Positions 1-41,769 of a stretch of DNA of 41,769 nucleotides are shown in pieces. The translations under genes and the position numbers were made by a program. The stretch lies in NCBI GenBank assembly GCA_946613135.1, contig CAMOFI010000002.1, positions 1-41,769 on the forward strand. The letters are read 5' to 3'. Each line of letters opens with the position of its first letter. Within the stretch, counting starts at the first letter, position 1. The notes beneath the pieces were generated by a model. The model was not told the DNA's origin. It did not search any database and was given only the letters and a program-made list of their open reading frames with translations. The DNA is from an uncultured Bacteroidales bacterium (GTDB lineage Bacteria > Bacteroidota > Bacteroidia > Bacteroidales > P3).

Positions 1-1141
1 TATTCTTGATGCCAAGGCCGTGAGCCACTTCATGGTAGCAGGTGTTGCCGAAGAATGCGTTGAAGGTGACGCTGTCGACCTGTTCGTCGCAAACCATCAG
101 TTTGGCGATGGGAATCATGATGTTGTCGAATTTGGCACGCATAGCATTCTTGAGCTGCAGACGGCGGCTGCCTTTAGCCAGCTGCACGCGCTCGTCGTTG
201 GGCAGGTTGATGGCAATGGTCTTCGAGCCGGCATTGCAGTCGCCACCATAGTAGACCACATCGTAAACGTTGATGTCGCAGTCGGTTCCGGGAACTTCTT
301 TCTTGTACTTTTCGTCGCACGGCAGGAGTTTCTGCATCTCCGGCAGCATGGCGGCGAACTTGCTGAGGTCGTTGCTCCACTCCTCGTCTTTGATGAGGAC
401 GTAAGCCTCCTGCGAGCATTTCAGACCATGGAGGGCATCATCGTAGTTCTCGATAGGGCCAACGACAAAGTCGAGCTTCGAGTCTTTCATGTCCATCCAT
501 ACCATGTCGCTCTGGAAATAGTCGTCGGTGCGGAAAGCCTCGCGACGGGCCTCGAGGTATTTCTTCAGACCCTCGTTTTCGGCAAGAGCTATAGCCTGTT
601 CGAGCAGTTCGTCAACCTTTGCCAACTGATCCTTGTAGGCTTCATGGTAAGGCAGGACATACAATTTGCCGTTTTCATCGCGACGGATGACACTGTACTG
701 GCTCTCTTTAAGAGGATCGTCAAGTGCTTTGAACTCATCGTCCGTCATGTCGACTGGATAGAAGTTGGCTCCCAGAGGACGTTCACCATAGCCAGGGATA
801 AACGGTTTCTCGCTGTCGAGACGGTCCCAAGCGCCATACTGGATGTTGGCAAAAGCGCGTATTGCAGGGTCGCTGATAGTGTCGAGGGCCTTGCGGTTGT
901 CATTGCCGAAATACTGGTCCCAATAGATTTCGTCCATGATTTCGCTGATCTGGATGAAGATGCGGACAAGCTCTTTCTCGTTGTCCGAAAGGGTTTTGAC
1001 GAGGTCGGAAGTGAGTTCGAACTCAGCATACTCATCCACCTTTTGTTGAATTTCCGATTTCTCGGACTTCTTGTTGTCGCTCTTGCAAGCGACAGTCGTA
1101 AGCAGTGTTGCAGCCATAATAAGACTAAAAATTTTTTTCAT
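1..1141 (-). CDS. M49-family (dipeptidyl-peptidase III-like) metallopeptidase lipoprotein, partial
   Basis: The gene runs off the left edge; about 380 N-terminal residues are visible from the ATG at 1141, with an open frame throughout. The N-terminus is a lipoprotein signal peptide with a lipobox ending TVAC, so the enzyme is probably an envelope-anchored zinc exopeptidase that removes dipeptides. Residues 370-374 read HEVAH followed by GLG. This is the pentapeptide HExxH type of zinc site seen in the Nudix-associated and some bacterial M49 proteins, rather than the HExxxH of classical DPP III. Other M49-like stretches are YYGGDCNAGSKTIAINLPND and the nearby ENYDDALHGLK. The second zinc-ligand segment lies outside the window. 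It follows the dipeptidase gene after 66 nt on the same strand, so it is probably the last gene of a bcp operon. The family call is from recognised motifs; substrate is unknown. Confidence 0.8.
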   Translation of the reverse strand, partial: MKKIFSLIMAATLLTTVACKSDNKKSEKSEIQQKVDEYAEFELTSDLVKTLSDNEKELVRIFIQISEIMDEIYWDQYFGNDNRKALDTISDPAIRAFANIQYGAWDRLDSEKPFIPGYGERPLGANFYPVDMTDDEFKALDDPLKESQYSVIRRDENGKLYVLPYHEAYKDQLAKVDELLEQAIALAENEGLKKYLEARREAFRTDDYFQSDMVWMDMKDSKLDFVVGPIENYDDALHGLKCSQEAYVLIKDEEWSNDLSKFAAMLPEMQKLLPCDEKYKKEVPGTDCDINVYDVVYYGGDCNAGSKTIAINLPNDERVQLAKGSRRLQLKNAMRAKFDNIMIPIAKLMVCDEQVDSVTFNAFFGNTCYHEVAHGLGIKN

Positions 1142-1207
1142 CTTTGTGATTTTTTTGTGTTTTATATTGATTAATGTTGATTGTTCGAATTTAAAAGGAG
1201 CTGTTTT

Positions 1208-2026
1208 TCACAATCTTGCCACATGGAAGTCGAAACGGCGTTCTCTATATGGTTCGTTACGCAGTGTAAAGTGCCACCACTCTGTATAGAGCGGTCTGAA
1301 ACCATGGCGCGACATGACTGCTCTCAGCAGCATGCGGTTCTCAAACTGCTTTTTGCTTATCGTGTCGTTAGGTCTGTATTGTCCCGTAGCCGGATTGCCG
1401 CCGCACGAAGGATGGCTCGAGGCGTCCATCAAGTCGAAATGACCGCCCATGTCTAATTCCTGCCCTCGATTGTCTACAATGGTCACGTCGACCGTTGAGC
1501 CTCGCGAATGAGCGCTGTGCGAAGAGATATAGTCGTTGGCAAAGAGCATGTGCTTATCTTCGTTGGGATAAAAACATCCTTTCATAGCAGTGTCTGCATA
1601 GTTCTTGCTCCACCTTACGAAGTGGTCTACTGCACGCTGAGGTCTATAGGCATCGTAGATTTTCAAGGTTAGTCCTTGGCTCGCCAGATCGTCGCACACA
1701 GCCTTGATGCTGTCGGCAGCCCGCGCTGTCAGCAACGCCACAGGGTCAATATAGCCGTCTATCCGCGTTCCTACGAAGTTGAACGTGTCGCAGTAACGCA
1801 TCTCGACAATGACACCTTGTGCGACAGCAGAAACATCGACAAAGGCACTGCGTCCCGTGGTGTCGATATCGATGACACGTGACGTATCATCGTGCACTTC
1901 TACAGGCATCAGTTCATCTCCTGTCATCGTCTGTTCGCTGCCATTGGGAAAGCCATCACTGTGGCATGCAGCCACAATGAAGGCGACAACAAACATGAAA
2001 AGACTGGTACGGCAAAAATGTGGCAT
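1208..2026 (-). CDS. D-alanyl-D-alanine dipeptidase (VanX/DdpX family, M15D), lipoprotein
   Basis: 272 residues. This zinc dipeptidase is predicted to cleave D-Ala-D-Ala or related D,D-dipeptides in the periplasm. A hydrophobic N-terminus with lipobox IVAAC (C21) predicts a lipoprotein. The M15 signature SxHxxGxAxD appears at 171-180 as SAHSRGSTVD, with Thr in place of the usual Ala. H173 and D180 are the expected zinc ligands. EWWHF at 249-253 supplies the catalytic Glu249 and third ligand His252. YRP at 127-129 fits the conserved substrate-binding Arg. The start is 3 nt after the bcp stop, implying translational coupling. There are no vanA/vanH-like neighbours, so a role in glycopeptide resistance is not suggested; peptidoglycan dipeptide recycling is more likely. 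The window's Ddl, which makes D-Ala-D-Ala, lies over 30 kb away. Confidence 0.9.
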   Translation of the reverse strand: MPHFCRTSLFMFVVAFIVAACHSDGFPNGSEQTMTGDELMPVEVHDDTSRVIDIDTTGRSAFVDVSAVAQGVIVEMRYCDTFNFVGTRIDGYIDPVALLTARAADSIKAVCDDLASQGLTLKIYDAYRPQRAVDHFVRWSKNYADTAMKGCFYPNEDKHMLFANDYISSHSAHSRGSTVDVTIVDNRGQELDMGGHFDLMDASSHPSCGGNPATGQYRPNDTISKKQFENRMLLRAVMSRHGFRPLYTEWWHFTLRNEPYRERRFDFHVARL

Positions 2027-2029
2027 GAT

Positions 2030-2476
2030 TCAACTGAGGATCTGCGAGGTGTGGTTTTTAGTGTCGACCTTGCCAATAGCGTTGATGATTACGCCCTGCT
2101 CGTCAATAATATATGTGGTGCGCAATACACCCTCGACGGTCTTGCCAAACGACTTTTTCTCGCCCCATGCCTCATAAGCTTTCATGATAGTCAAGTCGAC
2201 ATCGGAAACAAGATGAAAAGGAAGACTGTATTTGGCAATGAAACGTTGGTGTGACGATTGCGAATCGCGGCTTATTCCCAAAACATTGTAGCCTAACGAA
2301 AGGAAACGCTCGTAATTGTCCCTCAAGTTGCACGCCTCTGACGTACAGCCAGGAGTGCTGTCCTTGGGATAGAAATACAGAACAAGCTTTTGTCCTTCAA
2401 AATCAGACAGCTTAACCATATCTCCATTCTCGTCAACACCCTCAAAATAAGGAGCTTTAGTACCTTTTTGCAGCAT
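2030..2476 (-). CDS. bcp: Thioredoxin-dependent thiol peroxidase (Bcp/PrxQ peroxiredoxin)
   Basis: 148 residues, the usual length for a cytoplasmic Bcp/PrxQ peroxiredoxin that reduces H2O2 and organic hydroperoxides with electrons from thioredoxin. The active-site segment STPGCTSEAC contains the peroxidatic Cys44 and a Cys49 five residues later, the atypical two-cysteine PrxQ arrangement. FYPKDSTPGC and the later Arg of VLRTTYIID also fit the family. It is the first gene of a minus-strand unit followed by the VanX-like gene (3 nt gap) and the M49 peptidase. A TATCTTTG promoter box lies 24-31 nt upstream of the ATG, inside an inverted repeat shared with the divergent DUF5686 gene. Identification is secure; its operon partners are unusual company for a peroxiredoxin. 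Confidence 0.95.
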   Translation of the reverse strand: MLQKGTKAPYFEGVDENGDMVKLSDFEGQKLVLYFYPKDSTPGCTSEACNLRDNYERFLSLGYNVLGISRDSQSSHQRFIAKYSLPFHLVSDVDLTIMKAYEAWGEKKSFGKTVEGVLRTTYIIDEQGVIINAIGKVDTKNHTSQILS

Positions 2477-2500
2477 AATCGGATTACATTGTTACAACTG

Positions 2501-2508
2501 CAAAGATA
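2501..2508 (-). promoter_or_regulatory. -7 promoter box (TATCTTTG) for bcp unit
   Basis: The minus strand reads TATCTTTG, a full match to the Bacteroidota housekeeping -7 element TAnnTTTG, 24-31 nt upstream of the bcp start at 2476. No clear -33 TTTG is visible at the usual distance, though a T-rich stretch precedes it. Confidence 0.65.
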
Positions 2509-2527
2509 CACAAAAAAATTTTCTTCG

Positions 2528-2535
2528 TATCTTTG
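2528..2535 (+). promoter_or_regulatory. -7 promoter box (TATCTTTG) for the DUF5686/plug unit
   Basis: TATCTTTG on the plus strand matches the Bacteroidota TAnnTTTG element. It predicts a 5' leader of about 45-50 nt before the ATG at 2590. It is symmetric with the bcp box, so the two -7 elements are only about 20 bp apart, and the upstream contacts of one polymerase would lie over the other promoter. Confidence 0.65.
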
Positions 2536-2589
2536 CAGTTTGATAGGCAACAGAACAAAACACTATTTAAGACTTAACCCAATCTGAAA

Positions 2590-5238
2590 ATGAACTCCTT
2601 CTTGCTGCGTACTATTGTGAAAAACGTAATCCTTTTGGTCGGGATAGTGTTTCTGTTCCTACCTGCAGCACACTCATACGCCCAAGATACCATAACCGGC
2701 GTGCGCGGACACGTATACGATGCTTCCACAAACGAGAGACTGCCATTTGTGCAAGTAGGTTTTGTCGGCACACACATCGGTACATCGACCGATATGGATG
2801 GCGCTTTCTTTGTTTCGAACAGCACCGGAGCCGACACTGTGAAATTTATGATGATGGGCTACGAGCCAGTGACATATATTGCACACAAAGGCAGGATTAC
2901 TCGCAATGCAAAAATAATGCTGAAACGCCGCACAACAACGATGGAAACTGTGACCATCAGAGCGTCAAGAAACAGGCGGAACCGATACCAGCGACGTGAC
3001 AACCCTGCTGTAGAACTCGTCAACAAGGTGATTGAGCACAAGGATCGCAACAGAGAAAAAGCGTTAGGGCACTACTACCGCGACGTTTACGAAAAAACAA
3101 CGCTGGCTTTGGACGATTTCCATCCCGACTTCGAAAGCAAACGGTTTTGGCGGAAATTCCGATTCATCGAAAAATATATCGACGAGACTCCGTTCGATGC
3201 CACTCCGATATTGACAATATCGATGCGAGAAACCATGATGAGACAGACATGGCTGCTGAGCAAACGACAAAACCGCACACTCATCACCGCCAAACGACAG
3301 GAAGGCTTGGACCAACTGCTCGGACAAGAGGGACTGGACGAAAGCCTGGGCGAAATGTTCGTTCCTATAGACATCTACGACAACGACATTGAACTGATGA
3401 TGAACCATTTCACCAGTCCGCTCCACTCTTCTTTGGCTACAGTGTTCTACCGGTTCTACATCACGGACACCCTCATGGAACACAACCGGCAGTGCATCGA
3501 GCTATCCTTTGTCCCTGCCAACGAACGCAGCTATGGTTTCACCGGGCAGATGTACATTGCCATGGATGGAAGCTATAGCGTAGTAAAATACAACATGAGG
3601 GTGGCTCCAAAAGTGAACCTGAACTTCGTCAGAGACCTGACAGTGATACAAAGCTACCAACCTCTTGCCGACAGCACAGACACAGTGCTTGTGCCAGCGC
3701 GATGCGACACCTACGGACGCATATTCATTCACAAGAAGCTGCAGGAGGTTTACGCCCACCAGGTTAGGGTGTGCCACAGCTACGACCTGTCAGACACCTC
3801 ACAAACGCTTCCCGACAGCCTGTTCGGCCCTCTGACGACTACCGCACGGCTACCCAAGACCTTCATGAGGCGAAAACTATGGAACGAACTGCGCCCTATC
3901 GAACTATCAGCCAAAGAAACAGTGATAGACAGCCTGCGATACGAACTGGCTCGACTGCCTGAAATGAAAGCGTTGAAAAGAATTGCCGAAATAAGTATAT
4001 CGGGCTACATACCCACAAACAAGACAAAAGACTCCAGCCGGTTCGACATAGGTCCAATATACAACATAGCGAGCTACAACAACGAAGAAGGGTGGCGCTT
4101 CAGACTTGGAGGAATGACAACGGCTGCCCTGAACAACAGAAATTTCGGCGAAGGATATATAGCCTACGGCACAAGAGACCACCGAATAAAATTCAACACC
4201 ACATACATCCACACTCTGGAAGAAAAAAAACACCATGCCCACGAATCACCCATGGGCATGCTGAGCCTCAGCGCGTCGTACGAACTTGAGGTTCCTGGAC
4301 AAGGAATGGACTTGATGGATCGCGACAACATCTTTGCCTCGACCAATATTGCCCACAACGTACAGTACGTGACACAAGGCGTGGCCCGGCTGCGTAAAGA
4401 ATGGAACAGCCACATATACATTGACACCTGGATAGCCGGACGCATGATAGAACCGGCGGGAACCCTACGCTATAAGCAAATCCTTGACAACGGCACGTCA
4501 AAAACTGTCGAACGACTCGGTGAAGCCGAATGGATGGGCAAGATTGCATACAGCCCCTACGAAGTGGACGACCCCGGCAAGCCAGCAAGCGGCACATCAA
4601 TCCATGTGAGGCGCAATGCACCTGTAATGAACCTGACACTGCGGGCAGGAAGGCTCTCCTTTTTGAACAATGACGCTACAGACTGGTCGGACGGCTCTTT
4701 CTTTGCACGAACCGACGTTGGCGTGGAGAAACGCTTCGCTATGGGCATTTTCGGTTATGCCGATTGGAAACTGAAAGCCGCCGCCGTGTGGGGAAAAGTG
4801 CCCTACCCCAGGCTCTGTATGGCCGACGGCAACGACAACATCTTTATATCCAACTCGTCATTCAACACCATGAGACCCATGGAAATGGTGATGGACAAAT
4901 ATGTGGCCATGTTCCTCACCTACCATATGAAAGGACTGATACTGAACAATATCCCCCTAATCAACAGACTACGGCTACGTGAGGTGGCAAGTTTCAACAT
5001 ACTATGGGGACGCCTCTCGGACAGGAACAACCCCAACCTGCCAGGCAACAACGGCCTGTTCCGCCTGCCGGAAGGAACCTCTCCCATCGGAACTGCGCCT
5101 TACATGGAAATGAGCATTGGCGTGGAAAACATTTTCAAGCTTATAAGAATAGACTTCGTCAGAAGACTCTCCTACTCTGACGGAATGACAAACAAGGAGA
5201 GAAATTCCATCAGAATAGGATTCAGATTTGAACTGTAA
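2590..5238 (+). CDS. DUF5686 outer-membrane protein with carboxypeptidase-regulatory-like domain
   Basis: 882 residues. A signal peptide (residues 1 to about 31) precedes a CarboxypepD_reg-like/CNA-B-type beta sandwich (about 36-115, beginning ITGVRGHVYDAST), which is also common at the N-terminus of SusC-type receptors. The rest fits the DUF5686 family: a basic linker near 125-137, a soluble region, then long alternating beta strands ending in an aromatic-rich C-terminus (FRFEL), as expected for an outer-membrane beta-barrel. There is no TonB-dependent plug domain, so it is not a SusC receptor. The function of DUF5686 is not established. It is followed after 82 nt by the T9SS plug gene, and the two probably share the promoter at 2528-2535. 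Family assignment is confident; role is unknown. Confidence 0.85.
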   Translation: MNSFLLRTIVKNVILLVGIVFLFLPAAHSYAQDTITGVRGHVYDASTNERLPFVQVGFVGTHIGTSTDMDGAFFVSNSTGADTVKFMMMGYEPVTYIAHKGRITRNAKIMLKRRTTTMETVTIRASRNRRNRYQRRDNPAVELVNKVIEHKDRNREKALGHYYRDVYEKTTLALDDFHPDFESKRFWRKFRFIEKYIDETPFDATPILTISMRETMMRQTWLLSKRQNRTLITAKRQEGLDQLLGQEGLDESLGEMFVPIDIYDNDIELMMNHFTSPLHSSLATVFYRFYITDTLMEHNRQCIELSFVPANERSYGFTGQMYIAMDGSYSVVKYNMRVAPKVNLNFVRDLTVIQSYQPLADSTDTVLVPARCDTYGRIFIHKKLQEVYAHQVRVCHSYDLSDTSQTLPDSLFGPLTTTARLPKTFMRRKLWNELRPIELSAKETVIDSLRYELARLPEMKALKRIAEISISGYIPTNKTKDSSRFDIGPIYNIASYNNEEGWRFRLGGMTTAALNNRNFGEGYIAYGTRDHRIKFNTTYIHTLEEKKHHAHESPMGMLSLSASYELEVPGQGMDLMDRDNIFASTNIAHNVQYVTQGVARLRKEWNSHIYIDTWIAGRMIEPAGTLRYKQILDNGTSKTVERLGEAEWMGKIAYSPYEVDDPGKPASGTSIHVRRNAPVMNLTLRAGRLSFLNNDATDWSDGSFFARTDVGVEKRFAMGIFGYADWKLKAAAVWGKVPYPRLCMADGNDNIFISNSSFNTMRPMEMVMDKYVAMFLTYHMKGLILNNIPLINRLRLREVASFNILWGRLSDRNNPNLPGNNGLFRLPEGTSPIGTAPYMEMSIGVENIFKLIRIDFVRRLSYSDGMTNKERNSIRIGFRFEL

Positions 5239-5320
5239 CATCGCACAAACTCGAAAAAGGCGGCAGCCGGCAACCATGACATATCTTTTTACAATCAATA
5301 CCAACAACAATCAGAATCAT

Positions 5321-6619
5321 ATGATACGCAAACTGTTTTTGTTTGTCGCAACAACAATAGTCACACTGACGACAGTAGCCCAACCTTTGACGGCAGGCAA
5401 GTCTGTGGCGACCGACTCGATATGGAACACTTTAGTGAAAAGCGTTTACCTTACGCCTGTCGGCAACGATGTGGCTATGCCTGTGTTGCACATGAACGAC
5501 GACGGAAGCATTGCCGAACCCCTACTGCTTCGGTTCGATATAATAGACCCCAAACCTGAAAATCTGAGATACAAGTTTTTCCACTGCGATGCAGACTGGA
5601 ATCTCGACGATTTGAAAGAAGGAGAATACTTTGTCGGAAACACAGAAGGCAACATCGACAACTACCAGTCGTCGTTCACCACCCGCAAAGAGTATACCAA
5701 CTACTACCAACAGTTGCCCGAACAATATGGCCGTTTTGCCGCATCGGGCAACTATGTGCTTGCCGTATACGTGGCCGACAAGCCTGACAGCATACTGCTT
5801 ACGCGCCGATTCTACGTCTACGAAGACGGTATAGACGTGGACATTGCCATTGAAAAGCCCAAAAGCGGTTTCGGAAACGTGAACCGCGACCAGGAGGTGG
5901 ATGTAAGCATATCGCCAGTTAGTGGATCTGGACTAACACTTCAATCTGAATACTACAAAGTCGTTGTGCGGCAAAACGGCAGAGAGGACCTGACAAGGAC
6001 TCTGGAGATGGATGGTTATGCCGGAGGGAGCATTCGCTACGGGTGGAAACAAGCCAACGTGTTTGCCGGAGGCAACTGCTTCAGATACTTCGACATAAGC
6101 AACCTTAGGGCTACGATGTACCACGTACAGCGCATAGAAAGCATGGGCGAAGAGATTTTTGCATTCCTGCAGCCCGAAGAAAACCGGTCGCGAAAAGTGT
6201 ATACCCAATACAACAGCCTAAACGGAGGAATGAAGACCAACGTGCGCGACAGACAAAACCCTCACATCGAAGCCGACTACATATGGGTAAACTTCTGTCT
6301 GCCGATGGAACGGCCATTCCTTAACGGCAATATCCACATCGTGGGCGACTTGACCATGTGGAAACTTGACGACGGAAGCCGTATGGATTGGAACCCGCAA
6401 TTCAAAGCTTATACAAAGCGGCTGCTTCTGAAACAGGGTTACTACGCCTACCAGCTCGTTTTCCTGCCTGCTGGCGAAAAGGAGGCACTGACATCAACTC
6501 TCGAAGGCGACCACAACGTGACCGTAAACGAATATACGGTGTTCGTCTACTACCGTGCGCCAGGATCACGCTACGACCGCTTGACTGGATTCAGGAAGGT
6601 GAGAAGCGACCAAGAGTGA
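5321..6619 (+). CDS. Type IX secretion system plug protein (DUF5103 family)
   Basis: The open frame extends upstream to 5228, but the ATG at 5321 is chosen because it starts a clear signal peptide (MIRKLFLFVATTIVTLTTVAQ). The upstream 31 residues are polar and would overlap the DUF5686 stop. The 432-residue product matches the DUF5103 family, for example VYLTPVGNDVAMPVL, LRFDIIDPKPENLRYKF, HCDADWN and YFVGNTEGNIDNYQSSF, followed by a C-terminal beta-rich domain. In T9SS structural work a protein of this family occupies and closes the SprA translocon pore, so a periplasm/outer-membrane location is expected. The genome must carry the rest of the T9SS elsewhere. It ends 4 nt before the convergent tilS stop. 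The giant sorting-domain protein encoded next to tilS is a likely client. Confidence 0.85.
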   Translation: MIRKLFLFVATTIVTLTTVAQPLTAGKSVATDSIWNTLVKSVYLTPVGNDVAMPVLHMNDDGSIAEPLLLRFDIIDPKPENLRYKFFHCDADWNLDDLKEGEYFVGNTEGNIDNYQSSFTTRKEYTNYYQQLPEQYGRFAASGNYVLAVYVADKPDSILLTRRFYVYEDGIDVDIAIEKPKSGFGNVNRDQEVDVSISPVSGSGLTLQSEYYKVVVRQNGREDLTRTLEMDGYAGGSIRYGWKQANVFAGGNCFRYFDISNLRATMYHVQRIESMGEEIFAFLQPEENRSRKVYTQYNSLNGGMKTNVRDRQNPHIEADYIWVNFCLPMERPFLNGNIHIVGDLTMWKLDDGSRMDWNPQFKAYTKRLLLKQGYYAYQLVFLPAGEKEALTSTLEGDHNVTVNEYTVFVYYRAPGSRYDRLTGFRKVRSDQE

Positions 6620-6623
6620 CAAG

Positions 6624-7976
6624 TCACTTGACAAACCTGCACTGCAACACTTTTTTCGTGGCAGGATGCACCCTGGCAACAGCCGCTGCCCTCAGCCCAA
6701 CGACCCACAATATAGTCCCGGTGGCATCACAGAGAATCCATGAATTCTCTTTGTCGACAAGCGACATCTTTAGGTCGGAAAAGAGGTCGCTGACAAGTCT
6801 GCTTCCCTTCATTCCGAAAGGAACGAAGCGGTCGCCATGGTGCCAACGCCTTACTGTCAAAGGAAAACGAAGTTGTTCGAAATCGAACCAAGCCTCATCG
6901 GTTTCCAGATGCGGAGGATAGGCGAATGTAGACTTCACCTGCAGTTTCAGGCAAGACGAATTGACAGGAACAACAAAAGGAGTGGCCACATCGTCCCTCA
7001 GAGAATCCCGCTGCACTATTATATCGTCTGCCATCTCGCCGACGAGAGGACTTACCAACAAAAGATTACGGTCCTTGACAAGGCGGTGAGTATGCGAAAA
7101 GAATTGTTTGCCGCTCTGCGACTTGAGCGATTCGGCAATTTGCGCTGCTGTCGACGGCGAAAAGCCGAATGGACGGAGCAGCTCGTAGATGTATGTGTTG
7201 AGCGGCGAGAGGCGATTGAGTTCATCTATAGGAATACTTACCCTTCCGTCGCCGTGGAATACAATTCGCTGACGAACCGCCTCGACAGCTGAGCCATAAA
7301 GCATGCTGGCATCAGTAAGACGGGCAATATTGTCCTGCATAGTGGTGTCGAACGATGGCGAGAGCTGTCGCAACAGAGGAATGAGCTGCAGCCTGATTCT
7401 GTTTCGCAGATAAAGAGGTTGGAAGTTTGTAGCATCGTCGACATACGCCAGGTTGTTTTCGGACACATAACGGTTGATGTCGTCGCGACCGAAAGGAAGC
7501 ATCGGACGGACGACATTCCCATTACGAGCAGGGATGCCACAGAGACCCGATATCCCTGTTCCGCGAAGCAGATTGATAAAGAAAGTCTCGATGGTGTCGT
7601 CGCGGTGGTGAGCCGTAACGATGAGGTCGTAGCCGTTATGCTGACGAACTTCCTCGAAAAAGGCATAACGCAAATTGCGTGCAGCCTCCTCGATCGAGAG
7701 ATGATTGTCGGAAGCATAGCTGTTGGTGTCGAACTGGGCCACATAGCACGGCACACGATAGCTATCAGCGAGGGAACGCACAAACTCTTCATCGCGGTCG
7801 CAGTCGCCCGGACGCAAATGAAAATTGCAATGGGCTATGGCAAAAGGAAAGCCTGCACGCGCCACAAGATGACAGAGCGCCACAGAATCGCGGCCGCCGC
7901 TAACGGCAAGGAGCACCCGCTGCCCTTTGGCAACAAGGTGCTCCTTCTCAATATATCGCAGAAACTGGTCGTACAC
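6624..7976 (-). CDS. tilS: tRNA(Ile)-lysidine synthase
   Basis: 450 residues. TilS ligates lysine to C34 of the CAU-anticodon tRNA(Ile) using ATP, converting its decoding from AUG to AUA, and is essential in most bacteria. The PP-loop motif SGGRDS is at 26-31, followed by AHCNFHLRPGDCDRDEEFV and TAHHRDDTIETFFINLLRG, both typical of the N-type ATP pyrophosphatase core. The C-terminal domain (RRWHHGDRFVPFGMKGSR and VSDLFSDLKM) is the TilS C-terminal tRNA-binding module. The start lies 6 nt after the stop of the giant T9SS protein, so tilS may depend on read-through of that 12-kb gene or on a promoter inside its end. The 3' end is nearly contiguous with the convergent plug gene. Confidence 0.95.
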   Translation of the reverse strand: MYDQFLRYIEKEHLVAKGQRVLLAVSGGRDSVALCHLVARAGFPFAIAHCNFHLRPGDCDRDEEFVRSLADSYRVPCYVAQFDTNSYASDNHLSIEEAARNLRYAFFEEVRQHNGYDLIVTAHHRDDTIETFFINLLRGTGISGLCGIPARNGNVVRPMLPFGRDDINRYVSENNLAYVDDATNFQPLYLRNRIRLQLIPLLRQLSPSFDTTMQDNIARLTDASMLYGSAVEAVRQRIVFHGDGRVSIPIDELNRLSPLNTYIYELLRPFGFSPSTAAQIAESLKSQSGKQFFSHTHRLVKDRNLLLVSPLVGEMADDIIVQRDSLRDDVATPFVVPVNSSCLKLQVKSTFAYPPHLETDEAWFDFEQLRFPLTVRRWHHGDRFVPFGMKGSRLVSDLFSDLKMSLVDKENSWILCDATGTILWVVGLRAAAVARVHPATKKVLQCRFVK

Positions 7977-7982
7977 TGTTCT

Positions 7983-10900
7983 CTAACGTTTGAGGACCAT
8001 TCTACGCATCAGACGCTGTCCGTCTTTCTCAATTCCGTAATAATAAACTCCAGTAGAGAGATTGTCGTCGCCAAAGGTGACAGACTGGTCTCCTGCCATG
8101 AATGTGCGCTGAGTCTGGTATACAAGACGTCCCATCTCGTCCATCACAAAGAAGCGTACATCGCCTGCCGTGGGCAGGAAGAAATCGATACGGGTCTTGC
8201 CGTCGAACGGGTTGGGGTAGTTTTGATGCAGTACCATTCCGTCTGTTGCACTCACGAAGGGAACGCCCTCGAAATAGTTGAGCACTTCCACACGCGTTGT
8301 CTGGTTATTGGACTGGTTATCGTCGCTATTGAACTCAAGGGTACAGCTTCCCACATACTCACGTGTAGAGCTCTTGGGAACCTTCTTGGACAATTCGACA
8401 GTAGAGAAATAGCCAGGCATAATGACACGTGCCACACCCCTTTCAACGATAGAGGTTCCATTGATTACGACATTCAACCTGAACGGCTGGTCAATACGAG
8501 AGGTGAGGTTACCGACGTTTCCGACCTCCACACGCACTCGGCAAGAGTCTTCGCGGTTCTCTTCGACAAGCACACGAATCGGGCTCAAGTCGAGGAACTG
8601 GCTGACGATGGTTTGCGTCGTGTCGTTCGTACGGTCATTGTCGTTTTCAGTATAGACGAACGCAGTGACATACTTGTAGTATTGGCTGTGGATCGGAAGC
8701 GGGTTGGGGAACTTGAAGTATAGCGAGCTGAGAGCAGGAAGCGGTGTGCTGGCATGGTAGATAGTGTCGATGAGCGTCGACGTATCGTTATAGTACCAGA
8801 AACCGATCTTGAAGTCGTTGACAGCACGAGCGCCCACGTTGTCGACGATAACCTGAATACGGGTAGCGTTCTGTGCAGAAGTGTCGACAACAACAGCACG
8901 GGCTTTAAGGTCGGTAATGGCTGAAAGGCCCTCGATACGCATACGTATAGTATCGTTGAACGGATAGTCGTCAACATCCATGTGGACAATAGCCATGAGA
9001 TCCATAATGCCCATCGAGGCACGGAATTTCTGATTGAACGAATAGTTAATGAATTCGAACGATTCGAGATCGTGGCCGATGATGTTGTTGAAATCGATAT
9101 TCTCCGTAACACGGAAGGTTTCATTATAGATGTATGTAACCGTGGCCTGCTGTACAGGTGCCTGTCCGTAGTTACGCAGACGAGTTGTGACAATGATGGA
9201 GTCGCCGGCAATGACATGGTCAAGCGGGCTTACAAAGCTGACAGCGCCCATATCATTGTCGAGTGGCGAGAGGTAGAACTCGTCACATACTGTGTCGTTG
9301 TCGCGATACATATCCATATTGATAGTGGTGTAGGCACATATCTGGAATGTATCGGGGAAATCGTTCCTGATTGTGAATGGAGTCTGGAACTCGTAGATGT
9401 CGGTAGCACCAGGCATGAGACCTGCGTCGTTGTGATAATTGCCTGTTATTGCAAGGCTGACACCATAAGGCAGGTAGGCAAGCGTGAAGTCGTAGAGCGT
9501 ATCGAGACCGTTGTTCTTGACAACCACACGCGGCTTGATCACCTGACCGAACCTCGGTTCGGTAGGATAAGTAATGGCTATAACCATTGCGTCGATAGGA
9601 CGTACAGCACGTCCGACAACAAAGTCGTCGATTGCCACACCGTCGCACGACTGAGATTCCGTTTCGGCCTTGTAGACAAGACGGAACTGGAGACGCTGCT
9701 GGAAGTCGCCACCAATTCTGTTGAGCGAAAAACGATGTAGCGAGTATCCATATCCAGCACTTGCACTATCCCATGAAGTAGCCGAGTTATACCAAAGCGT
9801 GTCGTTTCCTGAGCCAACTGTTTGCCAAAGTCCTCTGTAATCGCAGAACTCCAAACGGCAGAGATGACCAGCTGCCATGTCGCGAGCCACCCAGAGGTCG
9901 AGAGTGTCGGGACGAATTGTAGAGATGTCATAGATCGGGGTGTAGACATAGCTGACGTTACCTGTATTGAATACGTTGACAAATCCGTTGAGGTTTGTTG
10001 CCAGTACACTCGAATCGCTGACACAAGCCATAATGTTTGGTTTGTGCGTCCTGCCGCGTTGCCACAGGTTCTGGTCGAACATAGTGTAGCCTCGCGGAGT
10101 GAACCAGTCGCTCAGTCCTTCCATGTCGTCGCGATAAATCAGTCGTTTGATCGGAGCGCGATAGTATTGGTAATACAAAGTATCGTTGACAGTATTGGTA
10201 TCGCCATTAGTAGACACGCCAATGGTGAGGTTGGTAGTGCCAACGGCAAATACACGCGACGGCAGTTCAATGACTTCGCTCTGGCCAGGCTCGAGGTTGC
10301 CAGACCACTGAAGTGTCGACGTCTCAACTCCTGCCCTTAAATTGACATAGGAATAGTTGACAGTGGCTGAAGAGATAGGCTGACGGCCTTTGTTGATAAT
10401 CTGGAACGAGACTGCAACGGCAGAATCGGACGTGTAGCCGGTATGTCCGCCGATGTGCTGCGAACGCGGCGAGACGATACGCGAAGCGCATACATCGTAA
10501 TCCTCGGCCGGGACATCCTCGACATAGAGCAGATAGTCTTGGACACAACCGAACTGAATGTTATCTTCAGGCGTACGGGGGTGCAGAGCGCCCTGTTCCA
10601 AGACAACACGCATTCGCATATATCCGGTACGGACATCGTCAGGCAGCTTGAACAGGAACTTGGTAGGTATGCCACTGACAATCGAGTCGTGATGAATTAT
10701 TTCGGTGAAAGGATAAGCATACGATATGCTGTCGACGGCTGGAGTTCCCACCTGATAAGTCTCAGGAGAGAAACGGAAACTGCCATCGCGGTCGACATCG
10801 ATAAATACCGAGAGCCATCCCTTGGTGGAGAAGTCGTTAGACTTTTCGCTATTCATACATTCGACAATCATGGTGTCCTGCGTTCCTTTGACAAGACGCA

Positions 10901-13900
10901 AAGCACGCAAGGATCCAATCCCCTGAACATCGGTTTTGCCACCAAAGTCCTGCAAAGGTTCTTGTATCATTGACGGGTTGTTAATGATGGCATTCTGGAA
11001 GGTGGCATTGGTGAAGTTGATGTATTTGTGACCCGCCGGAGCCACGGTATTGTCAAGAGAACCGAAAGCCACACGGGTAATGTCGAGACCTGGCTTGTTT
11101 TCGACAACAGGCTCAGGATATACACTTTCTGGTGTGGCATAGAAGAACGACAAATTACGCAAAGTGTCATTAAGGCGTACGTTTTCGTTGGGCATATCAG
11201 TCCATACTCGCAAATGGTATGCGCTGGTTGTCGACCACGAAGGTATCGAAAGAAGAGAGTCGAAACGGAACACATACACAGAGTCGGGGTCTATGGAAGC
11301 AGTGCATATCTCAGTGACATGCTGCAAAAGCGTATTGCTGTTGTCGTAAAGTTCATAGACTACAGGAATATTCGTCATTGTCTGAGAACCATAGTTGATA
11401 AGGGCAAGCTTGACAGAGTCGTTGGTCATATAGACACGGTTGCCTACGGGTTCGACAACATCAAGCACTGCCATATCGACTGGCACGCGTGGGTTGAGCA
11501 TCACATGTACCGGACTGTAGTAGCTGGTACAGCCTTGGTTGCTTACACAGCAGAGGTAGTATACCGAATCATGGAAGTATTGCGGTGTTTCCCACCATGT
11601 AGACCTATTATAGTTGTTGGATGTGAAAAATGGAGCCTCAGTAGAGTCGCGATACCACATAATCGGACGGTGGATTGGATTGCCTGTCGGCGGGTTGTCT
11701 GTCTGAGAGGCATGGATGGTATCCCAAGTGGCATACGGTATGTGCAGGTCAACGCCCACAGGCGAATTGGGAGTGTAGTACGACTGGTGGTTCGCGAAAG
11801 AGGAAGTGTCGTTCATTGGCTTGAGGTCATACTGGTAAGCAGACCATGCACGAGTTTGGACTACAATATCTTTGTCGTTTCCTGTAGGATACAGGTTGGC
11901 AGTCTGAGTAAATGTCAGACTGACCGATGCATTGGGTTCGACATCGACAGGCAATGCTATTTCTTCCTGCCACGAAACAGGTAGTGTAGACACGGTGATA
12001 CCTGTCGTTTGGAGTCGAGCATTGAAGCCGACAGGCACTATCGTGCCGGCAGTAAACGTCTTGCGGCCCACATTGGTCAGCTGAACGCCCACAACAGTAT
12101 TGTGCAGACGGCATTTGGTTCCTTCTTCTACAATGGAATGGTCGGCCCTCAAGTTGTAGGCAGGATCGAGGAAACACTTTCCTTCAAGAGTGTTGTTGGA
12201 CGGAGCTGCATCGTTATCCAACGGGAAATGGATGACAACAATTTGTGTGTCGATAACGCCCAACGGCATCAAAATGAAGTTGGAATCGGTCACACTTCCC
12301 TGAGGCAAGAGTTCATCAATGATATGGTCGGAACTGCGCAGTACGGGAGTGACATCCTTGATTTCGGCCCACCAGCGCAGGTTGCTTTCCGTAGAGGTAC
12401 CATCGTTGAAAAGGGTTACCTTCACCCAGAGTGTATCGCCTTCAATATTGTCAGTGAAGCCAGTGGTTTGGGCAGCATAGAGCTTTATACCGGGTTTGTG
12501 GATTTCCTGTACGGCAATGTTGTGAGTCTTGCGGAGGAACTCGTGCGCACCCATACACGGACTCGGAATCTGAGGACGAATATAGCCGTCTATATCGAGA
12601 GGCGCCTCTGTGTTGTACTGGGCCTTTTCGCAGAAGGTTCCGAGTGAAAGATGCAGATCGGTGTTCGACTCGAAGAACGGTTTAAGGTTGAGTGAGTTGT
12701 CGTCTTTGTGGTTGGCAGTGCGAAGGTCGATCATATTGGCAACCTCGTTACCGCCCCAGTACGCAAGGCGTACCTCGGACGACGACCAATAGTTGTTGTA
12801 GTTGGAGTTCTCAACATTGGCAGCCATCTGTACGTAGTATGCGTATCCGGCGCTGATGTTGGAGAAGATATTGTTCATGATAAAGACACTGGAGCTGGTC
12901 GTGGTGACCTTCATGGCTGCAGTGTTGGCAGCCGAATTGGCATTGCCTGCAAAGACCTGTACCGAGTTGTAATAGGCATTCACCCAAGTGGAGCTGTCGA
13001 TCCATATACCGACCGATCCTGAATGGTCGTTACCGTAAATGGCACACATGTTGTTGGTCACATGGCAACGAGTTGCATTGGCACCATTAGAGTTGATCAA
13101 CTTGATACCAACCTTTGAACCTTTATAGTTATCACTAATTACGACGTTATTGCGTTCTATGGTAACAGGGCCATTATGTTCGGCAACGAGAATACCGGTA
13201 AGCGGACGTGCCGCATTGGCTCCCGTCCTGACTTCGTTGTGGTAAATATACACGTCATCGACCTTTCGCAGGAGGATGCCTGTTGTAGTGAAGTTTACAA
13301 ACGAGTTGTTGTTGAGGTAAACGCCATCTGAGGCACCGGGTTGAGATACCGTCGAGCGGATTGCACAATAGCCACTGTCGACAGTGCAATAATCCATATA
13401 GACCGCATGGACTCCCGAGCTGATGACGACACCAGATGCATTGATATTGTTGAGGCCTCCCTTGACTCGTATGTTCATATTCTTGAACCGGATCTGAGAA
13501 GAGTTGTTGACAACAACTGCATTGGAATAGTTGCTTGCTCCACGGGCCAGAATGGTCATGCCCTTAAAGTTGATGAAACTGGCGCTGTCGATATTGAGCA
13601 CATAATTACTGTTGTTGACTGGAGCGAACCTGATTGTCACGTTTGTCGGGTCGATGGTGTCGCCGACAAAAGTAACCTTGTTAGCAGCCGACACACCGTC
13701 GACAGCACCGATTGTCACTTGTTCGACATAGACACCATTTTCGACAGCAAAGATTACTGGACCATCGATACCAGCATTATGGAGTGTATCGGTCGCTGTG
13801 GCAAAGTCCTCGTACAATCCGTTAGGACCGATAGTATATGTGCCGCCGCAGAAACGGACATTAATCATTTTCGATATAGTGTCATTGGTTTGAACGGTAT

Positions 13901-16900
13901 CTTCCGGTTGCGTCACGGCCATGCGAAGGAAGTGGCGACCCGGAGTAAAGAGATAGTCGGCCACGTTGACCAAAACGGTCTCGTCAGATTCGATAGTGTC
14001 GGTTCCTTGGAACACGGTATGGAAATCGTTGTCGATCCAACAGTCGATTGTATAGTTGGTCAAAGATTCACCTCCCATATTACGCAGATTGATTGTCAAT
14101 GCCGTTGTATCGCACGATGTATACGAAGTGACGCTGTCCGCCTGCCATGATATGGCTGCGTCAGCTGTCGGAACATCGACAATGGCAATGTAAACCGGTT
14201 TAGGTTCACTTTCACATCCGTAGCCCACAAAGCCAAACTGTATGTCAGGACGATTGTTACCGCGACTACCATTGCCCATAAATCTGACAAGACTTGAATC
14301 ATTGCCGTGCTTTGTAAGGACTCTGTTCGTCGATGAAGTGTAGCGTGTCTTAGCACCTTGTGTATGTGCAGGATCGATACTACGAGTAATCTGGACAACA
14401 ATATTGTCGGTGCCGTTCCAATGGAAAGCATTGTCGAGATTGTGAGTTATCCAGCCCTTAGTGCTATTGGAGAAGTGGAGGCTGTCAGCAGAGTAGCACT
14501 CCGTGACCGGCTGCCAGTTGGAATTGCCTGTAAACTGTTGTTGGTTAGTCGAAGCCATGTAAATCTTATAGTCGGTAAAATCGAAACTTCCACTTCCTAA
14601 GATTGTATCAAGATAGAAGCTGACAGTCTGTATAGGACCTGCCGTCTGGCCTGCCGCCTGGAGTTCTGAAGCAAGATAGATATACTGTTCCTTCAAATAC
14701 TTCTTGTTTGGATTGTAGGGCGAAGGATAAGCGGTGGCGTTGTTTGTAGATGTCAAGTTTCCAATATGTAGCGTATTGATGCGAGCTCCGAAAGTGGAGA
14801 CATAGAATGTGTCAGGTTCATACAAATAGTCTGTCACGTACACATTGGTTGTATCGAGAGGCTGCATATTGCGGTCATACCACGCCAGCGAGTCGGTAGG
14901 TGGAGTGAGAGACTGGAGTGTGGCTCTTGTGTTGTAGGATACGGTATCCCATCTTCTGACATTTGCGCTGTCGGGCATAAACATCGAAGTAAGCGACATG
15001 CGCAGTGTGTCGTTGAACGAGGCGACGTCGGAAGCAAGACTCTCTACCCATACCAAAACGTCAAAATCGACAGATGCCGATGCGACAGTGAAGTCGGGAA
15101 CAGAGCTGAACGTATAGGTTGTTGTCGACCCGGCAGCAAAACCGGCAGCGATAGTGTCGCTGCATGTCTGCAAGACAGCAGCCTGGCCATTATATTGGGG
15201 ATATCCATCTATCCTGTATTTGAGGATTGTCTGTCCGCTGGGCTGTGCTCCACGGTTGTGGACCGTGATAGTGATCGGCGAGGGTCCCATACCGCAGCCA
15301 TCCTCCAACGAAAGATCTTCGAGAGCGATATCGACATTAGGCAGGTTGATCATGTGGATTCTGACGGGAGCATAGTCACCGATACATCCATTGTCGCGGA
15401 AACGAATCAGGTTCTCGTTGGTGGTTCCCATTGTCATCCTGTTGTTGTCGTCAGAACGTTGCCAACGATTGGCTGTATTGCTCAGCGAGGCCGTTGGCGA
15501 AGGCCATGCTTTACGGAAGATACCGGCAGTAGGTATAGAGTCGGGCAGAGAAATGCCGGCGCCATACCATATATTGTTAGGTACATTCAGGTTAGTCCAC
15601 GCCGTTTGTGTCGTGATGTCGTTGATTGCAACTGCATCGCGAACAATGCCACCACTAATATAAGCTATACCGAGATTTACCGTCTGGGCCGGAGCAAGGG
15701 ACATCGGTGCCGCTATGGTTTTTGACGAGTCGACATTGTTGATACCTGAGCGGTACTGCAAGACGATCGACTGACCGGGTTGTATAACAAGGTTAGGCAT
15801 GCGATAAATTTTGTTATTGAACGAACCCGTGGTGCTGACGACCTTAATTGTATCGTCCAAAACGTAGGCAGGATAGTCGCCGATATTGGTGAGTTCCAAT
15901 GCCATTGCTGTAGAGGCATGCATCCACAGCGGCATAGGATATGTTACACCTGGTGCATTCTGTTTCAGCTGTACCTCAGTAATTTTCACGAGCGGGAAAT
16001 CACGTTTCTGACGGATATAGAATGTCGTGTCGGTATAAAGCGGGTCTGTGGTAAATGTGTTGCCGCGCCAAATGGCACTGTCGCTATCGGGCGAGAGATA
16101 CCAATAAACAGCCGACTTGTGCGATGTGCTGGAAGTGTACACGTTCGAATACCATGTTTGAAGTCCACCCGTGGCTGTAACTGTGGCTGCCGTACCATAG
16201 TCGACATTGACCGAGATACTGTCAGGGGCCGGTGCATGGTAATGCGAAGTGACAAACATAGAGTTGGTATCGTTCGCCGGGTTGGGGTCGATTGATGATG
16301 TAGTGAGCCAAGCATAAAGCTGATAAGTAGTGTCGCTCGTACCTACAGTATTGAAGGGAATAGTCACGCCCGGGTCGAACACTACCGTATCAAGGGCAGG
16401 AATGGGTATGTTGATTACAACATCGCCTGAGACACCTGGCAGCAGAACTCCCGGCGTCGTGCCACGAGAGTAAGAAAAGTGCATCAGCGGCGAGGCTGTC
16501 GTTGGGTCGTAGGCATTGACACCGCTATTCTTGATGACAACACGAAGAGGAGCAGCGCCTGGCGCCACGCAGTACTCATCGAAAGGCTCGAGGAACTCGA
16601 GGATTTCGAAGTCATACGGAAGTGCAGAGAACTCGAATGCTCCGACACATGGGGCTACAGCGTCACGCACATTGCCGAAAATATCATTTTGAATCTCAGC
16701 AATAGGCACGCCATGAGCCTTGACATTTTGGCTGTACGAACGGAGGTCGGTCTGAGTGCTGTTCAAGAATGCCGGGTTGACATTCTGAGAATTACCATCC
16801 ATTGAGCAGTGGGTCTGCCAGTTGGCAAAAGTGAGACAGTTGATACCGTCATACTTGTTCAGCAGAGGACTACGCGAATAATATATATTGTATCCTATAT

Positions 16901-19898
16901 AATTAGAGGCATCTTCGGTTGGGATGTAGTTGAACGCAAAGTTGACAGTATCGTAACATCCTACAATATTGTTGTAGAAATAGCTGTTCTCAAGAACACC
17001 ACCACCGAATGTAGCAGCCGCTATGCCGCTGCGTGAAGGAGCTATGAGTTTGATGGAGTTGAATATAATCTTGGCGTAATTGGCAGTAATGACGTTGAGT
17101 GGGGTTGTGAGCATGTTCGACAATCCTGCATCATTGCTCACTAACATATTGTTGGCAATAACAGCATAGGCCGACGCCGAGCCGATAAGACCTGTGGCAC
17201 CGAGACACGATGCACCCGATGTGACATATACCGTGTTGCGGGTAACGGTGGTTGCACCGCTACAGTCTTGGATGAGTATGGCATAACTTGAGTTGGCGTA
17301 GAGGTCGTCGCAAGTATTGCTGTCAACCACTGCGTCGATCTGGTTACGGATGATGGCGCTGTTGACACCCTGATGCGAGAACGAGTTGCCTATCACGCGG
17401 CTGCCTCGAGCCATATTGTCCGTAGCCGGACCCACAAGGCTCAGACCTGCAGTACCGCGGTTGAAGGTACACCCCTGTACCAACAGGGAGTCGGCACCGC
17501 CTGAGTACAGGAGTGCAGTAGCGGCCATGTACGATTCAGCAAGCGTGCCACCCTGAACCTCGCTGAACGTACAGTCAAGGAATTGGCATCCCTTACTGTT
17601 GGTACCCAAACGCACTAAATAGGTTGCAGGATTTGACGCAGCATTGGCAAGGAAATTAATGTTTTTGAAACGCACATGGTGTGTCTGCTGCAGGTTGACA
17701 AGCGAGTTGACCCATGCCGTGTCCGACATTGCAGAGACAAATGTAACTGAATTACTCAGAGGTTCAAACTGCACATAGTTGGTTGCCGATATGCCAGGTA
17801 TCGACGGGAAGGTGTGCGGCATATAGTAACCCGGGGCCAATTTAACGACGAGGGGACCGTTGACACCGCACTGGCTCAGTGCATAGAGCATCTTCTCGAG
17901 CGAGGCGTAGTCGGGCGTCGAGCCACCGACGGTACGCACACCGCTCATTGGACCATCGCAGCTGATGAATCTTGTCCAAAGAGTATCATTGAAAGGTTCG
18001 TGGTCGCGATAGCGCACTCCTGCCGAGAGCACCGAGTCGTCGACCCAGGCCAGCATCTCATGATAACCTGCCGGATATTGCTGGGTCGTGCTGATTGCGA
18101 CATTGGCTGTTGCACCGCCAGCAAGATTTCCAGTCCAATCGTAATATTGATGTGCTCCGTTATCCACGCTATAATATATACGCACTGCATTGATAGGCAA
18201 TGCACCATAGTTCTTCAAAGTCACTACGACATCGTTGTTGCCCACTGCATTGGCTGGCGTAGTGTCGTTGGGGTTGACAAAGCCGCTGATGCCGCAATCG
18301 TAGAGTAGCGGAGCATTCGGATTGACCCTCAACATGAAATTGGGGCGCACAGTTGTCAACGTTCCGTTCTGGTAATATGGAGAGTTAAACGGGTCCATAT
18401 TGTACGAGGTATTATATTCTATATGGACCGTTCCTGTATTTGTATTAGCCTGGGCTGGGAATGTACGCACAGATATGCCGGCGGGATCTCCGGCCATCTG
18501 GTCATTGATCATTGTGATCATCAAGCCCTTGCCTGCATAGAAGAATGTGTCCTGCAGGTTGATAGTTCCGTATGTGCCGCTGTTTTGGGTAATAGTGAAA
18601 TTGGTAGAATCGAATACCACTTTTTGGAATTCTGACGAAAATGCCACCTGTTCCGTTCCTGTATACGAGAAATTGTTATCGACATTGTGCATCTTGATCA
18701 TCAAGTGGCTGTATGTATTCGATACATTGTTGGCTACCGGGAAACGAATCTGGGTTATGGCACCTGGACCAAACGATCCTTGAGCCATCTCGCTGCTGTC
18801 GTAGACAATCTCGCTTTTGAAGTCGCCCATACTCGGGAACGGCACTGCGTTTGATGCATTGAAGTTAACCGGAGATATCGTTGTATTCATATCCTTGCCT
18901 CGAACACATCTGAATCTGTTCCATGTAGAGATATCTTCCGGGAAGTTTGTCTGGTTGTGGTTGACAGAATTATCCTTACCAATTATACGCCACTTGACAA
19001 TAGTGTCGTAGCCGCAAAATGGCAGGTAAGTCTCGTAACGGCCGGGAACAGCCGCCACGGGCGACATTGTTTTGCGCAAAGTCGGGGCATTGCTTCCGAG
19101 CTGATACTCTACGTATACCGAGTCATTACACATGCCCTGCGCCAAAGAAGTGGTGAAATCGGCAGCGATATGGGCACCGCGGCTGTTGGGATAAGTCTCA
19201 AGATCTGGATAGTCGACCATTTTCATTACAGGCAGGAGCATAGAATTGGGGCTGCACTGGACTTTTATGTTATCGAGATACCAACCTTCGTTTGTAGAAC
19301 CTGCCTGAGACCTCTGAAGGAGTCGGAATCGGATCTGGAGTTTACGTTGTGCCAGCGGAGCACTCGTCACTTTAAGGGCAAGTTTGAATCGCTCACGTTT
19401 CCACCATGTTCCGTTGAGATTCGTTCCCTGCCAAGCTGCATAGGAACGCTCCGAGAAGGAACTGTTCAGGGCGTACTCAGAGGAGCCGCCACCCCACGAC
19501 ACATCGTAGTAGTCAGTACCATTCAGGGTTTGCCACTGAATCTCGTCGACTCTCTTTACCTGAATCGTTGCAACATTTACAGAAGGACACACCAATGGAT
19601 CCACGTCGCAGATGTGCATAAACTCAAGGTAGAAGTGCTGGAACGAGCCATTGTCGGTGAAGTCGATGGTATCGAGCACCACCTCGACAATTCCTGACTG
19701 AGAATGCTGAAGTTTGAGCGAACGGCTACCCGACGACGCGATAGTTGTCACGGGAACGGCAGAACCTTCTGTCACGGTATAGCCATAAGTTTCGCCCGTT
19801 GCCTCAAATCCCTGTTGGTACTTTGTCACGATCTGACCATTGGCCGAAAAAGCCAAAATCAGGGAAATCAGTCCCAAAAGCAATGATCTTTTTTTCAT
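7983..19898 (-). CDS. Giant modular secreted protein with T9SS type A sorting domain (putative surface adhesin)
   Basis: 3971 residues in one open frame. A signal peptide is at 1 to about 22. MAM/concanavalin-like jelly rolls lie at about 30-215 (ending GWYLDNIKV) and 3257-3425 (ending DGVAIDDFVV). A related pair of beta modules lies at about 340-545 and 1715-1905. Two right-handed beta-helix regions, about 650-1090 and 2014-2450, each start with a Tyr-Asp/Glu-rich segment and end CxGAxEF. A lamin-tail-like part lies near 1300, and Ig-like modules with a WY pair near 1230, 1670 and 2730. About twelve CARDB-like sandwiches end in NDT or NNT (near 637, 1208, 1629, 2004, 2563, 2695, 2910, 3235, 3537, 3647, 3757, 3860). 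A GEVED-like domain lies at about 3000-3125. The last 80 residues, starting LHQNYPNPF, are a T9SS type A sorting domain. No catalytic site was recognised; an adhesin or scaffold is the best inference. Confidence 0.9.
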   Translation of the reverse strand: MKKRSLLLGLISLILAFSANGQIVTKYQQGFEATGETYGYTVTEGSAVPVTTIASSGSRSLKLQHSQSGIVEVVLDTIDFTDNGSFQHFYLEFMHICDVDPLVCPSVNVATIQVKRVDEIQWQTLNGTDYYDVSWGGGSSEYALNSSFSERSYAAWQGTNLNGTWWKRERFKLALKVTSAPLAQRKLQIRFRLLQRSQAGSTNEGWYLDNIKVQCSPNSMLLPVMKMVDYPDLETYPNSRGAHIAADFTTSLAQGMCNDSVYVEYQLGSNAPTLRKTMSPVAAVPGRYETYLPFCGYDTIVKWRIIGKDNSVNHNQTNFPEDISTWNRFRCVRGKDMNTTISPVNFNASNAVPFPSMGDFKSEIVYDSSEMAQGSFGPGAITQIRFPVANNVSNTYSHLMIKMHNVDNNFSYTGTEQVAFSSEFQKVVFDSTNFTITQNSGTYGTINLQDTFFYAGKGLMITMINDQMAGDPAGISVRTFPAQANTNTGTVHIEYNTSYNMDPFNSPYYQNGTLTTVRPNFMLRVNPNAPLLYDCGISGFVNPNDTTPANAVGNNDVVVTLKNYGALPINAVRIYYSVDNGAHQYYDWTGNLAGGATANVAISTTQQYPAGYHEMLAWVDDSVLSAGVRYRDHEPFNDTLWTRFISCDGPMSGVRTVGGSTPDYASLEKMLYALSQCGVNGPLVVKLAPGYYMPHTFPSIPGISATNYVQFEPLSNSVTFVSAMSDTAWVNSLVNLQQTHHVRFKNINFLANAASNPATYLVRLGTNSKGCQFLDCTFSEVQGGTLAESYMAATALLYSGGADSLLVQGCTFNRGTAGLSLVGPATDNMARGSRVIGNSFSHQGVNSAIIRNQIDAVVDSNTCDDLYANSSYAILIQDCSGATTVTRNTVYVTSGASCLGATGLIGSASAYAVIANNMLVSNDAGLSNMLTTPLNVITANYAKIIFNSIKLIAPSRSGIAAATFGGGVLENSYFYNNIVGCYDTVNFAFNYIPTEDASNYIGYNIYYSRSPLLNKYDGINCLTFANWQTHCSMDGNSQNVNPAFLNSTQTDLRSYSQNVKAHGVPIAEIQNDIFGNVRDAVAPCVGAFEFSALPYDFEILEFLEPFDEYCVAPGAAPLRVVIKNSGVNAYDPTTASPLMHFSYSRGTTPGVLLPGVSGDVVINIPIPALDTVVFDPGVTIPFNTVGTSDTTYQLYAWLTTSSIDPNPANDTNSMFVTSHYHAPAPDSISVNVDYGTAATVTATGGLQTWYSNVYTSSTSHKSAVYWYLSPDSDSAIWRGNTFTTDPLYTDTTFYIRQKRDFPLVKITEVQLKQNAPGVTYPMPLWMHASTAMALELTNIGDYPAYVLDDTIKVVSTTGSFNNKIYRMPNLVIQPGQSIVLQYRSGINNVDSSKTIAAPMSLAPAQTVNLGIAYISGGIVRDAVAINDITTQTAWTNLNVPNNIWYGAGISLPDSIPTAGIFRKAWPSPTASLSNTANRWQRSDDNNRMTMGTTNENLIRFRDNGCIGDYAPVRIHMINLPNVDIALEDLSLEDGCGMGPSPITITVHNRGAQPSGQTILKYRIDGYPQYNGQAAVLQTCSDTIAAGFAAGSTTTYTFSSVPDFTVASASVDFDVLVWVESLASDVASFNDTLRMSLTSMFMPDSANVRRWDTVSYNTRATLQSLTPPTDSLAWYDRNMQPLDTTNVYVTDYLYEPDTFYVSTFGARINTLHIGNLTSTNNATAYPSPYNPNKKYLKEQYIYLASELQAAGQTAGPIQTVSFYLDTILGSGSFDFTDYKIYMASTNQQQFTGNSNWQPVTECYSADSLHFSNSTKGWITHNLDNAFHWNGTDNIVVQITRSIDPAHTQGAKTRYTSSTNRVLTKHGNDSSLVRFMGNGSRGNNRPDIQFGFVGYGCESEPKPVYIAIVDVPTADAAISWQADSVTSYTSCDTTALTINLRNMGGESLTNYTIDCWIDNDFHTVFQGTDTIESDETVLVNVADYLFTPGRHFLRMAVTQPEDTVQTNDTISKMINVRFCGGTYTIGPNGLYEDFATATDTLHNAGIDGPVIFAVENGVYVEQVTIGAVDGVSAANKVTFVGDTIDPTNVTIRFAPVNNSNYVLNIDSASFINFKGMTILARGASNYSNAVVVNNSSQIRFKNMNIRVKGGLNNINASGVVISSGVHAVYMDYCTVDSGYCAIRSTVSQPGASDGVYLNNNSFVNFTTTGILLRKVDDVYIYHNEVRTGANAARPLTGILVAEHNGPVTIERNNVVISDNYKGSKVGIKLINSNGANATRCHVTNNMCAIYGNDHSGSVGIWIDSSTWVNAYYNSVQVFAGNANSAANTAAMKVTTTSSSVFIMNNIFSNISAGYAYYVQMAANVENSNYNNYWSSSEVRLAYWGGNEVANMIDLRTANHKDDNSLNLKPFFESNTDLHLSLGTFCEKAQYNTEAPLDIDGYIRPQIPSPCMGAHEFLRKTHNIAVQEIHKPGIKLYAAQTTGFTDNIEGDTLWVKVTLFNDGTSTESNLRWWAEIKDVTPVLRSSDHIIDELLPQGSVTDSNFILMPLGVIDTQIVVIHFPLDNDAAPSNNTLEGKCFLDPAYNLRADHSIVEEGTKCRLHNTVVGVQLTNVGRKTFTAGTIVPVGFNARLQTTGITVSTLPVSWQEEIALPVDVEPNASVSLTFTQTANLYPTGNDKDIVVQTRAWSAYQYDLKPMNDTSSFANHQSYYTPNSPVGVDLHIPYATWDTIHASQTDNPPTGNPIHRPIMWYRDSTEAPFFTSNNYNRSTWWETPQYFHDSVYYLCCVSNQGCTSYYSPVHVMLNPRVPVDMAVLDVVEPVGNRVYMTNDSVKLALINYGSQTMTNIPVVYELYDNSNTLLQHVTEICTASIDPDSVYVFRFDSLLSIPSWSTTSAYHLRVWTDMPNENVRLNDTLRNLSFFYATPESVYPEPVVENKPGLDITRVAFGSLDNTVAPAGHKYINFTNATFQNAIINNPSMIQEPLQDFGGKTDVQGIGSLRALRLVKGTQDTMIVECMNSEKSNDFSTKGWLSVFIDVDRDGSFRFSPETYQVGTPAVDSISYAYPFTEIIHHDSIVSGIPTKFLFKLPDDVRTGYMRMRVVLEQGALHPRTPEDNIQFGCVQDYLLYVEDVPAEDYDVCASRIVSPRSQHIGGHTGYTSDSAVAVSFQIINKGRQPISSATVNYSYVNLRAGVETSTLQWSGNLEPGQSEVIELPSRVFAVGTTNLTIGVSTNGDTNTVNDTLYYQYYRAPIKRLIYRDDMEGLSDWFTPRGYTMFDQNLWQRGRTHKPNIMACVSDSSVLATNLNGFVNVFNTGNVSYVYTPIYDISTIRPDTLDLWVARDMAAGHLCRLEFCDYRGLWQTVGSGNDTLWYNSATSWDSASAGYGYSLHRFSLNRIGGDFQQRLQFRLVYKAETESQSCDGVAIDDFVVGRAVRPIDAMVIAITYPTEPRFGQVIKPRVVVKNNGLDTLYDFTLAYLPYGVSLAITGNYHNDAGLMPGATDIYEFQTPFTIRNDFPDTFQICAYTTINMDMYRDNDTVCDEFYLSPLDNDMGAVSFVSPLDHVIAGDSIIVTTRLRNYGQAPVQQATVTYIYNETFRVTENIDFNNIIGHDLESFEFINYSFNQKFRASMGIMDLMAIVHMDVDDYPFNDTIRMRIEGLSAITDLKARAVVVDTSAQNATRIQVIVDNVGARAVNDFKIGFWYYNDTSTLIDTIYHASTPLPALSSLYFKFPNPLPIHSQYYKYVTAFVYTENDNDRTNDTTQTIVSQFLDLSPIRVLVEENREDSCRVRVEVGNVGNLTSRIDQPFRLNVVINGTSIVERGVARVIMPGYFSTVELSKKVPKSSTREYVGSCTLEFNSDDNQSNNQTTRVEVLNYFEGVPFVSATDGMVLHQNYPNPFDGKTRIDFFLPTAGDVRFFVMDEMGRLVYQTQRTFMAGDQSVTFGDDNLSTGVYYYGIEKDGQRLMRRMVLKR

Positions 19899-20209
19899 AT
19901 TATATATTTTATATTTTATTTCAATTCAATATATTACATAACAAACACAAGAATCTCCGGAGAAAAAAACTCCAAAAATTCAAATTACAAATATACAAAA
20001 AATTATTATATTATCATTTTTTCTGTCCTTTATTAAAAAAAATATTTATATATACTCAACACATACTCCTGTAATACACCACATTAAGCAAACACGACTG
20101 CACCACACACATATTCTTATTCACTATCAGCCAACAGATGTGTCGCATTCATTTCCCAAGTAGACATTGAAGTCTAAATAGTTTTAAAAAAAATGTTAAA
20201 ATAAATAAA
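19899..20209. other. AT-rich intergenic leader and promoter region of the giant gene
   Basis: No gene is seen. On the minus strand it holds a TATATTTG promoter box (19988-19995), a leader of roughly 85 nt and the palindrome TCTCCGGAGA (19954-19963). The GGAG/CTCC pair at 19959-19962 and 19970-19973 can form a small leader hairpin. The 50 nt before the ATG are almost pure A/T, as is usual for translation initiation regions in Bacteroidota, which often lack Shine-Dalgarno sites. The part from about 20000 to 20200 shows nothing recognisable. Confidence 0.6.
19988..19995 (-). promoter_or_regulatory. -7 promoter box (TATATTTG) of the giant T9SS gene
   Basis: The minus strand reads TATATTTG, matching TAnnTTTG, preceded by a T-run ending in TTTTTTG. 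It lies about 90 nt upstream of the start codon at 19898. A -33 element is not clear. Confidence 0.55.
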
Positions 20210-20243
20210 AAAAGAGATGCCTGTTTGATGAGGCATCTCTTTT
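20210..20243 (-). terminator. Rho-independent terminator downstream of rlmB
   Basis: AAAAGAGATGCCT (20210-20222) and AGGCATCTCTTTT (20231-20243) form a perfect 13-bp stem with an 8-nt loop. On the minus strand the stem is followed by a T-rich run, 23 nt past the rlmB stop. It separates the rlmB transcript from the giant gene's promoter. Confidence 0.85.
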
Positions 20244-20266
20244 GTTAGTCAAGACAAAACCGTTAG

Positions 20267-21073
20267 TCAATCCTTCGACATACGCTGTCTCAACATCTCA
20301 TACATAAAAACGCCCGCCGCCACGGACACATTCAGCGACTGCACTTCACCACAAATGGGAAGGCGTGCCCTGACATTCGACATTTTCAGCACTTCGGGAG
20401 AAATCCCAGTATCTTCAGCACCCATCACAAGAAGTGTTGGTTTTGTGAAATCCACATTGAGGTAGTCCGTAGCGCCTTTTTCGGTTGCAGCGCAGATTTG
20501 GAACCCCAGCTGGGATGCAAGGTTTAGCAGTGTCTTGAAATTACTCTCTCTGCATATAGGCATACGCAACAAGGCTCCCGACGAACATTTAATGGCATCT
20601 TCGTTAATCTGCGCCCCTCCCCTGTCTGGAACAACCACAGCATCGACGCCAGCGCATTCAGCCGTACGGACTATGGCTCCAAAATTACGCACATCGGTAA
20701 CATGATCGAGTACCACAACGAAAGGCGACTTGCCTTCATCGAGAAGAGGTTGGACCAACCCCAGGAAATCGCGATAAACAATTGCCGATATCATGGCTAC
20801 TACACCCTGATGATTGCTATCTGTAAGTCTGTTAAGTTTCTCAACAGGAACATACTGTATCGGAAGTCCCGCATCTTTGGCTTTTGACTTCAGTTCTTGA
20901 GCCAGTCTCCCCTCCAAATTACTTTGAATAAAAATTCTATCTATTTGCTTTCCAGCATCTATAGCCTCCATAACGGGACGCATGCCACAAACAGTCTGTG
21001 TCTTGTTTTTCGAATCATGTTTCACGTGAAACGACTGGTTCTCACGTCCTTTCAGATTACCTTGTTTTATCAT
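20267..21073 (-). CDS. rlmB: 23S rRNA (guanosine-2'-O)-methyltransferase RlmB (TrmH/SpoU family)
   Basis: 268 residues. This SPOUT methyltransferase transfers a methyl group from SAM to a guanosine 2'-OH, in RlmB G2251 of 23S rRNA. The N-terminal substrate-binding domain begins VCGMRPVMEAIDAG. The SPOUT motifs are VLDHVTDVRNFGAIVRTAEC (motif 1), LVMGAEDTGIS (motif 2) and LPICGEVQSLNVSVAAGVFM (motif 3), which together form the knotted SAM site. About 28 residues precede the domain, and this extension overlaps a ParB-binding site (see parS). The next internal Met at residue 32 would cut into the domain, so the upstream start at 21073 is kept. It is the last gene of a possible ruvB-hutI-lolD-rlmB series, though 157 nt separate it from lolD. 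RlmB is the best match; other SpoU-family targets cannot be excluded. Confidence 0.88.
   Translation of the reverse strand: MIKQGNLKGRENQSFHVKHDSKNKTQTVCGMRPVMEAIDAGKQIDRIFIQSNLEGRLAQELKSKAKDAGLPIQYVPVEKLNRLTDSNHQGVVAMISAIVYRDFLGLVQPLLDEGKSPFVVVLDHVTDVRNFGAIVRTAECAGVDAVVVPDRGGAQINEDAIKCSSGALLRMPICRESNFKTLLNLASQLGFQICAATEKGATDYLNVDFTKPTLLVMGAEDTGISPEVLKMSNVRARLPICGEVQSLNVSVAAGVFMYEMLRQRMSKD
21018..21033. promoter_or_regulatory. parS: parS-like centromere site (ParB binding)
   Basis: TGTTTCACGTGAAACG matches the widely conserved chromosomal parS consensus TGTTTCACGTGAAACA at 15 of 16 positions and contains the uninterrupted 14-bp palindrome GTTTCACGTGAAAC. It lies inside the 5' end of rlmB and on the minus strand encodes SFHVKH within the non-conserved N-terminal extension. 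ParB binds such sites and spreads from them, loading SMC, and they cluster near the replication origin. No parA/parB gene is in the window. Confidence 0.8.
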
Positions 21074-21230
21074 ATTTTTGCAAAGTGTTTTTCTGTTTCC
21101 TGTGTTATTTGGTCAATTATTTAGTGTCTCTTAGGCATCTGTCTATTTTGAAACTTTCCACACAATCAATATCGAGACTTTTAAAAGCGACGTTTGCACA
21201 AGTCTGTCACTCTTACATATGCATGAGTAT

Positions 21231-21890
21231 TTAAACCTGTGTCTCGACACCTCCATCTTTGATGACTATTTTACGGTCTGACATTTCCGCCAGCTCCATA
21301 TTATGTGTCACGATTATGAATGTCTGATGGTATTGGTCACGGAGTTGGAAAAACAGCTGGTGCAACTCGCGTGCATGTGCCGAATCGAGATTGCCCGACG
21401 GTTCATCAGCCAACACAACAGCAGGGCGGTTTATCAAAGCCCTGGCGACGGCGACGCGCTGCTGTTCGCCGCCAGACAGCTCGGAGGGCTTGTGACCGGC
21501 ACGATCCGCCATATTGAGGAACCTTAGGAGTTCCTCCGCATCTTTTTGTGCCTCTGCCATACTTTGGCCCCCAATAAGGGCCGGCATACAAACATTCTCG
21601 AGTGCGGTGAATTCCGGCAGCAGATTGTGGGACTGGAAGACGAATCCTATATGTCGGTTTCTGAACTTGGCCAGTTCCTTGTCACCCAGACGTGTCACAT
21701 CGATGCCATCGATAGTCACAGTGCCACTGTCAGGTTTGTCAAGCGTCCCTATTATCTGGAGCAATGTTGTCTTACCAGCACCCGAGGCTCCTACAATAGA
21801 GACGACCTCACCCTGCGAGACTGCAAGACTGACATCTCGAAGAACATGAAGATTTCCGTACGACTTGTTTACTCTATCTACTTGAATCAT
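21231..21890 (-). CDS. lolD: ABC transporter ATP-binding protein, LolD-like
   Basis: 219 residues, a single nucleotide-binding domain. Walker A GASGAGKT (34-41), Q-loop Gln86, signature LSGGEQQR (138-145) and Walker [13 protein letters not shown] (with D162/E163) are all intact, as is the switch His of IIVTHN. The short length, the motif DEPSGNLD and the overall type fit the MacB/LolD/FtsE group. LolD powers release of lipoproteins from the inner membrane to LolA. No LolC/LolE permease is adjacent, which is common in Bacteroidota, so the partner is not known from this window. It lies 60 nt downstream of hutI on the same strand. Confidence 0.82.
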
Positions 21891-21950
21891 GGATTGTTAT
21901 TATTTTGGCACATCAGAGTATAAAACAAAAGAGCAGGACAATACCGATAT

Positions 21951-23189
21951 TTAAATTTCAACACCGTTCAGAAAAGCTTTTTCCACCTTGTTTTCGCCAT
22001 AGGCATAAGGCATGTATTCGTAGCTTGGAATCGGCTTGGTAATATAGAAATTGGCCTTTTTACCGACGGCGATGCTTCCCACCTCATTACTGACACCCAT
22101 TGCATAGGCCGAGTTGAGTGTCACTGCATTGATAGCTTCCTCGGGCAGCATCCGATAATTGATACATGCCATAGAGAGAATCAGCTGCATGTTGGCAGAC
22201 GGGGAAGAGCCCGGGTTGCAGTCCGACGCCATAGCAACGCCCAATCCGGAATCTATCATTTTTCGGACAGGAGCGTGGACCATATTGAGGAAGAAGGCAG
22301 CGCCAGGAAGCACGGTCGGCATGGTTTCAGAGCCGAGCAAAGCCTTTATCTCGTCATCGCCAGTATATTCGAGATGGTCGCAACTAAGAGCGTTATGGCG
22401 TACAGCACACTGTATACCTCCACTGTAGGCCAACTCGTTGGCATGAATCTTGGCACGCAATCCGTATTTTGCACCAGCGTCGAGCATACGGTCTGTATCT
22501 TCGACAGTGAAGAAACCCTGGTCGCAGAACACGTCAATAAAATCGGCCAAACCTTCCTGTGCAGCCTGCGGGATCATCTCGTTGATGACAAGGTCGACAA
22601 AAGCCTCCTGCCTTCCGCGATACTCCATCGGTATTCCGTGAGCTCCAAGCAGAGTACTTTTGATTGTTAGCGGGCTGGACTCCTTGAGGCGACGGATGAC
22701 CCGGAGCATCTTGATTTCCGCCTCGGTTGTCATACCATAACCACTCTTGATCTCCACTGCGCCACTACCAAAGTGTATCATCTGGTCCAGACGCATCATT
22801 GCGTCATCGTACAGCTCCTGTTCGGAGGCCTCCTGAACACGCTTTGCACTGTTAAGGATACCGCCGCCACGCTTGGCTATCTCTTCGTAGGAAAGACCAC
22901 GTATCTTGTCACAATACTCGATTTCGCGACTGCCAGAATACACAAGATGTGTATGCGAGTCACAAAAACTCGGAAACAACATGCGTCCAGAGGCATCGTA
23001 TTCGGCATCAAAACTCTGAACGGTGAGTTCACGCATCTCGCCGAAATCAGCTATTTTGTCGTTTTCAACAATCAGATAGGCATCCTTGACAGTTTGCAGC
23101 TGTGACATTTCCTTGCCACACACACGTGCCCGTGGCTGTTGTTCAACCTGAACAATTTCTTTTATGTTTTTAATCAATACTCGTTTCAT
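21951..23189 (-). CDS. hutI: Imidazolonepropionase
   Basis: 412 residues. HutI is a metal-dependent amidohydrolase that opens the ring of 4-imidazolone-5-propanoate to N-formimino-L-glutamate, the third step of histidine degradation. The metal site HTH is at 79-81 in PSFCDSHTHLVYSG, followed by the typical EYCDKIRGLSYEEIAKRGGG loop. LLGAHGIP, KIHANELAYSGG and ASDCNPGSS supply the other conserved His, Glu and Asp residues. No hutH, hutU or formimidoyltransferase gene is present; the neighbours are ruvB (33 nt upstream) and lolD. Either the pathway is scattered in this genome or this copy has been separated from its operon. Confidence 0.93.
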   Translation of the reverse strand: MKRVLIKNIKEIVQVEQQPRARVCGKEMSQLQTVKDAYLIVENDKIADFGEMRELTVQSFDAEYDASGRMLFPSFCDSHTHLVYSGSREIEYCDKIRGLSYEEIAKRGGGILNSAKRVQEASEQELYDDAMMRLDQMIHFGSGAVEIKSGYGMTTEAEIKMLRVIRRLKESSPLTIKSTLLGAHGIPMEYRGRQEAFVDLVINEMIPQAAQEGLADFIDVFCDQGFFTVEDTDRMLDAGAKYGLRAKIHANELAYSGGIQCAVRHNALSCDHLEYTGDDEIKALLGSETMPTVLPGAAFFLNMVHAPVRKMIDSGLGVAMASDCNPGSSPSANMQLILSMACINYRMLPEEAINAVTLNSAYAMGVSNEVGSIAVGKKANFYITKPIPSYEYMPYAYGENKVEKAFLNGVEI

Positions 23190-23222
23190 AATTTAAAGGA
23201 TCTTGGGGTTGTATTAAAAAAA

Positions 23223-24254
23223 TCAATCGGCAAACAGTTCGCCTTGCGGTCCCGACGTGCGCAGTTTGCCAAGATGCTGATAGGCCAACGGCGTCACCTC
23301 GCGGCCTCGTGGAGTTCGCATTATGTAGCCCTCCTGTATCAAATAAGGCTCATAGACCTCCTCTATCGTTCCTGAATCCTCGCCGACAGCCGTAGCAATG
23401 GTATTCAAGCCGACAGGGCCTCCCTTGAACTTGTCGATGATTGTCGAGAGAATACGAATATCCATCTCGTCGAGACCATTTCTGTCCACGTTAAGTGCTT
23501 GCAAGGCATATCGTGCAATATCCAGCGTTATCGTTCCGTCGCCCTTGACCTGGGCGAAATCGCGCACCCGTCTAAGCAACAGGTTGGCGATACGCGGAGT
23601 GCCACGGCTGCGACGGGCTATCTCCAATGCCGACTCGCTGGTGATCTTCACGTCGAGCAAGGCTGCGGAGCGGTTCACGATCTGGGTAAGCGTAGGTGCA
23701 TCATAATACTGCAGACGGCAAGTGATGCCGAAACGTGCCCTCAAGGGAGCAGTGAGCATACCGCTACGGGTAGTGGCACCAACAAGGGTGAACGGTTTCA
23801 GATTGAGTTGTACACTCCGTGCTGCAGGACCCGATTCTATCATGATGTCTATACGGTAATCTTCCATGGCAGAATACAGATACTCCTCGACGACAGGCGA
23901 CAGACGGTGTATCTCATCGATAAAAAGGACATCGTTGGGTCCGAGAGATGTAAGCAGGCCTGCCAAATCGCCAGGCTTGTCGAGGACCGGCCCAGAAGTC
24001 ATTTTCATATTGACACCCAACTCGTTGGCAATTATGTGCGAAAGAGTTGTCTTACCAAGTCCCGGAGGGCCATGAAGCAGCACATGGTCGAGCGACTCAC
24101 CTCGTGTTTTGGCAGCCTGGACATAAATCCTGAGATTGTCCAGCACCTGCTGTTGACCGGCGAAACTGTCGAATGCCTTAGGTCGCAATGCACGCTCCAC
24201 CTCGCGCTCTTTTGCACTTTGGCTACTTCCGGTGGCATCAAGATTTTCGTTCAT
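23223..24254 (-). CDS. ruvB: Holliday junction branch migration ATPase RuvB
   Basis: 343 residues. RuvB is the hexameric AAA+ motor that, loaded by RuvA, drives branch migration of Holliday junctions for RuvC cleavage. Walker A GPPGLGKT is at 62-69, Walker B FIDEIHRL at 111-118 with D113 and E114, sensor 1 ATTRSG near 160, and arginine finger R173 in LRARFG. The C-terminal winged-helix part ends [20 protein letters not shown], the usual RuvB DNA-binding end. It begins a minus-strand run with hutI 33 nt downstream. A candidate promoter lies about 160 nt upstream. Confidence 0.97.
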
Positions 24255-24586
24255 GTATATTTAACGTTTGAGAATTGTTACGTGCGAAGTGTGAAACACA
24301 TTTTCACATGAAAAACATATTACAATGGCATTAAAAAAATAATTTCTACAGCACAACTAATCAACACTTTACATACCAAAACAAACACACACAAGCTGCT
24401 ACTGAGAAATGCAAAGATACGAAAAAAGAAGGAATTGCACAATAATACGAATGAACAAACGTTGTAAATAATATTTATTCTATAAATGGCTCTTCCAGAT
24501 TGTTTAATTGCCATTCGAAAGAATACAGAACAGGCAGGACAACATTTACAAATTAGTCAATAACATACAACACATAATAATCATAT
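24255..24586. other. Divergent intergenic region between ruvB and the universal stress gene
   Basis: No gene is seen in these 332 nt. The minus strand has a TATCTTTG box at 24412-24419, giving ruvB a leader of about 150 nt. Within that leader TGTGAAA (24290-24296) can pair with TTTCACA (24302-24308). On the plus strand the 160 nt before the stress-protein gene are AT-rich, and no TAnnTTTG box was found. Confidence 0.5.
24412..24419 (-). promoter_or_regulatory. -7 promoter box (TATCTTTG) for ruvB
   Basis: The minus strand reads TATCTTTG followed by C, identical to the core of the bcp promoter. It is the only full TAnnTTTG match upstream of ruvB and predicts a leader of roughly 150 nt. Confidence 0.55.
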
Positions 24587-25420
24587 ATGAAATCAGTAAT
24601 TGTAGGCACCGATTTTTCGAAGGGGTCATATGTGGCGCTTGAGATAGCAGTAGACATTGCCAACCAGTTGAAAACAGGAATCAGACTGCTATGGGTAAAA
24701 AAAGAGAAGAAACTCCTATCGGGAGAGCAGATGGAGATGACGACTCATCTGGCTGAAGAGAAACTAGAACAGCTCTGTCAGCAATACCGTCCGTCAATGC
24801 TACACGGAGAGATTTCTTGGGCAGTACTGAGCGGCAAAGTGGCCAACTGCATTTCGGAGGAGGCCAAGAGAGAAGACTCGCCAATGATCGTTATAGGCAC
24901 CAATGGTGCATCTGGATTCGAGAAATACTGGATGGGAAGCACAGCAGTACGCATAGTACAAGAGGCGCCATGCCCCACCCTCACTATTCGCGAAGGATAC
25001 AACTTCCACAAGAAACTGGACAACATCGTTGTGCCGATACGCATCAATGCCAATTCGCGCCAAAAAGTTGCACCTGCCGCTCAAATGGCTCGCATTTTCG
25101 GCTCGAGTGTGCACATCCTTGGACTTATTGAGACCGCACAGGATGCCATGACACTACGCACATACCTGAAACAGGTGGAAGAATTCTTTGCCAAAGAAGG
25201 TATACCTTACCACAGCTGCGGCCGCAGATATGAGGATTATTCAAAGACCGTGCTCGAATACGCCACAAGTATCAATGCCGACCTCGTTGTGATCAACACT
25301 GAACAGGACAGACTCCTGGCACGCCTGTTTCTTGGAACCAATGCACAGCAGATTGTTCACCATTCGCAGATACCCGTACTGTGCCTGCACCCAGAAGACA
25401 TAGGCGACATAGCACGCTGA
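24587..25420 (+). CDS. Tandem-domain universal stress protein (UspA family)
   Basis: 277 residues forming two Usp domains, about 1-140 and 146-275. The first has the ATP-binding pattern G-x2-G-x9-G-S (G104, G107, G117, S118) in IGTNGASGFEKYWMGSTA, so it probably binds ATP. In the second the equivalent region near LLARLFLGTNAQQIVHHSQI keeps the fold but lacks the first two glycines, suggesting a degenerate nucleotide site. Such proteins are cytoplasmic and linked to starvation and stress survival; the client is not known. It is followed 13 nt later by the flavoprotein gene, so the two are probably co-transcribed. Confidence 0.88.
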   Translation: MKSVIVGTDFSKGSYVALEIAVDIANQLKTGIRLLWVKKEKKLLSGEQMEMTTHLAEEKLEQLCQQYRPSMLHGEISWAVLSGKVANCISEEAKREDSPMIVIGTNGASGFEKYWMGSTAVRIVQEAPCPTLTIREGYNFHKKLDNIVVPIRINANSRQKVAPAAQMARIFGSSVHILGLIETAQDAMTLRTYLKQVEEFFAKEGIPYHSCGRRYEDYSKTVLEYATSINADLVVINTEQDRLLARLFLGTNAQQIVHHSQIPVLCLHPEDIGDIAR

Positions 25421-25433
25421 CACGCGAACAATT

Positions 25434-26672
25434 ATGGAAAACAACGTCATCATCATCGGTGCCGGTGCTGCCGGCATGATGGCCGCCCATGCCGCCGCAA
25501 TGCGAGGCAAGAATGTCATCTTGATTGAAAAGATGGCACAGCCCGGCCTCAAACTACGCATTACCGGCAAAGGGCGTTGCAACCTCACCAACACCTCGAC
25601 ACTCAAAGAGTTTCTGACCCATGTAGGATCAGACCCTCGTTTTATGCGTAACTCCTTCTCACAGATGTTCAACACCCAGTTGATGGATTTCTTCGAAAAA
25701 CTGGGCGTTCCTTTGGTCGTAGAACGAGGTTGCCGCGTATATCCTCGCAGCGGAAAATCGCTTGACATATTCTTGGGTCTTGTACAACCTCTTGAGAATA
25801 TGCACAACGTAAAAATACTGAAAAACACCCGCGTCAAATCGCTCATAATCGACGACAATGCTGTCAAAGGCGTATGCTTAGCCGATGGTTCCACAATGAG
25901 TGGCGACAGTGTAATCATCGCCACCGGCGGCATGAGCTACCCCCTTACAGGCTCTACTGGCGACGGATACCGCTTTGCAATTGAGGCTGGGCATACCGTC
26001 ACCCCTCGATACCCGGCCCTAGTACACCTCGACAGCGACATACAGATTCCGGAGGATCTTGTCGGCTTCGTATTGAAAAATGTGCGACTGACATTGACCT
26101 ACCAAGACGGAAAGAAACTAAGCGAACACTTTGGTGAAATGACCTTCACCGACCACGGCATAGCAGGGCCCATAGTACTATCAGCCAGCCGATGGGCAAC
26201 AAAACCCTTACATGATGGCATTGCCGTTGTAGCCCATCTCGACTTCAAGCCCGCCATAGAAGCCTCCACCCTCGACAAGCGACTCATTGCAGATCTGAAT
26301 GCCAACGGAACACGCCTGTTCCACGATGCCCTTCGACTCTGGCTGCCTGCCGAGCTGATTCCTCTCGCTCTTAAAAACCTTCACATCGAATACTACAAAC
26401 GGCTTAACCAGATTAACGGAGACGAACGGCACAGACTGCTGCATTTCCTCAAAGATTTCTCTTTCACACTGACAGGCACAGGCTCTTTCGAAGAAGCCAT
26501 CGTTACACAAGGCGGAGTGAACCTGAAAGAGGTGAACCCTAAAACCATGGAATCGAAAATAGTGAATGGCCTATTCATTGTCGGCGAAGTGTTAGACCTC
26601 GATGCCGACACTGGCGGATACAACCTCCAGCTTGCCTTCACCACCGGCTTTGCAGCTGGCAGCCACTGCTGA
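25434..26672 (+). CDS. FAD-dependent oxidoreductase, HI0933/BaiN family
   Basis: 412 residues. The Rossmann FAD-binding motif GAGAAG is at 9-14, followed by the family signature GLKLRITGKGRCNLTN (38-53). ATGGMSYPLTGSTGDGY lies near 163-180, and the C-terminal flavin-contacting segment GEVLDLDADTGGYNLQLAF is near 384-402. These fit the HI0933/YhiN group, annotated as aminoacetone-oxidase-type or BaiN-like flavoproteins. BaiN of clostridia acts in bile-acid dehydroxylation, but the family is broad and the substrate here cannot be inferred. It is the second gene after the universal stress gene (13 nt); the next gene, 75 nt later, is an unrelated secreted protein. Confidence 0.88.
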   Translation: MENNVIIIGAGAAGMMAAHAAAMRGKNVILIEKMAQPGLKLRITGKGRCNLTNTSTLKEFLTHVGSDPRFMRNSFSQMFNTQLMDFFEKLGVPLVVERGCRVYPRSGKSLDIFLGLVQPLENMHNVKILKNTRVKSLIIDDNAVKGVCLADGSTMSGDSVIIATGGMSYPLTGSTGDGYRFAIEAGHTVTPRYPALVHLDSDIQIPEDLVGFVLKNVRLTLTYQDGKKLSEHFGEMTFTDHGIAGPIVLSASRWATKPLHDGIAVVAHLDFKPAIEASTLDKRLIADLNANGTRLFHDALRLWLPAELIPLALKNLHIEYYKRLNQINGDERHRLLHFLKDFSFTLTGTGSFEEAIVTQGGVNLKEVNPKTMESKIVNGLFIVGEVLDLDADTGGYNLQLAFTTGFAAGSHC

Positions 26673-26747
26673 GAACTGCCAAGACGCCTTCCCCTTGCAA
26701 CCAGTCCACACTTTCGCAAAAACAAAGACACTCACAACTCCACTCCG

Positions 26748-28973
26748 ATGAAAAAGCTTTGTCTCTTATGCCTTGCCGCATCGATGTTCGCTGCAAACCT
26801 TTATTCTCAAACAACACCTAAACGTATAGTCGTCGGCACCGACAGGTATGCAACAGACATTTACGCTGCGACACAGCTACAGAGCATGCTTAAAAAAGGA
26901 GGGTTGAATGTCTATATTGTCTCACGGCACGACGAAACTCCGACACGGGGCAGCATATACATCGGCGAATCACATAGCGCCAGTAACGAGAAGATGCATA
27001 ACGACGGATACTTCATGCTCGGCGACGGAAACTTTTTTGCCATCGGAGGAAATGGAGAAAAAGGAACGCTTTATGCCGTATACGATTTCCTTGAACGCTA
27101 TTGCGGCTATCGTCTTTACAGCCCTGATGCATTAGTCACAACCGACCTGACCAACTTTTCGATTCCGTCAGACACCGTCCTAAGTGAAGAACCAGCATTC
27201 GACTACAGGGAAGTCCTCTACTATTACCCCAACAACAGTCGCCTGTATGCCAACTGGCACCGGCTGCACACGCGCGAAGACCTGAACCGCGACTGGGGCA
27301 TGTTTGTCCACACTTTCAAAAACCTTATCCCGCACGAACGCTACTTCGACTCCCATCCCGAATGGTTCTCGATGCGCAACGGACAGCGTGTGCGCGACGG
27401 ACAGCTCTGTCTCGCCAACCACTACGTGCTCGACACCCTCTGCCGCAACCTCCAGAAAATGGTCGACCAGAATCCGCAGGCCAAGATATGGTCGGTCTCG
27501 AACAACGACAACTACAACGTCTGCCAGTGCAGCGAGTGTCTCAAATTGGACAGCCTCTACGGTGGCCCGACAGGAACACTGCTGCATTTCGTCAACCAAG
27601 TGGCTCGACGATTTCCAGACAAGACCATCTCCACACTCGCCTACCAATTCACCCGACAGGCTCCGCAAGGGCTGAAGGTCCATCCCGACAGCAACGTCAA
27701 CATAATGTTCTGCTCCATCGAATGCGGACGCGAACTACCGCTCGAAACGAACCCCGCCGAATCCGCGTTCTGCAACGACATGCGAAACTGGCAGAAGATT
27801 TCCGACAACATATTCATGTGGGACTATATTGTCCAGTTCCGCAATTTCTGGGACCCATTCCCGAACCTGCACGTTCTGCAACCTAACCTGCGCTTTTTCC
27901 GCGACCACGGGGTGAAGATGATGTTCGAACAGGCCACTGGCGAAAAAAACATCACCTCGTGGATGGACATCCGCTGCTACCTCACGGCCAAACTCATGTG
28001 GAACCCCGACCTCGACGCCGACTCAATCCTCAACGATTTCTGCAACGGATACTACGGCAATGCCGGGCAATATGTCAAGAGCATCATCGACACCATGACC
28101 AGCATCGTCGCAACCTCCGGACAACGGCTCAATATCTACGGGTTTGCCATCGACGCTTGCGAGGGCTATCTGGCACCGAAATATATGGACCAGTATCGCA
28201 AAATGATGGCACTGGCCTATGCCGCTGTAACGGATAGTATAATACACCAACGGCTGCGTTTCTTCGAGCTTTCGCTCGATTTTGCCACCGTCGAACTTGC
28301 TGCAGGAGGCGCTTTCTATGAGGAACTATTCCCCGAAGGGGACAAGCTTGACAAAGTCAGACAGATGTATTCAATGCTCAACCGGATGGTTGACGACCTT
28401 AACCGCTTCGGGGTCAGCCAGATGATGGAGATGGGCATCTCGCCCGACCAGTACCGTGAACTGATAGCGCGCTATATCGAAAAAACGTTCAGCTACAGCA
28501 ACAGCTATTTCCGCCCGGTCGAATTGCGCAAGCCGCCCACGGAACCCTACACCAATGAAGGTGGTCAGGACCTCACCGACGGAGCCGGCGGCATCCTCGA
28601 CTATCGCGATTATTGGCTGGGCTTTTACGGCGACACGCTCGACGCTATCATTTCGCTCGGTGCCACCGACACGGTGAAACACATCAGTATGGACTTCTAT
28701 TTCTATCCGCTGTCGTGGATTTTCCTGCCGCAACAGATCGATTACTATATATCTAACGACAAGAAGAACTGGCGGCTCGTCGGACACCACACGCCCGAAA
28801 ACCCTGAAATCCTGGCCACGCCAATGATAAAAACATTCAACACCGACTTGGACAAACCCACTAAAGCCAGTTACCTGCGCGTTGTGGCCATTCCTCTGCC
28901 GCAAATCCCGTCCTGGCATCGCGCCACAGGACAGCCGGCGTGGATTTTCACCGACGAGATAATTGTGAAATAA
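26748..28973 (+). CDS. Secreted DUF4838 protein (glycosidase-like)
   Basis: 741 residues. A signal peptide at 1-21 (ending ANLYSQ) is followed by a GH67/GH20-N-like alpha/beta domain to about 150 (YIGESHSASN, GYFMLGDGNFFAIGGNGEKG, LERYCGYRLYSPD). The DUF4838 core spans about 155-430 with EWFSMRNGQR, the Cys cluster CQCSEC near 257-262 and MFCSIECGREL, and is probably a TIM barrel. A helical region follows, then a beta-rich end from about 630 (YYISNDKKNWRLV), resembling a discoidin/F5-8C carbohydrate-binding module. DUF4838 proteins resemble alpha-glucuronidases, but activity is unproven. There is no SusC/SusD pair or other glycan gene nearby. It ends 18 nt from the convergent yraN with no obvious terminator. 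Confidence 0.85.
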   Translation: MKKLCLLCLAASMFAANLYSQTTPKRIVVGTDRYATDIYAATQLQSMLKKGGLNVYIVSRHDETPTRGSIYIGESHSASNEKMHNDGYFMLGDGNFFAIGGNGEKGTLYAVYDFLERYCGYRLYSPDALVTTDLTNFSIPSDTVLSEEPAFDYREVLYYYPNNSRLYANWHRLHTREDLNRDWGMFVHTFKNLIPHERYFDSHPEWFSMRNGQRVRDGQLCLANHYVLDTLCRNLQKMVDQNPQAKIWSVSNNDNYNVCQCSECLKLDSLYGGPTGTLLHFVNQVARRFPDKTISTLAYQFTRQAPQGLKVHPDSNVNIMFCSIECGRELPLETNPAESAFCNDMRNWQKISDNIFMWDYIVQFRNFWDPFPNLHVLQPNLRFFRDHGVKMMFEQATGEKNITSWMDIRCYLTAKLMWNPDLDADSILNDFCNGYYGNAGQYVKSIIDTMTSIVATSGQRLNIYGFAIDACEGYLAPKYMDQYRKMMALAYAAVTDSIIHQRLRFFELSLDFATVELAAGGAFYEELFPEGDKLDKVRQMYSMLNRMVDDLNRFGVSQMMEMGISPDQYRELIARYIEKTFSYSNSYFRPVELRKPPTEPYTNEGGQDLTDGAGGILDYRDYWLGFYGDTLDAIISLGATDTVKHISMDFYFYPLSWIFLPQQIDYYISNDKKNWRLVGHHTPENPEILATPMIKTFNTDLDKPTKASYLRVVAIPLPQIPSWHRATGQPAWIFTDEIIVK

Positions 28974-28991
28974 ACAAACTCCGCACAAAAA

Positions 28992-29360
28992 TCAGACAAC
29001 AGTGGTGAATGCATCCTCTATATGTTTGATTTTCACACCGTCGTTTCCAACGACAATAGATATAATATCGAAACGGACTTCCTCAAGCCTGTTTTTCTGC
29101 AGCACATAGTCATTTGCCAAACGGATGTACGACTTTCTCTTTCGGGCATCGACAAAACTTTCTGGCTCGCCATAGTCCTCGCTCGAACGGGTCTTCACCT
29201 CAACAAAGACAATCCTTCCATCCTTGTAGGCTATTATGTCGGCCTCGTTGTGACCGACTCTCCAGTTTGTTTCAAGAATCAAGTAATCCTTTTCCTCCAA
29301 TAAGCGACGGGCCATAGCCTCCCCGTCAATGCCTATGTCGTTGTGTTTAGCCATATACAA
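28992..29360 (-). CDS. yraN: YraN family (UPF0102) endonuclease-like protein
   Basis: 122 residues, the full family length. YraN proteins have a restriction-endonuclease-like (PD-(D/E)xK) fold. Here NEADIIAYKDGRIVFVEVKT contains the Glu/Asp and ExK residues expected of the site. The N-terminal G..GE.MA...L pattern is also present. The physiological substrate of the family is unclear. Two possible starts exist, 29360 and 29354 (MAKHN); the downstream one may be the true start because the family usually begins just before the Gly-Glu-Ala segment. The gene lies 9 nt after the ABC-F gene and is probably co-transcribed with it. Confidence 0.9.
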   Translation of the reverse strand: MYMAKHNDIGIDGEAMARRLLEEKDYLILETNWRVGHNEADIIAYKDGRIVFVEVKTRSSEDYGEPESFVDARKRKSYIRLANDYVLQKNRLEEVRFDIISIVVGNDGVKIKHIEDAFTTVV

Positions 29361-29369
29361 ACAATAACG

Positions 29370-31310
29370 CTACTCCTTCTCATACATTTCCAATGCCACT
29401 GTCGCATCTTCCCAAGCAGTCATACGTTCCTCAAGGCTATCCTTGAGTTTTTGGTAATCTGCATAGAATCCAGGATCCGAAGCAACATCATTTCCTGACG
29501 CAAGCAACTCCTCCTTTGCAGCGATGGCATCCTCGATAGAGGCAATTTCCTGTTCTATTTTTTCCACCGCACTTCTTAGTTTACGCAATTCTCTTTCTCG
29601 TTCTTTCGACTGTTGGTACTTCAGCTTGTTCTGCGAAACTGCATGTTCAGCCTGATCTTCTTGTTTCTGCTTTCTTACCGCCTCGAGCTCTTTGAGATGG
29701 TCAAGTTTTTTTGACTCAAGAAACTCGAAGACATCACCCTTGAATTCGTGTACTCCGCCACCGCGGAACTCGAACAACGAGTCTGTCAAACCCTGAAGAA
29801 AGTCTCGGTCGTGAGAAACGACTATCAGGGTGCCTTTATATTGTAGCAGAGCATTTTTCAGCACATCCTTCGAGTCCATGTCAAGGTGGTTGGTTGGCTC
29901 GTCGAGCACCAACAGGTTGCTTGGAGTAAGCAGCAACTTTGCGAGTGCCAGACGTGCCTTTTCGCCACCCGACAGCACCTTGACTTTCTTGTCTATATCA
30001 TCATTGTCGAACAAAAAAGAGCCAAGAATATTCCTTATCTTGGGTCGTATGTCTCCCGTAGCGGCGTCATCAATGGTCTGGAAAACAGTTTTTTCTCCAT
30101 CCAGCATTGCAGCCTGGTTTTGGGCATAGTAACCGATCTGTACCTGATGACCGACCTTGAAGCTCCCAGTATAGTCACTTATCTCGCCGACAATGATTTT
30201 TGCAAGTGTAGACTTACCCTCTCCGTTACGACCGACAAAAGCGAGTCTTGATCCTGATGTAATCAAGAAATCAACGTTGTCAAACACTTGATTGTCGGCA
30301 TACGCTTTTCCCAGATGTGACGCCTCTAAGACAATTTTGCCACTATGCGGTGCCGGAGGGAACTGAAAGTGTATACTCTCTGACGACACTTCGTCAACAG
30401 TGACCATATCCATTTTTTCCAGCATTTTGATACGCGACTGCACCTGCTTCGACTTTGTCGCTTTATACCTGAACCTTTCAATGAATGCCTCTATCTGTGC
30501 AACCTGACGCTGCTGGCTGGTCAGTTGCGCCATCTGCGATGCCCGGCGCTGCTGCATCATGACCACATATTCAGAATAGGACGCCTTGTAATCATATATC
30601 TTGCCTGCAGTGATTTCGATCGTACGCTTAGTGATATTGTCGAGAAATGTACGGTCGTGCGAAACCAGCACCACTGCCCCCATATATGTAGACAGATAGT
30701 TCTCAAGCCATTGAATCGATTCAATATCAAGATGATTCGTTGGTTCGTCGAGGAGCAAGAAGTCCGGCTGTTTAAGAAGCAATTTGGCCAGTTCGACACG
30801 CATCTGCCATCCGCCGCTGAACTCGGCCACGAGGCGACCGAAGTCGCTGTGGCGGAATCCTAAGCCAAGCAATATTTTTTCTGCTTTTTCCTGGCGGTTG
30901 ACACCGCCCAGCATAGAAATCTGTTCAGTCACGTCGTGCAGCCTCGAAAGAAGGCGACCATACTCTGCCGATTCGTAATCGACACGCTCAGCGACCTCGG
31001 CCGTCAACTGTTCCTGCAGCCGCTCCATCGAATCTATCTGTTCGAAGGCTGTCATCGTCTCCTCAAGTACGGTGCCCACACTATCCGGGACCAATTCCTG
31101 AGGCAAATATCCAACAGTCTGACCCGAAGCAATAACTATTGTGCCCGTTTCAGGCTCTTGTACACCACAAAGTATTTTCAACAACGTAGACTTGCCTGCT
31201 CCGTTTTTACCCACCAGACCTATACGGTCACGATCGTTTATGTTGAAAGTCACATCGTCAAACAAATTGACTCCTGTGAACTGTACCGAAAGATTATTAA
31301 CAGAAATCAA
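29370..31310 (-). CDS. ABC-F family ATPase (Uup/YdiF/YheS type)
   Basis: 646 residues with two ABC domains and no membrane domain. Domain 1 has Walker A GKNGAGKST (35-42 region), signature FSGGWQMR and Walker B LLLDEPTNHLD. Domain 2 has GRNGEGKST, LSGGEKARLALAKLLL and LLVLDEPTNHLD. The linker between them is charged (FRYKATKSKQVQSR), and the C-terminus from about 560 is a coiled coil (REREL..RSAVEKIEQEI) like the Uup C-terminal domain. ABC-F proteins act on ribosomes or nascent-chain states in the cytoplasm. The type is not resolved further and no antibiotic-resistance role is suggested by the sequence. A second ABC-F (EttA) lies at the right edge of the window. yraN follows by 9 nt. Confidence 0.92.
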   Translation of the reverse strand: MISVNNLSVQFTGVNLFDDVTFNINDRDRIGLVGKNGAGKSTLLKILCGVQEPETGTIVIASGQTVGYLPQELVPDSVGTVLEETMTAFEQIDSMERLQEQLTAEVAERVDYESAEYGRLLSRLHDVTEQISMLGGVNRQEKAEKILLGLGFRHSDFGRLVAEFSGGWQMRVELAKLLLKQPDFLLLDEPTNHLDIESIQWLENYLSTYMGAVVLVSHDRTFLDNITKRTIEITAGKIYDYKASYSEYVVMMQQRRASQMAQLTSQQRQVAQIEAFIERFRYKATKSKQVQSRIKMLEKMDMVTVDEVSSESIHFQFPPAPHSGKIVLEASHLGKAYADNQVFDNVDFLITSGSRLAFVGRNGEGKSTLAKIIVGEISDYTGSFKVGHQVQIGYYAQNQAAMLDGEKTVFQTIDDAATGDIRPKIRNILGSFLFDNDDIDKKVKVLSGGEKARLALAKLLLTPSNLLVLDEPTNHLDMDSKDVLKNALLQYKGTLIVVSHDRDFLQGLTDSLFEFRGGGVHEFKGDVFEFLESKKLDHLKELEAVRKQKQEDQAEHAVSQNKLKYQQSKERERELRKLRSAVEKIEQEIASIEDAIAAKEELLASGNDVASDPGFYADYQKLKDSLEERMTAWEDATVALEMYEKE

Positions 31311-31495
31311 GAAACTGTATTTTTAAAATTTAAACAACTTTGCCGTCTCTATAAACATCTCCTCATAAGTCATGAATATTGTGACGACTCTTGAAGGACG
31401 CGTATGGCCGCATCACTGCTGGAGAACACCATAGTCACTTAGTATAGTCTGACGAACTCCATAACACGTATCACACCAAGGAATCATAACGCAAA

Positions 31496-31521
31496 AAAGG
31501 CGAACAGTTGAGTCCGCCTTT
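31496..31521 (-). terminator. Rho-independent terminator downstream of tonB
   Basis: AAAGGCG (31496-31502) pairs with CGCCTTT (31515-31521) across a 12-nt loop. Read on the minus strand the stem is followed by TTTTTT (31490-31495), 21 nt past the tonB stop. The stem is only 7 bp, but the T-run is strong. Confidence 0.75.
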
Positions 31522-31542
31522 ATCTTTATTTTGCAGTGATTA

Positions 31543-32241
31543 TTAGTTAAGGATGAACTGCACGGGGAGTGTAAACTCAGTACGTACGGCTTTACCGCTC
31601 TGCTTGCCAGGTTTCCACTTTGGCATTGCATTAACCACACGGAGAGCCTCCTTGCCGCATCCACCACCAATTTCGCGGAGGATAGAAGCCTTGGTAATAC
31701 TACCATCCTTCTCAACGACGAATTTGATAACCACCGTTCCTGTGATGTTGTTGTCGCGTGCGATGTCAGGATACTGGATGCTCTTGCCGAGATATTCATA
31801 GAGAGCTTCTTCACCACCAGGATAGGACGGCTGCTCTTCGACGAATACGAAGATTTGCTCTTCTTCGACGAGCTCCTCAGTTCCCACATCAGAAATCACT
31901 ACATCTTCCTGTTGCTTGTTAGCGTTGTCGCCGGCATCGACGATACCGAGCTCATTTTCGATTTCTGCATCGTTGTCGACAACTTCAAGTTCCGTTGTGA
32001 CTTCTGGTTCCGGTTGTTCAGGCTCTGGTTCTGGCGGTTGTTCCTGTTCTTCCTGAGTCTGGAGAATTTCCTCCTCCATTTCTTCACTGACCATAGTTAT
32101 TGCCAGTCCACTATCGCTCTTGTCAGAGCTTCTGAGGTTGAAAGCTACAAGCACAAGAGCCAGGATTGTAACCAATCCTATTTCAATGAACAGTCCTTTC
32201 TTTTTTTCAAGGTCTGCCTTAGGCGATTTTTTTGCTTCCAT
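31543..32241 (-). CDS. tonB: TonB family energy-transducing protein
   Basis: 232 residues. TonB couples the inner-membrane proton motive force (through ExbB/ExbD) to outer-membrane TonB-dependent receptors. A short basic cytoplasmic tail (KKSPKADLEKKKG) leads into one membrane segment (about 16-34). A Glu/Pro-rich periplasmic spacer (about 55-145, with QEEQEQPPEPEPEQPEPEV) follows. The C-terminal receptor-binding domain, about 140-232, contains YPDIARDNNITGTVVIKFVV and the terminal FTLPVQF. The anchor form is typical of Bacteroidota TonBs. The spacer is strongly acidic rather than the Pro-Lys type of enteric TonB. It appears monocistronic: a terminator follows it and the upstream neighbour is 179 nt away. 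ExbB/ExbD are not in the window. Confidence 0.92.
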   Translation of the reverse strand: MEAKKSPKADLEKKKGLFIEIGLVTILALVLVAFNLRSSDKSDSGLAITMVSEEMEEEILQTQEEQEQPPEPEPEQPEPEVTTELEVVDNDAEIENELGIVDAGDNANKQQEDVVISDVGTEELVEEEQIFVFVEEQPSYPGGEEALYEYLGKSIQYPDIARDNNITGTVVIKFVVEKDGSITKASILREIGGGCGKEALRVVNAMPKWKPGKQSGKAVRTEFTLPVQFILN

Positions 32242-32420
32242 ATTACTAATTTTTAATTATTTATTTCACTTTTTCAACATCAGGAATCCAATCCTTTCGC
32301 AATGCTAAATTACTACATTTTTCCGAATTATCAACAACCAATTGTAAAAAAAATCGGTTTCACCTGACGTTATACATATTAATATATTTAGTACAAAACA
32401 ATTAGACCATCAAATATTTT

Positions 32421-33179
32421 TCACTTTTCCTCCATGACACCATAACCGAACAGAGCGAAATCGCCACGCAACGGGTCGTCTGGGAAAACCGTTCCTAATA
32501 TAGCCGTCAAACGGCGTGCCGCGCTCATCGTTGCCGCACGGCTTGACAGAAGACCAAGTCTGACAGACTGCCCTACCACATGCGTATCCAACGGCATTAT
32601 CAATGTGCGCTTGTCGATAAAGGTCCGCCATAGCCCCAAATCGACAGGCGAATTGTCGCGCACCATCCACCTTAGGAACATGCAAAGACGTTTACATGCC
32701 GACGATACATCCTTGGGAACAACAACACTTACGCCGCAACTGGAGAAATAAGTGCTTATCGACTCAACGGCATGGAATCCGTCAGAAGCATGCAATTTGA
32801 CATATTCCCCTAACGTGCCGTATCGTTCCATCAATCTTCTGTATGCATCAAGAAAGCGGCACATGCACCCATAATCGTACAAGCGATAATAACAGCCAGT
32901 GTCGTCGATACTGAACCTGCTGAGATACTCGCCGCTGCGCAGCCACGAATCCATCGCTCCACCGCTCCATTCCAGCAGTTGGCCGATTTTTGGCATAAAC
33001 TGCTTGCGGCTGCCGTAGCTTAGCACTGATGCCACAAAGGCCATAGCCTCTTGGTTTTCTACGCCTTCGACCTGATGCATCCAGTATGAGGGATCACCGA
33101 CAAGGAAGTCTTCCGTCTCGTATTTTGCGGCATAATCGCGCAGCATACGCGCTGTTGCCGGGTCAACCGTAGCACTCAT
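32421..33179 (-). CDS. TIGR02757 (DUF2400) family protein
   Basis: 252 residues. Recognised features are DPSYWMHQVEGVENQEAMAF, SVLSYGSRKQFMPKIGQLL, the MFLRWMVRDNSPVDLGLWRT segment, and LIMPLDTHVVGQSVRLGLL. These fit the TIGR02757 family found mainly in Bacteroidota. The arrangement of helices and the LDTHV motif recall HhH-GPD DNA glycosylases, but no biochemical function is established. No membrane segment or signal peptide is seen, so it is cytoplasmic. Its ATG overlaps the nitroreductase stop by 4 nt (ATGA), so the two are translationally coupled. Confidence 0.85.
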   Translation of the reverse strand: MSATVDPATARMLRDYAAKYETEDFLVGDPSYWMHQVEGVENQEAMAFVASVLSYGSRKQFMPKIGQLLEWSGGAMDSWLRSGEYLSRFSIDDTGCYYRLYDYGCMCRFLDAYRRLMERYGTLGEYVKLHASDGFHAVESISTYFSSCGVSVVVPKDVSSACKRLCMFLRWMVRDNSPVDLGLWRTFIDKRTLIMPLDTHVVGQSVRLGLLSSRAATMSAARRLTAILGTVFPDDPLRGDFALFGYGVMEEK

Positions 33180-33706
33180 TTCACGACACGATAATAGTTC
33201 TGCTTACGCGGACGGGCTGCAGGCAACGGCTTGGCAGGATAGCCCAATACCAATGCACCGACGCCCATCAAACCTTCTGGCAGTCCAAGACGTGCCATCA
33301 GTTCGCGACCCTCGTCGGTATCGAACATCTGGCGCTCTCGGTTTATCCAGCACGACCCGAGACCTATGGCATGAGCGGCATTCATCATATTACCCAGCAC
33401 TAACGTTCCATCGGCAAAACCGTTAGGCCACACTTCGGGTTTGGAACAGAATACCAGAATGATGGTTGGAGAATCATAATATGGGTTACCCTCCTGGTCG
33501 GTAAACATCGAGTTCATTTTCACCAACTGATTGACGATGTCCCTGTTCTGTACTGCCACTATCCACGGATCCTGTAGGTTTTTCCCTGTCGGGGCATATG
33601 TACCTGCCTCAAGCACGGCTTTCAGCTCTTCGTCGGTTATCTGGTCCGGTTTGAACGAACGCACACTGCGGCGCTCACGTAAAGACTTCAATATTTCGTT
33701 ATCCAT
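33176..33706 (-). CDS. Nitroreductase family protein
   Basis: 176 residues. These FMN-dependent NAD(P)H oxidoreductases reduce nitro compounds, quinones or related substrates. The N-terminal RERRSVRSFKP and YAPTGKNLQDPWIVAV bind the FMN phosphate in the family. GLGSCWINRERQMF and the C-terminal region with VLGYPAKPLPAARPRKQ are also typical. The native substrate is unknown. The gene lies 83 nt downstream of ddl, with a stem-loop in the gap, and overlaps the start of the TIGR02757 gene by 4 nt. Confidence 0.9.
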   Translation of the reverse strand: MDNEILKSLRERRSVRSFKPDQITDEELKAVLEAGTYAPTGKNLQDPWIVAVQNRDIVNQLVKMNSMFTDQEGNPYYDSPTIILVFCSKPEVWPNGFADGTLVLGNMMNAAHAIGLGSCWINRERQMFDTDEGRELMARLGLPEGLMGVGALVLGYPAKPLPAARPRKQNYYRVVK

Positions 33707-33742
33707 TGTATCCTTTTCATTATAATTATTATCTTATCACAT

Positions 33743-33762
33743 GCAAGACTTCGCAGTCTTGC
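33743..33762. other. Stem-loop with GNRA-type tetraloop between ddl and the nitroreductase gene
   Basis: GCAAGACT (33743-33750) and AGTCTTGC (33755-33762) form a perfect 8-bp stem. On the minus (coding) strand the loop reads GCGA, a GNRA tetraloop. It is upstream of the nitroreductase start, in the series dnaE to TIGR02757. No T-run follows on the coding strand, so an RNA processing or stability element is more likely than a terminator. Confidence 0.5.
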
Positions 33763-33789
33763 CTTTACTCGAAGGGGCACGTACTTTTC

Positions 33790-34806
33790 CTATGCTTCAA
33801 GGGCATCCTCTATGACCATCTCATACAACTGTGCCGTTGTAATCCCCATAGCACGAGCTTGTTTGGGCACTATACTTTCGGCACTTTGGCCAGGAATAGT
33901 GTTCACCTCAAGGAAAGTAAGGCGCTGACGTTCTTCATTATATATATAATCAAAACGTACCACGCCGCGGCAATTGAGACGGTCGTACAGCTTGGCCGAC
34001 ACTTCCTGTATCTCGCTGGCCACTTTCGGATCGACATCGGCAGGAGTAACCTCATTCGAGAAGCCATCATATTTGGCTGCATAGTCGAAAAACTCATGAC
34101 CTCCCAACGGAATTATTTCGGTAATAGGAAATACATATTTCTTACCCTTGATCTTCATGACACCACAGTCAAACTCTCGGCCTTGTACAAACTCTTCAAT
34201 CAGCACAGCATCGTCTTCTGTAAAAGCCTCTTCAACAGCGGCCATAAGGTCTTCTACCCTTTTGACCTTTGTAGTGGCCACACTGCTGCCTCCAGATGCG
34301 GGCTTGACAAACACGGGAAAGCCAAGACGTTTAGATATATCATCTATATCAACATGTTGGCCTTTGTAATAAAGTCTGGATTTGGCGACTTTTACGATGT
34401 GATAGCTGCGTACCACAGCATTGCAATAACCCTTGTTGAACGTAAGTGCAGAAGTGTAAAATCCACAGGTGGTATACTTTACGCCAAGCAGATCAAAATA
34501 GCCCTGCATCACGCCATTTTCGCCAGGGTTGCCATGTATGATGATGAACGCAAGGTCAAAGCAGACCTTGTGGCCATTGTCGGTAACTGTAAAATCGGCA
34601 CGGTCGACCGGACGGCGACTACCATCGTCACCGAGCCAGTACCACTGCTGTGTGTCTATCTTGCCATCGACAATATCGCCGACGACAATTTTATATACAT
34701 TATACTTGTTTTTATCCAGAGAGTCGTAGACTTGGCATCCACTGTTGATTGAAATCTGATGCTCTCCGGAAAAACCTCCCATTACTAATGCAATGTTTTT
34801 TTTCAT
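33790..34806 (-). CDS. ddl: D-alanine--D-alanine ligase
   Basis: 338 residues. Ddl uses ATP to join two D-Ala for the peptidoglycan stem peptide, in the cytoplasm. The N-terminal GGFSGEHQISINSG is the family's GG.S.EhevS motif. IIHGNPGENGVMQGYFDLLG and FPVFVKPASGGSSVATTKV (ATP-grasp loop) follow. The C-terminal RFDYIYNEERQRLTFLEVNT and PGQSAESIVPKQARAMG hold the metal-binding Glu and Asn and the serine loop. It lies 59 nt downstream of the GSCFA gene and is probably part of the dnaE-led transcript. Confidence 0.95.
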   Translation of the reverse strand: MKKNIALVMGGFSGEHQISINSGCQVYDSLDKNKYNVYKIVVGDIVDGKIDTQQWYWLGDDGSRRPVDRADFTVTDNGHKVCFDLAFIIIHGNPGENGVMQGYFDLLGVKYTTCGFYTSALTFNKGYCNAVVRSYHIVKVAKSRLYYKGQHVDIDDISKRLGFPVFVKPASGGSSVATTKVKRVEDLMAAVEEAFTEDDAVLIEEFVQGREFDCGVMKIKGKKYVFPITEIIPLGGHEFFDYAAKYDGFSNEVTPADVDPKVASEIQEVSAKLYDRLNCRGVVRFDYIYNEERQRLTFLEVNTIPGQSAESIVPKQARAMGITTAQLYEMVIEDALEA

Positions 34807-34865
34807 AATTGTTTATTGAATCAAATATATTATCTTAATCAAACTAAAGGGTTCCACCCATCTCT

Positions 34866-35780
34866 CTATGAGTCAACACTATTGTGCAGTTGGCGATGAG
34901 CAGCACGACGGTTTTCTTTGTCTCTTTGTTCACAGTAGGCTATGGTTTGTGGCGACATAAGCGCCGACTGGAATCGTTGCCAGATAATTTGCTCTGCCAT
35001 ACCTGAAGGGTGCAACAAATCGTCTGCATAGAATCTGTAGTCTCGGAGCTCGTCCATTAATATTTCGTACGATGGAAAATAATTCATCTGCAACTTGTGC
35101 ATTTCCATCGTTCTCATCAGGTGCTCTATAGACAGCAGCAATACTGCCTTTCCTATCTGGTTGCCGTGAGCACCGTAAGCACCATGCCGTACCGGACTCA
35201 CCGTAAATATAATGCGACGTCCCTCGTTGAGCAGTCTTTCGCACAGTGGCTGCCATACCGACACTACATCATCAACGCTGGCCATATCCAGACGGAAACA
35301 TGATGCCGGAATCTTGTGGCAATTGGCTACAACAGCATCGCAATACTTTGTGCCGAACCTGTCAGAAGCAATTCTATACAACCATGCCGAACCGAAGGTA
35401 AGGATTATTGTGTTGCACGACGAAAGAAAGGCGTGGGCATTGCCAATTGCGCTATTACATTGATGCAGACACTGTTGCCTATCGGCATGCGAAAAAGCGC
35501 CATGATGCAGCCATGAGTGCCACAGTCCATCATGAAACACAAGGTCTTCCTCAACAACAGGCTCGTTGTCCAAACATTTCTGCAGCGCCAAAGCCATCGA
35601 AAGAGGATTGTACAAAACTCCGAAAGGATTCACATTCACCGAAAAGCCAAGAGAGTTCAATCTTGTCCCCATTTTTTCGGTGAAACACGAGCCGAGAAGC
35701 ATCAGCTTGTCGTCTTGCCCTATCGAAAAAAAAGCCTTGTCGACAGATACAGGTGTGTATAATTTCGGTTCTTTTATCAT
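34866..35780 (-). CDS. GSCFA domain protein
   Basis: 304 residues. The family-defining motif GSCF occurs at 30-33 in LMLLGSCFTEKMGTRLNSLG. It is followed by NPFGVLYNPLSMALAL, the conserved TFGSAWLY segment, and FTVSPVRH, with YFPSYEILMDELRDYRFYADD and DLLHPSGMAEQIIWQRF near the end. The GSC start and the final D-x-x-H arrangement suggest a GDSL/SGNH-like esterase or acyltransferase fold, but the function is not known. Its ATG overlaps the dnaE stop by 4 nt (ATGA), a direct sign of coupling to the replicative polymerase. There is no signal peptide, so it is probably cytoplasmic. Confidence 0.87.
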   Translation of the reverse strand: MIKEPKLYTPVSVDKAFFSIGQDDKLMLLGSCFTEKMGTRLNSLGFSVNVNPFGVLYNPLSMALALQKCLDNEPVVEEDLVFHDGLWHSWLHHGAFSHADRQQCLHQCNSAIGNAHAFLSSCNTIILTFGSAWLYRIASDRFGTKYCDAVVANCHKIPASCFRLDMASVDDVVSVWQPLCERLLNEGRRIIFTVSPVRHGAYGAHGNQIGKAVLLLSIEHLMRTMEMHKLQMNYFPSYEILMDELRDYRFYADDLLHPSGMAEQIIWQRFQSALMSPQTIAYCEQRDKENRRAAHRQLHNSVDS

Positions 35781-38700
35781 TTCCCGTTAAAAGTCACATT
35801 CTTTACCTCTGGCATTCCTGCCAGCACTTTAGCAAACATTTTTGGCTCCACATTCATTTCGCCCGACGACATAAACAGCGACATATTGTGTGTCCGGTCG
35901 TCGACATTGACCGTCAGTTGTACACTCCCTTTGTTCTGGCGAGCATATTTTTTCAGCTTCTTGCAGAAATCTTCCGTCAGATCTTCTATATTGATGTGGA
36001 AGTTCATAGACTTGGTATAAGACTCCATCACATCTTTGAGGAGCATCATCTTCGAAATTTTTATTCTCGGTTTCGATTTTGTCAACTCATCGCCCTTCTT
36101 GAAAACATTCTGCACTATGTCGGCCTGGACAAAAACAAAAAGTCCCTTGACAAAGAAGCTTCTGTATTTCAAGCAGTCCTGTCCATATAACCGCAGTTGG
36201 TAAGAGCCTTGATAGTCCTCGATGGTCATGCTTCCATATGGATCGCCGTTTTTGGGCGATATTCCGGAAAAAGCATCAGTGACAATACCGCCAAAACGGA
36301 CCTCACGCCGAGCCAGCAAGGATTCCAGGTCATTGAGTTGCACAACGCTGATTGTTGCATAGTTATACATCTCGTCACGATAGTCGTTCAGGGGATGCCC
36401 CGTAAGGTAGAATCCTACCACCTCTTTCTCGTAGTTGCATTGCTCAAGGCTTGTCCACGGTTCGCATTCCGGTATGGTGGGTAACGATTCGGTCTTCAGT
36501 TCCTCTACGCTGGCAAACATATCGAACTGCCCGCTGCCTGCCGCCTCGCGCTTGTGAGTCTGCCACCTGATAAGCTTTTCAAGAAATGTAGGAGCATTTT
36601 CGCTTGACACGTCACGGTGCATATACTGGGCCCTATGCATTCCTTTCAGCTGGTCCAGCGCACCCGATTTCACCAGCACCTCAAGGTTTTTCCTGTTCAC
36701 CGTCCTCATATCTATTCTGTCAAGCATGTTAAAGATATCCTCGTAAGGTCCATTCTTTTCTCTCTCGTCAATGATAACCTGTGCCGCAGCCTCGCCCATT
36801 CCTTTTATGGCACTGAGTCCGAAACGTATCTGTCCATGTTCGTTGACAGAAAAATTGATGTCCGACTCGTTCACACTTGGCGCAAGAATTTCAATCTTGT
36901 TCCTGCGGCAGTCCTCCATAAGTTCCGTAACGCGCGTGATGTCGCTGAGCGACGACGTCATAACCGCAGCCATGTATTCTGCAGGATAATGTGCTTTTAG
37001 ATAAGCCGTTTGATAAGCCACCCACGAATAGCATGTAGCATGAGACTTGTTGAAAGCATACGAGGCAAATTTCTTCCAATCTTCCCATATCTTTTGCAGT
37101 TTCTCTTTTGGATGTCCGTTCTTCTCACCTCCTTCGTAAAAGAGCACCTCCAACTCGTTCATCTTCTCTATCTGCTTCTTACCCATAGCCTTACGCAGCG
37201 TGTCGCTCTGTCCGCGCGTAAAATTGGCCAACTGACGCGACAAAAGCATCACCTGCTCCTGATAGACCGTAATGCCATACGTGTCTTTCAGGTACTTCTC
37301 CATACACGGTATGTCGTATTCTACCGGCTTGCGCCCTTGCTTGCGCTCGATAAAGTCGGGGATATAGTCCATAGGGCCCGGACGGTAAAGGGCATTCATA
37401 GCTATCAAGTCCTCAAACACATGCGGCTGCAATTCGCGCAGATACTTCTGCATGCCTGCCGATTCAAACTGGAACGTTCCAACAGTGTTGCCTTCGCAGA
37501 ATAGTTTATAGGTCAGCTCGTCATCGATAGGGATATGGTCTATATCCACATCCTCGCCAGTGCGTTTCTTGATGTTTCTCAGGGCATCTTTGATGATTGT
37601 AAGGTTCTTAAGTCCCAGGAAGTCCATCTTGATAAGGCCAACGGTTTCAATCACATGCCCATCATATTGCGTAACAAGCACATCCTCACCCGTATCCTTA
37701 TCTTTAATGGTGCACATAGGTGCAAACTTGGTCAGGTCGTCAGCTCCTATTATGACTCCACATGCGTGAATGCCTGTTTGCCGGTTGGTGTCCTCAAGCT
37801 CCTCGGCATAAGTAAGCATCGATTTTATCTCGCTGCATGGCACATCCATGAACTTTTCAGAATCTGGCGATTCCATAATATTGCGCAGTTCAGGCACATA
37901 CTTGTAGCAGTTCTTGAGGTTCACCTTGGGAGATTTTCCTTTTTCGTCTTTGATGTTTTCTGGGAATCCACGATCAGGTATATAGCTTTTAATCTGGTTG
38001 ACGACACCTAACGGCACCTTCTGCACTCGCCCGACGTCGGCAATGCTCGACTTGCTGGCCATTGTGCCATAGGTTATGATATGCGCCACCTTTTCCTTGC
38101 CGTATTTCTCAGTAATCCAATCCAGAACCTTGCCGCGTCCTGCATCGTCGAAGTCGACATCGATATCGGGCAACGAGATACGGTCAGGATTGAGGAATCG
38201 CTCAAACAGGAGATCATATTTCAGAGGATCTATATCCGTGATCCACAAACAATAGGCCACAACACTTCCTGCTGCCGAGCCACGTCCTGGTCCGACGCTT
38301 ACGCCGAGTTCTTCGCGAGCTCCACGTATATAGTCTGCCACTATGAGGAAGTAGCCTGGGAAGCCCATCGTCTTGATAGTATGCAGTTCAAAAGTAATGC
38401 GCTCTATCTGTTCTTCTGTCAGCTCATCTCCATATCGTTTGTGGGCACCCTCCCACACCAGTTTTGACAGATAGTCGGCCTCGAACTTTATGCGGTACAA
38501 TTTGTCGTAACCTCCAAGCTTGTGGATTTTGTCTTCAGCCTTTTTCTGGTCAAGCACAACTTCGCCTTTTTCGTTACGTGTAAATTCGTCAAACAACTCC
38601 TGTTCCGTAATCCTGCTGCGGTACTCCTCCTCGCTCCCGAACGAGGCCGGTATGTCGAACATAGGCATGATAGGGTCGCTGTCGATACTGTAGAATTCCA

Positions 38701-39874
38701 CTTTGTCGGCAATCTCACGCGTATTCTCAAGGGCTTCAGGGATATCGGCAAAAATTGCGGCCATCTCGTCAGGCGACTTAAGCCACTCCTGTTTGGTATA
38801 ATGCATGCGGTCCGGATCGTCAAAGTCTTTGCCTGTACTAAGACATATCAGACGGTCGTGGGCCTCGCCATGTTCTTCCTCTACAAAATGCACATCGTTG
38901 GTGGCAACCAGTTTGATATGGTATTTTTCGGCGAATTGGACAAGATATGCATTCACTTTCACCTGTTTTTCGTACGTGTCGTAGGCAGCATTGGGTTTGT
39001 CTGTCTTGTGGCGCTGCAACTCGAGGTAAAAATCGTCGCCAAACAGGTTCTTGAACCACCTGACAGCCTCTTCTGCACCCTCAATATCATTCTTCATGAT
39101 TTTCTGAGGAATTTCGCCACCAATACATGCTGAACAGCAAATGATACCTTCGTGGTACTGTTCCAGCACTTTATGGTCTATACGCGGATTGTAGAAAAAA
39201 CCGTCGGTGAATGCTATCGAACTGAGTTTGCATAGATTTTTATATCCCTGCTTGTTTTTTGCAAGCAATATAAGGTGCCATCCGCTACGGTCGGTAATAC
39301 GTTCCCTGCCCGTTTCCGGGTCTCGCTCCTTCACATTGGCGTCTTTGTCATAAAGTGTGCGGTGTGCACAATAGGCCTCTATGCCGATTATCGGCTTGAA
39401 CAGCGACGCATTCAGACTTTCAATCTCCCTATTGCTGTCTTCGATAGCCTCCAGCCTGCGGTGTTCTATAGCAGCCAGATCTTCCTCGGTGGGCTCTGTC
39501 TCAGTCTGTTTTCTCTCTTCTTGTGGTTCTGGCACTTGGCTCTCCACCGCTGCCTGCTCTGCCTGTTCCTTTTCCGCCTGCTGCCGCCTCAGCTCCTCCT
39601 CTTGGTCTTTTTTCTCAAAATACTTAAATGCCTTTGCCGGTTTGCTCATCTCCCCAACAAACTTCTTCAACTCTTTAATTCTCTCCGTCTTGTCTTTATT
39701 CTCCTTATTTACAGTATCCACCAACTCCTTTATACCGAACATATTGCCATGATCCGTAAGGGCCATGGCATTCATCCCGTTCTTTTTGCATTTTTTTATC
39801 AAGTCGGGCACTTTCGACATTCCATCAAGAATAGAGTAATGCGAGTGTACATGTAAGTGGGTGAAATAAGGCAT
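35777..39874 (-). CDS. dnaE: DNA polymerase III subunit alpha
   Basis: 1365 residues, longer than E. coli DnaE (about 1160). This is the catalytic subunit of the replicative polymerase. The PHP domain starts HLHVHSHYSILDGMS, with LTDHGNMFG at 39-47. A highly charged insertion of about 100 residues (57-158, Glu/Gln/Lys-rich) interrupts it before FKPIIGIEAYC. The polymerase core has GRGSAAGS near 530 and the catalytic Asp residues in PDIDVDFDD near 570. HhH motifs and an OB fold (near 1150-1240) follow, then a C-terminal extension. Bacteroidota DnaE proteins commonly carry a shorter insertion at this PHP position, so the insertion is probably genuine but expanded here. It leads a series with GSCFA (4-nt overlap), ddl, nitroreductase and TIGR02757. 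Confidence 0.96.
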   Translation of the reverse strand: MPYFTHLHVHSHYSILDGMSKVPDLIKKCKKNGMNAMALTDHGNMFGIKELVDTVNKENKDKTERIKELKKFVGEMSKPAKAFKYFEKKDQEEELRRQQAEKEQAEQAAVESQVPEPQEERKQTETEPTEEDLAAIEHRRLEAIEDSNREIESLNASLFKPIIGIEAYCAHRTLYDKDANVKERDPETGRERITDRSGWHLILLAKNKQGYKNLCKLSSIAFTDGFFYNPRIDHKVLEQYHEGIICCSACIGGEIPQKIMKNDIEGAEEAVRWFKNLFGDDFYLELQRHKTDKPNAAYDTYEKQVKVNAYLVQFAEKYHIKLVATNDVHFVEEEHGEAHDRLICLSTGKDFDDPDRMHYTKQEWLKSPDEMAAIFADIPEALENTREIADKVEFYSIDSDPIMPMFDIPASFGSEEEYRSRITEQELFDEFTRNEKGEVVLDQKKAEDKIHKLGGYDKLYRIKFEADYLSKLVWEGAHKRYGDELTEEQIERITFELHTIKTMGFPGYFLIVADYIRGAREELGVSVGPGRGSAAGSVVAYCLWITDIDPLKYDLLFERFLNPDRISLPDIDVDFDDAGRGKVLDWITEKYGKEKVAHIITYGTMASKSSIADVGRVQKVPLGVVNQIKSYIPDRGFPENIKDEKGKSPKVNLKNCYKYVPELRNIMESPDSEKFMDVPCSEIKSMLTYAEELEDTNRQTGIHACGVIIGADDLTKFAPMCTIKDKDTGEDVLVTQYDGHVIETVGLIKMDFLGLKNLTIIKDALRNIKKRTGEDVDIDHIPIDDELTYKLFCEGNTVGTFQFESAGMQKYLRELQPHVFEDLIAMNALYRPGPMDYIPDFIERKQGRKPVEYDIPCMEKYLKDTYGITVYQEQVMLLSRQLANFTRGQSDTLRKAMGKKQIEKMNELEVLFYEGGEKNGHPKEKLQKIWEDWKKFASYAFNKSHATCYSWVAYQTAYLKAHYPAEYMAAVMTSSLSDITRVTELMEDCRRNKIEILAPSVNESDINFSVNEHGQIRFGLSAIKGMGEAAAQVIIDEREKNGPYEDIFNMLDRIDMRTVNRKNLEVLVKSGALDQLKGMHRAQYMHRDVSSENAPTFLEKLIRWQTHKREAAGSGQFDMFASVEELKTESLPTIPECEPWTSLEQCNYEKEVVGFYLTGHPLNDYRDEMYNYATISVVQLNDLESLLARREVRFGGIVTDAFSGISPKNGDPYGSMTIEDYQGSYQLRLYGQDCLKYRSFFVKGLFVFVQADIVQNVFKKGDELTKSKPRIKISKMMLLKDVMESYTKSMNFHINIEDLTEDFCKKLKKYARQNKGSVQLTVNVDDRTHNMSLFMSSGEMNVEPKMFAKVLAGMPEVKNVTFNGK

Positions 39875-39908
39875 ACTATACTTGTTTTAAGGTGAGCATT
39901 AGAGGTTG

Positions 39909-39916
39909 TAAAAATA
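39909..39916 (-). promoter_or_regulatory. Candidate -7 promoter box for dnaE
   Basis: The minus strand reads TATTTTTA, one mismatch from TAnnTTTG, preceded by TTTTTTTTGTG, much like the sequence before the bcp box. It lies 35-42 nt before the dnaE ATG and directly after the terminator hairpin. Support is weak. Confidence 0.35.
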
Positions 39917-39919
39917 CAC

Positions 39920-39960
39920 AAAAAAAACGCTTTTGAAAGGGCCCGAAAAGCGTTTTTTTT
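39920..39960. terminator. Bidirectional-looking Rho-independent terminator between the YD-repeat-like gene and dnaE
   Basis: Perfect 15-bp arms at 39920-39934 and 39946-39960 (AAAAAAAACGCTTTT and its complement) flank an 11-nt GC-rich loop. Runs of T follow the GC core in both directions. It probably ends the minus-strand YD-repeat-like transcript, 82 nt past its stop, just before the dnaE promoter. Confidence 0.85.
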
Positions 39961-40042
39961 CAACAATGGAGTTACCGAAGACAATAACAAGCTGTTACGG
40001 CATAAAATGCATGTCGCTTTTTGTCGGCAGAGTGCGACGGGG

Positions 40043-40765
40043 TCAAGGCTGGCCGTAATATTCGATGGTGCGCTCGATGGTGTACATCGGCTGGCCGTTG
40101 AGCGAGTAGCGGCAGTGGGTCCAGTTGCCGCGGCGGTCGTATGTGTATGTGCGCATTTCGGTGGTTATGGTCACCTCGTCGTCGTTGTAGAAGGTCTGGG
40201 TGCGCTTTTTCAGGTTGCCCTTTTTGTCATATTTGCGCCGCTCAGTCCAGAGCAGCAGCTCGTCGGCGGTATACTGCTCGATGGAGGCCAGACGTTCTTT
40301 TTTGTCATAAGTGCTGACGGTACGTTTCGTGACGACGGTGCTGTCGGGGTGGTAGGTGTACTCGATGCTCATTGCCAGGTTGCCGCCTTCGGCATAGATG
40401 CAGTGCGTCGACGAAATCAGACGCTTGCGAAGGTCGTACTGGCGCAACTCGATAACGTCGCCGTCGTAGTCGAAGGTGTATTGCTTGTTCTGGCTTATAT
40501 CACTCAGCGTCAATGGATATCGCGTCGTGCGTTCGCCACCGAAGCCGCGTTTGCGGTACTCCTTGAGGTGCCCTGTCGAGTCGAACAGGTAGGTCTCCTG
40601 GAAGTTGTTGTCGTTACCGCCATCATATTTCTGTACGACAGTGATTTGCCGTGGCCACGCCCGCAGGTTGTAGGTGTCGTAGTCGGGTTGTGTGAGCCCT
40701 TGGCGCGTGTGCTGCGCATACATCAGACAGGGAAACAAGAATAAGACGCAAAAGATTTTTTTCAT
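40043..40765 (-). CDS. Secreted YD-repeat-like (RHS-like) protein of unknown function
   Basis: 240 residues. A signal peptide (MKKIFCVLFLFPCLMYAQ) predicts export. The body is a series of beta strands resembling YD repeats: YLFDSTGHLKEYRK, YTFDYDGDVIELRQYDLRKR, STYDKKERLASIEQY, RRKYDKKGNLKKRTQTFY and YTYDRRGNWTHCRY, each a strand, a Y-D-x-x-G turn and a strand. Such short RHS-like proteins are frequent in Bacteroidota, and their function is unknown. There is no sorting domain or lipobox, so a periplasmic location is possible. The gene is visibly more GC-rich than the repeat block upstream of it. A strong terminator follows. Confidence 0.75.
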   Translation of the reverse strand: MKKIFCVLFLFPCLMYAQHTRQGLTQPDYDTYNLRAWPRQITVVQKYDGGNDNNFQETYLFDSTGHLKEYRKRGFGGERTTRYPLTLSDISQNKQYTFDYDGDVIELRQYDLRKRLISSTHCIYAEGGNLAMSIEYTYHPDSTVVTKRTVSTYDKKERLASIEQYTADELLLWTERRKYDKKGNLKKRTQTFYNDDEVTITTEMRTYTYDRRGNWTHCRYSLNGQPMYTIERTIEYYGQP

Positions 40766-40856
40766 AATAATCGTTACTGTTTGGCCTGCTGCCGCAAGCT
40801 TTAATGTTAAAACGGCAATTGTCAGTTTTTTTAAATCTATTATCTTTTTAAAAACA

Positions 40857-41003
40857 GCAATTATGTTTTTTAAACAGCAATTACCAGCAATTGGACAGCA
40901 ATTATCAGCAATTGTCTGTTTTATTATACCAGCAATTAATCAGCAATTATCAGCAATTGTCTGTTTTATTATAACAGCAATTGGACGGCAATTGTCAGCA
41001 ATT
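40857..41003. repeat. Array of GCAATT short repeats, left of the GxxExxY gene
   Basis: Eleven copies of the core GCAATT, nearly all preceded by CA, start at 40857, 40877, 40887, 40898, 40908, 40932, 40943, 40953, 40977, 40988 and 40998; an outlier is at 40815. Spacing is mostly 10-11 or 20-24 nt, close to whole helical turns. A 45-bp higher-order unit is duplicated in tandem at 40896-40940 and 40941-40985. The array ends 3 nt before the GxxExxY stop codon. Confidence 0.9.
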
Positions 41004-41006
41004 GAA

Positions 41007-41438
41007 TTATTCATAAAATTGTTTTAGTGATTTGTTCAGTAAGATGCATTCATTATTTTGAGTGTCAAAATAATAACGCTCACCATATAGACTCTCTTGT
41101 CCAAAATTCAACAATAGACCGATACTCTTTTTTGTAAGTCTAAGGTAGTTGAACAGTTGAGAGCGATGCTCTGGCATAATTTGGTCTACAGCCTTAAGTT
41201 CAATGATTATATCGTCGGCAACGATGTCCATCCTATAGAACTTGTTGAGTTTGCGACCTTTATAATAACATTCAAGCAGTTTCTCGGATTCGTTTTCAAT
41301 GCCCATATCAAGCAACTCTATATGCAAAGCCTCATTATATACAGCCTCCAACAATCCATACCCCAGCTCGTTATGCACGTTCATCGCAGCACCAATTATT
41401 TTGTACACTAAATCCTTGTATGTACTCAAATCTTTCAT
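41007..41438 (-). CDS. GxxExxY protein (PD-(D/E)xK-like fold)
   Basis: 143 residues. The family-defining motif G-x-x-E-x-x-Y is seen as GLLEAVY near 28-34 in ELGYGLLEAVYNEAL. RMDIVADDIIIELKAVD supplies the Asp and ExK residues expected of a PD-(D/E)xK nuclease-like core, and RSQLFNYLRLTKKSIGLLLNFG is the typical C-terminal helix-strand. The family (TIGR04256/PDDEXK_3) has no established function. The gene is AT-rich, unlike the GC-rich neighbours on each side, and is enclosed by two short-repeat arrays of opposite orientation. This context suggests an acquired or mobile cassette; that part is inference. Confidence 0.88.
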   Translation of the reverse strand: MKDLSTYKDLVYKIIGAAMNVHNELGYGLLEAVYNEALHIELLDMGIENESEKLLECYYKGRKLNKFYRMDIVADDIIIELKAVDQIMPEHRSQLFNYLRLTKKSIGLLLNFGQESLYGERYYFDTQNNECILLNKSLKQFYE

Positions 41439-41464
41439 AAATATAGTAAAATGATGTTAATAAA

Positions 41465-41591
41465 AATTGCTGATTAATTGCTGTAAAAAGAAATTGCTGA
41501 TAATTGCTGATTAATTGCTGGTAATTGCTGTTAAAAAAAATAATTATTGCTGTTTAAAAAATAATTATTGCTGTTTAAAAAGCTGATAATT
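41465..41591. repeat. Array of AATTGC short repeats, right of the GxxExxY gene (inverted relative to the left array)
   Basis: Six AATTGC cores start at 41465, 41476, 41492, 41502, 41513 and 41523, each followed by TG. Two variants (TAATTATTGCTG, near 41541 and 41562) and one decayed copy near 41586 follow. The two variants form a 21-bp tandem unit. Orientation is the reverse of the left array, so transcripts through the whole segment could pair arm to arm. The array stops about 15 nt before the ettA stop codon. Confidence 0.88.
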
Positions 41592-41606
41592 CCTGTCTAA
41601 AATAGT

Positions 41607-41769
41607 TTATTGCAGTTTTTTATAGTGGAAGCGGTGGGGTGTGTCGTCGCCGAGGCGCTTGCGGCGATTTTCCTCGTATTCGGAGTAGCTGCCTTCGAAG
41701 AAGTAGACCTGCGAGTCGCCCTCAAAGGCGAGGATGTGGGTGCAGATGCGGTCAAGGAACCAGCGGTCG
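41607..41769 (-). CDS. ettA: Energy-dependent translational throttle protein EttA, C-terminal fragment at window edge
   Basis: Only the last 53 residues are in the window, ending LHYKKLQ-like after PHR. The segments [37 protein letters not shown] and PHRFHYKKL are the characteristic EttA C-terminus, just after the second ABC domain's switch region. EttA is an ABC-F protein that binds the ribosomal E site and tunes the first elongation step to the ATP/ADP ratio. The 5' part lies outside, to the right. The stop codon is at 41607-41609, and the AATTGC repeat array follows immediately in the 3' direction. Confidence 0.88.

Follow-up and report, generated by a model that had tools for sequence, protein, structure and literature searches.

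RAYTs are described as tyrosine transposases of the IS200/IS605 type that occur with palindromic REP sequences, their Y1 transposase domain being Pfam01797 (Transposase_17) (PMC2817692), and REPINs as REP doublets that form hairpins (PMC3116915). The locus that we describe resembles a RAYT/REP/REPIN system in that a lone nuclease-type gene lies between inverted repeats, in that the repeats change with the protein, and in that gene-less extragenic copies, mosaics of repeat modules and inverted pairs capable of forming hairpins occur alongside it. It differs from RAYTs in that its protein is of the PD-(D/E)XK type and not a Y1 transposase, and in that its repeats are non-palindromic direct units phased at ~9-11 nt, whereas those of RAYTs are palindromic REPs. 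Since neither the protein nor the palindromes that define RAYTs are found here, we do not file the locus as a RAYT, only as working like one.

The window, that is, the whole stretch of 41,769 nucleotides that was analysed, is an entire contig (C2) of a 1.74 Mb assembly that comprises 140 contigs and is 75% complete. The gene under study (41007..41438, minus strand) encodes a GxxExxY protein of 143 aa with a predicted PD-(D/E)XK nuclease fold, as profile searches matched it to PF13366 (PDDEXK_3), its sole Pfam match, at 125.5 bits (cut-off 22) and to TIGR04256 at 131.3 bits (cut-off 35). Neither the Y1 transposase domain nor the S23/IVP profile PF05635 was matched in the Pfam search, and a PDB sequence search with the protein gave matches at chance level only. 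Residues E31, Y34, D71, E80, K82, Q94, Y98 and N111 are all present, the catalytic D...ExK lying on a conserved alpha-beta core, and among the aligned GxxExxY proteins D71 and E80 were found in 181/181 and K82 in 178/181. The PD-(D/E)XK fold has been linked to the mobility of elements in homing endonucleases and in the TnsA subunit of Tn7; homing enzymes belong to introns or inteins and cleave alleles that lack these, and TnsA needs partner proteins, whereas the GxxExxY cassette is intergenic and holds a single gene. PD-(D/E)XK proteins are not known to move DNA on their own, which counts against the mobile reading that we favour below.

As to a role in defence, defence profiles gave nothing convincing, the window protein drawing only a weak match (Cas4, 19.5 bits). 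Another GxxExxY protein, used as query, matched none of 50,697 phage records and eight of 72,556 plasmid records. The genome of the window carries a second GxxExxY gene (contig C37, L039/L031), which is broken by a stop at the position of the catalytic lysine and whose flanks carry a different unit, GGAAATCTT. The window also contains an open reading frame of 3971 codons (7983-19898, minus strand), very long given the size of the genome.

Short repeats pointing toward the GxxExxY gene flank it on both sides. On its 3' side (40813..41003, plus strand) we located twelve GCAATT cores, ten within exact CAGCAATT units and two within CGGCAATT, at 40815, 40857, 40877, 40887, 40898, 40908, 40932, 40943, 40953, 40977, 40988 and 40998 (spacings of 42, 20, 10, 11, 10, 24, 11, 10, 24, 11 and 10). 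On its 5' side (41465..41530, minus strand) lie six exact CAGCAATT units, present as AATTGCTG at 41465-41523 with spacings of 11, 16, 10, 11 and 10, and outside them a set of decayed units (41541..41595, minus strand), namely TATTGCTG at 41545 and 41566 and AATTCCTG at 41588. The outermost of these ends 11 nt from the stop codon of ettA (41607-41609), whose 3' end (53 codons and the stop, 41607..41769, minus strand) forms the upstream border of the insertion junction; the 53 C-terminal residues are 100% identical to those of its ortholog in a relative (G053), a protein that is 553 aa long and scores 948 bits to EttA, which confirms the gene as ettA. The neighbouring gene on the other side (40043..40765, minus strand) encodes 240 aa without a Pfam match. 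The first-pass annotation had described eleven cores at the 3' side of the gene, six cores and decayed copies in opposite orientation at its 5' side, an AT-rich segment, and an end within 15 nt of the ettA stop, and each of these was recovered, with one further core (40815) outside the range it had covered and with a GC content of ~0.32-0.38 in the segment versus 0.55 further left (the right side being known for only ~160 nt). As to its phasing of about 10-11 nt or multiples of that, most spacings are 10 or 11, and some are 16, 20, 24 and 42.

The octamer CAGCAATT, which is non-palindromic and occurs as phased direct arrays, is found 16 times in the window, always within 40855-41530 and in the orientations given above, whereas 100 shuffles of the window gave 2.2 on average and never more than 5, a difference that led us to reject chance clustering. 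The bare hexamer GCAATT, with 42 occurrences across the window versus 31.8 expected, is not rare; what stands out is the clustering and the octamer, not the bare hexamer. A CRISPR-like array was likewise rejected, as spacers of constant length are absent and the gene interrupts the array, and so was a known RNA, as an Rfam search of 39800-41769 returned one miRNA match at chance level (22 bits versus a gathering score of 94). Phased repeats near a start codon are typical of operators, and the repeats found here do lie close to a start codon, so that the units could be operators for the nuclease-fold protein's own gene, with the downstream arm serving as a terminator or roadblock, and the covariation of protein and unit that we report below would follow. 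Yet this reading leaves unexplained why the downstream arm is inverted, why solo arrays occur far from the gene and why the nuclease residues are conserved, and we hold it to be very improbable.

To place these arrays in a wider context, we searched for PF13366 in 59 genomes of the genus, of which 42 were positive (102 matches listed), and in 118 genomes of the phylum, of which 60 were positive. The genus set was made up of 71 of the 102 matches (the 73 best, from which a tandem second copy and a broken gene were dropped; the set does not extend to the 29 matches that were weakest or partial), and the phylum set, from other genera, of the best match from each of 30 of the 60 positive genomes. 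The 250 nt upstream of each gene were then aligned with the 250 nt downstream of it, the latter in reverse complement. At the 71 genus loci the median score of a gene's own pair was 20.5, versus 8.5 for mismatched pairs and 9.0 for the direct orientation, and 51 of them ranked in the top 5% when set against the cross pairs in the row and column of the same locus (3.6 expected); in the phylum set, 16/30 ranked in the top 5% of cross pairs. Scores of at least 13 were reached at 20/30 phylum loci and at 55/71 genus loci, where the repeats that the first-pass annotation had expected beside related genes indeed appear as matching inverted arms, with units that vary; the remaining 16/71 genus genes, which stay under this threshold, run against that expectation. 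We read these as decayed arms. Scores under 13 were also found for 10/30 phylum genes and 31/77 genes of the named genomes described below, and such low scores count against our main reading. ParE toxin genes gave 1/30 in the top 5% and 0/30 at 13 or above, which led us to reject a general property of small mobile genes, and DUF486 genes of the same genus gave 0/30 at 13 or above with a maximum of 11 (one of the 30, in G053, adjoins a cassette, on one side only), which led us to reject a property of any intergenic gap in the genus. These data show that the inverted arms belong to the GxxExxY gene family.

Within 59 strong segments of the genus and phylum sets (score of at least 15 and length of at least 24), 29 had their best internal lag at 9 nt and 18 had it at 10 nt (47/59). 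A candidate outer motif shared by the arms, TT(T)A1-3[CG], stays weak: near the ends of upstream arms it was seen in 15/48 genus and 16/33 named cases versus 0.12-0.14 at random positions, and in 1/13 of the phylum set versus 0.15.

We next compared gene junctions across the genus. The end of ettA was matched in 57/59 genomes, in 54 of them at 81% identity or more, the other three matches being weak and paralog-like. Among 30 ettA loci compared by tblastn with ten GxxExxY proteins, three (G000, G042 and G045) hold a GxxExxY relative, one (G054) holds a remnant, and 26 hold neither, the absence of units at these 26 being judged by eye over 300 nt (217 nt in G055); in the comparison that the first-pass annotation had called for, the locus past the 3' end of ettA thus exists both with and without the insertion. 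The cassettes of G000 and G042 encode proteins that are 94% identical and carry CAGCAATT units, and in G045 a related gene occupies this place, between two arms that both carry another unit, of the CGACAATT type. The remnant in G054 consists of CAGGAATT/CAGAAATT units, an ATG and eleven codons that resemble the start of a GxxExxY gene, a stop, and then a single inverted unit, followed by the next gene. In G053, G033 and G035 the ortholog of 40043-40765 lies directly after ettA (by eye), and at one of the two ettA matches of G043 its start is overlapped by the ettA stop. These two ettA ends of G043 are near-identical (C24:4555-4713 and C4:28982-29137, each 98% to the query) and reflect a duplication or a mixed bin.

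A second junction gave a similar picture. In G053 a CACGAATT cassette lies directly after the DUF486 (PF04342) gene, the only one of 30 DUF486 loci compared to hold a GxxExxY relative, while at the same junction in G045, G012, G049 and G004 the next gene starts no more than 10 bases past the stop; outside these 30, G017 carries a cassette with a CATAAATT-type unit there. G054 encodes, between other genes, a protein with 83% identity to the CACGAATT protein of G053, and its DUF486 junction is without the CACGAATT cassette; close relatives with same-type arms thus occupy different places. The cassette is therefore present or absent at orthologous gene junctions, both after ettA and after DUF486, and together with the family-wide inverted arms and the close relatives beside different neighbours this upholds the notion of a self-contained cassette. 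By eye, the DUF486 insertion shows no clear target-site duplication. Against mobility stands that we saw neither excision products nor target-site duplications nor insertions within a species, genomes at the species level having diverged too far for the joint to be placed.

Junctions that lack the cassette are often not empty. Several of the 26 cassette-free ettA junctions (for example G040, G058 and G017) hold short gene-less inverted pairs made of other words, and among 23 DUF486 junctions inspected, some, such as those of G054, G042, G019 and G008, hold gene-less tandem or inverted repeats, also of other words. At cassette-free ettA and DUF486 ends (for example L262, L266, L265, L372, L375, L379 and L382) these repeats are frequent and include, for example, TTCAACGATA repeated and then its inverse, or tandem GCGGAAA. 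As gene-less repeats of other kinds occur at both junctions, these ends appear to collect repeats of more than one origin, which counts against our main reading. Cassettes or remnants at the ettA junction differ in their units from species to species (L090, L107 and L245), and two species far apart from each other both use the DUF486 junction; certain gene ends may be favoured sites. At the cassette of G053 (contig C12, L084, ~1891-1960), the 3' arm appears to give the downstream gene a new start codon (MEIRVSKIKL...).

Intervening sequences of 23S rRNA hold a small open reading frame within an inverted-repeat stem, and the segment studied here could be read in the same way. Its transcript (40800-41620, minus strand) folds at -232 kcal/mol versus -160 ± 8 for 20 shuffles (z -8.9), as a single long stem with the open reading frame in the loop. 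The cassette may accordingly act at the RNA level: transcribed from the upstream gene, it would be tolerated in operons as intervening sequences are in 23S rRNA, its arms would pair into a stem, and the nuclease or RNase III would excise it from the mRNA, with mobility being rare or secondary. At both junctions examined the cassette begins a few bases past a stop codon, and its arms are alike within a locus and unlike between loci, as in a covarying stem. Genes of PF05635, the family of the 23S rRNA intervening sequences, are in the same phylum also bracketed by inverted arms of short units (L139-L168; 17/30 in the top 5%, 13/30 at 13 or above), and although their units are other ones, a parallel system may exist there. 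The two differ, in that the proteins are unrelated and the GxxExxY cassette follows ettA instead of lying in rRNA. Matching repeats fold regardless of function, however, and pairing leaves unexplained both the repetition of a ~9-11-nt unit with its inward polarity and the dispersed solo modules that point one way, so that we regard an RNA-level element as unlikely.

The units of GxxExxY genes are diverse, those seen including CAGCAATT, CACGAATT, CGACAATT, GGCGAATTACTC, GGAAATCTT, CGACAAC, AATCAGA and CACAGAG/CACGAAG. We compared the similarity of units, scored with the arms crossed and so not as direct homology of one flank, with that of proteins over 2387 non-syntenic pairs of the genus (pairs without a common neighbour protein within ~1.4 kb, syntenic ones being able to include paralogous neighbours), and obtained a Mantel rho of 0.31 against 500 permutations with a standard deviation of 0.026 and a maximum of 0.076. 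Units were shared by 12/12 pairs at a protein identity of at least 80%, by 85% of 20 pairs at 70-80%, 40% of 87 at 60-70% and 19% of 248 at 50-60%; in the range of 30-50% identity the share was ~0-1%. Gene pairs from the same genome with matched arms had different units in 28/32 cases, and a single repeat type for each whole genome was thus rejected.

Named genomes were scanned with a five-sequence alignment, keeping the best 80 of 569 relatives, 77 of which had enough flank, for a total of 178 loci across the three sets. Of these 77 loci, 40 have two or more inward-pointing CRCRRAG units in each of their arms, in a clade that spans at least seven phyla (group labels assigned by hand from record titles): Bacteroidota 22/41, Planctomycetota 9/12, Chloroflexi 2/4, Proteobacteria 2/3, Acidobacteria 1/4, Chlorobi/Ignavibacteria 1/3, and Cyanobacteria, Bacillota and unclassified 1/1 each. 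Seven further groups, each with one locus and one of them archaeal, lacked this arrangement. It was found at 0/71 genus loci and 11/30 phylum loci, in 0/1540 shuffled flanks and at 0/30 ParE loci, and its absence from the PF05635 (S23) loci (0/30) marks a further difference from the intervening-sequence proteins. Upstream of the 77 genes CRCRRAG was counted 160 times forward versus 68 reverse, and downstream 55 versus 166. By the alignment measure 46 of the named loci scored 13 or above (25/77 did so in direct orientation), and 27/77 ranked in the top 5% when compared with cross pairs that in many cases have the unit in common. In the phylum sample, the genomes with three consecutive CRCRRAG units were all among the 60 GxxExxY positives of 118 (6/6), a modest fit to the prediction that such genomes carry GxxExxY (hypergeometric ~0.015 by hand arithmetic).

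To summarize, these comparisons of sequence show arms and protein diverging together. From this covariation and from the near-invariant active-site residues we infer that the protein may recognise its own repeats, which it may also cut. Linkage alone, with the arms inherited along with the gene, can yield covariation of protein and unit without recognition, and it can explain part of what we see, though not easily that arms within a cassette are alike while the arms of cassettes in the same place have diverged.

Arrays also occur without the gene. Pairs of CAGCAATT were found in 5/59 genus genomes (G000 36, G005 120, G034 1, G042 55 and G054 94), while the other 54 lacked them, and a reversed control pattern gave two matches, both in G023. 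Twenty stretches of G005, G042 and G054 contained 41 CAGCAATT clusters, 18 of them with exactly four exact units and 39 of them outside open reading frames of at least 150 aa, and several sites are mosaics of ~four-unit modules (CAGGAATT/CAGAAATT, CAGCAATT and CGTGAAT/CATAAATG) with a T-rich spacer before each. The genome of the window has arrays on contigs C12, C47, C77, C89, C111 and C122 as well, five of these six at contig ends, where hidden genes are thus possible. Pairs of CACGAATT, found in 21/59 genomes, are not class-specific in general, unlike the exact-spacer form CACGAATTGCCACGAATT, which occurs in eight genomes (15 copies in G054), seven of them with a CACGAATT-type gene, its broken form or an adjacent GxxExxY match. 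In G113, whose 12 GxxExxY matches are the highest number in any genome of the phylum sample, two gene-less inverted pairs of the CACGAAG type, each ~95 bp, lie 4 kb apart (contig C5, L367 and L369) and are MITE- or REPIN-like. They resemble the arms of gene-bearing elements, as MITEs would, and differ from MITEs in that no target-site duplication was recognised and the gene-bearing GxxExxY element encodes no known transposase. GC-rich palindromes such as CGCTCGCTTGCGAGCG and CCGCCTGCGGCGG directly adjoin unit arrays at some loci (L230, L241 and the flanks of L042, L048 and L051), as if REP-like palindromes and unit arrays shared sites.

Unit modules without a gene are thus dispersed in the intergenic DNA of some genomes, and we read them as solo derivatives. 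They accord with the suggestion of the first-pass annotation that the cassette may spread through its repeats, a suggestion that stands only in this part, as no transposition event was observed; and arrays without a GxxExxY gene, which it had named as a sign against its reading, are common in a few genomes. As in RAYT systems, gene-less dispersed copies share a genome with the cassette in the genome of the window and in G042, the counter-case being CGACAATT: predicted to be dispersed in G045, it was found there in the cassette itself only, with one further match in G017, and has not spread (56 matches of the reversed CGACAATT control in G005 arise because this pattern reads the CAGCAATT arrays of that genome). 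G005 is a real difficulty for the link between gene and repeat, as its 120 CAGCAATT and 42 CACGAATT pairs (L232-L239) are accompanied by two weak partial GxxExxY matches and none of full length. G054, too, has 94 CAGCAATT pairs, yet its two GxxExxY genes carry other units.

Arrays for which no matching gene was found, as in G005 and G054, would be expected if another enzyme spread the repeats and GxxExxY genes were carried along by chance, and the similar architecture around unrelated PF05635 genes and the use of the same junctions by gene-less repeats of other kinds would fit such passengers as well. Yet units differ among the GxxExxY genes of one genome (28/32 pairs) and follow the protein clade across phyla, which a shared outside enzyme would not bring about; we consider passenger genes improbable.

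The segment is, in our judgement, probably a single copy of a minimal element that is, or once was, mobile, a PD-(D/E)XK gene between inverted arrays of ~9-11-nt units, and on our best reading it would work like a RAYT/REPIN system, although neither its nuclease nor its type of repeat is related to those of that system. The protein would bind its own unit in the form of phased multimers, since units about one helical turn apart suggest several proteins on one face of the DNA. It would act on both inverted arms, whether these form a duplex or a hairpin, and cut them so that the cassette is relocated or copied; cleavage of hairpinned arms while the DNA is replicated, followed by repair-mediated copying, would fit. 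It may also serve solo modules in trans, as RAYTs are thought to serve REPs, and such modules may arise in part by internal deletion of cassettes, of which the remnant after ettA in G054 could be an example. The main weaknesses of this reading are that no event was observed, the arrays of G005, the CAGCAATT pairs of G054 without a CAGCAATT gene, and the failed prediction for CGACAATT. A broader proposal, which we put forward more tentatively as a serious possibility, is that of an undescribed class found in many phyla, in which a lone nuclease reads units of ~10 nt, moves its own gene, serves REPIN-like solo modules and co-evolves with its units, and on which S23/PF05635 would have converged.

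In the literature searched, subscription papers and preprints being outside its scope, we found no description that links GxxExxY to repeats and no paper that contains any of six example repeat strings, and the architecture appears to be that of a minimal mobile element of a kind not recognised before. GxxExxY proteins are common and are named by their motif alone, no function for them having been found in the same literature, and their tie to inverted arrays of cognate units gives them a testable role. It also offers an origin for the short repeats of the CACAGAG/CACGAAG type that recur in unrelated bacteria, and the many natural pairs of protein and unit may hold a code for the recognition of DNA or RNA. 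Beside RAYTs, this would be a second solution for the maintenance of intergenic repeats in bacteria.
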